Positions 1 to 64,000 of a DNA stretch of 64,000 nt are shown here, one piece after another (the stretch's first letter is position 1; each line of letters starts with the position of its first letter). The notes beneath the pieces were generated by a model. That model was not told the origin of the DNA. It ran no database searches and saw only the letters and a program-made list of their open reading frames with translations. The translations under genes were made by a program, and so were the position numbers. The stretch comes from Blakeslea trispora (Eukaryota; Mucoromycota; Mucoromycetes; Mucorales; Choanephoraceae), in the NCBI GenBank assembly GCA_025331445.1, contig JAIWNE010000017.1:186001-250000 (forward strand), written 5' to 3'.

Positions 1-1572
1 CAAAAGTTCTCGAAGCTTAAGGTTGAAAACTCTAGAGCAAAGATCAGGTCGATCTGAAGCTTTTTGGTTATACAACAATTGCCGTTGAATCTCAGGCCAC
101 TTTGGATTGCAAGTGAAGGTAATGAAGTAGTCGGGTTTACCAAATCTTCTAACAATGCTAAGGGAATCCTGATAAAGTTGAGCCATGTGGCGTGGACCTC
201 CAATGAACGAAGATGGTAATATAATTCTTTTACCAATGTTCGCTAAACTTTGTGGATCAGCCGAGTTAACATAATCATTAACGTGGACAGCATCTTGTAA
301 ACCTTGATAAGCTTCACATCTTAACTTTTTCTGGTTTAAAGGAATGTATGAAAGTCGATTCTGTTGCATTTTAGCGTAGTTATCAACAATATGTTGTTGA
401 AAAAGATTGCCAAAGGAATGCAAAAGATGATTGTCATTAGGTCTGTACATCAATCGAAAGCTGTAGAATTCCATTACAGTTACTTTGTGATTGCCAGACA
501 TGCTTTTTGTTTCGATACTCCAGCCAGGTTCACCGGTGGGAAACAAAAGAACATAGTGCAATGGGTCGTAGAACTGGTTGGACTCATTTACTCTTGTCAG
601 AGAATCATCTTTGTATCGGACAACGATGTCTCGTGGATTGGGTGCATCATCATCATTTTCACCACCTATGATAATGGCAGCTATTTCAGACCCATGAGTT
701 GGACGGTTGTAGCGTCTACGATCCGGAACACCTTCAGCTCTAAATACCAATTTGATGTTATCCAACGACTCAGTCCCATAGGTTTGAGCTTCAGAACTAT
801 TGCGTTGATCCTTTGCAATTTGCGTCATGTTCTTAAAGATTGACACAAATGGGTTCAACTGATGCATGAGTTCTTGCAATTGTTGAAGAGTCTCGATTTT
901 AATGCTGGGTGCGACTGCATGGCGATTGGCAAGTTCTTGTTCAGCATCGTAAATATATATCTGAGCAAATTTAGGGCTAGCGTTATGTGAAGGCATAGCA
1001 GACCCGATCAAGTGGTAAGGACTTCCTTGAATTCTGAATGTATAAGAACCAACAGAATGGTTTGCCAAACTCAAATCCAAGTTAACACCGAATGAGGTGA
1101 AACTCAGAGAACTATTGTAAAGACCAATGTTTTTTTGGAATTCCTTAGAAGTAGAATCACTGTTCTTAAGTAAATCAGAAATTTCTCTTGGTGTGGGTTG
1201 CAGAGAAGGTAAAATAGATTTTCCTTTACAACAACAAAGTTGAAACTCAGGGTGAGTCTTACTACTTCTAACGACTCTTTCTTCAATCCACATTAAGGCA
1301 CCACAATGAAAACAAACACAGTCCATGGAACCACGGTCGTCTCGAACTGTTGGCAATGCAGTCAAGTTCTTTGCAATGTTCAATGTTGCTTGTTGATTGC
1401 GAGAGCGAACTCCTCCGCCAGTATTGGTGCTTTCAGGGAGAGAACCATGGTTGTTCGAAGGCTGATTAACAGAATCAGACTGAGCTTGATTGAGAGGGTT
1501 CATTCTACAACCACGGAATGTGCGTCTCAAATGACCGGGTTCGTTGCAAGCAGCACAGTAGATGTTAGACAT
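1..1572 (-). CDS. Helitron Rep/helicase, N-terminal part (runs off left edge)
   Basis: An uninterrupted 524-codon frame starts at the ATG at 1572-1570 and leaves the window at base 1, so only the N-terminal part is visible. Near the N-terminus is a zinc-knuckle-like CX2CX4HX7C motif (CAACNEPGH...C). A Cys cluster (CVCFHCGALMW) follows, then the Helitron_like_N region ending in FGKPDYFITFTCNPKWPEIQ, which is conserved up to the edge. It aligns along its whole length with the element at 31859-36550, so this is a second, diverged Helitron copy on the other strand. The family makes a rolling-circle Rep endonuclease fused to a PIF1-type helicase. The HUH and helicase parts would lie outside the window. 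No stop or frameshift is present in the visible part, so this copy may be less damaged than the one at 32-36 kb. The family assignment is firm; activity is unknown. Confidence 0.92.
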   Translation of the reverse strand, partial: MSNIYCAACNEPGHLRRTFRGCRMNPLNQAQSDSVNQPSNNHGSLPESTNTGGGVRSRNQQATLNIAKNLTALPTVRDDRGSMDCVCFHCGALMWIEERVVRSSKTHPEFQLCCCKGKSILPSLQPTPREISDLLKNSDSTSKEFQKNIGLYNSSLSFTSFGVNLDLSLANHSVGSYTFRIQGSPYHLIGSAMPSHNASPKFAQIYIYDAEQELANRHAVAPSIKIETLQQLQELMHQLNPFVSIFKNMTQIAKDQRNSSEAQTYGTESLDNIKLVFRAEGVPDRRRYNRPTHGSEIAAIIIGGENDDDAPNPRDIVVRYKDDSLTRVNESNQFYDPLHYVLLFPTGEPGWSIETKSMSGNHKVTVMEFYSFRLMYRPNDNHLLHSFGNLFQQHIVDNYAKMQQNRLSYIPLNQKKLRCEAYQGLQDAVHVNDYVNSADPQSLANIGKRIILPSSFIGGPRHMAQLYQDSLSIVRRFGKPDYFITFTCNPKWPEIQRQLLYNQKASDRPDLCSRVFNLKLRELL

Positions 1573-1887
1573 TTTTGTTGAAAGTTTGTTTGTATAGCGT
1601 GAGTTGGAGCGAGAAAAAGTGGATAATAAATGAATAAAAGGGAACTAATTACTACAATTGACGTATTTTCTCTTATTTTTTCTGAAATTTTCTCTTATTT
1701 GCTGAAAAATACAATATATTAACTGATAAAGGATATTGCATCTAGCGTAGGTTTGTAGAAAAAATAATGTCGAAAAAGGAAAGCAGGAAATCGAGTCACG
1801 CAGACGGATATTTTTTCCTCAAGTTTCCAGGAAATAGAGGATTTCAATAAGAACAGTACATGTTTTGTCAGATAAAAACCACTTTTC
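1573..1887. other. AT-rich stretch upstream of the left Helitron ORF
   Basis: No open frame is supported here. It should hold the promoter and 5' terminus of the minus-strand Helitron. I do not see the G/C-rich palindromic repeats that precede the other copy. Confidence 0.5.
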
Positions 1888-2174
1888 ATTCTCAAGGGCA
1901 AACACGTCATCTACAGAACTAAGATTTCTACCTGGGCTGTAGTTGACTGTATGTCTTTACTGTTTGCAGCACCCTTTTCTGCGCCTATAGCGGCTCAGAA
2001 ATCTGCATCCCTCAAGCAAGATTAGTGCAGCTTTTTATTCTCAAGGGCAAACACGTCATCTACAGAACTAAGATTTCTACCTGGGCTGTAGTTGACTGTA
2101 TGTCTTTACTGTTTGTAGCAGCCTTTTCTTCGACTGCAGTGGCTCAGAAATCTGCATTTCTCAAGCATGATTAG
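1888..2174. repeat. Tandem duplication, two ~138-bp copies, 149-bp period
   Basis: Copy one (1888-2025) and copy two (2037-2174) share almost every base from ATTCTCAAGGGCAAACACG onward, through CTACCTGGGCTGTAGTTGAC and to a CTCAAGCA(A/T)GATTAG end. Differences cluster in the last third. No coding frame spans the unit. It looks like a fairly recent tandem duplication of non-coding sequence. Confidence 0.9.
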
Positions 2175-2719
2175 AGATGAAAATTTCAATTTAATAAGCA
2201 AAAAAAAAATAGGCGGTCTGATTTAAGACAAAGCAAAGCAAGAGAATTATTCGAGATTGTTTTGAAGGCATGTTTGAAGCAAGACAAGTGCCTCCATGAT
2301 GTATGCAATGTATAAAGAAAGTATATTCTGGGTGTTTATCGTATTTGGGTACATATAGGAACAAGTTTATTTTACCGACTGAAATAATAAAGGCAGAATG
2401 GCTAATTTGGTAACCTACGTATATTTTAATCAAATGTGGCCTGAATAAATCAATAAGAGTTGATTCTTACACTGTAGTTTTTTTTTTTTTTAATTTTTTT
2501 TGTTTAGAAAAAATGCGAAAGATGTATTATTGGGGCCACTGGTTGTCTTCTTTTTCCTCGTCCGTCTTAACCATGACCTGCAAACGAGTTTTCTTCTTTT
2601 GCATTCCGGTCTACATGGAGCTGTGATGAATTTCTCAGACGCAGAGGCTGTTTTATAGTACGCTATTTTTTGCAAGAACTCTACGCTCTTCAATTTACTG
2701 GATGGATCAAACATCTCAC
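2175..2719. other. No gene seen; AT-rich
   Basis: A long T-run at about 2479-2500 and short random open frames only. I see no homology or splice-connected exons. Confidence 0.5.
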
Positions 2720-3290
2720 TTGTTTGCTAGTAAACTCCGTCGTCAGCTTCTTCAAGCAAAACCTCTCTATCTATCATCAGCACAACTGACTCAATTTTGG
2801 GCCTTGCCCTTAGACCCCCTCCCCCTTTCGTACCTTTTGATTCCGAATTCTTCATGACAAGTTTCATTGTCAGGATACAATTACCCTCTTCCTTCCCGAT
2901 GCTCTTGCTACCTGCCTATTCTACCACAATGCTTCGAAATCCAGACACCATTTGCTTGTTGAATATCCTCCTAATTGGGCTATTTGGCAAATAGTACTTC
3001 GAAATGCCTTTCACTTCCTAGAATTCAGTCCTCCACAGGTTATTGCAGTCCTTTGTAATCTACAGTCCTACGCATATGCTCCCTCGACCACCCTATTCAC
3101 CCCTGTGTGCCGCTACTGCTAGGGCCATCTGGTGTACTCACTGGGCTTTTATCCGTCAATCAACTCCTTTTCGTGAATCCGCTATTCTCAGTCATATTAC
3201 AAGTCTCATTTAATCCCTCTATGTTGTCCTAGCACACCTCTCATTTCGACGTGTGACTATTTCTTTTCATTTATTAATAGAGACTTTTGG
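2720..3290 (+). pseudogene. LINE (non-LTR retrotransposon) 3' end, decayed
   Basis: On the plus strand the frame running to the TAG near 3120 reads like the C-terminal tail of a fungal LINE reverse transcriptase: FHCQDTITLFLPDA, then HHLLVEYPPNWAIWQIVL, then EFSPPQVIAVLCNL. After one frameshift the tail continues as ARAIWCTHWAFIRQSTPF and ends at TAA 3211-3213. The 3' UTR carries AGCACACCTCTC-TTT-GACGTG followed by TTATTTATTAATA. The same 3' UTR recurs at 9180-9240. The HLLVE-P--W--W motif recurs in another relic at 41.4-41.7 kb. No 5' part of the element is recognisable here. Confidence 0.7.
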
Positions 3291-3777
3291 GAAGCAAAAG
3301 TTAGATGTCTCGATTAAAAGTTGAGCAGCTTGAATTTCTTAAGTGTCAAAAGACACTGCCCTTCGCTCTTTGAGAAATTTGGAGCAATCAGTTATCAGCC
3401 TTACAACAATTTGCACTTATGATAAATTTAACTATAGAAAAAGACTGTTTATGGCTCTAAATTATGATAGAGCACCTACAATAGGTCTATATGTTATTCA
3501 TTCGCACTTATTTGTTATATCTTATGATTTTTCTGTACGCAGTGCTAGCATTTTTTTGTGGGATATCTTGTATAATTACTATACGATGCAACTATCTAAT
3601 TCTTCAGCCATACTTGGCATGATTTATTGTTAACATCTTATAATTATAACGCTAACAATTGATAAATCCAAAGACCTGAAAAACATAGTTATTCTCTCAA
3701 ATCCTGATTTTTGCTCATTTTTGCTCGTCGGAACCAAATTTCAGCCAATAGAACTGCTTAGATTCATATACCGTCGT
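3291..3777. other. No gene seen
   Basis: A 96-codon open frame at 3343-3633 has no recognisable domain and no convincing start context. I treat it as chance. Confidence 0.4.
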
Positions 3778-4003
3778 AAGGGCAAACCTTATCTAATGGA
3801 CCTTAGCAAGGTCTATTGAATAAGATTTGTCCTTAGAGTGCGTGACTTTTGGCGTAGTTATTTCCTGATAGGGTAACCCAAGGGCAATGAATTTATCTTC
3901 CAAAAGTCTGTATTAACTGATAGATGGATTCAGCTGCCATTAGGCATCAGATGGCTATCATTGAAAAATAGATACTAGCGTAGCCATCTGATGACAAATG
4001 GCA
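3778..4003. repeat. Two adjacent imperfect palindromes
   Basis: The first palindrome (3778-3835) pairs AAGGGCAAACCTTATC...GACCTT with AAGGTC...ATAAGATTTGTCCTT around a three-base centre. The second has 23-base arms at 3935-3957 and 3981-4003, matching at 20 of 23 positions (the shared part is CATCAGATGGCTA), around a 23-base loop. The cause is unknown; they could be short non-autonomous element remnants or transcribed hairpins. Confidence 0.7.
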
Positions 4004-5312
4004 ACCTGATATATATGAGCTGCTGATTGGCCTTTACAGTGGCAGATGTTGTATACATGCCATATTGGGAACAATAACGGTTTCTAAAGTCAGATTAGTC
4101 ATCACGACATTAACATATTTGGATATAGTGATTCATCAGTTCTATACGTTCCAAGTAAAACAAACAAAGAGTGCGTTGTAATGAATCGTATGAGAAATAC
4201 TCGGTTAACAGGTTGGATCCATCATTAGTATAAATAGAGATAGAAAATACATATTAAATAAAGGACAACTTTTCTTTGGTCTGATTGATTTATTCTTGTT
4301 ATCAATTATATCATTATATCACAGCAGAGATGTTAGAACAACCTACTTGAAAAAAGTGTGAATAATGGAACTCTTCTAGTCAGAGTGTTAGTTACATCAA
4401 GACCATAGGCGAGATAAAACACATATCAGTCTATGTAATTAAGTGTCGTTAATGAGCGATATACTTTTGTAATAAAAACCCAACTTACCAGCACATCTTG
4501 ACATCGACATTACTAGAGTATGCTTAAATAAGCAAAATTAGCGATCTGTTTCTTATTGCAGCAAAGCGTCATGAAACTTACGTTTGCTATACAGAGCTTG
4601 ATCTGCTATGAGTGTGTCATGTGAAAAGATTAAGAGTCAAAGATGTTGTACCAAAAGAAAGAGGTATTTTTTTTTGTGTCTGAAGATTTCCTTTTTCGTA
4701 AAGTCATTTGAAACCATCTCAGTCAATAGAATTTATTTCTTGAACATTCTAAAGCTCCCTTTGCTATAAATCGTCGTCTAAACATGGATTATACTGTCGA
4801 GAATTGTCGTCGCTAGAATCTGAATCCTAGCCTGAGCCAATCATCTCTTAATTGCCTAATCAACCCCAAGAAGATTCTAGCAAGAGAAACCAGTTCGAGA
4901 AAATTCTCATAACTTGTCTTCTAAAAACTATATAAACAATGAATCACTCTATCCAATAAAGAACAACTTTATTCTTTCCAAAAAGATACAAAAAGCTAAT
5001 CTACTTCTATTCCAGCCATTTCTTAAGGCAACTTTAACTACCGACAACTCACTCTTGTTTCAATACAAAGTCTTTTTATATATCCAGTTGCAGTACATTA
5101 TTCAGATTTTTGTAAACTTATTCACCATATTTAGATGTAACCTTTCAAGGAGTATTGTGCCACTACGCAACATGCCGTGTAACTTCGGGACCTCTTGGGA
5201 CTTTAACAATGCTGTAAAACGCCATTATCTGTTTTCTCAATTACCCGTCTCTTTTTGTATTTTATGTTCTAAAGCTATCTCCAAGATGGATTTTTTGCAA
5301 CCACGTAATTAA
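4004..5312. other. No recognised gene; possible 5' exon of the next gene
   Basis: A 132-codon plus-strand frame (4914-5312) ends in TAA immediately before, and in the same frame as, the first recognised exon of the next gene. No domain is recognised in it. The true first exon of the next gene probably lies in this interval. Confidence 0.35.
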
Positions 5313-7258
5313 CATATTTCGCAAAAATCAGCAAATGGTCTAACTTTTCAAAAAGATCTACAGGACTATTTAAACACTACAGAGCAGCCTTCGCTTGCAA
5401 ATTTTTTAGAAAAGTTTTCTCATCTCTTTGAGAACCATGCTGCCACTGACGCGTACACTTTCAGAAAGCAAGCAATTGAATCATACTGCAAAGTATGGAA
5501 AAGTTGTGATCGCAAAGACGATCCATTGCTTATTGTACACAAAGAGATTCTAGACGAAGTCTTCTATAAGAACGCCGTAAGTTCTATCAATACCTCTGTC
5601 TTGCATATATGCTTATATTAATACTGTATAAAACAGAAAACTCCTGTAGTAGTCAGACAGGCAATGTTCCAGTGGTATTATAGCTTGGTAATACCAATTT
5701 CCTGCAAGTGCTTCATACATACTTCTAACTTGTCATTAGTGCGAGGGCCATGATCTTGCTTCTTTTAATGGAAAGTACAAAGAGGCTATCAACAATTTCA
5801 TGAGCAAGAAAACAACGAATTCTAGGGCTTTACTTGACAAAATGTCCATCAAGTTGCTCGAGAATTATGATTCGTTGTTACCTGAAGAAAGACACGTGTT
5901 GAAGTAAGTTGTGAAGACAATAAGCCAAAGAACCATAATGAATTAACATAAACAAAAAAACAAAAAATAAGGCTGAGCCTTTCATATGTTGTTGACTTGA
6001 TTGATGGAAGTGATAAGGTTTATAAGAGATATATAAAAAGTGATCTTTTTTGGAAGAACCTGAGCGTGAAGAAAGAAGAAATCCTGGATGACAGCGAAGA
6101 TAGCAAAATCGAAGAATATGCCAAGGACATTGTGGAGGTAATAGAGATTGTTACTGTCGTTAAATAGGAAGCTAATTATAATAACTATTATTCCAGGCAT
6201 GTAACAAAGATGTGGATGAAGCATTGGTCCTTGTGCTAGAAAAGAAGGTCGAGCTGATCAAGAAGAAGAAGAAAAACACCACTGAATACCAAGTATTGAT
6301 GGTTTTTAATTATCTGTAAGTAATTTTATTTTTTCTTAAACACATACTTATGCTTTTGACTAGACTTGATAATGCTGATTCGTGGCTGTCTTCTTTCAAG
6401 CATTCTGAGGCTGAGTTAGTATCAAGGCTAAATGATCTGTTGAAAATCTTCTTCTCAAACACAGCAATCATCACTAAAATGTTAGTCATTCTTAATTACT
6501 TATCGAAACAGAAAGCACCTCTTTAACTAAGGTATTTTTTATTAGTGGAGAGACAACATCAGCTTCAACCAAGCAATCAAGGAATTCCAATGAATTCAAT
6601 TTCTCAAAAAGCAGCTCAAGCAACTTCTTTATTTCCGGCTCAGCATCAACATCAACAAGCAAATCAATCGCTGGAAGGAAGATTGATATTTTGATAAAAT
6701 CAAAAGATATTGAATTGTCTTGCTGCGAGTTTAAAGCTTCTGCCTCCAAATGCTTAACTTCGTATCAGCGTAGTAAGAATCTGAGATTAAATCAAGAGAT
6801 TAAAGAAGGCCTAAAGAAAGTAAATGTCAATACCCAAGTCATTGGTTTAAATTGGGAAGGTAATATAAGTCAATAAAGGTCTGCAAAGCGTAACTCACTC
6901 CTTTTTTTTTTTTTTTTTTTTTTTAGGAAAATACGGGTATCTTTTTGGCTTGACTGAGCAAAATGGTGTGTATGTTGGTTACCATTTATGCAACCTTATA
7001 TTTCCAGCAGCTATCAAGTCTGTTGATCATCATTTTGTATCAACGTTAAAACACATTGCTTCGTGGAAGGTAATCCAAGTATAATAATAACATTTTTGCT
7101 TCTCTTATGCTTACCATCCACAATAGAACTTTCTTGTTGATTTGAACGCTAAAGCTGTAAATAGCATGATGCTTCCCAGTCACTACGAACCTGATTACCC
7201 GTTGACATGCCATACCCCCATCTATACCCCTAATAAACGTCAGCGTACTTCTGAATGA
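5313..7258 (+). CDS. Mucoralean hypothetical protein with GRK-D...EFK nuclease-like core, 9 exons
   Basis: Nine exons join in frame with GT-AG introns of 48-68 nt: to 5576, 5637-5687, 5740-5903, 5972-6137, 6197-6315, 6364-6480, 6546-6859, 6927-7069, 7127-7258 (stop 7256-7258). The N-terminal half is charged and helical. A Ser-rich linker precedes GRKIDILIKSKDIELSCCEF followed by K, then QRSKNLRLNQEI. The spaced D, E-x-K and Q/K-N-x-R-x-N look like a PD-(D/E)XK nuclease core. The C-terminal third (GYLFGLTEQNGVYVGYHLC) ends in a basic tail (TPNKRQRTSE). The start is not resolved: the first exon is open back to a TAA at 5310-5312, with an acceptor-like CAG at 5329-5331 implying an upstream exon. 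I recall similar proteins as a multi-copy hypothetical family in Mucorales, but the function is inference. Conservation across eight intron junctions argues that this copy is intact or recently so. Confidence 0.75.
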
Positions 7259-7388
7259 GGTGGCTTAATTTGTTTTCTATTAGATTTAAGCACACCATTT
7301 CTAGAGCACAAAAAAAAAAAAATCCAAATCAAAGCATCAACTGTTATATTCGAAGAATATAGCAGGCACAAATACAGTGCTTACGGTC

Positions 7389-7580
7389 CCAAATGACGGA
7401 TTTCAAAAATCATTTGGCGGTTTCCAAAAATCCAATTGGCGTAAGATAAAAAATCAATAAGCGTAAAAAAAAAATATCCAATCAGCAGTTTTCAAAATGT
7501 CAATGAGCGCATACCGAGATTTCAGATAGCGTATTCTCAAAAACCAAATGGCAGCATTATGAAAGCTTTTAGCGTACATG
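7389..7580. repeat. Left subterminal array, about nine ~22-bp units
   Basis: Successive units start CCAAATGACGG, CATTTGGCGG, CAATTGGCG, CAATAAGCG, CCAATCAGC, CAATGAGCG, CAGATAGCG, CAAATGGCA and CTTTTAGCG. Each is usually followed by an A-rich half. A mirror-image array occupies about 8900-9060 at the other end. The spacing of two helical turns suggests multiple binding sites for the transposase, which is inference. Confidence 0.8.
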
Positions 7581-7602
7581 TTGTTTATTTTATTTGCCCT
7601 TA

Positions 7603-8895
7603 TTAAAGTGGTTGTTTATTTCTACACTTCTCCAAAGCTGCAACAGAGTGCTCAATTGACTTGGTTATTATATCCCGAGGTATATCATTACAAGCATCGC
7701 GAATTCTTGTGAACAAGTCTTCCTTATCGTTGAATTTACTACGTTTGACTCTATTTTTGACTAACGACCAAAAGTGCTCTATGGGGTTTAGCTCAGGAGA
7801 GTAAGGTGGAAGATATACACATATATAGCCTCTGCTGGTGATCAGCGTTTCTATTTCCTGATTGTTGTGGATAGGTGCATTATCCATTACGAGATAAAAG
7901 CCTTTTAGTTCAGGGTGTTTGTCTAACTGGTCAAGTGTCCCTCTCAAAAAATTGAGATAATGTCCTGTTGTAGTGCCTTTTTTTTCCTGCTTTTTTACTT
8001 TCAGTAGCTTTTCTTTTGCGACCTCCAGAAACTTTGATTCTCTTATTCATTTGAGGAACTCGTACTTCAATATTAACAACCCCAACAGTAGCTATTGCCC
8101 CTAAAATAGAATGTGATTCAGCTTTTGCAGATGGTGTTGAAGCGATAGCTGGAGCACCAGAGGCTGATCGTCCATGCGAAGGCCTCATGTTGATATCGAA
8201 GCCGGATTCATCAATAAAAATGCAGTTTCGAAGAAAATCCATGTCTGAACTATCGTATTTCATCACCCAATCGTATCTTGCTTGGATACGAGCAGGATCG
8301 TTTCGAGCTTTAGGTTGACGTTGCAACCTTTTGATCGTCAAATTACACTCATGTAATATGAAGCTATTGACAGTTGATTGTTTCAACGTAAATCCTTCAA
8401 AAGTTTTTGTTAAACTATCTACAACTTCGTCGGTTGTAGTGTAAGGCTTATTGTCAAAAAGCTCAAGAATGTGTAACTTTTGTGGCTCTTGAAGCTGACT
8501 CTTGGCCCGACTGCTTTTGTTAGTCTGCTTTTCATATATGTTCCAACCGGGTTCTGTTCTGATTCGTTTTGCCCAAGTTTGAGCAGTCCTCTCAGCACTT
8601 CCAGCATACTCTGCTGCTTTAGCAACAGAAAAAGAAACTTCATTTTCAAGTAGTATAGGAGCAAAGTTTTCTGAGCATCTGTGTAAGATGCCTAGTTTCT
8701 AACATTCCCAACTTTATTATCAATAGTCTTGTTTACTTTTTCAATGACGAGCGAACTTCTGTTCTCTAAATTTTCGTCCTTGGCATCGAGCTCAATGGGA
8801 ACAGGTTGGCATTTATTGTATTCACTTAAATCTGGTAAGTTTTGAAGATTAGACTCGCCTCCTTCTTCAATAAAGAATCTGTGTGTGTTGCTCAT
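7603..8895 (-). pseudogene. IS630/Tc1-like DDE transposase, frameshifted
   Basis: The minus strand encodes a DDE transposase in pieces. The N-terminal piece starts at ATG 8895. It is followed by a TAG near 8690 after GNVRN, a helix-turn-helix region (AKAAEYAGSAERTAQTWAKR) reached after a one-base frameshift, and the first Asp block (NCIFIDESGFDINMR). A T8 run at 7978-7985 (A8 on the coding strand) then shifts the frame by one base. The last piece holds the second Asp and Glu blocks (YLVMDNAPIHNNQEI; YLPPYSPELNPIEHFW) and ends at 7603. All three acidic residues survive, but at least three lesions prevent a full-length product. The parallel copy at 62.4-63.7 kb gives the expected continuous order. 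Confidence 0.85.
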
Positions 8896-9179
8896 TTAAA
8901 TATATTCAAATGAAAGAAACGCTTTTTAGGATGATAGAGTCTGCTATTTGATTTTCAAAATATGCTGTATGGAAATTTTATTCACGCTTAATGGTTTTTT
9001 ATTTTATGACAGTTGCATTTTCAGAAACCGCTGATTGATTTTTCAAATCCGCCATTTGGGGGCCGTACGTCTGAATTTGTTGAAAAAGAACTTACTCAGG
9101 ATATTCCTTTTTCTAAATCTTTAGTTTTGGCAAAGGTTATTCGATTGCTTTAATTTAACAACAACTTATTTTGTCTTCT

Positions 9180-9240
9180 TCCGAGCACACCTCTCTTTTT
9201 GACGTGCGACTCCTCTCAATTATTTATTAATAAAAACAAT
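9180..9240 (+). repeat. Second copy of LINE 3' UTR tail
   Basis: GAGCACACCTCTC-TTT-TTGACGTGCGACT and a TTATTTATTAATA end match 3230-3290. Only the extreme 3' end is present, as expected of a 5'-truncated LINE insertion. Confidence 0.65.
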
Positions 9241-10004
9241 TCTACACAAAAAAAAAAGAACTTACTAAAAAAAGTGTGTATGATTTTCAATGCTACATTA
9301 TACACCATTTTCGGAAATAGTTTCTCTTCTTGAATGTGCTTTGTAACTCAATTATGATTCTTTTAAAGCCTTCGAAAGTGAGGGAAGCATATTGGTTGTG
9401 AGCAATCATAGGATAAATTACTTTGCCAGTAGATACAATCATGCAAGTAGAATGAGAGCTACTCAAATTAACAGAAAAGAAGTATCAGTGTAAGTGAGCT
9501 TGGCCGTTGAGTCTATGTTTGACGCATGGAGTCTGGGCTGTATCTAGTCGATATTGCGAGTACAAATACTAAATTTTCCTTGACTTTTATGCAAATAATA
9601 TTGTCTCCTCCCTTCCTTTTTCTCTTCTCTCTGAAAATTCTTTTTCCTCTCTCTCTCCTTGGAACACTTAATCAAATAGTTGTTATCTAAATGATCAAAG
9701 TAGAAGTTAACTATTTGACTTTCTCATTCATTGTGTTAGTAAGCCGTTTTCAAAGAGGAGGAGTTGAGAGTCCAACTGATGAGTTCAGCCAATGAACATA
9801 GGAAGCCCTAAGGCTTACTAAATTTTCATAATTTAGTGTTTTATTTTTTAGACTAGCCATAGAAGATGTGTCAACTATTACATAATGAAAACGCGAATTA
9901 CCTATTTAGGTACTCATCCAATCAATGTAAAGATTTGTCATCACTCTCCTCTCCTTTTTCGTTTTCATTTATGATACTCTTGTGTTACTTTAAAATAAAA
10001 CACA
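9241..10004. other. Intergenic, upstream of GST gene
   Basis: No open frame with support. Pyrimidine-rich tracts lie at 9600-9660. The proximal part is the GST promoter region. Confidence 0.5.
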
Positions 10005-10012
10005 TATAAAAG
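10005..10012 (+). promoter_or_regulatory. TATA box of GST gene
   Basis: TATAAAAG lies 59 bases upstream of the GST ATG, followed by a C/T-rich leader. It is a well-placed canonical TATA element, and none as clear was seen ahead of the other genes. Confidence 0.65.
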
Positions 10013-10070
10013 GCGTGAGTATTCTTTCAATTTCTTTTCCTATCCAATTCAATTATATTTATTTAGAACT

Positions 10071-10859
10071 ATGTCTGCTCAATTAGAATTATTTACATTC
10101 AAGCTCTCTCTCTGGGGCGCTGCTGCTCGCTTAGCTATCAACGAACTCAATGTGCCTGATGTAAAGCAAACTGAGATTGATCTTTCTAAAGCTGAAAACT
10201 TCTCTCCCGAATACCTCAAGATCAATCCTAACCATACTGTACCTGCTCTAGAAATAAATGAACACGGAAGTAAGCGCTTCTTAGGTGATACCAAGTCTGT
10301 TGTAGAATATCTCGATAAATTGGCAGGCGGTCATCTCTATCCTGCTGACAAACAAGCCGAGCTGGATGAATTCATCAACAAAGTGCACGGAGAGGCTGAT
10401 GTCGGTAACCCTCTCTTCTTCACCTCAGGTAACCCTGAAGAACTCAAGGCTAAAAAGGAGCAAATCGTTCCTTTCTTGGAAAACCGTATTCAAGGTTGGG
10501 AAACCTATGCCAAGCAAGCTCCCGAACACAAGGAACTCTATGAAAAGAACATTCAGGAGACTAAGGGACTGTTGAGTTTCTATACAGGTAATGATCCTCA
10601 ACCTATGTTTGGTAAAAACAAGCAACTTTGGGAGGCTGGTTCCAAGTTTTTGGATGAAGTTGAAGCTCATCTGAATAAACAACAAAGTGGTGAATATCTC
10701 TTTGGTGCTTATTCTGTTGCTGATGTTCATTTAACTCCTCATCTTCATCGTCTCTTGTTGGTTCGTAAGCCCGAAGAAGTCTTTGCTAACCGTCCTAGCT
10801 TGAAGGCTTACTATGAACGTGTGCAAGCTCGTCCAAGCTTCAAGAAGACCTTTGAGTAA
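10071..10859 (+). CDS. Glutathione S-transferase family protein
   Basis: An intronless 262-residue protein. The N-terminal half is a thioredoxin-like GST_N domain (about residues 4-90) with the cis-proline motif HTVPALE and the glutathione-binding turn DTKSVVEYLD. The C-terminal helical GST_C domain ends YSVADVHLTPHLHRL...RPSLKAYYERVQARPSF, typical of the family. A longer inter-domain segment (about residues 110-175) resembles GDAP1-like GSTs more than small cytosolic ones. Expected activity is conjugation of glutathione to electrophiles or peroxides in the cytosol; the substrate cannot be read. The codons look highly optimised (TCT, GCT, CTC, AAG), and with the TATA box this suggests strong expression. 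An AATAAA-like signal (ATAAATAAAC) follows about 30 bases after the stop. Confidence 0.88.
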   Translation: MSAQLELFTFKLSLWGAAARLAINELNVPDVKQTEIDLSKAENFSPEYLKINPNHTVPALEINEHGSKRFLGDTKSVVEYLDKLAGGHLYPADKQAELDEFINKVHGEADVGNPLFFTSGNPEELKAKKEQIVPFLENRIQGWETYAKQAPEHKELYEKNIQETKGLLSFYTGNDPQPMFGKNKQLWEAGSKFLDEVEAHLNKQQSGEYLFGAYSVADVHLTPHLHRLLLVRKPEEVFANRPSLKAYYERVQARPSFKKTFE

Positions 10860-11926
10860 ATTTTACCCAATTTTGCACTATACCAGTTTTATAAATAAAC
10901 TTTACCCTATTTTTTCTTTCTTTCTTATAAATGTTGTAAAATGAAGTTGCCAATTTAGAATTCAACAAAGGTACAAAAGTGGTGTCGTACTGAATGCATA
11001 AATTCTTCACGTAAATTTGAAACGAGGTATAGCATAATCAAACAAAGAAACTTCTGCAATAGGTGCAGTGCCTATAAATAAAGCGAATGCAAACTCGATC
11101 TGAAGTGACATATCTGCCACTAGCTTAACTAATGCTAGTTTGAGAGTTTGCTTCTGTCTTTTCTTTTTTCTTTGAACCAGCGTAAAACGAGCTGCCTAGT
11201 CTTGATTATTTAATTTATAACCTGTGAAAAATTACCCACTTGTAAATGAAACAGTAATGAGAATAAGGGAAAATACGTATACATGTTAAAAGTGGTAAAC
11301 TTATTTCTTTTTTACTGGCTGATGTAGTGACTTCAGTGCTATTATAGCTGCTGTGGACGTTTTACACGTACTCTCCGACATCCAAATTTATTGAGGATCT
11401 TGATGTTTTTGAGCAGGTTGTGAGAAGAACACACTTCAACCTTATTACCAATATATACACTATTGCTTACCGCGTGAACTTATTCAAAGGTATGAATAAG
11501 CTGCTGTCGTCAGGACTGGCTGACAACTCAGCATAGTCAATTACCACAGGGCAAATTCGTCAAGCGAATTTTGCGTATTACCAGAGCAATCATTGAAAGT
11601 ATATGGCGGGGTCGTCGCATCCCATTCAGCAGTTGTAGAAAATACATTCCACAAGAGCTTCATTTTCATCTTGTAAGTTTACAAACTTTTCAGTTGTGTC
11701 AAGCTTATTGGTATTTAATCTTCACATGCAACCAATAGTGCATTTGGTGGCCATTGACTAGTGTATCTATGTTCCTGAACATTTGAAAGCTAATACATGA
11801 TGTCACAAGGATCTATCTAATGACGAAATGGTACACACACACACACACAAAATAATGCATAAATCTAGTGTCACCTCCCCCTTTTTTTAAATCATCATAA
11901 CGAAAACTCAGCAAAAATGTTTATGT
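10860..11926. other. Convergent intergenic region between GST and the remodeller
   Basis: No gene seen. It contains a (CA)n microsatellite at about 11831-11848, and both flanking genes end into it. Confidence 0.5.
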
Positions 11927-14900
11927 TTATTGCTTTTTAGGATAACCAGCCAAATATTGCATGGGTTGATTGGTCGCTACATTTCCTGTTTGAGATGGTG
12001 TTGGAGGCAAAGGAAGAGGATAGCTAGGTGGCATGAGTCTGGCAAACTGATCCTTTGCCTTTGCACGAGCTGCCAATTGTTCTTCTGCCAAGGCCTTTCT
12101 TTCAGCCTCTTGATCACTCAGCAACTTGGTCAATTTGTCCTGATAGTCACGCTGAATTCTCTGTTCTTCCATCTCTTGATTCTTTTGAAGTCTTGCGCGT
12201 TGAAGTTCTGCAACATAGCTGATCATCTCTTGTTCCATATAGCGTTTCATCTCCTGAATGGCTTTCAAAAGAACATCGTGTTTTCGAGCAAAAAAATGAT
12301 CAATCAGAGCATTGGGATAACCCAGTGTTGCCTCAATTTGACGCTCTTGAGTTGATTCAAGATTAAAGGTGGCAAGGGCTTCCGTAGTAAACCGATTGAA
12401 CACTTCTTGATAGACGTTATTGAATTTGTCAGCCGATGCTTTGTAGCCAGCATACTCATTCATAAAGAACTGTTGAAAGGATTGGACATATCTTCTTGAC
12501 ATATAGTAAAGTTGATTATATTTGTGGACCTTGTACTGATCTGGTAAAGGTGGTAGAGGAGCAGGAGCAAGAGAGGCTGGTGGTGGGTTATTTGCTGCAG
12601 AGAGATTAATGTGCGTATGAGTAGGATGCTGAAGAGATGGTGGCTGAGAAGAAGAGGAAGACACTGGCTTTACTGCAGAATATTTGTGCATCTTATCCAC
12701 CTGTTGCAGTTGCTGTTGTTGCTGATGCAATGGTTGTTGTTGTTGTTGCTGATGCAATGGTTGTTGTTGTTGTTGCTGATGCAATGGTTGTTGTTGTTGT
12801 TGCTGATGCAATGGTTGCTGTTGTTGTTGCTGATGCAATGGTTGCTGTTGTTGCTGATGCAGTGGTTGCTGTTGTTGCTGATGCAATGGTTGTTGTTGTT
12901 GTTGCTGATGCAATGGTTGCTGTTGTTGTTGCTGATGCAGTGGTTGCTGTTGTTGCTGATGCAATGATTGCTGTGATGGAGGGAAAAAGTTGGATGTGGG
13001 TAAAATATGAGTAAAAGTATTAGAAGAAAGTGTGGTCGAGGGATAAGATGGTAATGATTGACGCATAGGCCCATTCTCTAAATCTTCAAGTTCTTCCACA
13101 TCAATCACCATGGGTTCTTCCACATACACAAAATCTTCATCTTTTTCCTTTTGTTTTTTTGGCTGATCTTCACTCTGCTTCTCTGTATAAGTAATATGAG
13201 CTCTCTTACGAGCACCCCGACCTAGATTCTGCTCGGCTATTATCTTTTCAGCTTTCTTCTTTTCAGCTGCAGCTTGTTGCTCCTTTAAGAATTTATTCCA
13301 AAAGTCGGATTCTTTCTTTTCCTCTTCCTCTACCTCATTTTCATTCAGCTCCTTCACGGTGCCATCCACTTGCCAGACTTGTGCAAATGAAAAGTTCATG
13401 CCACCATTCTCTCTCTTGCTTTCCTCTTCCGATTCCTTGATCTCTTGTATTTGTTGTTCTGTAGCCACTTGACGGTACTGTTCACGATTCAGCAGATTGT
13501 CAATGGCTGCGTCATCATAGGTAATGTCCTTGGAATTGTCATCAGCAAAGAGGGCTTCTGTACCGAACTTCAAGATCGATTCAATATCCTCCAATTTTTC
13601 CTCTTCATCTCCTCTCATACGTTCTACCACCACATGTTCCAATGCCATCTTTTTCTTACCAATCTGAAGTACCTTTTCCTCAATGGTAAGACGGGTCATC
13701 AAGCGATAAATCAAAACCATCTTGGTCTGTCCAATACGATGAGCACGACTGATGGCTTGAAGATCAGCGTAGGGATTAAAATCAGAATCCCAAATGATAA
13801 CCGTGTCTGCCGTTGTCAGATTGATACCCACACCACCTGCTCGAGTGGACAACAAGAAGACATCGAGTTGAGAGTCCGGAGCATTAAAGGCATCAATACT
13901 TCGAACACGATCCCGTTCACGTGTAGAGCCATCAATACGCGTATAGAGAATATGTTCATACTGGAAATAGTCTTCCAGTATATCTAATGTACGTGTCATG
14001 GTCGAGAAGATCAAGATACGATGGCCCTTTTGTTTCAACTTGGGAAAGATCTGATGAAACAGCTTGAGTTTGGCGCAGGCATCAATCATGTTCTTTTGTG
14101 TCAGATCAGCTGAGGGTTGAGGCTTTTCAACACCATCCAATAGATAAGGATGGTTTAGGTTCTTGCGTAGATTCATGAAGATGCTTGTGAGACCCTTCTG
14201 TCGTTTGTAGCCCGAGGTCATAGCCAAGGTCTCATGAATCTCTCGACTAATACACTGCTTATAGACTTCCTTTTGAAGTGGTGTCATGGAGACAGGCACA
14301 ATCAACTCGTACTTGGGCGGTAACTTCTTGAGTACCTCTTCCTTTGTTCTTCTAAGAAAATGAGGTCGTAGGCGAGCATGAAGTTCCTCCACCTGAGCTG
14401 TGGTCATCTCTTCATAGTTGGAGGCTTCAATCCCTTTGAACTCCTTTGGATGAATGAAATGCATGATATTGAAGAGTTCACGAAGGTTATTTTGAAGGGG
14501 AGTGCCTGTCAACAAGACAGTATGATCAATTCGAAGAGAATGCAAGGTCTTGAACAGATGGGATTCATCATTCTTCAGACGCTGAGATTCATCCACAATT
14601 AAGACTGGCCAAAAGGCTGAGTGTAAAGGGGACGATCCCATCACAGATTCATATGTAGCCACGACGGCATGACAACGAATGCGTCGATGCTTGTCTATGA
14701 TTTCATTTTGCAAGGCCAAATCACGGGCTGCACCGTAACCAAAGAAGGGAGCGACAATCATGTCTGGAGCCCATTTTGCGAATTCTCGAATCCAATTGGT
14801 GGCTGTACTGTTGGGTACCACAATCAAAAATGGAAAGATATCAAACTTCTTGAACAGAAAGTTCAAAAACGAAATGATCTGGATTGTCTTTCCCAAGCCC

Positions 14901-16643
14901 ATATCATCTGCCAAAATACAAGATTGTTTCTTTTCCCATTGATAGATCAGCCAGTTAAGTGCTTCCAGTTGATGCTTCATCAGTGTGCCATTCTTGATAA
15001 ATTCAGGTTGTTCTTTTAAGGCATGCTTTTCATAACCCTCTGCTGTAGCTGCCGTACGTACATTTTTAATCAAATTTTCCATGCCTTTAGCACTCTGTAC
15101 CTTGCTAGCTTTCTTGTAACGTTCAAGTGCCTGAATATATTCTGTATATTGTTCCTTTTCATCTTCTGAAGGTGGTTCATCCCAAACAGCTTTAGATTGA
15201 AGAGGTTAGATGTATGTATATAAAAGAAGGGGTGTTTTTATGCTTACCATCAGCATATTCAGTGTCTTTAAAGACAGCCAAGACACGCTTGACTTTTGAC
15301 TGTGCTTTATCTTCCCATTCAACATTCAAGATACGATCTATCACTGACCAATCCTCGGATATAGGAGGAATACCCTTTTCTTCCTTCCGCTTCAGATAGC
15401 CTCTATAAAGAGTAGGACTGAAAGCTTGGATCCAATCTTGCAAGACCCAGGTAGCATGACGAAAGGACTTGTCTTTCCACTTGATCAGCAGCTCTTTTCC
15501 TACCTTATTCTCGGATCGTTCACTTACAATACTCTGGGGTGTCCAGCTACCAAAAGCTAGACATTCGATGCACAGCCCAGATTGATAGAGTGAGTCCAGA
15601 TCTTGGTGTTGCATAGTGTCTTTAAGCGAGGGCGAAACGTGACTCGAGAGACAGCCATGATGAAAGCCTCTGAAACAGGTAGAGCAACGAAAGGATACTT
15701 TTTGATTCTCTTCATTGCCTTCTTTTATCAATAGGTTCTTAGAACATTTGGAACATTTGTGGTTGAGGGAACATTTGGGACATTTGAATTTGCCAGTCTC
15801 TCGATCAATGGTGCGTGTATTCGAGATACAGTTGTTGTGTACGGTTAGAGAGCAATGATGACATAACAGCAATCTTAGTCGTCTCTCTTCTTTGCCTATC
15901 TGAACCTCTTGTTGGCTGTTACAATCGCCTGCTCTTTTACAGTTAAAACAGAGAAGAGAATGGTGTTGAATGAATTCTCTGTTTGTATAAAGAGGGATGG
16001 TAAAGGTAGATTTAGTGGCTGATCGATATACTTTGGGTAGTCGGTTGAGATGCTTAAAGTCTTCTTGGTAAGACTTTGGTTTTGTAACCTGTCTACCACT
16101 TGCTGTAGCCAGAGGTGTGTCGTTTTCTTCGTCTGAAGAAGAATAGGCTTTTTCACTCTCTGATGATGGAGCTCGACGTTTTCTCAAGTTGCGTGACAAA
16201 ATTACCAAATCCTCAACATCGTCTTCGTCGTCTTTAGCGAATAAGGGTGCGTTTTCTTGAATAGATTGTTTAGACTTATAACTAGGTAACAACACATCTT
16301 TTAGGGGGCCTAGTTGATCCTCTGTCATCTATTTCCAAGTTCTTTTTTTTAGTCATGTTTCTCCTTATCTATATTAAATGACATCCAACCTCTCTTGTTT
16401 GATTGCCTGCAAACTCAACAGTGTAGATGTCTTCTCCAATAGCTGATCTCTTGTGGCCGATGATCTGCTTGGCCGAGGAAAAGAAATAAGGCCATGGTTC
16501 AAATTTGATCTCGACTGGCTCAAACCGATCTCGTATTGACTACATTTGTTTCAAAACTTTAGTACAAAAGAAGGGCAAAAAAAAAGTGCTTGTTTGGTGC
16601 TCATGTTGCTTACAGCTTCAGAGACAGTACTGAATTTTGTCAT
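11927..16643 (-). CDS. CHD/Mi-2-like (Mit1-type) SNF2 chromatin remodelling ATPase
   Basis: Four exons: 16643-16614, 16539-16390, 16328-15248 and 15189-11927, giving 1507 residues. The first two short exons join as ...YTVEFAGNQTRE|MTEDQLGPL, so the ATG at 16328 is internal. Order: N-terminal domain; two PHD-like Cys/His clusters (about 187-246 and 252-316); a chromo-like segment (LLIKWKDKSFRHATWVLQDW, about 340-360); a SNF2 ATPase with Walker A DDMGLGKT (about 515-522), a DESQ box (about 620) in place of DEAH, LTGTPLQNN, and motif VI RAHRIGQ (about 902-908). A Gln-rich tandem repeat and a Glu/Gln/Arg coiled coil follow. ATP-driven nucleosome remodelling in the nucleus is expected. PHD plus chromo plus SNF2 points to CHD/Mi-2, and in fungi to Mit1 of the SHREC silencing complex; the subfamily is inference. 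Confidence 0.9.
12705..12966 (-). repeat. Coding minisatellite, PLHQ(5-6) repeat
   Basis: Ten consecutive units of (P/S)LHQ5 or PLHQ6 are encoded by 24- or 27-bp DNA units within the remodeller gene. The units alternate between pure CAA runs and CAA/CAG mixtures, giving a patchwork of identical neighbours typical of slippage or unequal exchange. All three frames on both strands are open across it, so long open frames on the plus strand here are artefacts. Confidence 0.92.
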
Positions 16644-17104
16644 TGTCAAATAAATAAATTTTCAAAAACAAAAAAGAAAGAAAAGGCGCGCGACTCTTAA
16701 AAAAGGAAAGACAAAAAAGTACGCGCCCAATTTAAAAGTCAGACAGTGCCAGTGTGGTTTGAGAAGGATGAACACTTTGTTTGATTCGCTTTTTGAGTAA
16801 TATTTTTGAAGATACAGACTAGCCACTTTAACCGTACATAAAGCGGGGCTTTTTGAATCCATGAGCTTATTTTAGGCTATGAAGTCATGTATCGAAGTGA
16901 CATAAGGGTTTTCCTTAAAGCTATCCAACTCAGCGAACGACTTGAGTGTAGCTATAAAACTGATTTGATGGACTACGTATTCATCTTGCTGCTTGAATAG
17001 CTGAGAAAAGCAAGGATCAAGTATGTCAAATATGGTGTGTTGTCACTGAGTTGCAAATGAATTTCATCAGAATGCAAGAATTGAATCTCAAGGGGTGAAA
17101 AGCT

Positions 17105-17248
17105 TTAGCTGAATTTCTTCAGTTCATCAACAAAGTCTTTTGGTTGAAGAGTCTTTAACTGTGCGCGTCTTTCCATCTCAAGCATTTGATTATCATTAAA
17201 GTATGTTTTTTGATGACGATTTTGACCCGTGGTGTTGCTGGTATTCAT
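17105..17248 (-). CDS. Possible small protein, 47 aa
   Basis: A single ATG-to-TAA frame of 48 codons lies on the minus strand in the 2.2-kb gap between the remodeller and the chitin synthase. It is hydrophilic, Asn/Gln/Lys-rich and non-repetitive, with a helical tail (LEMERRAQLKTLQPKDFVDE). I recognise no family. Composition unlike the surrounding AT-rich DNA and its clean start argue for it; its length and lack of homology argue against it. Confidence 0.35.
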   Translation of the reverse strand: MNTSNTTGQNRHQKTYFNDNQMLEMERRAQLKTLQPKDFVDELKKFS

Positions 17249-18828
17249 CAACGAGAAGGTTAGTACATTTTGAGCTGTACAACTTTTACTCGCAGGCTTG
17301 TAATCTCTGATCCCTCCCTCCCTCCTCCTTTGATTTAGTTGACATATCTCTGCAAAAACTCTAAAAAAGCACTCATACTTTGGTAATGTTAGAAATGCTA
17401 CTTATTTTGATCCTCTGTATGAGGTCAATACATCTCTTCATACGTAAAAAGGATGATGCAGGTTAGTGTTAGAATAGAACGATTAATAGAATAAAATAGC
17501 TTGTCTCTTTCACTTATCTCGCCACTTTTTCCGACTGATATCTTAAAAGCGCTAGACTTTGGTAATATGTTAAGCATTAAAATAAAAAAGAATGCTTCTT
17601 CATCTAATTTTGACTTTAAATCAGTGAACATTCAATCAATTTCATTGTTTATCATTTGCTGCAATCGATTGTTATTACAGTCATGAAAGATGCATGTTGA
17701 CTATTTATACTATGAGTAGATTTGCTTTAATCAAGCTTGTTTATAGTACTACCAATTGCTCTTGGAGTTAATAGCCCTTCCCATCAAACAGGGCAAGTGC
17801 CTTTTTCTTGTTGATTTATTGTCTTATTCTGTAAGAAAGGCTTGTTGCAACGATATGTAGTACAAGAGAGCAGCGTTTGTTTGTAGAGAAACCAGCCTAT
17901 GAACATGATCCTCCTTTTTTATTTATTTATCAATAATGAATCAGGGCATTTATACTATTGAAGTCATAAATTCGTGCATCATTTAACTTGAGTCGACATT
18001 GTATTATCGTTTCTCTTTTTGCACCAAATAATAGCCCTTTACGTAAGAATAAAAGAAAACCTCAAATGAATGCCACAAAAACAATCTACAATATGAGAAG
18101 ATGATACCAGTAAATTGTGAGAGAAACAAATGATGAGGTGTATCAAGTAACATATTACTTTTAAATCAATGTATCGAATTTAAGCAAAAAAAAAAAACGA
18201 AAGGGCCAATTTGGTGTATTTGCTTATTGTTTGTCATCAACTTCTTTACAATCAAGGAGGTACACATACACACATTTTTAAAGCATTACTATTATCAAAC
18301 AAAAACAATAGTGACAGCACTCGTTATTTTCAATTTTTTTCTTAAATAATAATACTTTTAGTCAAGAAGAAAAAAAGAGGATGATTTCGAGTCTAGATTT
18401 ACTTTTTTACCTTAAAATAATCTTTGTTTTATATGCATTCATTTTTCTAAAGTGCTGCTTATTTCACATGGATGCATTTAATCAATTGAATTTTATCCTC
18501 TAAAGCACAAAATAGCTTCCCTTATGTATTAAATACAGTATTCAATGATCTATTTTATTCTCTATTGATTTTCCTTCTGTCCCTCCTTAGAAAGTTACAA
18601 CCTGTTAAAACTGTCTTTTTTTTCTGTAACTTCTAAATAAAGGAAAAAAGGGGTAAAGATGAGTAAAAATAGCGAATGATCCACCATAGCATCATTTTAT
18701 AACTCAAAAAAAAAGGGGGCAAGCATGAAAGAGCAAATAAATATCAGTATTTTGTTTCTCTTTTCCTTTAGCTTGTTCACTCTTTTTTTTTAATATACCA
18801 CCATCATTTTAATTATCGACAAGCGAAG
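17249..18828. other. Intergenic, upstream of chitin synthase
   Basis: No gene recognised in 1.6 kb of AT-rich sequence with many homopolymer runs. It presumably holds the chitin synthase promoter and long 5' leader. Confidence 0.5.
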
Positions 18829-21800
18829 ATGCAGGACGATTCGCGCATCGATTTGGCCTGCTTGTGGAATTCCTCCTCCAATCAACCACCTTCCGAAGAT
18901 AGCATCGTCAACTTATTATCCACAAGATATAAACGCAATCAACCTTACACTCGCTTAGGTCATTCAAATCTAATTGTGTTGAATCCTTACGAGCCTCTAG
19001 ACATATTGAATGATGCAACACTTCAGTCTTATGCCGATAACGGTTACAGAAGCTTAACAGAAAATAAACCTTTTATGCAGCCCCATATCTATGATTTAGC
19101 AGCTAGAGTTTATTTCCACATGCGTAGAACTGGAGAAGATCAAACTATTATTTTAAGGTAATGATAATAACTAAATAAAATAAAAAAGTAGCAATCAGAA
19201 GAAGGGGAGAAACAGAGGAGTTGAAAGAAAAAGAAGGGGGAGGAGGAGAAAAGCAAGAAAGTATAGGAGTTACGATCATATAGATTGCTGAAAAACAAAG
19301 GGCACATTGTTTATTGGAAGACTTACTTTTTTATAAACCCAGTGGTATTACTGGTTCAGGAAAATCAACGACTCGATCTCATCTATTAAATCAAATTCTA
19401 TTGCTTTCAACGCATTCAAAAAAAGAAAGCAAGCTTCAACAGCAAATCAAAAGCTCACTTGTCATTTTAGAGGCATTCGGAAACGCAAAGACAGTCCAAA
19501 ACGTGTCTGCTTCAAAATATGGTATCTTTCAAGAGTTGCAGTTTTCCGAAAGAGGTCGAATTCTCGGTGCAAAAACACTCACTTACGCATTCGACAAATC
19601 GAGAGTGACTTCAGCTCCTAAAGAAGAACGGTCACTGAACGTATTTTATTCATTGTTGGCTGGTACAAGTGCTGAAGAACAAGCGGCACTTCACATCAAT
19701 TTTCCTCCTGAATCCTTCAACTACTTGGCTCAATCCAAAACGATTAGAACACCCGAAATCAATGATGAGATTGCATTTGCTGATCTCAAGAGCTCGCTCA
19801 AGACGTGCGGTTTCAAAGCCAAGACGGTCACTCAGATATTTCAATTATTGGCTACCATCTTGCATATCGGTAATCTTCAATTTCAAGATGATTATGATGG
19901 TGGTAATCAAGCACAAGAAGCCTGTTATGTTCGGAATAGAGATGTTTTGGAATCAGTCGCTCTGATGCTTGGTGTATCTGCTAACAAGCTTGAACAATCG
20001 CTTACTTATAAATTAAGACTGATTCGCAAGGAACTCTGTACAATGTTTCTAAACACGCAAGGAGCTCTTGAGCAGAGAGATGCATTGGCTAGAGCCCTTT
20101 ATCATGTCCTTTTTCTCTGGATTGTAGAATCCATCAATACAAAGATATGCTATAATGACAGCGAGCCTGCAAACTTCATTGGCATGTTGGATCAGTTTGG
20201 TTTTCAGAACTTCAAGACGAATGGGTTTGAAGAGTTTTGCGTCAATTTTGCCAACGAACGCGTACAGCAGTTTGTCATTGAACAGCAATTCAATGAATCA
20301 GCAGCTCTCAATGCCATGATGGTTCGCGATGGCGTTCCCTTTCCTAATCTTAAGTGGATCGACAACTCAGCTTGTCTTGACCTCCTGATTGGTAAAGAGC
20401 CAGAATATGTGCGTGAGAATCATCAGCCTGTTGCCTTGGGTGGTCTATTAGGTTTAATGGATCGTGATTGCGTAAGATATCAATCAGGCGCTACAGATGC
20501 TACCAATGCCAACTTCCTCGCTAATGTACAACGTGCTTATGGTACGCATCCTTCGTTTTCCAAATCAGGACATGCCTATGCATTTGGCATCAATCATTTC
20601 TCAGGCGCGGTTCATTATACAGTTGAATCCTTTCTTGAGAAAAATTCGGATGATCTCTCTCCTGATTTTGTAAGCCTCCTTCGGGACAACAGTACCAACG
20701 CCTTTGTTTCAGCCTTGTTCGAGGGAACTGCGATGGCAACGGAATATCATCCCAAAGACGAGCGCACTATCGTCAAGGCTCAACTCACCAGCAAGCCTAC
20801 TCGTGCACCCTCTATGAAGCGAACCAATAAACGTCGTAACAACAATACAGCCCCTGACATAGTGGATACAGAAGAGCCCAAAAAACAAAAGGGAAGGGAC
20901 GCAGAAGATATGCAAGTAACGACTGTTGTTGATCAACTCTACATGACACTTTGTGACTTGTTTTGTACTATAACAGAAACACGCATGTACAACGTAATAC
21001 ATATTCGACCTAACGATACACAATCACCTGACTCCTTGGATGTCAAAAAGATCAAAGCCCAATTAAGAGCATTTCTAGTACCTGAATTGATCACGAGGGC
21101 CCCTATCAGTTATGCAAACTATTATACTTTGGATGAATTTGTACTACAGTATGAACATTTGGTTCGCTCACTAAATATCGATACATCAAGACCACCTTAT
21201 GAGCAAGTACACCATGTTCGGACCATGATGAATTGGTCTGATGTCCAGGCTTTTATTGGTAAAGAGATGGTGTGGATCTCTTATGATACTTGGAAGGAGC
21301 TCGAGGATGGCTTGCGTCTCTCTGAAAAGGCCGAACGTGAACGCGCCAAGAATGGAGATTCAAAACAGTCCTATCATGATGGTCAAGTAACTCTTATGGC
21401 AAACTCTATGGGTTATACTGAATATTATACTGATGCTCATTTAACGCCTGGTGCAACAGATGGTTACGCAAATCACCATTTGAATCCTATGCATGTATTT
21501 GAAGACACAGCCAGTTATCTGGATAGTGAAGATGGTATCAAAAGAGACATTGAAGGAAGTCAATGGGGAGAAGAGTCAGAATGGGGCATGAAGGGCCTAT
21601 CAGAAGGGTAAAGTTATTTTATATTCAAAGTAAATAGAGATATTAATCCACCTCTCTTGTAATGATATAAAGGTTTGGCCCTAATATGGATATGAGCAAA
21701 ATGGTAGAAGACTACCATACACCTCAACATGAATCTGTAGAAGAGGTGCCAATTACCGCTGTTCGTATTTGGTGGGTTCGATTCGTTTGGCTGATGACCT

Positions 21801-24544
21801 GGTGGATTCCATCCCCTTTTCTACGTTGGTTTGGTAAAATGAAGCGTGAAGATATCCAGATGGCATGGCGAGAAAAAGTGGCGCTCTGTATTATTATTTT
21901 CTTTTTCTCAGCTATCACTATCTTTGTAATTGTTGGCTTGGGCGAGGTCATATGCCCTGGTACAAGAGAAATGTATTCTCCTGCAAATGTAGGAGCTCAT
22001 AGCACACCAAATGATATGTTTGTCAGCGTACGTGGTTTAGTGTATGATGTGACCAACTTTGCTAGAAATTCTCATGGTACGCCTGGCTTTGTTGCAAGTA
22101 CAGACTCCATGGAACAACTTGCTGGGCAAGACGTATCTTATCTAGTTCCTCCTCCACTTACGGTAGCTTGTCAGGGGTTGGTTAATACAGCCACCGTCAA
22201 GATCATTCCCAACACAACGACTTCTGTTTCTAGCTTCACTCATTTCTCAGGAGATCAAACAACCGTACCAAACTCTAGTAAACTTCAAACGCCTGAATGG
22301 TACTGGAGTTATTTCTTACCTACCATGAGTATCTACAAGAAAGGAAAGCTAGTTGTCCCTATCAAACAGCTAGCAGATGATTACAAGGGTTGGACCCGAA
22401 GAGCTCTGGCTATTCATGGCAAAGTGTACGACATTCAAGATTATTTTACGACAGCAGCTATTTATGATGCTGGTACAGCACCCAATCAAAGAGGTCCCTA
22501 TCATTTCTTGAGCAAGCAGGTAGAAGAGATCTTTACGATTTTCAGTGGAAGTGATGCATCTGATAAATGGGAGCAGTATAAGAGTTCTATGTCACCTGAA
22601 GAGCAAGCAGCTAATCTAAACTGTCTTAATAACTACTTTTATATCGGTGATGTGGACGAGCGTGAATCGATACGATGTATGTTTACAAACTACATGCTCC
22701 TTGCTGCTGCCATCCTAATGTGCTCTGTCATTGCCATCAAGTTCTTGGCAGCCCTTCAATTCGGTGGTGCTCCTTTGCCTGAAGATCATGATAAGTTTGT
22801 TATCTGTCAAGTACCCTGTTACACTGAAGACGAAGAGTCGCTCAAGAAGACCATCGACTCACTTACAGTTATGAACTACGACGATAAACGTAAACTTCTC
22901 TATATCATTGCCGACGGTATGATTATGGGAAGTGGTAATGACAGACCCACACCTCGTATTGTGCTTGATGTCCTTGGTTATGATACTAAAAATGATCCTG
23001 AGCCATTGATGTTCAAGTCAATTGGTGAAGGCTCTAAGCAACTTAACTACGGTAAAGTCTATTCAGGACTGTATGAATGTGAAGGCCATGTTGTTCCCTA
23101 TATTGTGATTGTCAAGGTCGGTAAAGCTTCCGAGAGAGCTAAACCTGGTAACCGAGGCAAACGAGACTCTCAAATGATATGTATGAATTTCTTAAATAAG
23201 GTGCATTTTGATAGCGAAATGACACCATTGGAGCTTGAGATGTATCATCAGATCAAGAACGTCATTGGTGTAGACCCTTCGCTTTATGAATATATTCTCA
23301 TGGTAGATTCAGATACTGAGGTACTCCCAGATGCTCTGAATCATATGATATCGCGTATGCTTCATGATGGCCGTATTATCGGTATCTGTGGTGAAACAAA
23401 ACTGGTGAACGAAGATCGCTCTTGGACAACAATGATTCAGGTTTACGAATACTATATCTCTCACCATTTAGCAAAAGCATTCGAATCTCTATTTGGGTCA
23501 GTTACCTGTCTTCCTGGCTGTTTCTGTATGTATCGTGTGCGTACACCAGTCAAAAACGAACCTTTGATTATCTCTCCCAAAGTAATTCATGACTATTCAG
23601 ACAATCATGTAGACACATTACACAAAAAGAATTTGCTCCACTTGGGTGAAGATCGATATTTGACAACTCTGATGATGAAGCATTTCCCTCAATACAAGAT
23701 GAAGTTTACTCCACATGCACAATGTAAAACAGTAGCACCTGATCGATGGCAAATCCTTTTATCGCAACGCCGTAGATGGATTAACTCAACCATTCATAAT
23801 CTATTTGAAGTCGTCCTCTTGCCTGATCTCTGTGGTTTCTGTTGTTTCTCTATGCGATTTGTTGTATTGATTGATCTGATTGGTACACTTACTTTACCCG
23901 TCTCGGTAGTCTATATGGTATATTTGATTTATATTATTGCATCACATACAGGCCCTATCCCTGTTCTCGCACTTGCCATGTTGGCCGGTATTTATGGTCT
24001 TCAGGCTATCCTGTTTATTTTGAAACGTCAATGGCAACAAATTGGTTGGATGATTTTCTATATCCTGGCTATTCCTGTATTTTCTTTCTTTTTGCCCATC
24101 TATTCCTTCTGGCATTTTGATGACTTTTCATGGGGTAATACTCGTGTTGTCGTAGGAGACAAGAAGCAAAAGAAGATTATTGTTGCAGATGATGAAAAGT
24201 TTGATGAAAAGATGATACCATTGAAGAAATGGAGTGCTTATGAACAGGAGCTTTGGGAGATGGGATCTACAGGAAGTAAAGAGACTGGCTTGACAGGCCA
24301 TAGTTATCGAAGTCACCATTCACGTGCTTCTCGAGGCAATCAATCAGGTGTATTTGATAATCGCTCCCATTATGGTGCTAGTCAAATGGGTGAGTTTGAC
24401 TATTACCGCGGCAATCAATCTGCTATGTTTGACAATCGGTCGCATTATGCTGGCAGTCAATTAGGTGAACATGATTATTACCGTGATGCCAGCTTCTCCC
24501 CTGCGCCAGGTTGGAATAACCAACGTAATTTTTCACCCTACTAG
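18829..24544 (+). CDS. Chitin synthase with N-terminal myosin motor-like domain (class V/VII type)
   Basis: Three exons (18829-19157, 19343-21607, 21673-24544) encode 1821 residues. The motor-like part (about 1-780) has a P-loop GITGSGKS (111-118) formed across the first intron, a degenerate switch I (NVSASKYG) and a recognisable relay region (LDQFGFQNFKTNGFEEFC). After a hydrophobic pair comes a cytochrome b5-like segment (FVSVRGLVYDVTNF and AIHGKVYDIQDYF), then the Chitin_synth_2 catalytic domain with MVDSDTEVLP, GEDRYLTTLMM and QRRRW (about 1563-1567), and final membrane helices. It polymerises UDP-GlcNAc into chitin at the plasma membrane. The motor aids vesicle targeting in known class V enzymes. 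The usual C-terminal DEK_C domain is absent, replaced by a Tyr/Ser/Asn-rich tail with a 25-residue tandem repeat. The motor probably has weak or no motor activity, given the altered switch I (inference). Confidence 0.93.
24332..24481 (+). repeat. 75-bp tandem coding repeat in the chitin synthase tail
   Basis: Two adjacent 25-codon units both read RGNQS--FDNRSHY--SQ-GE-DYY, from 24332 and 24407. They are diverged at third positions, so not very recent. Such Tyr/Ser-rich tails are plausible phosphorylation or sorting regions, which is inference. Confidence 0.85.
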
Positions 24545-24982
24545 AGTAATTTTATTATACATTAAAAGTTTGACAGTTTATTCTGAAAATGAATTGTAAA
24601 TTAAAAAAGAAAAGAAAAGAGTAAGCCAAGGCAACTTGAACAAAGTTGAGTATTTTCACTCTTTGTGACACTTTTTCTCTCTCTCTTAATGACAGATAAA
24701 ATCTATGTATTCAGAACTGTGTACCTGGAGTATAGTCGCGAGTACAAATGAAGGAAATCATTTTTTTTTTCAGACTATGAGTCAAGAAGTGCAAGAAGTG
24801 CAAGAAGGCAAGAGGAAAGAGAGAAAGATCAATGATACCTAAGAGACAAAAGCTTTGATAATTGCAGCCAATGCAAAAAAAGCTAGCAGTCAACAATAGT
24901 ATTTGGTGTTTTTGAAACAACCAATGACTTTCGTAGAGAGAAAAATACTGAAAACAAGAGAAAAACGGAAGGTGAAAAAGGG
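24545..24982. other. Downstream of chitin synthase; no firm gene
   Basis: Polyadenylation-like ATTAAA sequences follow the stop. On the minus strand there is only the open continuation of the uncertain membrane-protein frame. Confidence 0.4.
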
Positions 24983-25260
24983 CTAAAAGGTTGCAAGAGA
25001 GCTGATCAAGGCATAAGGAAGAACCGGTGCATAAAATGGCGTAAGTCGAAAGAATGCTTGATGTAAAGAGAGGTTGAGACAGGACAAGGCAGAGTATGTA
25101 CCGTGATTGAAGAAGTGGCCAATACGATTGAATATGAATGACTGAATGAGAGATTGTGAAGAAGAACGGAAAGCATCCCGAACCCACCGAGCAAAAAAGC
25201 GTTCTGTTACACCAAGAGATCAACATCTCCAAATTAAATCTGACCCATTTCTAATGCCAT
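24983..25260 (-). CDS. Possible small membrane protein, 78 aa, two exons
   Basis: ATG at 25260, a short exon to 25245, a 41-nt GT-AG intron, then an exon from 25203 to a TAG at 24983-24985. The product begins MALEMERFFARWVRDAF and then becomes hydrophobic (SALSCLNLSLHQAFFRLTPF; VLPYALISSLATF). After the TAG the same frame stays open for 37 codons with a similar hydrophobic character, so the stop may be premature or an intron may be missed. No family is recognised. Confidence 0.33.
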
Positions 25261-25459
25261 ATTCCCTTCTCCTTTTTCTCATCACTGTACTTTACAGACA
25301 AGTTATTGGTTTCTGAGGGTATTTATTTATTTTATTTCTTTTCAAGCTATAAAAGAAAAACAAAGAAATACTTGGAAAATATACATCATCATTTGTCTTC
25401 CTCTCCAACAAGAAAAATAAAGAAAAGTAAAATAAACAAATATGGATCGAACGAATCGT

Positions 25460-26174
25460 TTATCGGTTGGACTTGGCAACACGTTCAAGTTCGTCCTTCT
25501 TCTTGATGGCGTAAGAGTTGGCAGAACCCTTGGCAGCGTTGATCAATTCGTCAGCGAGACATTCAGCAACAGTCTTGACGTTACGGAAAGCGGATTCTCT
25601 GGTACCAACAGTCAACAAAGAGATGGCTTGGTTGACACGACGGAGAGGAGAAACATCGACAGCTTGACGACGGACGGTACCTTGAGAACCGATACGGGTA
25701 GAGTCTTCACGGGGACCACAGTTGATGATGGCATCAACCAAGATTTGAAGAGGGTTGGCATCGGTCAACAAGTTGATAATCTCGAAGGCATGTTGAACAA
25801 TACGGGCAGCCATGAGCTTCTTACCGTTGTTACGGCCAGTCATCATCAAGGCGTTGGTCAAACGTTCAACGATGGGACACTAAAACATAAAATAGTGGGG
25901 GGAGATGACATGGACAATGTCGAAATAAGACGTAAACACACTTTTCGCGAAGAGTAATATTGAATGTTTTTCTACAACTTACTTGAGCCTTACGGAAACG
26001 CTTAACAGCGAAACGACCGGCAGTGTGAGGCAAGTAGACTTGTTGACGGATTTGAATGTAATCTTGAAGAGAAATGTCCTTGACTTCAACATCTTCGTAA
26101 GACCACTTGTTGAACAATCTACGGGTACCATCAGCAGTGGCGCTGACATCAGCAGGCAAACCTAAGGCGGGCAT
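25460..26174 (-). CDS. RPS5: 40S ribosomal protein S5 (uS7)
   Basis: Two exons (26174-25983 and 25879-25460) separated by a 103-nt phase-0 intron give 203 residues, matching the usual eukaryotic length. The protein contains [38 protein letters not shown] and ends [20 protein letters not shown], the uS7 signature. It binds the 3' major (head) domain of 18S rRNA near the E-site. Codon use is strongly biased (GTC, GCC, CGT, AAG), unlike the surrounding non-coding DNA, as expected of a highly expressed gene. The extended open frame into the intron seen on the same strand is fortuitous. Confidence 0.97.
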
Positions 26175-26218
26175 GATAGTCTATTGTTGTCATGATTGAT
26201 TTTTTTATATCAAAGATA

Positions 26219-26242
26219 AATGGATGGATGGATGGATGGATG
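26219..26242. repeat. (GGAT)n microsatellite
   Basis: About six tetranucleotide units, ATGGATGGATGGATGGATGG, lie just upstream of the RPS5 start in its 5' region. Confidence 0.85.
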
Positions 26243-26643
26243 CAACAAGATGATCAAGAGGTTGAATGATGTCCAATAGAGTGATTGAAATAAAAGGGTA
26301 AATCGATGCAAAAAAAAATCAAATGTATGGTGTAAGATGATAATGACAAAGAGGATCAGTCAGGCTGTGCAATAGTGCTTGTTTCATGCTTGTCATATGG
26401 GTTTGTTTTTACCTTAGTTTATGAAAAAGAGGAGGTTCTATAGAGGTCATTCAGTGAGAGCCTACTTGAACCCGAATTGTTAGCTGAGATTAAATACACA
26501 AATACCAATGTACCTGTTTTTGGATGAAATGCAATTTTTTTTGGGACAAAATCAAGCTCCTGCTTGTAAACTTCTGAGTTGACTCATTTCCTGTCTCATT
26601 TGAGTTATGTATCGAATCTAAAATCAAGCTTCCATTGATCTAG

Positions 26644-26676
<33 letters not shown>

Positions 26677-26692
26677 AGTTTTCCTACTCGGC
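26243..26692. other. Divergent promoter region RPS5 / methyltransferase
   Basis: No coding frame. A T26-class homopolymer at about 26645-26670 ends just before the methyltransferase ATG. Confidence 0.5.
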
Positions 26693-27933
26693 ATGACACC
26701 CATCAACTACATTCGATTTCTAAAGCCACCGCCCACTGAATGCCTCATTGGTCAGCACTTTACTATTGTATGGACTATTGAAAGCGATCTGGGTGACCAA
26801 ACCTATTGGGAAACAGTACCTGTCATGTTGAGCCTTCAAGGCAGTTCTCAGCTTGGTATACGTGAAATAACAACCGATCCAAAGATTAAGTCGAAAAAGA
26901 AAACTGCATTCAAGCCTTACGCGCAATCAAAACCGGGATTGTCCAAGGAAGTAGCCGTTGTCTTTGATCCTATGCGTGGAGGTGGCATAGTGACTCAGTT
27001 GGTGATTGAACAGTTACCAGGGAAACAAGTCGAGATAGGTCAACAGGTTTCCGTTCAGATCTGTCTTTCTTTAGCTCCTGTGGTTCGTTCAGAACCAACT
27101 AGCCATCCAGTATGGCATGAGGCCTATCAGTTTCAATCATCTCTTTGGATTATTCCTGCCTGGTCTTGTCCAACGTTGACTACTGCAGCAAAGCAGCGTC
27201 ATACAGAAGTGAGTGAAAGTAGTGACCAGGCTGAACGGTGGCTGAAAGTACCCCAGCAAAAGTATATTCGAATAAGAGAGGATGCTGTTCAAAGTATAGC
27301 TAGACATGTCTGGTACGTTTTTATTCCCAAAAAAAAAAGAAGAGTATGTGTGCTGATTTTAATGTATTCTATAAGGGATTGTGGGTTAGGTATGTGTCAG
27401 TTCTTATTTGAACAGAGTATAGACACAGTTTATAATGAAGCAATTGAGCTTGGTAGGTCTTTAAACACCAACAAAACAAGGCGCTAATATTCTCTTTTTG
27501 TCTAGGTAGTGGTACAGGTCTTGTAGGCATTTATGCAGCTGAAATATTAAAGGCGACGCATGTTCATCTTACAGATTTACCAGATGCATTAGAGATCATG
27601 CAACAAAACATTCAATTTTCAAACAAGTTAAGCGTACGAGAATTGGCTTGGGGGAACAAAAGAGACGATCGTTACAACCAAGTGAGCCTTATTCTGTTGA
27701 CAGATGTACTTTACAACCAATCATCGCATGATGTTCTTTTGGACACACTCGATTGGCTACTTGACAATGAGGATTGTAAAGCTCTCTTGGCCTATAAAGA
27801 GCGTAATCCAGATGAAAGGGAATTCTTTATCAAAGTGGAGGCCAGAGGATGGCAATGTGAGCGTGTGCTCAACCAAGAACATTTAGTGTGCGAAATCTAT
27901 TGGATTCAAAAGTCCCCAACTTACATTCATTAA
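26693..27933 (+). CDS. METTL21-like (FAM86/VCPKMT type) lysine methyltransferase
   Basis: Three exons (26693-27312, 27376-27452, 27506-27933) give 374 residues. The N-terminal ~200 residues form an unrecognised beta-rich region (LIGQHFTIVWTIES). The methyltransferase core starts RHVWDCGLGMCQFLFEQ, the W-D-[CA]-G/A-L motif of family 16 seven-beta-strand enzymes. SAM motif I (ELGSGTGLVGIYAAE) is created exactly across the second splice junction. HVHLTDLPD and ILLTDVLYNQ follow; DVLY is the DxxY motif of protein-lysine methyltransferases. The likely role is N-methylation of lysine on a cytosolic protein such as a chaperone, elongation factor or AAA ATPase; the target cannot be read. The extra N-terminal domain is unusual for METTL21 proteins and may be lineage-specific. 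Confidence 0.85.
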
Positions 27934-28010
27934 AACGCAATCGTGCCATTGCAAATACCCCCCCCCTTTTTTTTATTAAAAAAATAAAGTAAACATCTTT
28001 CTTGCTTTTA

Positions 28011-30127
28011 CTATGACCAATCCATATCTTGAGTCCATGCTTGTTGGTTTGGTTTATAACGAGGTGCTGGTCTTAAGTAAGGTGCAGGAATATCCGTATT
28101 ATCTGTCAAAGGTAGCACCACACCGAGTTCCCAATTACTATTCAGTAGGAAGAAAAGTATCAATAAACTGATCTCCTGAGTACTGTGTGTGTATCGCAGC
28201 TTTCTTTTTTTTTTTTTTTTTTTTTACCTTATACTCATTTTAGGTTGTTTGGAGTCTCGAGTGACAACGAATTTCCCCCAAGCTGATGTAGTTGCATTGT
28301 GACTCCTAAGTTTTGTTTGGCTTTAATACCCTTGAATATGGATGATTGCTTGATCTTACCCACAATAGATCCAGCCTTTTATCCCATTTCTATTGGGCAT
28401 TGCTTTTGGCAAGGTAGCAATGATGTACTATTTGTTTATGGTAAACACAATATGCTCTTTAAAAGAAGAAAAGAGCTAAACAACTTACTTTTGAATGCAT
28501 CAAGGTTCCTTGACGCTGACTGAGGGAATCACACATGATTTGTCTAGGAAATGTTGATTTTCTCCAAGTGCTTGTATTGAGACAAATTGTTCCGGCTCCC
28601 TATGATAGGCCACTTATAAGTACATGCAAAATTTGAAAACGGAATGAACTTACAGGCGGTCCCAGCTTACTCGATTCGACAGTATCTTGACTTGGAAAGA
28701 TAATGTCGATCGGAGGTATCTCATTCTTCTCTAGTAGTTTTATCGATCTTTCTTTGGGATAAGGAGGAATGCCGCAAAACGATTTATAAAGTTCTTGAAG
28801 ATAAAAAACGGTCATTGAGCCAAGAGAAGAAGTCTATAAGACAAGTGTTCATGTCAACCACGATGTCTAACTCAAACTCCCAAAAAAATTTACCTGCAAC
28901 TCCACTTTGGGAAAATAGGGTTTGTCAACAATCGATCCAGTAATTTCTTTCACAATACTCGCTAGTCGAGTATGTCCATACCGCTTGTATTCTTGTTCTC
29001 CTTCAAATACACCTGATACAGATGCGACTATATGTGCCTACAACAACAAGTCAGATTGCGTCCCTCTTTCTCTAAAAAGGAGGGGGGAGGGAAGGAAATG
29101 GCCACCACCTATTTTTCAGCTTGATACACTTACTTTTGCTTTGCTAAAATCATAATGCAACAATTCATCTTTAACTGAAGTAGGTACTTGCATTTGATCC
29201 AATAAGTCAGAGATATCTTTTGCAAATGTCGGTAGTGCCTCAATGGATTCATGAGGTGTATTGATCTTTGGGAAATCCTGAATAAAGACAACATTTTCCA
29301 ATTCTTCATAGTCATATCTTTCCTTTTTTGTTGTTGTTGTTATTGTTAGTTTGGATAAGATGTGAGTGCTATCCTTCTAGTCCTTTAACACCAATCACTC
29401 ACCAAATTAGCTGAGCCAATCACAACTCTCAAAGATGTAGCGTGGAAAAGTAACATTAACTTGGGATGAAACACACCATATCGATCATCTTTCAATGGAG
29501 GCTGAATAATGATGCGATGAGAATGAACTTGTTTACGAATAGCCTGTTATTTCAATAGATCAATATGCAATCAGACAGACCAAAAAATATCTTATAATTA
29601 CAGGTCGACCATGTGTGACTATGCAGACATTGACATCCATAGGAAAGTGCTCATTAATAAAGTCCATACTGCAAACAAAAGCAGTAACAAGTGCTTTCTT
29701 CAATTGATGCTAATCCACAGAAATGGTTAAGACGGATGGAACAAATCTCCTTCGAATGAACACTCACTTTTTGAACAATATCCTTGAATTGAATATAATC
29801 TGGGCCAATAAATCCTTGTACATAGGTTAATTTGACGATACCATCCCAATAACGTGTACCTGAATGGTCCACACGTTTCATAGCATGATGAAAGCCTGAA
29901 TCGAATGCGTCTTCTTCTCTAGCTCTTTTAGGTGTTGGCAAACTAGATATATCAGCCATCAGCATATCTCGAGCAGTCAGTTCCTCAACTTTCTTTCCTA
30001 GAGAAGCAGCAACAGCCATTTTTAGGTCATCTTTTTCTCTGTCTTCTTCAGGTGCTCGATAGATTGAATTCTCTAGTGAGAGAGCCATAGCCAAAGCCAG
30101 CTGTTCTTTTTCCTCTGTATCACTCAT
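28011..30127 (-). CDS. TDP1: Tyrosyl-DNA phosphodiesterase 1, ten exons
   Basis: Ten exons (30127-29768, 29709-29602, 29543-29403, 29322-29134, 29037-28894, 28833-28654, 28599-28489, 28427-28360, 28305-28228, 28137-28011) give 501 residues with every junction in frame. The N-terminus has two ubiquitin-interacting-motif-like helices (EQLALAMALSLE and DLKMAVAASL). The first catalytic HKD-type motif is FHPKLMLL...GSAN (H182, K184, N202). The second is LMHSK...YCGSHN...SAWG (H409, K411, N437), assembled from exons 7-9. Both active-site His/Lys pairs are present. The enzyme hydrolyses 3'-phosphotyrosyl links left by stalled topoisomerase I, in the nucleus. The C-terminus (DTDIPAPYLRPAPRYKP...QDMDW) matches the family ending. 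A T-run of about 25 bases lies inside the last intron. ATG101 follows upstream in the same orientation. Confidence 0.95.
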
Positions 30128-30373
30128 AGAATAAGATAAAATAAAATAAAAGAAAAGAACAAAAATATATTTTTTTTTTTGTTTTTCCGCTTTAAATGAA
30201 CAAAGAATAGTTTAGACTACCAAGAGACAAGAAGAAAAATGATAAACAAAGACCTATTTCACCTGTTTTGCAATTTATTTGATTTAAGCCCTATCATCAT
30301 GCTATACAAGAAAACGGAATCCCCCACTTTCTTCTTTATCTTAAATATACACTGCTTTATTCTTGCTCAATCA

Positions 30374-31455
30374 TTAACCACTTTTTCTATCCATTTTAGT
30401 CATTGAACTCTGGCTTTGAGGGGCTGAACTGCTACGGCTAGAATAAGGTCCCAATATAGATCGTTCAATTGTGGGTGCATCAGTCACTAACATTCGCTTC
30501 ATCATGGTATTCCAACTTTCAGCTTGAGATTGTACTGCAACCTAATCGCTCGAGCAAATGAATTATTCAGTCTATTTTAACCAGCAAAAAAAAAAAAGTT
30601 GTTACCTGGTAAGGAAATGGATTTCCTTCCGTGGTTGTGATAGAAGGTGTATGTTCTTTAAATTCATTCACAATCTGTAAAATCCTTAATAAATTTTGCA
30701 TAAACTGATTCTCGACCGACTTGTTACTCTTGAACTTTTCTATATCCCATATTATTTAAAACACCCTTCTCTTTTTACATGTACCATTCTCTTTTCTCTA
30801 CCTTGCTCAGTGACAGGTGGCTGTGTCAAGTTTAGGGTAATTGTCCATTGTTCCCAACATACAAATTCTTCTGATTTAGAGAATTGAAACCAATTCTTTT
30901 TCAGTCTTTTCTCGTAAAACAACACAGCTACCTTTCTTTCTTTTTTTAAAAAAGGGGGGCAACTAAAAAAGGACCTCTATAAAGGGAGGAGGAGGAGGGG
31001 GGGGATTGGATGGGAGGGGTTTTTATTTACCTTTCCTTGCTTGATTTGAGATGAATTTGTATTGTGTAAGAATTCAACCGTCTTTTCCTCAATCAATTTC
31101 TCGACATCAGCACTATCTGTAATTGACTGTATTATATTTAGTGCTTATTCTTATTTCAAATACAAATAAACTTACTACAGTTGTATTCAACACTCGAAGT
31201 TCACGAGGTATGACATTGGCCAATAGTCGGTGAAAGAAGATAGAATGTAAGAGACCTTGGTTTGTCTATTTTAGTTGTGTCCCTTTTTATATGTATACAT
31301 ATCATGTGTCATTTTGGCTTTGCTTGTCTTACCCCGCAATACATCTTTTACTTGGTTTCTGGGTAAAAAGGTCTATGGTAAGTACATGAGCATACATATT
31401 GGTAATGAGCCACGATGATTACCATCTCCAAGCTAAACTCTTGTGCTGTAGTCAT
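30374..31455 (-). CDS. ATG101: Autophagy protein Atg101, seven exons
   Basis: Seven exons (31455-31423, 31372-31333, 31255-31176, 31126-31031, 30931-30802, 30739-30606, 30541-30374) give 226 residues, near the 218 of human ATG101. No exon exceeds 56 codons, so the gene is almost invisible to open-frame searches. The chain reads MTTAQEFSLEM..., then QVKDVLRG|LLHSIFFHRLL, DVEKLIEEKTVEFL, VAVLFYEKR, EFVCWEQWTITLNL, and ends SWNTMMKRMLVTDAPTIERS. DVLRGLLHxIFFHR and VCWEQWTI are hallmarks of Atg101, the HORMA-domain partner of Atg13 that stabilises the Atg1/ULK initiation complex. The presence of Atg101 and not a Saccharomyces-type Atg29/31 system fits a basal fungus. The 5' junction of exon 3 relies on an AAG acceptor. 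Confidence 0.93.
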
Positions 31456-31630
31456 TATAAAATAAAGGTGAGAAAAAAAAAGAAGGGAGAAAAAAATCTA
31501 TATAATTAAAACATAGAGTCGTTTGTAACTTTTTTTACACGCTTTCTAACTTCCCAGTCACAAATTAAATTTGAATCTCAGAAAACTGATGAGCCTTAGA
31601 CAGCAACAGCTTATGAGCTTTAAACCAGCT

Positions 31631-31850
31631 GGGAGGGGTATGGGGGAGGGTCGTCCCTCCCCCAAGCGCGAAGCCATCATTAGTCAGGATCAGTAGAGTA
31701 AGCCTTAGCCATATGGGAGGGGGTTTAAGAGGGAGGGTTGTCCCTCCCCCTCACGCGAAGCTATCATTATTTAGAAACGGTGGATCAAGCCTGAACCAAC
31801 TGGGAGGGGGTATGGGGAGGGTAGTCCCTCCCCCTCACGCGAAGCCAGTA
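31631..31850. repeat. Three tandem ~86-bp repeats with G/C-rich palindromes ahead of the Helitron ORF
   Basis: Cores begin at 31631, 31715 and 31802. Each has GGGAGGGG followed by a short hairpin such as GGGGGAGGG-TCGT-CCCTCCCCC and a CGCGAAGC tail, then an AT-rich spacer. The loop differs between copies (TCGT, TTGT, TAGT). The last copy ends 10 bases before the Helitron ATG, which suits a promoter, replication-start or terminal-sequence role for the element. This is inference; such terminal arrays are not a general Helitron hallmark. Confidence 0.85.
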
Positions 31851-31858
31851 TTATTAAA

Positions 31859-34800
31859 ATGCCTGCAATTAGAATCTGTACTAGCTGTAATCAAGAAGGT
31901 CATTCCCGCATGACCAGTAGACTCGTTCCTAACAACCACCGTTCTGTCACTTGCACTAGCTGTGGTAACATAGGTCATCGTCGTGTCACTCATCGCGACT
32001 GTCCTAACAACGTTGCAAACCGTATGTTTCATTACCTACATACATATATGCAATCTAACACTGCATGTTTAGTAGAGCCTCAATCTAACTCTATGGATGT
32101 CGATAAACAAGTTGGAGACATCAATATTGACCTTCCTATAACAAACGATCTTATTTGTTCAAGCTGTGGTCAACCTGGGCACCTTCGTTCCACCAATAGG
32201 CAATGTGCTAACTATGTGGGTCGTAACAGGGAAGCCCGTCAGCTGTCCACACACAACATGGCGAGAAGAGGCACGCCTTCCTTCACTGAACGTTACGATC
32301 TTGGCGAAATGAACCAAGTTTGCAATCATTGTCAAGCTCGCAGGTGGACACTTGAAAAGAGTGGAGGCACAGTCTCTAATCCGGACTTTTCCTTATGCTG
32401 TGGTAAAGGAAAATATGTTCTCAATCCTTTGCCTGAAACACCCGGTTTGATTTTTGATCTATTGAAAGGGACAAATGGCCAAAGCAAAGAGTTTCGACAT
32501 AACATTAGAGCTTACAACAGTGCTCTAGGATTCACCTCACTTGGTTGTAATCTCGATACCACAGTAGCAAATTCAAGTGTTGGGGCCTATTCGTTTAGAA
32601 TTCATGGTAGCCTTTATCATCGTATTGGATCTTTGCATCCTCAAGAAGGAGAGATGCCTAAGTTTGCCCAGATTTACATCCATGACTCTGGATATGAAGT
32701 ACTTAATCGCCATGCACACAATCAACATTTGGACATCTCACTCTTGGCTGACCTTCAAGGTCTTATGCACATCATCAACCCTTTTGTTTGTGACTTCAAA
32801 TCAATGGCTCAATTGGTTAATGAGAGTCCCGATTCTGTGGCTGATGTTTCAATGGTTTTTAGAGCTGAAGGTACACCTGACCAAAGAAGATATAATGCAC
32901 CAACCACTTCAACTGAAATCGGTGTACTCATCGTTGGTGACGGCAGTCCAGATCAAGTTGGACAATCCACTCGAGACATTGTCATTCGACCAACAAGTGG
33001 AGGTCCTCTCCAAAGAATAAGCGAACTAAACCAATGGTATGACGCTATGAGCTACATCTTGCTTTTTCCTTTTGGTACCTCTGGCTGGAATATTGAGACT
33101 GTTTCTACCAATGGAAATCGGGTTACTGCCATGAAGTTTTACGCCTTCAGATTGATGATTAGAGGTAACAACCACTGTCTTCATTTGTTTGGGAATTTAT
33201 TTCAGCAGTATATTGTAGATATGTATGCCAAAATCGAGCAACAACGACTTTAGTTTCTCAGACACAATCAAGCACTGCTTAGATCGCATTTGTTGAGTGG
33301 GTTGCAAGATGCAATGAGATTAGATGACGGATCGACTGATTTGAGTGTTGTTGGTCGTAGAATGATTCTACCAAGTTCGTTCATTGGATCGTCACGACAT
33401 ATGCAGCAACTTTATCAAGATGCCATTAGTATTGTAAGACGGTTTGGAAAACCTGACTTTTTCATCACCTTTACATGCAATCCAAAATGGCCCGAAATTC
33501 AACGAGAGCTTTTGCATGCCAATCAGACGGCTCCTGATCGCCCTGACCTTTGTGCTCGCGTTTTCAAAATGAAGCTTGGTGCATTCATGGAGGATTTAGT
33601 CACCAAGCAAATTCTAGGAAAGGTTGTTGCACATATACATGTCATTGAGTTTCAAAAAAGAGGTCTCCCACATGCCCACATCCTTCTCATTGTAGCCGAC
33701 ACTGATAAGCCTAGAACCATTGAGGATATCGATAAGATTGTTTCTGCTCAAATTCCTGATCCTAAACTTCAGCCATTGGCATATCAAACGGTCACAAAAA
33801 ACATGATGCATGGACCATGTGGCCATCTCTGGCCTAACGCACCATGTATGAAGGATGGGAAATGCTCGAAATCATACCCTCACAAGTACAACCAAGGTAC
33901 TACTACTGAAGAGAATTCGGGCTATCCAAAGTACAGTAGACCTAACAACAGACGAGTGGTGTTTCGCCGTGGTATAGCACTTGGCAATGCTTGGGTTGTG
34001 CCTCACAATATTGATCTCTATATCAAATATGATGCCCATATCAACGTTGAGATATGTAACACCATCAAAAGTGTTAAATACATTTACAAATATGTGTATA
34101 AGGGTCATGATCGGGCAAGTGTTACGATACAGAATGCAAAACAAAATGGGCAGCCAACAGATGAGTCGAATGTAGTGGTTGAGGACAACGATGAGATTAA
34201 ACAGTTCTTGGATGCTCGGTATGTTTCTGCCTCTGAGGCCTGCTGGCGTATCTTTCATTTTTCCTTGCATCAAGAGTACCCATCTCATCAAAGGCTTCAG
34301 ATCCACCTAGAAGGCCAACAAAATGTGTGTTTTGATGAGAACTCAAATCGGCTTTTGGTTGATATTGTTGAAGATGCTCAAGCCAAAGATACCACTCTAA
34401 CTGCTTGGTTCAAATACAACCGTGATCATGAGTCTGCTAGACGGTATCTGTACAGTGAGTTTCCTGAATTTTTTGTTTGGAGGGATAACAAATGGCATCC
34501 TAGAAGGAACCCAAATGGTAGTACTATAGGTCGCATATACGCTGTATCCCCTAGGACTCAGGAAAAATATTATCTTCAAACGCTTCTTCATCATGTACGT
34601 GGTGCAAAGAACTTTCAAAATCTTCGTACTGTTAACAATGTTGTATGCTCAACATATCAAGCTGCTGCCAGAGCCTTGAATTTGCTAGCTTCTGACGAGC
34701 AATGGGATGCATGTTTGACAGAGTGCTTAAGCTTTCAATCCCCCTTGCAGTTGAGAAAGTTATTTTCTACCATTCTTTTGTTTTGTTTACCATCTGATCC

Positions 34801-36550
34801 TTTCAGTTTATGGAACAATTATAAAGAGAATTTAGCTGAGGATTACATTCATAAGTTGAGCAATAATCTTGATGTCTCCGCTCTCTCTGAATCAAGCTTA
34901 AATGAGTGTCATGACAAATGCTTTCTTGACATCAATGACCTCCTGACTGATGCTGGAAGAGCTATCACTGATTTCGAGGGCTTTAATATGCCTCAAAATG
35001 ACACTCGAGGTACCAATTTCAGTGCTGTTCATCCTTTACTTCGCGAGCATCTCAGATTGAATGCTGCGGCTTCTGAAGGTCCTGATCCTTCTCTATTGCC
35101 ATTCAATTCCAATCAGAGAGAGATATACGATAGCATTCTTGAGCTTGCCAATCAACCTCACTCATCTCAGCCAAGAATTGTTTTTATTGACGGACCAGGT
35201 GGTACTGGAAAAACTTTTCTGTTCAATGCGCTCTTAGACTCTGTACGCCGTACAAATGAAGTTGCAATCGCTGTGGCTCATAGTGGTACAGCCGCTACTC
35301 TTTTAAAAGGTGGTAGAACTGCACATTCAACATTCAAAATACCAATCGAGGTATCCAGTGAAAGTGTTTGTATGATGACGCCTCAATGCAAGGATGCAGA
35401 AATAGTACGAAGTGCAAATATAGTTTGGGATGAAGCGTCTATGATTAGTGTTGACCAAATAATGACAGTCAATCGTTCGTTGCGTGACATTATGAAAGTA
35501 GAAAGTCCACTATTGAAAGAAGTTCCTCTGGGCGGTAAGCTGTTTGTTTTTGGTGGCGATTTTCGTCAGGTTCTACCTGTAATCCCTCGAGCACAAAGAC
35601 CAGCCATTGTAAGTCAATGCCTCAACCAATCTCCTTTGTGGCCATTTGTAAAAACTCTTCGCTTGCACACTAATATGCGTGTTCAGCAAGCTCTTTCCTC
35701 AAACAATGCACAATTGGCTGAAGCTCTTCGTCAATTTTCTGTTTACTTGCTCCGTATCGGTGATGGAAAAGAATCTGTTGTCAACAATTCAAACTTCATT
35801 CGTCTTAATGATGAAATGATTCTACCAGGATCTGACATTTCTACTCTTGCAAATGCAGTCTATAACAGATTTCAATCTCCAAATGACCTTGATGCTGATA
35901 CCTTGGTATCGAAAGCTATCTTAGCACCCAAAAATACACAAGTCTCTGAGATTAACAGTGTAATCATGGATCAATTCCCCGGTGAATATGTTGAATACCT
36001 CAGCGCTGATAAAGTCGAAGATATAAGCCTTAGTATGCTTTATCCTGTTGAATTCTTGAATTCGCTTAACCCTGGCTCATTACCACCTCACTGCTTAAAA
36101 TTGAAGGTTGGCTCACCAGTAATGATGCTTAGAAATTTGTCTCCCAAAGATGGTGTATGCAATGGAACTCGAATGATTTGTAGATCATTCAAATCTCATA
36201 TCATTGAAGCTGAAATTGCAACAGGCCCAAACAAGGGTGCTACATTTTTAATCCCAAGAATAGATGTCATATCAAATGAAGTCCAAACAACTATCCCATT
36301 TAAAAGAAGACAATTTCCAATTAGGCCAGCATTTGCCATGACCATTAACAAAGCTCAAGGTCAAACACTTGACTCTGTTGGTCTTTTTCTCACAACGCCT
36401 GTCTTTTCGCATGGCCAACTATATGTTGCTTTCTCACGCATCAAGCAACCTTCTTCAATTAAGATCCTTTTGGACAGACAGATATCTACTATCAAAAACC
36501 ATGATGGATTATATACTGAAAACGTTGTTTTCAACGAAGTCTTCAAGTAA
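31859..36550 (+). pseudogene. Helitron Rep-helicase, near-complete, one in-frame TAG
   Basis: The frame is open for 464 codons, hits TAG at 33251-33253, and continues in the same frame to the stop at 36548-36550. This gives about 1562 codons with a single lesion. Three zinc-knuckle-like CX2CX4HX7C-type motifs lie at the N-terminus (the first lacks its last Cys), then Helitron_like_N (FITFTCNPKWPEIQ) and an HUH endonuclease motif (GLPHAHILL near 33665). A PIF1-type helicase follows, with Walker A GPGGTGKT near 35205, WDEASMIS, a GGDFRQVLPV block, and terminal TINKAQGQTLDSVG and YVAFSRI motifs. The left-edge copy reads Ser at the position of the TAG, so the stop is a point lesion and not a family feature. 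It sits between ATG101 and FPGS without disrupting either. Confidence 0.93.
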
Positions 36551-36684
36551 TCCTTCTACTTCTTCTATGCTCTATTGATATTGACAATTATAACTTGAAA
36601 TAATAAAAACCAACAGAATAAATATTCAAACTAACAAAAATTTATTATGTTTAAGCTGCTGGGTTGGTGGGTGGTGGGGGGAAA

Positions 36685-36718
36685 GCCGCCCTCCGTTTTG
36701 CGAAGCAAAACCGGCGGC
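36685..36718 (+). repeat. Hairpin at presumed Helitron 3' end
   Basis: GCCGCC-CTCC-GTTTTGC-GAA-GCAAAAC-C-GGCGGC forms a two-step stem with a GAA loop, about 135 bases after the Helitron stop. Helitrons normally carry a hairpin shortly before their 3' terminus. A CTRR terminus is not clear: the hairpin is followed by CTGGTTATTATT. The CGAAG in the loop region also occurs in the 5' tandem repeats. Confidence 0.65.
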
Positions 36719-36789
36719 TGGTTATTATTAAAAACAAAAGATTTATACAGTGCGCATAAAGGTGATTTGAACTCAGTAATATTTCTAAT

Positions 36790-38494
36790 TTATTGTGGTT
36801 CAAAGCCTAATACAGTCAATGTATTTCCAACCATAATAAGACTGCCTGTAGTCAATACTTGAACTTGGAGTTTATCATCAGAGAGCTGAACGGCAAAGTC
36901 AACAGCATCTTCAATTGTGTTCACTACATGCACATGGTTTGGGTCAAACTCAGGTACTTGCTCTATCCAACTCTTGGCTAGCATCTGTTGTACTGAACTT
37001 GCCTCATCTGCAGAAACAGTATGATTGGTGTTGTCCGTGGTATATCCTTCACGATAGGTAATGTTGGTTGTGAAAACCACATGACTAAATCGAACATCAG
37101 GCTGAATATTGGAAATGACCTGCAAAAGACGACTGCTATCTCGACCGTGGGTACAGTTAAACACAAGTACACGTTCAGCAGTAGGATCTGTGTTGATCAT
37201 AACTGATTTAAACCAATCAGCACAAACTTCAAGACTTTCAACCGTATGAGCACCATCCAAGTACCATGTTGTATTTGTTGACTTTTGAGCATACTTTGTG
37301 TCCTGGACTGACAGCTTTTGTCCTCTACCTGGCCATTTGACCAACGCCAAACCCTTCTTAAATCCTTCAGGCACGTCCTCGTTCAATTCAATCCCACGCA
37401 CCCTTTTAAGCCATATCCTGCACAGTTCGATAGCTGTTAATGCATTGTATTTTTGATGAACACCAGCCAAACCTAAAATCAACATCAGTGAGTTGGCCAA
37501 AATAATAATACAGTATCCTTGTTCAAGCTTACCAATTTCTATGTTCTCTAGTTTTGAAATATCTTTTGCGTAAAGTACAGTCAGTGGGGCATGCTTCTCT
37601 TGAGCACGCTTTTCAACCACTTCCATTCCCAGAGATGGCTGCTCAAAAGAAACAACAGGAATACTAGGCTAATCACACACATCAGTCAAACTGCTCTATG
37701 TTCTTCTCTGTTCTATGCACCCCTTTGTTTTTTTATATAAACCATACCTTTATAATACCTGCTTTGTGCCATGCAATTTGATCAATTGTGTCACCCAAGA
37801 CAGAGACATGATCTAAACCTAATGCTGTAATACCACATACCACTGGTTTTTCAATTACATTGGTCGAATCATATTCACCTCCTACACCCACTTCAAGGAT
37901 AGCACAATCCACTTTTTCTTCTACAAAGGCATGTAAAGCTACCAAAGTCAGATATCTAAAATAAATAGGCTTATCAGGATGTGCTCGCTTATTCTTCAAT
38001 AGCTCCTTTTCATCTTGTTGGGATAGATTCATTCCGGCGATGGCCTCAGCCTTGGTAGCTTCCAGTCGCTCCCATACGTCTTGCGAATATTTAGCAAACT
38101 TTTCTTCACTGAGGGGAACCCCATTGATTCGAATACGTTCACGTACAGCCACCAAGTGAGGTGAAGTGAACAGACCTGTCTTGATCTGGTTGTCATAGTG
38201 ATGGAGGATCGACTGTGTTAGAGCACTGGTAGAACCTTTACCCTTGGTACCTGTAACATGGATCAAGTTGAGCTTATCAAAGTCTTTGGGCTTATATCCA
38301 ATACGTGCAAAATAGTCTCGCATTTCTGGTAGACTTTTATGGTTCATACGAGGACCTGCCTTTCGGAGTTGTTCCAGTAAAGAAGCGTTACTTTGCAACG
38401 AATTTAGCTTATCGACTGCTTCCTTGTAAGTAAAACTCATGATAGATGATGTAGAGAACTTTCTGGTAAAAAGTGAAGAGAAAGATGAATTCAT
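36790..38494 (-). CDS. Folylpolyglutamate synthase, mitochondrial/cytosolic
   Basis: Three exons (38494-37748, 37668-37533, 37472-36790) give 521 residues. The N-terminus MNSSFSSLFTRKFSTSS is Ser/Arg-rich like a mitochondrial presequence, with a second Met at residue 19 that could start a cytosolic form. YKEAVDKLNSLQSNAS is typical of FPGS and not of dihydrofolate synthase. The Mur-ligase P-loop is HVTGTKGKGSTSA (about 79-91), followed by GLFTSPHL, ILEVGVGGEYDSTNV and GLDHVSVLGDTI. The C-terminal domain has a WYLDGAHTVES block. It adds gamma-glutamates to folates, ATP-dependently, retaining them in the cell. The second intron is read-through in frame, so its retention would insert 20 residues without a stop. 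The Helitron ends just downstream. Confidence 0.94.
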
Positions 38495-38627
38495 TCACCT
38501 AACAAAAAAAAAATAAAGGGTAGGGTAGGGAGATGAAATGCCTTTTTTTTTTTAAAAAAAAAAAATAAACAATTTTAAAGCAGATGTCGAGATGAGCCAA
38601 TCAAATTCAAAGATCTTTTTTATTTAT

Positions 38628-39533
38628 TTAAAGTTTGCCTTTGACAGCCCAACCTTGAATACCTTCTATCAGTTGTTCGCTTATAGATTTCACTTCTGTC
38701 TCATCCTTGCCTACCACGCTCACAACAACACGAGCACCATCCTTTCCTTCTCCCCAATTTGGATAGCTGCCGATTTTGATCTGTTTGGATTGACAGGTCT
38801 CTTGAAGCTCAGTCAGAAAATTGGCAATCTGTCCTTCGTTTAGTTTAGTAGCAATTTGAATCCGATGGTAGGCTGAGGCATGTTCGCCCAACATGGATTG
38901 AAAACGAGGTCGAAGTGATTCCAAAAGGGACTCAAACAGCCGAGGAATACCTGGCAGGATATGGATGTTCTGATTCACGACCACAACAGGCACCCATAAC
39001 TCACCATGGTTACGCAATTTCTCGGATGGTTCGGGAAAGGTGGCCATTCGTTTTCTTGCGTCTGTTAGAGACCAGTCAGGAAACTTATTTTTCGAAGAAG
39101 CCTCCATACGATCGCATGTCTCTTGGTCCAGTTTGAGTGGTAGGTTGTATGTTTTAGCGAGTGCTGCATACGTTATGTCGTCATGAGTAGGTCCAATACC
39201 TCCACTTGTGAACACCAAGTCATGTTTGCTTGAAAGTCGTTTGATTGTCTCTTCAATAGCTTCATAATCATCGGGAATGATCTCTACACGCTTCAAATCG
39301 ATACCTAATTCGAACAAGTACTTTGCTAACAAATACAAGAAAATTTAGCATAATAAAAAAAAAATTTTTTTATGTTATAGATTACCTAGAAAGTTGGCGT
39401 TGGAATCGCGTGTCTTGCCATTAAGGATTTCATCACCAATAATACAACAAGCTGCAGAGAATGAACGTTGGGTCATGACAATAGGTTTTAGAAAAAGAGT
39501 TTGCTTTAAAGGACGTAAAAAACTAGTGAGCAT
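38628..39533 (-). CDS. MoCF-binding / CinA-N domain protein (FLAD1 N-terminal-like)
   Basis: Two exons (39533-39386 and 39325-38628) give 281 residues. The first 20 residues (MLTSFLRPLKQTLFLKPIV) are basic and hydrophobic and could be a mitochondrial presequence; a second Met follows at residue 20. The rest is a single molybdopterin-binding (MoCF_biosynth) domain: AACCIIGDEILNGKTRDSNA, then VFTSGGIGPTHDDITY and VVVNQNIHILPGIPRLFES. In animals this fold is fused to the FAD synthase domain of FLAD1. Here no PAPS-reductase-like domain follows, so it resembles stand-alone yeast and CinA-type proteins, for which nucleotide-pyrophosphatase roles have been proposed. Substrate unknown. It is head-to-tail with FPGS, separated by 133 bases. 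Confidence 0.88.
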
Positions 39534-40371
39534 GGCATAAATTCAAAAATAAAATAAAAAGAAAGACAGCCCATAGGATTATGCGTCATGGATTACTTTA
39601 TTTAGGCATATGATGTACGAAAATGTTGGTTTGTTTCGATATTTTTCCAACTTTTAAAACATACACGCAGTGTTATCATTTGTGTTAAAGAACGGGTCTT
39701 TTGTTGTCATAATCTGCTTGATAAGTAAAAGGCATAATGGATGCTTTTGCCCAGCATTTATATCACGGTACAACAAGATTTACTACTTGAGGATCGTATG
39801 CACTCTTTGCATTGCATTTTTATGAACCACATGGCTTAAACTTTTTGCTTTTCGCTTGTTGCAAGTTTGGCTTCATTCATTACCTAATCGCTGAACCAAT
39901 TGTCTGCTTTTATTGTTCTCAACAGAGAAAGAATCCGAAATCAAGTTGAAAGCATGTTTAATCAATATTTTTCTTTGTGATACTGATAAGCACTGTGTAG
40001 TGTCTCATTTCGTATAGAGATGAGAAGAAGAGTCTTCGTAGATTGTAGTTGCAACTGCTATTTAGATTTGTCTATAATTTACTACATGTTACTATATCAA
40101 TGTACTTGTCTTGCGTAATTACATTACCCTTCTTTTTCCCTTTGCCTTTATAGAACTTGTTTGGAAGAAGGATGCTATTGTGTAGCTTAGCTTGACTTTT
40201 TCTTCGAGAACCGTACTGACTTCACTTTAATTGCTTTATTCACTAAGAATTTACTGGGATTCAGTTTATTATATGACACTATTGTCTTTATGACTTTTTT
40301 TTTGCGTTTCGACCAGCGACCATAGAATTATCTCAAGAATCTACAAACGAACGATGAGTTAAAAATGAATC
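39534..40371. other. Intergenic; no gene seen
   Basis: AT-rich sequence with no supported frame. Confidence 0.5.
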
Positions 40372-41227
40372 TTAGATGACTAATCTTAGAGGTTTTTTTT
40401 TTAGTTCCTTGATGTGGCCTTTGATTCCTTTTGCAATATCTGAAATGCCGAAAATACCAGCTACCTTCAAGGTTGAAAACTCTATAGTTTTTCTGCCAAC
40501 TATCACTGTATGACAACCATCAGTGTTATAACTATATGCTTTTGACTTTTCATCATTCCGGCAAGCAATTTTGTGCTTAATAGATTCAGGTTTATACTCT
40601 CTAATGTGGAAATAGAGTAACTTATCAGTACTGAGTTTGGTTATCGTCTTGGGCAGTTGCAAGACAAAGTATCTTGAATAACTAGCTTCGCTCCTCTCTA
40701 TCCACGTTCGTTTTTGTTGTTTCAAAGGAACGTCAAGAAGTAGCTTGAATGTTCTGGCTAGAAATGATGCGTTGCCATCCGTATATTTTTTTTTCTTGTT
40801 TGAATTCTTTTGACTTTAAAGAGAATTGTTCAAGATTGTTGGAAGCAAATAGTCTAGTCATCTCATTTTTGTATTCATCAAGACCATTGGTGGTGATGGG
40901 CTCTTTTGAGGCTATCTGGTCTTACAGCTTCTGAACAAGACAGGGACGCATTCTCACCTTATAGCTGCACTAAATCATTCCTACTTTTTCAAGGCTGATT
41001 TACTGTATCAGTCTTGTGTACAAAATCTCTGCAAAGAGCTGTGTTACACTAAATTCATGCATTTTCTTATCAACTTTACACTCCTCAAAATACGTGTTCC
41101 AAAGATGCCAGATATCTTGTTTAAAATCGACATGGTAAAAGACATCAGGATTACTTATAATAGAATGTGCCTCTAAGCATGACTTCTTGTTACACGTTAT
41201 GTGTGTGTATTCTCGAGGAGACACCAA
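40372..41227 (-). pseudogene. Unrecognised ORF relic
   Basis: Minus-strand pieces (41227-41000, then about 40930-40760, then about 40790-40372) read like one decayed gene. An A-run near 40790 shifts the frame between EEFKQEKKK-like and KQQKRTWIERSEASYSRYF-like parts. The last piece, LRLVI-ending, is Lys-rich with no recognised domain. The surrounding DNA is also transposon-rich, so a lost mobile-element protein is plausible. Function unknown. Confidence 0.35.
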
Positions 41228-41424
41228 TATATTTTTTACCTGTTTTTCTTTGTTAACCTTGGATCTCTGAGATATACTTTAACTTGAATTTATTAAACTT
41301 GTTTCCATTTGTAGCTTCATTTTCAAATAGAAAGGATGTAGACTATTCATTCTCATAGTTCTCTTGATCAAAAAGAGTTGGTCATTTCGAGCCCGAGTGA
41401 GAGAAGAAAAAGGAGCTTGTTAAG

Positions 41425-41740
41425 GTGGTAACAAAGTCTCGATTTAACAACAGCATCCATAGGTGTGCCAGAACTTTAAAGTTGCATGAGAAACATATAA
41501 TGCTATCTTTTGGTACCGCATCATTCAGGGCAAGGTCTTTGGCCAAAGAGTTATTAGCCAGTTCCCCCCCCCCAAACTCTTCAAATACTTACTATTTCTA
41601 TCATTCATCACAGGAACTGCCAACTCATTTGTTAGTTGAATGTCCTTTCGGATGGAGGGTATGGATTAAAATTCTGTCTAGATGGACACTTTATGTTCAT
41701 TTTGAGCCCCGTAGATGTCTTGAACATCCTGAATGACTTT
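41425..41740 (+). pseudogene. LINE reverse-transcriptase C-terminal relic
   Basis: The frame contains a YH-SQELPTHLLVECPFGWRV-like segment with HLLVECP--W--W, the same C-terminal zinc-ribbon-type motif seen in the LINE tail at 2.7-3.2 kb. Upstream FGTASFRARSLAKELLAS also fits. A C9 run interrupts the context. No 3' UTR matching the other two LINE tails was found here. Confidence 0.5.
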
Positions 41741-42082
41741 TGTCAAAGTCAGATGTATTTCTTCATCAAAATTCTTATCCACTTGGCAGCAGCAGCTTTA
41801 TCCATTTGACAATGCCACTGGTCCATTGTAATCAACAGTATTTCCTTTTCTCTCCCTGTTGTCCTCGTAGCTTTTCTTATTTATTTGATATACGATACAT
41901 ATATACAAAAAAAAAGAAACATTGTACTTTATAGTCTAGTCAGCTATAGGGTAACGCATTAAACTATACAATTTCAAGTTAAGATGCTTTGAACCCCTAT
42001 AAAAAAAAGGGGGGCATGCTTTTCTTGAGCAAGGGAATACTTTATTTTCAAGAGACTGCAATGCTATTCTCTAGAAACTTTA

Positions 42083-43593
42083 TTAAGCTACACTACTGGG
42101 AGAATAGCGACGTAAGGTATTAGAAGAAGTTGAGTTGTCATTAGACGTAGGACTAGAAGGAAAAGGTGGCGGTGGTGGTGCATGCATGATGGGAACCATG
42201 AGATGCCCTGTAGCATCTTCATGCATTTGAGGTAGTAAATCTCGGTTATGATCGAGATCGAATTCAACAGGACTACCAGGCTCCCAATTGCAATAGCTTC
42301 CTCCACTAGGGGAATAGCTTCCAGAAGGACTCGGTAATGGAGACTCATCTGGTTTAATAAAATTCGGCATTTCTACATTATCTTGGGTTATAAAGGGAAT
42401 TTGTAGCTTGGGAGGCAAATGAGATGAAGGAGGCATGGTGCTGATAAATAAGGGCAAGCGAATGACATATGGATTCAGTAACAATTGAGATATATCTGAT
42501 AAATCAGGCTGACTAGAAGACGAATCGGACACAACTACCAAAACTTCGTAAGCAATATCAATGTATTTCCCAAAATGACTTTGTGTTGTTGGTGTACATG
42601 AAGAAGGGACTCGCAAAGGACAGATGATGGTGTGGTCACTAGAGTATTTCGGTATGGACACATAACAAGACTCGCTTACAAGGGACCGTTGCTTGTGATG
42701 ATAGGATGGCCCTGATGATACAATAGGCGAATCAGTATTGTCTGGAGCCTGATACAAAGAAGTTACTGTAGAGAGCAGCAGGGCATGCACCTGATGAATG
42801 GTGTGAGAAGAATGATTTTGAACAACCAATTTCACTGAACACAAGTCGCCTAAACGGATTTGAAAGATTACAAAAAAAAAAAAAAAGAATTGCCTCGATT
42901 TAGAAAAATGCAACTTACCTGGACAAGAAGAAGGGCTTGATAGGTTAGCAGTCAACTTTATATAGTCATTTCTTTCTAATGATATAATTTTCTCCTTCCT
43001 TTGGTTTGGTTGTTCTTCAAAAGTGACAAGTGGTAGATAGGTCAGAGGCGCTAAACTGGTGGCTCTTTCTTGTAAAGTGTCATGTTCTAGATAGCTAAGA
43101 AAGGCTTGAAGTGAATATTCAATTCTATGACCTGTATAAGCATCCTTAATACTGGGCGGATAGTTGATGCGAGAAGGTAGCTGAATTGCAAAAAGGTAAA
43201 TATGGCTCCCAGGGTCCAATATCTCGGTATCATCTAATTTTAGAAAGTTGAGGCGTTTTCATTGAATAAAACTATCAACAAAATTTACTTTGTTTTGGTC
43301 TCCAAACACAAGAATCTACAAGGAATAGAACAGAAGGTTCTTTCGTTTGATCCCACTCTTCACATTTAAATTTGACATGTATCGATTTGGATCTTATAGG
43401 CTTATCCAACAATAACCGCACACTTCCTAAGAAAAATTATGTCAGCAAAAATTAAATCTAGGCTATGCATGAAATATTTACCATTGATAACTGAAGCAGG
43501 TCCAAAGGCAACTGTATTACCTTGTGCACTTGAGGTTATCTCTATTTCAAATCTTTGAATTGGATTTGACTTGAATACGTTACGAAAAATCAT
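42083..43593 (-). CDS. Arrestin-like (alpha-arrestin) protein, four exons
   Basis: Exons 43593-43482, 43426-43289, 43233-42919 and 42849-42083 give 443 residues. I take the Met of MIFRNVFKSN as start: further upstream the frame is a Phe-rich translation of T-runs. The Arrestin_N fold is visible (FEIEITSSAQ...FGPASVINGSVRLLLDKPIRSKSIHVKFKCEEWD; GSHIYLFAIQLPSRINYPPS...HRIEYSLQAFL), then an Arrestin_C part (KLVVQNHSSHTIHQVHALL; YIDIAYEVLVVV). The tail is Ser/Pro-rich with a PPPPPFPSSP segment. I do not see a clear PPxY motif, so Nedd4/Rsp5 recruitment cannot be claimed. Alpha-arrestins usually adapt ubiquitin ligases to membrane transporters for endocytosis. Family assignment is good, role is inference. 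Confidence 0.8.
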
Positions 43594-44409
43594 AGATGAA
43601 AGGCAAAAAAAAAAAAAGAAAGGAAATAAAAAAAAAAAAAGAAAAGGCGCAGGAAAGAAAAATAGAGAGAGAGAAAAAAGAAATAAAGCACAGTGATGAA
43701 ATTTCGACAAATAGAAATCAAAGTCTTAAAAAGGAAAGAAGTTGCTTAAGATCAGTTTCAGTCTAGCACAAGGATTTCGAAAGGCTAATATGACCTATAT
43801 CTAAAATACAAATACGATACAGCCATTCTGGATCTTAATTTTTCGTCCAAGTAGCAGTAGAGGGTAAAAGAAAGAGAGTCGACGTGTTTGTCTCTTCTTG
43901 AGAGTCATTTCTTTAACTAATGACTAATGCTTGAGAAATAAGAGGACCTGTATTTCCTTGCTAAAGTGCCTCAACTCATATAACTCAGTGATATGGTAGC
44001 CACTCTGTTATGGAAGCAAATAAGTTGGAACTGATAGAATAGACAACTATTCTTTAAACATAATGCAATCTAAAGTGTGCTTATTAGACATAAGAGTGAA
44101 AATGGCATTACAAGTAAATCATACACATTTTGTGAATTTGAAGAAAACATAAAGAAAAAACAAGAATCTCTCTATCAACAGAGACTCTTCGCGTAAACAA
44201 GCCTTTTGTTATTGAGTTTAGAGCATGGTTTATTCACCAAAGCTTTTGGAGTCTTAATGTATTTCACGAATAGTATGATTATCTACAGAATAATTCAACA
44301 ATAGCAATATTATAATGCAGAAAGCAAGAGAATTGAAATCGAGACAGTAAAGGGGGAGAAGGACATGATATAAATTTTGTCTTGAAGAAATAGGCGAAAC
44401 AAAGACTTG
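43594..44409. other. Intergenic; A/T homopolymer-rich
   Basis: 5' region of the arrestin gene with long A-runs on the plus strand. No gene seen. Confidence 0.5.
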
Positions 44410-44825
44410 CTTTGATATTCTTGTTGGCGAGTCGCATCAGCTCAATGTCTCTGCGTATACCTAAACTGCTTCAAGTACTTTTAGATGTACCAAATTGCAA
44501 TGCAAGTGATCGATAACTATTGGGTTGCATCAATTATGTAGAAGATCAATGGAGGCTATTTAGCCCCATAGTCAATGTAGTTCATGCTGCGGATATAATA
44601 GATTTAGACAGAAGCAATACATCAAAAAACCTTCTAGAATTTACACTTGTCATTCGATTAAGTAATTCATTTAGGCATACAAAGCTGTTGCTTGCTAACT
44701 GACAATCACTACCTTCAGCCCTTTTAGATTTCTCTACACTCTTTTTTTTTCCTTTAATGCTCTCTTTGGAATACAAACATATTCTTTGAATCATAAACAA
44801 GCGACTGCAATTCATGGCAAAATAA
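44410..44825. repeat. Dispersed repeat A, copy 1
   Basis: Aligns in the same orientation with 54165-54670. Shared blocks include CAATGTCT-TG-GTAT-CC-A-ACTGCTTCA, CATCAAAAAACCTTCT and GCTAACTGACAATCAC, separated by small gaps. No continuous frame is shared, so this is a decayed duplicated unit of unknown type. Confidence 0.75.
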
Positions 44826-46275
44826 CTTCTTTAGGATTGTGTTCCATATGAGCTTAAACTAACTGGTCTCGGTAGACGAAGCTACGAGTGTACGAGATGA
44901 ATAAAACTCATGATCACCGAGGACCACCCATAGCTTATGAATACTCGGTCAAGTGAAAAGGTTGTGGAGACAGAAAATATGTAGAAAGTTGCTTTCTCCT
45001 TTAATAATCTGCTGATCATTCACAATTACCTAATGATGGTCAATCAAATGGGCAAACTCGAAATGGATTGTCAAGCGAAATGTATTTGAGATGATGGCTC
45101 TTTTATTGCTGCTAAAAAAAAAAGAAAACAATGTGTTTTGATTCTAAATATCTAAGAGATTTGTTGTCTTCAAAGTGAAGGATCAAAGAAATCTAGTGTT
45201 AAACTTAGCAAAAGCGGACGAAAGAACATGTTGAACTGGAACGATGTATCGAGCAATACAATAGTTGACATGTAACCTCTCTCTAGACTCATATCATAAA
45301 CTACTGAATAAATAGATGTACAATACAGTCACTTGTAGCAGAGCTATAGAATGGAGTGTCTAGCCTGACAACCAAATGTCACTGCTATCATTGCAGGATT
45401 AACTAATAGAATATCTAGACTCACAACAGTTACAAGATGTCATATGATAACGATGGTGATATTAATATCTCAAGTCTTGTAGAATTATGAAGATGTCACT
45501 GCTTAATTATTTATGTCTCAATGCAAGAAGTCTTGAAAGTTGGCCTGCTATAAATAGTTGTTCATTGGTAGATAAGACGAGATGTAACGAAGATAGGTAT
45601 TATGCATTGAAGACCAAGTCACTTCCCATCATCCATTGAGCAGCATGAGCAGAGGTAGTTGGAAACAGTTTGCTCTTCATCTGCTTTTGAGAGAAAGAGT
45701 AAAGTCGAGTCTGAGCTGTGGTTTACTTTTGTTCCATCCAAAAATCAACATATACGGCAAAAACTTTTAGCATACACATCTAAAAGGAATGAAAGGTTCC
45801 CTCACTTGAAAAAATAAGTATTACTCTCTAGAAACTGTAGCTTGACCCTAAATAGTGTGAGTGCAATCCATTTCTAGAAATGATGTATACTTTGTTTCAC
45901 TTGCACCAATAAGCTGCAAAATGTGAGCTTATGTTTGAAAATCATCAATCCGAAACCTTTTCCTTCTACAAAGCAGATTGTTTTCTTTTATCATAAAATC
46001 ATCCAAAATTAGTGCAAGTGAATACTAGCAATAAGAAGTTGCAAAAAAAAAAAAAAAGAAGGATAAAAGAAGAAATGCTTTCTCCTGACATGTGGGTTAT
46101 CCGTTGTATTCCGAAAATTTAGCCAACCGAGCAATCTGTCTCTAAGCCTTTCATTGCTGAAGAAAAAAAAAAAAATTGATAGTACGAATTTTTGAAAATC
46201 CGCCATTATATATTTTTAGGGGGGTGTCCCTGCTCTGTTTTATTCCTTCTTTTACCGCACTTTATTAAAAAAAAA
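44826..46275. other. Repeat-rich intergenic region; no gene seen
   Basis: 1.4 kb with only short chance frames. The last 100 bases precede the phosphate carrier and have a T-rich leader. Confidence 0.45.
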
Positions 46276-47647
46276 ATGTTCCCTTCTCAACAGGCCCTCA
46301 AGAACAACTTCATCGTCCCCTCTCCCGCTTCCGACGCTAAGCCTACTGGTGCTAACCTTTATGCTCGTTTTGCTCTTGCTGGTGCTATCTGTTGTTCCAT
46401 CACTCACGGTGCCATGTAAGTCATTTAATAAATCTTATCTACATGCTTATCTAATTTGTTTTTTTTTGTTCTATAGGGTAAATGATTGTTCTCTAAAGAA
46501 GATAAAAATATCAATAGGCAGAAATGACTAACAACACTCTTTTGTTATTAGACTCCCGTTGATGTTGTTAAGACCAGAATCCAATTGTCCCCTGAAGTTT
46601 ACAACAAGGTAAATAATAGATAACAAAAAAAAAAGGGAGCTTACGAATGAAAGGGGGAGAGAAGCACTGAATTTGCAGACAGGCTAATTTTAATTTGACT
46701 CATATCTTTAGGGTATGATCGCCGGTTTCCGTCAAGTTGTTCAAGCTGAAGGTGCTGGTGCCTTGTTGACAGGTTTCGGTCCTACCGCTGCTGGTTACTT
46801 CTTGCAAGGTGCCTTCAAGTTCGGTGGTTACGAATTCTGGAAGAAGACTGCCATTGACTTCATTGGTGTTGACAAGGCTTCTGAAAACCGTACTGCTATC
46901 TACCTCGGTTCCTCTGCTATTGCCGAATTCTTTGCTGATGTTGCTCTCTGTCCTTTGGAAGCTACTCGTATTCGTCTTGTCTCTCAACCTACTTTCGCTA
47001 ACGGTCTCCTCGGTGGTTTCGCCAAGATCTTGAAGGAAGAAGGTGCCATCAAGGGTTTCTACTCTGGTTTCGGTCCTATCTTGTTGAAGCAAGTTCCTTA
47101 CACCATGGCCAAGTTCGTTGTCTACGAACGTACTGTGTAAGTATAGAGAAAAAAAAACAAATTGGCGGACCATGCAAAGATAATTTAAGATTGCGAATAT
47201 AACAATGTCTTAACACCTTTTCTTTTTTGAATTATAGTGAAGCTATCTTGAAGGGTATGAACACTCCCAAGGACCAAATTGCTCCTTCCACTATGACTGC
47301 TGTCAACCTTTCTTCTGGTATTGTTGCCGGTACTGTTGCTGCCATTGTCTCTCAACCCGCTGATACCTTGTTGTCCAAGATCAACAAGCAAAAGGGTGCT
47401 GTTGGTGAATCTCTCACCTCTCGTCTCATTACCATGGCTGGTCAACTCGGTGTCAAGGGTCTCTTCTTGGGTCTTGGTCCTCGTATTGTCATGGTTGCTA
47501 CTCTTACTGCTGGTCAATTGTAAGTTTATTATATACAACGATGATCGTGTCATCAACTAACCCCTTTTCTCTTTTCCCTTTAGCGCTATCTACGGTGACA
47601 TCAAGCGTGTCTTGGGTGCTACTGGTGGTGTCGAAATTGCCAAATAA
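46276..47647 (+). CDS. Mitochondrial phosphate carrier (SLC25A3/MIR1 type) with a one-nucleotide exon
   Basis: Exons 46276-46415, 46477 (one base), 46552-46608, 46712-47136, 47238-47519 and 47584-47647 give 322 residues. Three mitochondrial-carrier repeats are seen, with [21 protein letters not shown] and QPADTLLSK signatures and the phosphate-carrier strings [20 protein letters not shown] and [20 protein letters not shown]. It imports phosphate with protons across the inner membrane for ATP synthesis. Codon bias is strong (GGT, GCT, GTC, AAG). The first junction needs one extra base to restore frame: GCC AT | G | ACT CCC gives HGAMTPVDVVK, matching the conserved Met of the family. That G is flanked by an upstream ...CTATAG acceptor and a downstream GTAAAT donor, so canonical rules force a one-base exon or an equivalent two-step splice. 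Confidence 0.93.
46416..46551 (+). other. Back-to-back introns flanking the 1-nt exon at 46477
   Basis: Intron a (46416-46476, 61 nt): GTAAGT donor, CTAAT branch-like site, T-tract, CTATAG acceptor. Intron b (46478-46551, 74 nt): GTAAAT donor, ACTAAC branch site near 46528, TTATTAG acceptor. Skipping the G as one 136-nt intron would shift the frame. Retaining the middle would meet an in-frame TAA. Confidence 0.8.
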
Positions 47648-48049
47648 ATGCACTTGCCTTCTCTCTAACAGTGCATACCCGTTTAAATAAGTGCTTTTTC
47701 AATACTCAATCAGTCAGCGTGAATGATTAGAATTGAAAGATGGGAAATAAAATTACGTATCAAAACGTAATAAAATAGAATTTGTTTTGTTTACAACATC
47801 TTTGACCTTTACGTTCCAAATTTGATAAACTTTGATTTAAGAAGAGCAGTGTAGTACAAGGTATTATTTTGCTTGATTTACATCTGTAAAATAAGCTCCA
47901 TTCCCTACCTTTCCCTCTTCCTCTGTTTGTGTTTTTAAAACACAATATACACTTTTTTTTTTTTAGAACTTATTGGCACATCTCAGGAAGCTATATTGCT
48001 CAGTTATTCTTAGATTTCACAAGTGCTTAAATTAGATGGCTGGTTTAAG
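47648..48049. other. 3' flank of phosphate carrier
   Basis: AATAAA-type signals at 47745-47775 and no gene. Confidence 0.5.
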
Positions 48050-48790
48050 AATAGGAAAGATGGCCATTTATAACCTTATGACAAGTGAATGCAATTAAAC
48101 TTTTAAAGAAATTCGCATGTATTCGACTCAGAGGAACAGTCCTGACAACATGGAGCGAAGATATTGATGGGTTTTAAATTAGGTTAAAGAGACGGGCATA
48201 AAATACATGAGCGATTGTGTTTTTATAGATGAAGCCACTTTACACATAAATCTTAAGTGGTCTATGGTGTGATAAAAAAAAAACGGGAATAGAGCTGAAG
48301 TGTACCTGAAACTGAAGCAAGGACCACAATGATTTTGGGTACGATTTCACCGTTTGGAATTGTAAATATCCCGCTTCGCCGACCCATGATACCATCTAAG
48401 AAGAGAAGACTAGGTAGTAATCACTTCGCTGCTAAAGATGCAAGGAATACAGTAATAGGTCATTATATAAACTTCGTGAAAAGTACCTTGGACATCTTGG
48501 ATAACCACGAAGAGTTTAAAGGACATTATATTGTCATGAACAATGCTCCAATGGATACTTCAAAAGACATTGAACGTTATATCACCAGTCGTGGCTATAA
48601 TTGTACATATCTCCCTCCATGCTCTCCTGAACTCCACTCTATTGAGCAATTTTGGTCTGTTGTTAAGAGAGAAAAACTTTTGGAAAAAGAGACAGTTTCC
48701 AATAAAATCAAAGAAGTATGCAACAGTGTCCTCTTTAGCGACCTTCAAGGATTTTGCTATTATTCCACCACAAAGTTTAAGGATGATTAG
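48050..48790 (+). pseudogene. IS630/Tc1-like transposase relic
   Basis: Upstream (48200-48260) several frames keep the first Asp block (CVFIDEATLHINLKWSM), followed by stops. The frame 48329-48790 then reads MILGTISPFGIVNI, a short N-H-rich linker, HYIVMNNAPMDTSKDIERYI and YLPPCSPELHSIEQFWSVVK. The second catalytic Asp of MDNA has become Asn, and NPIE has become HSIE, so this copy is catalytically dead as well as broken. No terminal repeats were recognised. Confidence 0.8.
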
Positions 48791-49162
48791 AAGAGAAGCA
48801 TTTGTGAGTAATAAAAAGAACTCTGAAGTCTTCAAGCAAAATTTTGATTGTCCCAAAATATTAAGATCAAACGAAAGCAGCATGCATAAAGAAAGAGAGA
48901 TTTCATTTTATCATCTAAACAATGTGAAGTGTCTTGCGATTTCAATTAAATTGAATGTCATGTATAGTTTTTGATGCAATGGAAGAAGAGAGTTACTACA
49001 GAAATTCGCGGCTATTCATTTGATGGGCTGTTTCTTTTCCTTTTCCGACGAAGACGATAACTTTCGAAAGAAAGCGGCATTGATGGATTTCGGTGATTGT
49101 TCCCTGCAGGTTCAATTAAAGACGTTTCTGCTTTCATAGTAGTTTCTAAGGTAATGTTCTGT

Positions 49163-49728
49163 TTAAATAACACAGAAAAGTTTGTTCAAGATGCAATATT
49201 CGATTAACATTAAATTCATTCTTACTTTCAATTTTACAATACTGGAAATGATGTATGCGAGGAAGTACAATTCTTCCATACTTCTAAACAATTTTACCCT
49301 TAAGACCTTGACAATCCTATATAGCTTAAGAGACACCATGTCCATGTAGTAGGTGAATATGTCGTCTCCTTGACAGATGATGCCACAGACAATGGGATTT
49401 GGAACTCGATGCAAAACAAGTTCGTTGTTGATTGTTCGCATTTGCTTGCCGAGCTTTACTCTATCTGATTCTATTGCCGTGTAATTGGTAATTTTTTGAA
49501 CTCGCCAAGCACTAAGGCGCACTTCACATTAATCAATACAGAATAGACCACGAAATCTGGCTTAAACTTTGACTCTTTCTGAAGCTCTCCGTTCGCCCTA
49601 AATAGGTGCTTATTAACATATTGTATTTTTTTTTTTGTTTTCGTTTTTAGTAAGTTACCATTTAATCTTAAAGCGACCGTCTTTACTAAAAATTGATGTA
49701 AGTATTTGCGACAGGTAGTTATACACAA
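49163..49728 (-). pseudogene. Relic of mucoralean PD-(D/E)XK-like protein
   Basis: The minus strand reads SKFKPDFVVYSVLINVKCAL, then VLGEFKK. After one frameshift in the A-run at about 49490 comes ITNYTAIESDRVKLGKQMR, PIVCGIICQGDDIFTYYMDM, and LYRIVKVLRVKLFRS. PD followed about 18 residues later by E-F-K is the classical PD-(D/E)XK spacing. The downstream S-D-x-V-K-L-G-K-x-M helix recurs at 53154-53480. I recall multi-copy hypothetical proteins of this sort in Mucorales; nuclease activity is inferred from the motif only. The N-terminal part is missing or decayed. Confidence 0.6.
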
Positions 49729-50245
49729 GGGAATCCTTTACAGAACGATCAGGACATCCAAAAATAAACAATGACAACCTAAACATAGCGATAATGTTTA
49801 GCAATATTTTAAAACCAATCAAGACTGTTCGCTGACATTTTACACTTGGCTTAATACATGTGCAGTATGTATATCTACGACATTTTTCTCTTTCACCGCT
49901 TCACACAATACCCTTCCGCCAAAACCTAAAGAGGCTATCCAGTTATGTGGTGGGTTCTTAAAAAAAAAGCAATACATTAGTCATTACATATATTAAATTT
50001 TCTTTTCATACATGTCATCTTGCATCAACAATCTCTTGACACCATTGATGTGCCTTGACACCCATTTCTGGACGGTGTCGCTTGGTGTTTAGACTGGATA
50101 TAATGGCACTGTGGTCTTCTTTTCTGAAGTATTTGGAAATAGACATATTAACGTCTGTGTCGAATATGAAAATATCGTTCATTGCCCTGATGGTAAGAGT
50201 GGTGAGTTAAATTTAAAACTGATTTTGAGCATTGTCTTTTAATTA
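49729..50245. other. No gene seen
   Basis: AT-rich, no supported frame. A TTACAGCAACCGAACATCCG sequence at 50243-50262 may be the left end of the next element. Confidence 0.4.
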
Positions 50246-51231
50246 CAGCAACCGAACATCCGAAAGACTACTTGGGCTTTTCTTTGTCATTGATTGTTTT
50301 TGTAGTTTATTTTGATAATATAAAAAAAAAGCGGGACTAGTACTTGGTTGTACCACCTTTGGCATCAATGACAATTTGACAGCGGTCCTTCATGCTGTCC
50401 ACCAAGCGAACAAGTAGATCACTACTGATCTTGTTCCACTCCTCCAGCAGCGATTCCTTCAATTCTGCAGTATTATGGACAGCATGACGTCTACTTGCTA
50501 TAGGCAACCCCGAAGCATCACCACTACCCTTACCCCACTTGGCGGAGGGTATAGTAAACTCCTCCTTGTACCTCTCACCTTGGTGTCGGAGCACTCTAAC
50601 GCCACCATCGGCTCCTTCAACGGTATAGTGAGATTCGTCAGACCAGACAACATCTGCCCACTGGTCTGTTGTCCAATTGACATGTTCCTTTGCCCATTTG
50701 AGGCGAAACTCCTTGTGCTTCTTCGTCAAGGCAGGCTTATGGGCTGCATAATACGATTTGAAGCCCAACTGACGAAGATAGCTAACGACAGTCTTTCGAC
50801 AGACTGTCGCCTCCAACTTTTCTAGCTCGTGTCTGGCACCATCGATGCTCAGGAAAGGATTGTTGGTTACAGTCCTGTCCAGGTGTCTCATTGTTCTTTC
50901 ATCGGCTTTGGATGTTGAGCCAGGAGGAGCGCTGGGCAGAGGTGTATCTCTTTCTTGGATACGCTTCACGATGCTGTTTACAGTCGTGTAAGGGATCTCC
51001 ATTATGCGTAGAATCTCTCTCATGGAATGTTTAGCGTGATTCAACCAATAAACCCCCAATAAATTTTTTCTTCACGCTTGTTTTATTTGCCACGGCTGCT
51101 TTTATTTTCGATAGTAGACATGTTTGAATTGAATTGTTTTCTTGTAAAAAGAATGGAATGTTTATTGTGGTCATCATCATGCCAGATATGCTTTATTTAA
51201 TGCCCGATCGAATTTCGGTTTCCAGTGACTG
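50246..51231 (-). mobile_element. Tc1-like element, internally deleted
   Basis: The right end is clear: read inward it is CAGTCACTGGAAACCGAAAT, at 51231, next to a TA. The left end is less certain (CAGCAACCGAACATCCG at 50246, preceded by TA). The element sits inside a dispersed repeat whose intact relative is at 59.47-59.56 kb. Confidence 0.6.
50337..51059 (-). pseudogene. Tc1-family transposase lacking its catalytic centre
   Basis: An open 240-codon frame. It has a helix-turn-helix (MREILRIMEIPYTTVNSIVK), a second DNA-binding region, the first catalytic Asp block (WADVVWSDESHYTVEG) and the family ending (SMKDRCQIVIDAKGGTTKY). Between KWGKGS and NTAELKESLLEEW the chain jumps straight across the region that should hold the VWG block and the second Asp and Glu, so about 100 residues are deleted in frame. 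The product could still bind ends but cannot cut, so it could act as a repressor if expressed (inference). Confidence 0.85.
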
Positions 51232-51312
51232 TATCATTGTTATTGGCTAACAGTGTCCAATCGTATTGCTTATTACCGGCGGAGTAGCCCCCAGACACAG
51301 CAGCCCCGCCAC
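51232..51312 (-). repeat. Dispersed repeat C, copy split by the Tc1-like element
   Basis: The reverse complement reads GGCGGGGCTGCTGTGTCTGG, then AATAAGCAATACGATTGGAC and ACTGTTAGCCAATAA. It aligns at roughly 85% with 59471-59555. It stops exactly at the TA where the Tc1-like right end begins. Confidence 0.8.
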
Positions 51313-51431
51313 AAATGCTTCTTGTCTGACTTTGAATTGTTTTTTTTTTACGTTGATAAATGATGCATCATACATTTGTTTTCCTTTTCTTTTCTTTTAT
51401 TTGTTTATTTAATATTTTTAGCATCAAACAA

Positions 51432-52282
51432 ATGAGCTTGAACTGGGTAATGCTAACACAGGATGGTAAAAGCCCTATCCCTTTACCACAAGAGAAAATG
51501 TTTTTCACACAGTCAGATGTAAAACTGGTGCTGGATTGTAATGAGAAGTAAGTATATCTTTTTTAAGCCCAATAGTCCGAAGTTAAAGAAAAAAAAACCT
51601 GTATAGTGAAGGAGGATATCCAGGTCATTCCGAGTAAGTATTCAGCAGAAAAGTGAAATAGAACGAGTCGACTTATTTGAAATTGCATGTGTCTATCAAG
51701 TGGCTATTTTGAGTCTAATAAAGGCACTGTGATTTTATCGAATCAGAGGGTAATGTGTATGATCAACAACAAGCAACAGAGAAACTGAAGGTAATGACGA
51801 ATAGATCATATACCTTGCAGAAAGCCCTACAGATCAGTTTAAAAACCTGAACATACCTATCCTGAATTTGAAGAAATGGAAGCTGGAACAACCTTGGTTT
51901 GGAGCCAATTATATTTCAGGTGCTGTTTTTCCAGTAAGTTGAATTTATCAAATAACAAAGATGAAAGTTAATTTTGGTTTCAAAAATAAAAAGGTGCAAG
52001 GTGGTGGATTGACAAGGATCAGTCAGCTAAAGCTCACATTTAACGAAGGAGGTAAACCATGTCTCAATTAAACAGTAGCTGCACATTTGACTGATGTTAC
52101 TCCATGAAGGCGCTATCGAATTCACCACTATTTTGCGTAGTCTATTAGAGCGTATGGGTGAATCGAGTAGTATTCCAGCAGAATACGAACCTCTGCCTGC
52201 TTATCAATCAGGCGCTAACTACAATCAACAAGAGAGTAGTTCTTCAACACCTGATGATCTACCACCACACTATTCAGCTTGA
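51432..52282 (+). CDS. GRAM-domain WBP2-like protein (frame problem in the middle)
   Basis: Exons recognised: 51432 MSLNWVMLTQDGKSPIPLPQ... to 51547; a short EGGYPGHS exon; GYFESNKGTVILSNQRVMCM; KNLNIPILNLKKWKLEQPWF...ISGAVFP; VQGGGLTRISQLKLTFNEGG; and AIEFTTILRSLLERMG to the stop at 52282. These form a GRAM domain like WBP2/UPF0664, ending in a PPHY motif (LPPHYSA), a WW-domain ligand. Most junctions are in phase. After SNQRVMCMINN the frame does not connect to ATEKLK|SPTDQF with canonical splice sites, so either a frameshift has occurred or I miss a short exon. WBP2 proteins act as adaptors bound by WW-domain proteins such as HECT ubiquitin ligases. The T-rich sequence 5' of 51432, though open, is probably leader. 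Confidence 0.72.
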
Positions 52283-53153
52283 TAGACAAAGGAATAAAGA
52301 GACTTCCAGCTTCGAAAAAGTTGCTTGTAACCCAGGGTCTTGTTACCTTGTTCTATTACATAGACAAGATGAAAAGCATGTGTTGTAAAGAAAGGGAAGC
52401 ATGAGTTTGATTTAGAAATAATGATTCATTACAAGCGAAAGTCTCGAACTGAATATGTGCTTTACATGTGTGTCCAGAATTAGGATAACATGAACATAAG
52501 TTGTAGTCAGTTTATTTCTGTAAGTCGTGGAGAATATGACTAAGTTAATTCAGAACTTTACTTTGGCATAAATGCATACAAAAGTTTAAGCTGAAGGACA
52601 TGTGAGAGACTTGGATAAGCAAAAATAAGCCTCTTTCACTCTAATCATATGCCCCCATTCAGACATAGGTCTAACAAAGCGCTTACTCTTTTTGTATGCT
52701 TCCAAGAATGCTTCTGGCTACCAATAAAAAGCAGCTCCGATTCTCTAATGTGTGAAGAAATAAATGTCAGTTGAAAACTTCTTGCTCCAAACCTACAGCC
52801 AAGAAAACACAATGTTATTTTGTTATTGATCAAACATCATAAGCAATCTCATTACTTAAAATTATCAATTTCTGGATTCCATTTTCTTTTCTGCTTGCAC
52901 CCCTCCTTGCTTACTTATGCTTTATATCAACGCAGGCAGATACAAAGCATTCTAACAAAACTTACTAAACAATTGTTACTATCAACTCGAACCATATTAA
53001 GCGACCGATTGGTTCTGTCCAAGCGGTATGCAACCAAAGAAGGAAACAGACTTTTATGAAGGAGGAATATTGATCCAAGCTCTCAAATAGTTTTATCTTA
53101 GATTCGCTGGCCATTCAGTGTAGTTTGGGGGAGAGTAAATCCATGGCTTAAAT
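52283..53153. other. Intergenic; no gene seen
   Basis: Short chance frames only. Confidence 0.45.
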
Positions 53154-53480
53154 CTACACATCCTCTCCTTCGCATTGAATACCATAGGTCTTAGGCTTAC
53201 TAACTTCATTAACAATCAACGTATTCGATGTTGACTTCATCTGCTTCGAAAGCTTAACTAAATCGGATTTAATACATGAATTTTGTTCCTTATGCTTGAA
53301 TTCGGCAATGAGGACAACACACTTTATCTTTACGAACCAAACAAAGAGTGCTATCTTATGATCATCAAACTGATCAAACAATATATCCATCAGCCGGAAG
53401 GTAAAGCAATCATTATAGACAGACTCAGAGTAAGTGATTGAGGGCCTTTTCTTATGAGTTGCACTACTAGTTGACCCCAA
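53154..53480 (-). pseudogene. Relic of mucoralean EFK-type nuclease-like protein
   Basis: A 108-codon frame reads ITYSESVYNDCFTFRLMDIL, FDQFDDHKIALFVW, then CVVLIAEFKHKEQNSC and SDLVKLSKQMKSTSNTLIV. The E-F-K and the SD-VKL-KQM helix match the 49.2-49.7 kb relic, but the segment expected to hold the preceding PD is missing, so an in-frame deletion seems likely. It ends within the family region (YGIQCEGEDV), so the C-terminus is also lost. Confidence 0.55.
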
Positions 53481-53499
53481 GCATGAAAAGCCTAGAGTG

Positions 53500-54040
53500 T
53501 GGACATGACTTTAGCATCCTGTATCTCAGATATCTTTTTGGCTCTTGAATGGATGACTTACCACGAACTTAAGAAAAGAACAACTAAAAAAAAACCTATT
53601 CGTTTTGATCAGTACAGATGCAAGACAATAACCATGATAAAATACGTGCCTTTTTTCTAAATAGTTTCTTAAATGCATGTCATTTAGAAAGCAGGAAACT
53701 TTAATTTTATTTGTTTAAGCAATCTTTAGCAAATAGCTCATAGTTTGCTAAATAGCTTTGTTATCTTTACATGTAGTATGCAGTAGTCACTCTATTTAAG
53801 GGTGTTCTGTTTAAGGGTATTCTCTATATAAGGGTATGTTTCTGAAAAGAATTTATCAATACAAGTCCTAAAATCAATTCTATTTAAGGGTATTCTCTAT
53901 TTAAGGGCGAGCTTTTCAAGATTTTTGAATACCCTTAAATAGAGTGACTACTGTAATTAGAGAAAAGAAAAAGAGGAAAAAAAAAGAATATTTATTTATT
54001 TGTTACTATGTCCTAGTCTATATCAATGGACACCTTGGTT
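53500..54040. repeat. Dispersed repeat B, copy 1 (interrupted by a MITE)
   Basis: Aligns in the same orientation with 56480-56830: shared blocks CTCTTG-AT--ATGACTTACC, TTTGAT-AGTACAGA, ATGGTAAAATAC-TGCC-like, and ATTAGAGAAAAGAAA. In copy 1 a 173-bp MITE-like element interrupts the alignment just before the last block. Confidence 0.75.
53781..53953. mobile_element. MITE-like element, 173 bp, TIR CAGTAGTCACTCTATTTAAG
   Basis: The 27-bp ends are inverted copies (CAGTAGTCACTCTATTTAAG at left, and the same sequence read from 53953 on the other strand), followed on the right by TA. The interior repeats a TCTATTTAAGGGTATTC-like motif several times. The homologous repeat at 56.48-56.83 kb lacks it, giving an empty-site comparison. 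Confidence 0.85.
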
Positions 54041-54164
54041 ATTTGCTTTGTGACACGCAAAAACCAAATTCTTGTTCCTAGCATGTAAAGAGAAAAGATA
54101 GGCATAGATCATTTGCAGTCATCACTGTTCATTGTTCTGCAGTAAAAAAGAGAACAAGATGGTA

Positions 54165-54670
54165 TATTGATGTTATGTCCACACTCTTGTCGGCGAATCT
54201 CATTGGTTCAATGTCTTTGAGTATGCCCAGACTGCTTCATGTATTTTTGGTGCACCAATTTATATTGTATAGTGCTAGTGAAGTTTACGCATTCTTTCTT
54301 ACTTTGTCTCGATATAATGATATATTGTTCAACATAGGTGGTAAGCCTTTGTCTTTAGTACTTCAACAGCAAAAAGTAACCATTAGGTTAGACTGAGTAT
54401 GATAAGACCAATTGAGCCTATCTAGCCTCATAGTCAATACAGTCCATGCTAAGTCTATAATAAATTCAAATAGAGACAATGTATCAAAAAACCTTCTGGA
54501 AACATCACTTATCATTTAATTAGGTAACTTGCTCAAGTAAACAAAACTATAGATCGCTAACTGACAATCACCAGTTATTGTCTTTAAAGTTATTAGATTT
54601 CCCTACGCTCCTTTCTTTATTGCTCTCCTTTGAATCATAAACAAACGGCAGCAACTCCTGGCAAACTCAC
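54165..54670. repeat. Dispersed repeat A, copy 2
   Basis: Same-orientation match of 44410-44825 (see that entry). Both copies lie in repeat-dense DNA and are about equally degraded. Confidence 0.75.
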
Positions 54671-54796
54671 TTGAATCTGCATATTGTGTTAGAACTATTC
54701 TCGCTTCTCAACAGCAAGACTTAGATACTGCGTCAAGGAAAACAAATGTCCTGCAAATTAGAAGCTTTGCTTTATGACATGCAAATCCAAAAAATC

Positions 54797-55325
54797 TCAA
54801 AACCTACAACTCAAAAAAAGACTATTTGGGAGGTTATACTCTATTTTACTAGGATTGCACGCGTATAGTAGTTTTCGAAACTTGGGGGTAGAAATGCTCG
54901 TTTTCTTTTTCAAGCATGAAGGCATTTCATGTTTGATTTTGCCAAAACCGTCTTCGTCTTGATAAATGACACAAGCACTAGCTCTATAGTCACAGCTCCC
55001 ATCCAGCAAAGGATTGAAATGGCCTGTCTTTTGCTTTGCACTCAATTCTTTAGAGATTGGGATAAATGAGTGGGCTATTCCATCCATCCAATGCCAATAT
55101 TACTTTTTATTTTTGGGATCAATAACTTTAACAGCTTCTTTCTTGACCTCTTTTTCTTGTCGGGAATCTAGTTTGGCAATTTGAGGGATTTTGTCCATCT
55201 CTCTTTCCAAAGCAAATTTTTCTCTGGTAGTGTTTTTTAGGAAGATTTTTGGTTGATGAGCAAGTCAAAAGTCTATCTTGTGGATTCAATGTGGAACATA
55301 CAGTAACAAAGACATAATTAACCAA
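54797..55325 (-). pseudogene. OTU-like cysteine protease relic, probable mobile-element passenger
   Basis: The minus strand reads REKFALEREMDKIPQIAKLD, then EVKKEAVKVIDPKNKK, a TAA, then in the same frame YWHWMDGIAHSFIPI, HFNPLLDGSCDYRASACVIY and GFGKIKHEM. DGSC-YRA is the catalytic-Cys motif of OTU proteases; the family normally has Gly after Cys, here Asp. The His/Asp part is not recognised downstream. OTU domains are often carried by DNA transposons and Helitrons in fungi and plants, and a composite of a charged linker plus OTU fits that. At least one stop makes this non-functional. Confidence 0.6.
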
Positions 55326-55330
55326 TATCA

Positions 55331-56027
55331 GATTTCACTGCATGATTTTCAACATGAGCTCAAGTGTATATTCATTATTGGATGAAACTAACGCTACCTT
55401 TTACTGTCAAATGACGAGCTGTTGAACGTGCAAGAGTGTATACGATCTAGTGCAATATATTTGATAAGAATTGCAACTATTCAAGCTTTAGTAAAAACGA
55501 TGAACCGGAATGTTTTTACTAGTTATGCTAGTTGTTACATGACTTAGAGAAGACTAAAAAAGCAGTGAGTAAAACCTTCATCGTGTTTCAAGATAAATTA
55601 TCTTTTTAACTGGCACAAGTAGCTTTCATGCAAATACGTATTAACATTGATCATTACTTTTTTCAGTTTGAAGCGTAGATCAGTTAATCAAAAAAAAAGG
55701 TGAAGAAAACATACAAAATGCTCTATAGATATTAGATGGTCATTTAACAAAGATCTTGTTAGTGTACATTGTGATAAGCTATGCTATTTTATATCTTGAA
55801 CGATTTTACCCCTTCTTTAGGAAAAAGAAGTTGATGTCTTTCTTCAAGTCTTTAATCTGTCGATTGGATCAAAAATAGAAAAGGCTAGTAAAATGCTCAA
55901 TGTTATCATCTTTCAAGGGACATGCTTATGATTGAGTCTTGTGTAAAAGTTGAACAATATGTGCTTTTTATGGTAGCAATGTAATATTTTTATTTTATTT
56001 TTAGAAGCTATATGTACTTTTGCGTTT
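55331..56027. other. No gene seen
   Basis: AT-rich with short frames only. Confidence 0.45.
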
Positions 56028-56029
56028 TT

Positions 56030-56275
56030 GTCTATTATCTTGGAGCTCCAACTCCAGGTTTTTCAACCTGGAGCTGTGCTCCTCCATCCTAATCTCCATT
56101 TTAAAAATGCGCTCCTGCAAATCGAAGCCAGATGGCTGATTTGCAGGAGCGGGGGAGGAGGCGGTGGGGTCGTTGGAGGAGGAGGAGGAGGTGGTGGCGT
56201 GGTTGGAGGCGGTGGGGTTGGAGGAGATTGTGGTGGAGGAGGAGGTGCTTGATCGGCTGCGCGATTTCGACTTAG
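56030..56275 (-). other. Open segment: Ser/Thr-rich plus coiled coil, no start
   Basis: In one minus-strand frame the segment reads RSKSKSRSRSSTSSST, a Ser/Thr/Asn run, PAPANQPSGFDLQERIFKME, then the heptad coiled coil HSSRLKNLELELQDNRQKRK. It starts after a TAA and has no upstream ATG, but an AG precedes it, so it could be an internal exon or an element fragment. A Pro-rich reading in the next frame of the same DNA is a shadow. The DNA also contains two hairpins. Identity unknown. Confidence 0.4.
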
Positions 56276-56390
56276 AACGTTATACATCAAAGTTTCATTA
56301 GTTCAAGTCATTTTGTGCATTATGACAAAGAAAAAAGCTCTTACCCAGAATAAGCAATACTTTCTTTTCGATTTAATTATCAACATTTCT

Positions 56391-56437
56391 TGATAGCCAA
56401 AAGCTCACTAAGCTTGAAGGTGAGCTTTTGGCTATCA
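56391..56437. repeat. Perfect 18-bp hairpin with 11-nt loop
   Basis: TGATAGCCAAAAGCTCAC (56391-56408) and its exact reverse complement GTGAGCTTTTGGCTATCA (56420-56437) flank TAAGCTTGAAG. No sequence explains it as part of a gene. Confidence 0.9.
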
Positions 56438-56479
56438 TCAAACTTGAAATAGTCAAGCCTCCAATGGTAAAAAGCCTGA

Positions 56480-56830
56480 ATTGTGAACACTGTTTCAGTC
56501 TTTCTGGCTCTCATATGTCTTTTTAGCTCTTGGATAAATGACTTACCCCAATTGTGAGGAAAAAGCAGAATACTGCTTGGTAAAAAAAAAAAAAAAGTCT
56601 ATTCAATTTGATTAGTACAGACACACAACAACAATCATGGTAAAATACATGCCTTTTTTTCCAGACAGTTTCTCTTTTGCATATCATACAAGTGACGAAA
56701 AGCATTCGGTGTAGAAATCTAAGCAATTATTAGCGAATATCTCATAGTCTACTGAGCAGCTTTGTTACCTTTATGTGAGATGTATTCATTTTAGTAACAA
56801 TTAGAGAAAAGAAAAGAGGGACGAAAGTAT
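56480..56830. repeat. Dispersed repeat B, copy 2 (no MITE insertion)
   Basis: Same-orientation relative of 53500-54040 and the empty-site counterpart for the MITE there. Confidence 0.75.
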
Positions 56831-57413
56831 TTTTTTTCTCTCTCTTCTTATAAAGCACATAGACAACATTACTGATCAATGCCCTCATTGGCTGATAAAT
56901 TGATTGCCTGTTTTTTTTGTGTATCGACCAGTCTGGTCTCTGTTCTATATAATAAACAACTTGATTCTTTGTTGGGTAATACAGAAAGACTAAAAGAATT
57001 TGAAGCATGCTGTGACATATTCACTCATGTGCAATAGTAATCAAGTCAATCAGACTAAATCCCTGTTCTTGTTCAATTATATATCTATCTCTATTTATAC
57101 TGAGTAAACTGGGTGCATTTTATCCATTGCTTGTAATAGTCACAGTGAACCAGCGAAATCTATTGATTTTATCTGTCTTGAGCTTCAAAATAAATAGGCT
57201 CTATTAAGATGAGAACATTGCTTTCTTTGTTTGTGAGTGTCAAGAATACTACTTACAGTGATCAAGAGTATTTTGTTGATTGTAATAAAAAAAAATTGTT
57301 TATGATTTTCTTTTTTCTTGTATTTGTTTGTATTCTTTCAGTAATACCCTGATCTAAAGGGGTTTGAAGTATATTGCATAAATCAAAGTCTTACTAGTCT
57401 ATTAAACTTGCTA

Positions 57414-57480
57414 CAGTAGTCGCTCTGTTTAAGGGTGTTCTATTTAAAGTTAAGATTTTACAAGACTTTTGGCTACCCTT
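57414..57480. mobile_element. MITE-like element, second copy, right side unclear
   Basis: CAGTAGTCGCTCTGTTTAAG preceded by TA, then GGGTGTTCTATTTAAAG, matches the left end of the element at 53781. A TGGCTACCCTT near 57470 may be the degraded right part. Confidence 0.65.
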
Positions 57481-58153
57481 TGAGGGCTTCGAAAACAAGT
57501 TTGGCTACAACACGCAAAAAAAAAATTAGTACTTGTCTGTTTCATTTTTGAAATAACTTGCTCCACCGCTATAATCTTTCCACTTGTTTTGTAAAAAATA
57601 AAAAAAAGGGTTAATTACTTGTTTTCTATCTCTATTTATAATAAAGGTGAAGACTGAGTAAACTGGACATGATGTATCGAGAAAGCCACTTTTTTTGTCA
57701 AAACTATTAGCCTGGCATTTTGCCTTTTTTATTTCGCTCCTCTACTAAGCATAATGGCATTCATGTCCTCGAATACATCACTCTTTGGCTGGTTTTCATC
57801 AGCCCTCTTCGTGTAAGCTAACCAGCTGTTTTAAAGCATAAGGATCCGGTTGTTTTTCCAGCTGTATTTATAGCCTCAGTGTTGTTTTTGTCATAAATGC
57901 TACCTTGGCCATCTTTACTTGGAAAACTAACTTTGACGTTTTGTCAATAAATAAATAAAAACCAATGAACTCTCTGATCCAAATAACAGCTCATTGAATG
58001 TTTTTAAAATCCGCACTTTTTTTTTTTATTGAATCCGCGAATTGGTAGTGGAATGACTGTGAGTCTGCAAAACAGACAGATAAATATTTGCTTGTATATT
58101 TACATGGTTGCCCAAGGAAGGAGATAAGGGTTTTTGTCAATAGAGAAAACCAA
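57481..58153. other. Intergenic, 3' of the zinc-finger gene
   Basis: No gene seen. Confidence 0.5.
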
Positions 58154-59294
58154 TTAGCCAAAAGTAGACACAATATGTGCTAATTGAAGTAAGCCCCGAT
58201 TAGATGATGATTTTGTCTCATTATTACTATCATCTTCGTCCATTGGGTCATCCTTTCGGTTATTATTCCCACTATCTTGATTTCGTACAACGTTGGACGA
58301 TTCTTGCTGCTGTTGTTTTTGTTGTTGTGCGGGATGAAGTAATGTATACGGGAAATTTGTGCTTTGTGGTCTTGTGAAAGTCAAGGGACGATGCTGATAA
58401 AACATATTTGAAGGTGGTTTGGATGATTCTCTTACTATCTCTTCTCGCTTAGTTGTATCTAACTGATTGGTTTCAGAAGAAGAAGAAGGGAGTGGACTGG
58501 TATTGTTGTCATCTATAAGATAATGAATAGAAGGTAGGGATGTTGTAGAGGATGAATTTGATAGAGCAGGTGAAGGAACTGAGTCTTCTTTAGATTGCTG
58601 AACAACAGGCGACATTTTCTTCAGACTAGAGGGAGTTCTAGCTGTAGATGACAGAGGCAAAGGAAAGTTGAAACGGACAGGTACATATCGTTCAGTAGGT
58701 GTATTAGACACACCATTGGGTGGTGCGGGTATAGCTCTTAATGACTGGTGGTAATTAGAAAGATGCTGGTCAATTGTCAAGGGAGGCTCTACTTGAACAG
58801 GATCAGATCGAATCCGATGATGAGCATGTAATCGTGGTCTTGGTCTGGCTTCTTCAGCAACTCCTCGCTTCTGTGAGCGTCTTGACTTTGGAGACATGTG
58901 TGTTCTATAGTGTTGCATCATATTATCTTGGCGTGAAAATCTCGATTGACAGCCAGGAAATAAGCAGGGAAAGTTCTTTTCACCTGTATGAATACGATTA
59001 TGTCTAGCTAAATGACCACTATATATTTTTATTATTTTATTTTTAGAATATTAATAATAAAGTTTTTTTTTTATCAGAAAAGAGAAAAAAACTGTTATAC
59101 CTTGTAGTAAAACTCTTATTACATCCAGGCTCTGTACAATGGTATTTTCTTTTAGATTGTTGCCATTCTTCTGGGGCTGACGAAGTTGATGATGGAGAAG
59201 TGCTAACATTGATTTGATGTGGTTCGTCGTTGGAGTTCAAGAGACTGACATGTCTTCCCGATGCATTTTTTACGGATAGTAACCCTTCATTCAT
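58154..59294 (-). CDS. C2H2 zinc-finger transcription factor (Nrg1/CreA-like two-finger type)
   Basis: Two exons (59294-59101 and 59018-58154) give 352 residues; the intron falls inside the first zinc finger. Finger 1 is YHCTEPGCNKSFTT|SGHLARHNRIH and finger 2 is FPCLFPGCQSRFSRQDNMMQ followed by HYRTH, joined by a TGEKN linker, so both have full C2H2 ligands. The fingers are near the N-terminus (about 50-115). The rest is a low-complexity Ser/Pro/Gln-rich region with a basic patch after the fingers (SPKSRRSQKRG) and an acidic stretch (DDPMDEDDSNNE) near the end. Helix residues S-H-R in finger 1 and Q-D-M-Q in finger 2 are like fungal Nrg1/COM2/MSN-type regulators. The DNA target is probably C/G-rich, by analogy. 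Confidence 0.87.
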
Positions 59295-59409
59295 AATATA
59301 TAGTTAGCAAGAAAAGAAGTGAAAAAAATAAGAAAGAGAGAAAAAAAAAAGGGTTTCAGAATAAAAATAAAAAAAGATCAAATGAACTTTTTTTTTTATG
59401 GCCTGTGAA

Positions 59410-59570
59410 CGCTTTCTGAGTGGTTAAGGCACGGCTATGAAGCATATTAAAATTCCGCTAACCGCGGAACATGGCGGGGCTGCTGTATCTGGGGGACTAC
59501 TTCGCTAGTAGTAAGCAATACGATTGAACACTGTTAGCCAATAAAAGTTATTATTACCATCGCTTATTTA
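59410..59570 (+). repeat. Dispersed repeat C, longer copy, with tRNA-like A-box
   Basis: 59471-59555 matches the reverse complement of 51232-51312. Just upstream is TTTCTGAGTGGTTAAGGCAC, very like the A-box/D-arm of tRNA-Ser or -Leu. No T-loop B-box or complete cloverleaf follows, so this is not a tRNA gene. It may be the head of a tRNA-derived SINE, but the two copies share only the part after the A-box. Confidence 0.5.
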
Positions 59571-59919
59571 AGCTTTTGCACAATGTTTATTGGTGAATGG
59601 GTTCATAAAGAACATTACTAAAAAATTACAAAATTTTCAAAGCTCTCTCTCACTCACAGACATGATAGTCTTGCCCAGATCATCACAGACCTTTTAGGAT
59701 GCCCAGCTCATACTGACTTTTCAAACTGAATTTGCGCACCAAGATTTCTTGTTTGGGGAAATTTTTTCAATTATGCAAATCAGAATCTTCATTTTGCTTA
59801 TGATAAAAAGATTAGGTTGCGCATACAAAAAAAAAAAGCTTTGTGCACAGAAAAAAAAAGGAGAGCTGTTTAAGTCATAGGCTGACAAGCAAAACAGTCG
59901 TCGAAGAAGAAGTTATAGT
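59556..59919. other. No gene seen
   Basis: AT-rich, no supported frames. Confidence 0.45.
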
Positions 59920-60430
59920 GCTTTATCCAATTGAACCAGTAACTCTTTTAACAGATTCAATTGTTTTTTGACAGAGATGACCATCTACCATTAAGCAATC
60001 TCTTTTCACACCTGCCTCTAATTTTGACTAAAACAGTTCGATTGGATTCAAAAAATGGAGAGTAAGGAGAAAGAAATGTGAGCTTTTAACCACACTTTAT
60101 TATTGTTTCTTAAGCTTCTGATACTTTGTGTATGGCAGCATTGTTCATGGCAATGTATCCACCGGTCATATTGTGCTTATCTATGTATCCATTACACCTC
60201 TAATAAGCTTCAAGAAATACTCACTACGAATCCAACCTTAGCAGTGGCCACAATTCTATCAGGGGCTCCATCATCTCTTTTTCACAAATTGCTCCAACGA
60301 TCGTTATGGTTATACCCTGGTTGTTTGGAAGCTCAGCTTTAGCAGACTGGCCTCTCTTGGATCTTCCAAAATTGCGTCTTATGTGTATGCTGAAACCTGC
60401 TTCATTGTTAAAGACACAGTTCTCTTCCAT
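59920..60430 (-). pseudogene. IS630/Tc1-like transposase relic
   Basis: From 60430 the minus strand reads MEENCVFNNEAGFSIHIRRN, a FGRSKRGQ-AKAEL segment, and ITITIVGAICEKEMM. After frameshifts come AMNNAAIHK and SPYSPFLNPIELF. In this copy the first Asp (FIDEAG) has become Asn (FNNEAG), and the second (MDNA) has become MNNA, so two of three catalytic acids are lost. No ends are recognised. Confidence 0.75.
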
Positions 60431-60846
60431 TCACTACGGGAAATTTTTCTCCGATTTCTTCATGTTCTTAAAAAAGTATGAGGTTTTCTTTTCTTTAATT
60501 TTTTGGGACTTTGATTGTTGTGTCTGTAGCTGTAATTCTAGATTTGTGCCAATCATATAAAATGATGAGTTGTCTTTTTTTTTTTTTCCTTTTAATTATT
60601 TTTCACCTAGTCCCCACGCAGTTCACACGCCTTTAAACGAATAACCCATATATCAATAATACTTTGAGAAGCAACTCATGCTCCAAAGAGTCCTTATGAT
60701 TGAGTCTTAAGGCATCTCGTAAAAGCTAAATGAACTTGCTAACACAGTCAACAAGTTAGAATAAGATGGCAGTTCCTTAAAGGAAGAGATGACTTTATTA
60801 AAGAATGATATTTTGAAATCTAGTAAACAACAGGTTCACTTTTGCA
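60431..60846. other. No gene seen
   Basis: T-rich and AT-rich, no frame with support. Confidence 0.45.
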
Positions 60847-62298
60847 TTGTCTACTGAAAGCAACACGACTCCTGATGTCGCAATCAACGGTTTGTTCTTG
60901 GACAACTTGAGCCTTTTGAGCGAGCAGTACCTTGTCTTGCCCTTATGTAAACTTGACAAAGAAGATAGTGCTTTAAATGAAGATAGTAAAGAAGAGTTTG
61001 GCCTGAAGTTTAGAGGCATGAAAGCAGAAAAGAAATGGAAGGTCAAGGAGACCTATGTAGAAGATGTCCTATATGAATTTGGACTGCAGCACAAACACGA
61101 AGACGCCTCCCATTCGTTTATTTTGAACGTAAAAGACGATTTACTGGCTGCCAAATTCAGTGCAGATGAGTGGAAGGCTATTTTGGCTGATAATAGTCCC
61201 AAGATTCCACGTTTGCCAGACAGTATCAATAAAGAACTAGAACTGATCAAAGCTGGGGCGAGTTACTTAAATTATAGAGTACTTTGAACTAATCTCAGCC
61301 ATCTAGTCTATGCAAAGTATAAGACAATTTGCTGCAAAAAAGCTTCTAGATGTTGTTAATGATGATTCTCTGCGCACAATGTACACTTGCCTGTTCATGA
61401 TGGTGTATATAAAGCTGAGTGGCTTTTTTGACGAAGAAAACTTAAAAGATGACATCAAGAGCAATCTTTGGTGGCCTTTGCTAAATTACGTGTTTTTACA
61501 AACACCAGGACTTGTTTGTCGGCGGCAAGTTGGAGCTTGTTGGCATATTAGTGCTTTTTCCAAGTTTCAATCACGTGTAGTGGTGAGTCTTCTTGTGTGG
61601 CCTCAGCTAAAAGAAAAAGGCTCCAGGATTTAGCTGGAAAGAGGAAGAGCATAGGACGTAAGGCTGCTTTGCGTGTGATTTCACGTGTAGATCGCCTTGA
61701 ACTAGGCTATGGTGAAGGCAGTCGTACTGACGATGTGGACTCTTCGAAGAACGTTTATAACTCCTGTATGAAGACAGCAAAGTGCTTGAAAGACATGCTT
61801 GTGTGCTTGCTGGATGATGTCAAGTATGATTCTGATGTTGCCAGTCAAATTGTTACCGTTGGCTTCCAAATTTCCAGTAAGCTTGCTTTTGTTTAAATAT
61901 AGCTAAAATCAGATTCTGATATCTCACTATTGTAGAGTACAAGATGAAGCTGTTGTTCATGAACAATGCCGGTGGCTATACTCGTCGCATAAAAGAAACA
62001 AAGTATATGACCTTTTTAGCATCTGATGATAGCTTTCTAAAAAGCTTCGTTGCTATGTACAAGTTGCTTTATGTTGCAAAGGTAAGAAAGAAAGAAGCAG
62101 GCGTTATAATCACGTTGATTTATTGTGATGTTTTTAGGTGACCATGTTGGAGACGCTTCGTCTCGTAAAGCAAGCAGGAGTTTTTGGATGACTTGTTCGA
62201 AGAAGAAGAGTATAAGGAAATTCCTTCTGGGATGAAGACGTCTGTTCGAGACACCGCTACCAGCAGCAGCGGATCAAAAAGACATAGGTCGCAATAAA
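60847..62298 (+). pseudogene. Mucoralean GES-(L/V)AS...GRK family protein, broken
   Basis: The first frame (60847-61287) is 146 codons, ending KAGASYLNYRVL. A second (61310-61633) and third frame (61597-61896) carry the family core: GESSCVASAKRKRLQDLAGK, then SIGRKAALRVISRVDRLELG, YGEGSRTDD and a KCLKDMLVCLL helix. Introns (61876-61934 region; 62082-62137) then join the C-terminal parts KMKLLFMNNAGGYTRRIKET and VTMLETLRLVKQAGVFG. Stops and frame changes near 61287 and 61580 show it is no longer continuous. In relatives I recall GRK-D; here the Asp position is Ala (GRKAAL), removing a presumed catalytic acid. The family is unnamed. Similarity to the 5.3-7.3 kb gene is limited to the GRK and E-x-G/K pattern. 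Nuclease-like function is inference. Confidence 0.55.
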
Positions 62299-62407
62299 TC
62301 CTTCTTTTTTTCTTATTGCTTTAATCTTTGTCTACCCATAAAAATACAAATTTATTGAAGAAAAATGACAAAGCCTAAAATGGTGTTTTGTTGAAACAAT
62401 TGATGAT

Positions 62408-63686
62408 CTAACGCTTGGAATGACTACAGAAACCATAAAGATCGCTAATAAGCACATCTTTGCATGCGTCGGCAATTCTGCTAGATAAATTCTCCTCGAT
62501 CATCAATCTGCCACGCTTCATTTTGCCTTTAACAATAGCCCAAAATTGCTCAATTGGGTTCAATTCAGGTGAATAAGGTGGCAAGTACATAACCCTATAG
62601 CCTCTGCTTTCGATTTTGTGGACCATGGGCTTAGACTTATGAATTGATGCATTGTCAAGGACTAAGTAATGTCCTTTCATGCTCTCATCCATATCCATTA
62701 TATCAAGAAGCTCGTTGATAAACTTAACAAAATGAGCAGTTGTAGTGCCTTTGGCTACAGGTTTGTTGCTCATGTCATCTTCCTCTGTTGAAGGGTCAGA
62801 TCTGTCGATTTCAGCTGCAGTTCCTTTCTTTCCAGTGTTGGATTTTCTTTTTCTCTTAGCAGCCTCTGTCTCTTTTTTTAGTTGAGGCTTTTTCATAACC
62901 ACATGTATAACAGCAGATGAATGTATGGCACCAATAACAGTGTGAGAGGGCGATCTAGTTTTTGGCTGCTTTACTACAGCAATACCTCCCGACTTTGATC
63001 TAGCCCATTTGTTTCTCATGTTAATACGGAAACCGGCTTCATCAATAAAAACACAGTTTTCTGTATAATTTAGATCAGAGTCTCTCCATTTCATGAACCA
63101 TTCATATCTTGTTTGCAAATTTTCTGCTGAATTTCTCACCTCAGCCTCAAAAACGGGCTTCTTGATTGTTATTAACATTGTGTTCCTCAAGTGGTTGTTG
63201 AGTTGAGATTTTGATATCTTGAAATCTTCAAAGTTCTTGGTTAAGCTATCAATAATGTCATCCAATATCAACTGTGGATCGTTGTCGATAAGCTCATAAA
63301 TGTGCGCATTATGTGCAGCCGTAAAGGAGCTTTTTTTTTCCAGAGTTCTGTTCTGACTTCTTATAAGCAACTTCCTCGGCTTCATTGTAAAGGTGCCACC
63401 ACCTCAAGACCATACGGTAATTGATATTCAAGTCTTTCGCAACTCTACTTACCACACCTCGCTCCACTGGCTGCTCAAGCATGCGATCAATGAAAGTTCC
63501 TCTTGTTAAATCGTTGTAGTTCTTGTAAGAGGTGGCTTTTCTCGATTCTTCGTGTTTCGACTGCTTCTTTGTTGAAGTTAGTTCACGAGATTTTTCGGGA
63601 CGCTTAGCACTCAAATACGTTTCTCTACTGGTAGTGTTTTCGAGAACAATGTTAGGATCGCTGACATCAGCCAAAATGCCTTCCAT
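62408..63686 (-). pseudogene. IS630/Tc1-like DDE transposase, one A-run frameshift
   Basis: Two overlapping minus-strand frames form one transposase. ATG 63686 to about 63331 gives an N-terminal domain ending in a helix-turn-helix (SRVAKDLNINYRMVLRWWHL). The T9 run at 63331-63339 (A9 coding) then shifts the frame by one base. The rest continues to 62408 with NCVFIDEAGFRINMR, YLVLDNASIHKSKPM and YLPPYSPELNPIEQFW, so D, D and E are all present. A Lys-rich linker with a TGKKGTAAE stretch separates the first two blocks. This is the least damaged transposase of its kind in the window; restoring one base would be enough for continuity. Whether the A9 is a mutation or a slippage site is open. Confidence 0.88.
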
Positions 63687-63840
63687 GGGATCATAGACTT
63701 TCTCTCTTCGTTCATTGTAGAGGTTGTCAAGTCCGTCTTCGTAAAAAAGGTACTCATTGGTTTAGATTATAAAAGCGCAAATAAGTCGTTGCTTTTAGGC
63801 CAAGTCAATTAAGCATTTGTCTACAGACTAACGGACAAAT

Positions 63841-63929
63841 CATTTTTCCACTTGAGCCAATCATTTTTCAACTTTGGCCGTTCATTTTTGAGTTTCCGTC
63901 GAAAACGCCAATTTCAATAGGTTTGACTG
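63841..63929. repeat. Right end and subterminal repeats of the second IS630/Tc1-like element
   Basis: The end reads, inward from 63929, CAGTCAAACCTATTGAAATT and is followed outside by TA. Inside are direct units CATTTTTCCACTTGAGCCAAT (63841), CATTTTTCAACTTTGGCCGTT (63862) and CATTTTTGAG... (63883), spaced 21 bp. No matching left end was found near 62.2-62.4 kb, so the left side is probably lost or fused to the preceding pseudogene. Confidence 0.75.
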
Positions 63930-64000
63930 TATAATCTCCTGTGCACCATTTTAACAATTGCAATTCTTGAGAAATACATTTGACATTCCCTTTTTTTGCT

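Follow-up and report, generated by a model that had tools for sequence, protein, structure and literature searches.

Very few one-nucleotide exons of nuclear genes have been published; the literature we found describes those of plant APC11 and VPS55 and of Fusarium CYP621A. In Arabidopsis APC11, a one-base exon (A) in a 422-nt interval was proven by base change in protoplasts (Guo and Liu, 2015; PMC4674806); it is constitutive, had been missed by annotation, and is proposed to depend on intron definition with sequential removal of the introns (PMC4674806). The 1-nt microexons of plant APC11 and VPS55 are described as missing from reference annotations although land plants as a group have kept them, with support from RNA-seq and RT-PCR (Nat Commun, 2022; PMC8831610). 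The Fusarium case, an ascomycete P450 gene in which the exon is a G forming the middle base of a Gly codon, is confirmed by transcript reads, and the exon occurs in 20 orthologs (Nelson and Syed, 2026; PMC12940212). A single-base-pair exon has also been described in placozoan mitochondrial cox1 (PMC5436844). By their titles, the placozoan and Ophiostoma papers retrieved with these reports deal mostly with mitochondrial genomes. The placozoan cox1 exon, being part of a mitochondrial gene, is not a spliceosomal case.

Here we describe a putative one-nucleotide exon in the mitochondrial phosphate carrier gene of the mucoralean fungus Blakeslea trispora, found in a window of 64,000 nt (contig JAIWNE010000017.1, positions 186,001-250,000) to which the coordinates below refer unless stated otherwise. 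As in Fusarium CYP621A, the site lies in a fungal nuclear gene, consists of a single G, in the context AG-G-GT, with a short intron on each side, is needed to complete a codon of a conserved motif, and is one at which gene models go wrong; it differs from CYP621A in that the gene is a mucoralean housekeeping carrier, that the G is the third base of a Met codon, and that it is seen in the DNA of one genome. With APC11 it shares the canonical AG and GT on either side of the base. Like fungal stwintrons, it has two spliceosomal introns at one place that would be removed successively (PMC9024468, PMC5639578), whereas stwintrons are defined by an interrupted splice signal that forces the order of removal (PMC9024468). 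Neither of the two introns described here interrupts the other. The site also resembles recursive splicing, in that an acceptor meets a donor and the first removal would set up the second donor; at a classical recursive point, however, the mRNA keeps no base of an exon, whereas here one G would stay. The initial annotation of this DNA had mentioned that single-base exons are reported in plants, as APC11 and VPS55 show; since 2026 they are known in Fusarium as well (PMC12940212), and the carrier exon is thus not the first in fungi. We found no report of a one-nucleotide exon in Mucorales or in a phosphate carrier gene in the open-licence literature, and the exon is probably a real new case of a very rare, already known kind. 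Such a case, in a central mitochondrial gene of which no other close copy was found in the genome, would show that fungal intron definition can handle the smallest possible exon, even in a gene where mis-splicing can be ill afforded.

Layout and identity of the carrier gene

The carrier gene runs on the plus strand from the ATG at 46276 to the TAA at 47647 and is read here as six coding exons, of which the second has only one base; the coding sequence, G46477 included, is 969 nt long and specifies 322 amino acids. Coding exon 1 (46276..46415, +) extends from the ATG to GCC-AT and ends after two bases of the Met47 codon. It is followed by intron A (46416..46476, +; 61 nt, GTAAGT...CTATAG), the putative one-nucleotide exon G (46477..46477, +), which supplies the third base of the Met47 codon ATG, intron B (46478..46551, +; 74 nt, GTAAAT...TATTAG), and coding exon 3 (46552..46608, +), which holds the first carrier signature, PxDxVKTR. 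The remainder of the gene is conventional, with coding exons 4 (46712..47136, +), 5 (47238..47519, +), and 6 (47584..47647, +; with the stop codon TAA) set off by ordinary introns of 103 nt (46609..46711, +; GTAAAT...CTTTAG), 101 nt (47137..47237, +; GTAAGT...TTATAG), and 64 nt (47520..47583, +; GTAAGT...CTTTAG). G46477 itself sits in the sequence CTATAG-G-GTAAAT (46471-46483), inside what appears to be a single intron. Re-reading of positions 46404-46425, 46468-46484, and 46540-46570 bears out the boundaries first proposed, with exon 1 ending in GCCAT at 46415 and the next long exon beginning with ACTCCC at 46552.

The spliced product contains three Mito_carr repeats (PF00153 in three stretches, 158.4 bits), and its nearest relatives bear names such as mitochondrial phosphate carrier and Cu/Pi carrier, in keeping with a protein of the MIR1/SLC25A3 type. 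The best relative is a Choanephora cucurbitarum protein (P0001) with 99% identity, which aligns without an internal gap and differs at 3 of the 322 residues. At the position of Met47, most relatives among the matches listed have Met or Leu, followed by TPVDVVKT; four relatives of 90-93% identity on contigs of 1.05-1.4 kb, cDNA-like by their length, keep the residues across the junction, including the Met codon. No other close mitochondrial phosphate carrier was found in the genome, the next-best carrier being 45% identical, and the gene looks functional. The second carrier (L002, G000:C264:284346-288065), at that 45% identity, carries the motif TPLDLVKCRNQ; its introns, as read by eye, lie elsewhere, with none at the Met-Thr junction, and it therefore gives no guidance on the one-base exon.

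Splicing solutions at the junction

The conserved Met codon is one base short at the junction, so that, as the initial annotation had stated, exactly one base is needed between 46415 and 46552. If 46416-46551 is removed as one intron of 136 nt, the reading frame is lost and a stop follows at codon 68, and keeping the middle sequence leads to a stop as well, at codon 65 if intron B is kept and at codon 48 if intron A is kept; on both counts the earlier reading stands. We enumerated one- and two-step GT/GC-AG splicing over positions 46380-46574 with introns of at least 30 nt, nested schemes included, the two-step schemes comprising those in which an inner intron leaves first and an outer one is then spliced from the joined RNA. 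The enumeration leaves one structure that gives the conserved protein, namely, removal of 46416-46476 and 46478-46551, in either order, with retention of G46477, in agreement with the claim that this G is the only base that canonical splice rules can supply. When single introns were allowed any end bases, 13 within 46380-46569 left the motifs on both sides in the same frame; two of these, both 135 nt long and non-canonical, give the exact conserved protein, whereas in each of the remaining 11 a residue is lost, changed, or added. Single AT-AC and GC-AG introns were also considered and rejected, as none restores the conserved motif with its Met.

A conserved Met codon that is one base short, together with a single canonical structure, argues for a one-base exon at G46477, and we put the probability that this G is a constitutive one-nucleotide exon between two complete, ordinary short spliceosomal introns at roughly 85%, the splicing being inferred from the DNA and from protein conservation. 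A twin intron had been offered as an alternative that would give the same mRNA; sequential removal of two independent neighboring introns is upheld by the enumeration, but a nested stwintron is not, since there is no nested solution.

Introns A and B each have an acceptor and a branch-like motif of their own 20-22 nt from the end, of the CTAAY type that is the fungal branch consensus. By motif position, the likely branch site of intron A is CTAAT (46451..46455, +), with the branch A 22 nt from the intron end, and that of intron B is CTAAC (46528..46532, +), with the branch A 20 nt from the end; intron A also has a long T tract. The other three introns of the gene have GTAAAT or GTAAGT as donor and a CTAAY or TTAAC motif that lies 23-24 nt before the acceptor end, so that A and B resemble them in donor (GTAAGT/GTAAAT), acceptor (TAG), and distance of the branch-like A from the end (20-24 nt overall); two of these three other donors likewise follow a T. 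The mean intron length in C. cucurbitarum is given as 71.39 nt (n = 35,533 introns; PMC5238444), by which measure 61 and 74 nt are typical lengths and 136 nt is about twice the mean.

Two unsupervised intron sets drawn from 260 kb of the same contig were discarded as too noisy to serve as evidence, because many of their members were plainly false and the stretch is rich in transposons. In one of them (39 picks, 37 kept), noisy as it is, intron A scored 7.06 for its donor and 4.26 for its acceptor, both within range, and intron B scored 4.26 for its donor, in the lower quarter, and -0.85 for its acceptor, below all 37 (lowest, 1.0). The other set (47 picks, under a rule of 60 open codons on each side) listed neither A nor B.

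As for mechanism, introns A and B would each be recognized alone by intron definition, with splice sites pairing across the short introns. Because the acceptor of A lies one base from the donor of B, two spliceosomes could not act there together, and the introns would have to leave successively; sequential removal, which follows from the size of the spliceosome, has also been argued for APC11 (PMC4674806). Removal of A first would leave CCATG/GTAAAT, an ordinary donor, and removal of B first would leave CTATAG/GACTCCC, an ordinary acceptor; either order would yield the mature junction GGTGCCATGACTCCC with the conserved Met47, and failure of either step would expose the early stop at codon 48 or 65. 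The stepwise order in which A and B are removed is in this scheme an inference.

Chance and genome-scan controls

The 136-nt interval was shuffled 20,000 times with dinucleotides preserved and the six end bases fixed on each side. Taken as guides rather than strict probabilities, given that the criteria were set after the site had been seen and that the letters were drawn from the real interval itself, the shuffles contained AG-N-GT flanked by halves of 45 nt or more in 6.9% of cases, and an internal AG-G-GT with the same minimum in 2.4%. The figure fell to 0.34% when the donor also had to be consensus-like, and to 0.01% (2/20,000) for the complete arrangement, in which each half has a branch motif and there is a pyrimidine-AG as well. 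When both strands of 260 kb of the same contig were scanned for pairs of complete introns separated by one base, preceded by 30 or more open codons and followed by 18 or more (again criteria set with the site in hand, so that the outcome is a guide), no second site was found and only the carrier junction matched.

Gene models of relatives at the junction

From 124 distinct proteins listed, we took the 48 rows whose source name is that of a fungus that we place in Mucoromycotina, leaving out rows without an organism name and those from other fungi. The protein models of 36 of them are intact across the junction, and the remaining 12 break at it or begin just past it. Ten have an internal break at the junction (P0012, P0013, P0014, P0017, P0019, P0021, P0022, P0025, P0036, and P0050); P0121 and P0122 begin only at the equivalent of Met68, for which other causes are possible. 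As a control, we counted breaks anywhere else between residue 27 and the C-terminus, short C-terminal extensions left aside; only 2 of the 48 had any (P0046 and P0064), and the models thus fail at the junction more often than elsewhere in the protein body. Residues 1-26 were not counted: gaps within residues 15-26 were dropped by the script, and a gap at residues 7-11, shared by 10 rows, looks like lineage variation.

The broken models are of more than one kind. Four of them (P0017, P0022, P0025, and P0036) read THGAI and then IQLSPE or MQLSPE, and THGAI-IQLSPE is the join that is obtained in the Blakeslea gene by splicing from GT46416 to AG46577; this join is found in deposited models of R. 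arrhizus, R. stolonifer, and M. flavus and in one R. delemar entry. Exon 1 therefore probably ends in AT at the same place in those species, the next acceptor having been unusable for the gene finder or passed over by it; the models are compatible with a one-base exon, rather than proof of it. In four others (P0012, P0013, P0014, and P0019, from R. microsporus, R. azygosporus, M. bainieri, and Mycotypha), an Arg immediately precedes TPVDVV. If the exon is continuous there, it would read AG/G-ACT, with the G on the downstream exon and an ordinary intron in those species, which argues that a one-base exon would not be universal in the order. A search with the protein for relatives' DNA in genome and viral contig collections gave 26 and 7 pattern matches, respectively, none of which encodes a relative.

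The deposited models P0017, P0021, P0022, P0025, P0036, P0050, P0121, and P0122 are incomplete ahead of residue 68, and in some the gap takes in the first PxDxVKTR signature. Faulty annotation of this same junction is the probable cause, models without the first signature motif being probably wrong, and a one-base exon may explain the fault in several Mucorales carrier models.

Alternative explanations

The main remaining doubt about the one-base exon is a one-base loss, through assembly error or recent deletion, that would have removed one G of a GG pair from the edge of one ordinary intron of ∼136 nt. The true form would then be ATG/GTAAGT...TTAG/ACT or AT/GTAAGT...TTAG/G-ACT, and the boundary would read ATGGTAAGT or TTAGGACTCCC, with one G more than the assembly. 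The Arg before TPVDVV in the four relatives' models suggests AG/G-ACT in those species, which makes loss of a base in the assembly or the strain a serious alternative; in addition, the sequence comes from one assembly, and the 101- and 103-nt introns in the same gene make one of 136 nt conceivable. A lost base would, however, leave the internal acceptor, the needed base, the donor, and the branch motifs in both halves as a coincidence of the kind met in 2 of the 20,000 shuffles. It also has to be set against the uniqueness of the site in the 260 kb, a coding sequence otherwise free of frameshifts over its 969 nt, and a length of 136 nt where introns in the nearest described species average about half that, and we consider it unlikely. 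A different proposal is that another splice is used and that the conserved protein is not made as assumed. Both candidates, GC46411-AG46551 (Ala and Met lost) and GT46416-AG46577 (nine residues lost, giving THGAI-IQLSPEV), are open and in frame, and the second reproduces the join of the four deposited models named above (R. arrhizus, R. stolonifer, M. flavus, and one R. delemar entry). They would nevertheless delete Met47 or PVDVVKTR, both of which are present in intact models (C. cucurbitarum, R. delemar RO3G_04902), the four cDNA-like relatives of 90-93% identity keep the stretch, and the shortened protein scores lower on Mito_carr (126.7 versus 158.4 bits), which leaves such a splice very unlikely.

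The remaining alternatives concern how the same interval might be removed. One 135-nt intron with non-canonical ends (GT..TA, 46416-46550, or TA..AG, 46417-46551), with the internal AG-G-GT unused, would produce an identical mRNA and protein, so that a mature mRNA or an RNA-seq junction alone would be no proof of the exon. Two complete canonical introns are present instead, and neither pair of ends is known from regular spliceosomal introns; we regard this explanation as highly improbable. A nested stwintron, in which one intron interrupts a splice signal of the other and the inner one must go first, has in its favor that it is a described kind of paired fungal intron (PMC9024468, PMC5639578) and that A and B lie nearly as close together. 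Yet in the genomic DNA nothing interrupts the donor or the acceptor of either intron, either intron can go first, and no nested order yields the right protein under canonical GT/GC-AG rules, and its probability appears close to negligible.

Origin of the exon

If G46477 is a one-base exon, the models of the relatives suggest that the older state was an intron of the form AT/.../GACT. The present arrangement could then have come about in either of two ways: a new intron may have been inserted between the G and ACT, or the exonic G may have been lost and the frame rescued by an AG-G-GT within the intron, the route suggested by Nelson and Syed for Fusarium (PMC12940212). A search of the genome at E ≤ 1, in which simple repeats and very common words are skipped, gave no second match to the 136-nt interval, and there is no likeness between introns A and B (local score 8, reached by 833 of 1,000 shuffles); neither introner copying nor the doubling of one intron into two is thus indicated.

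A wider scenario, which we put forward as a tentative and rather doubtful one, is that the one-base exon is common to Choanephora, Rhizopus arrhizus, R. stolonifer, and Mucor flavus, that it arose from a phase-2 intron AT/.../GACT (kept in R. microsporus, Mucor bainieri, and Mycotypha) that was split beside its acceptor, and that it has been missed because gene finders cannot place it. Were this true, the clade would have both states and would show the stepwise birth of a one-base exon in an essential gene, and obligatory stepwise splicing might limit the output of the phosphate carrier. With the ordinary intron in some relatives and the split one in others, the origin of one-base exons would become testable.

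Neighborhood of the gene

Several frames in the window have features of mobile elements. Just downstream of the carrier gene, a frame at 48299-48787 (+) has a DDE_3 endonuclease domain and is probably a piece of a Tc1/mariner-like transposase; another, at 50340-51071 (-), has an HTH_Tnp_Tc3_2 transposase domain. Upstream, the interval 31775-36547 (+) contains two long successive frames of 492 and 1098 amino acids and is a possible Helitron-like element, the 492-residue frame matching Helitron_like_N only below the Pfam cut-off. The intron scan also came upon the same 140-nt stretch, with the same ends, on the minus strand at window position 8609 and at contig position C79:181620; this is probably a repeated element, and its copy in the window falls in the frame 7934-8698 (-).
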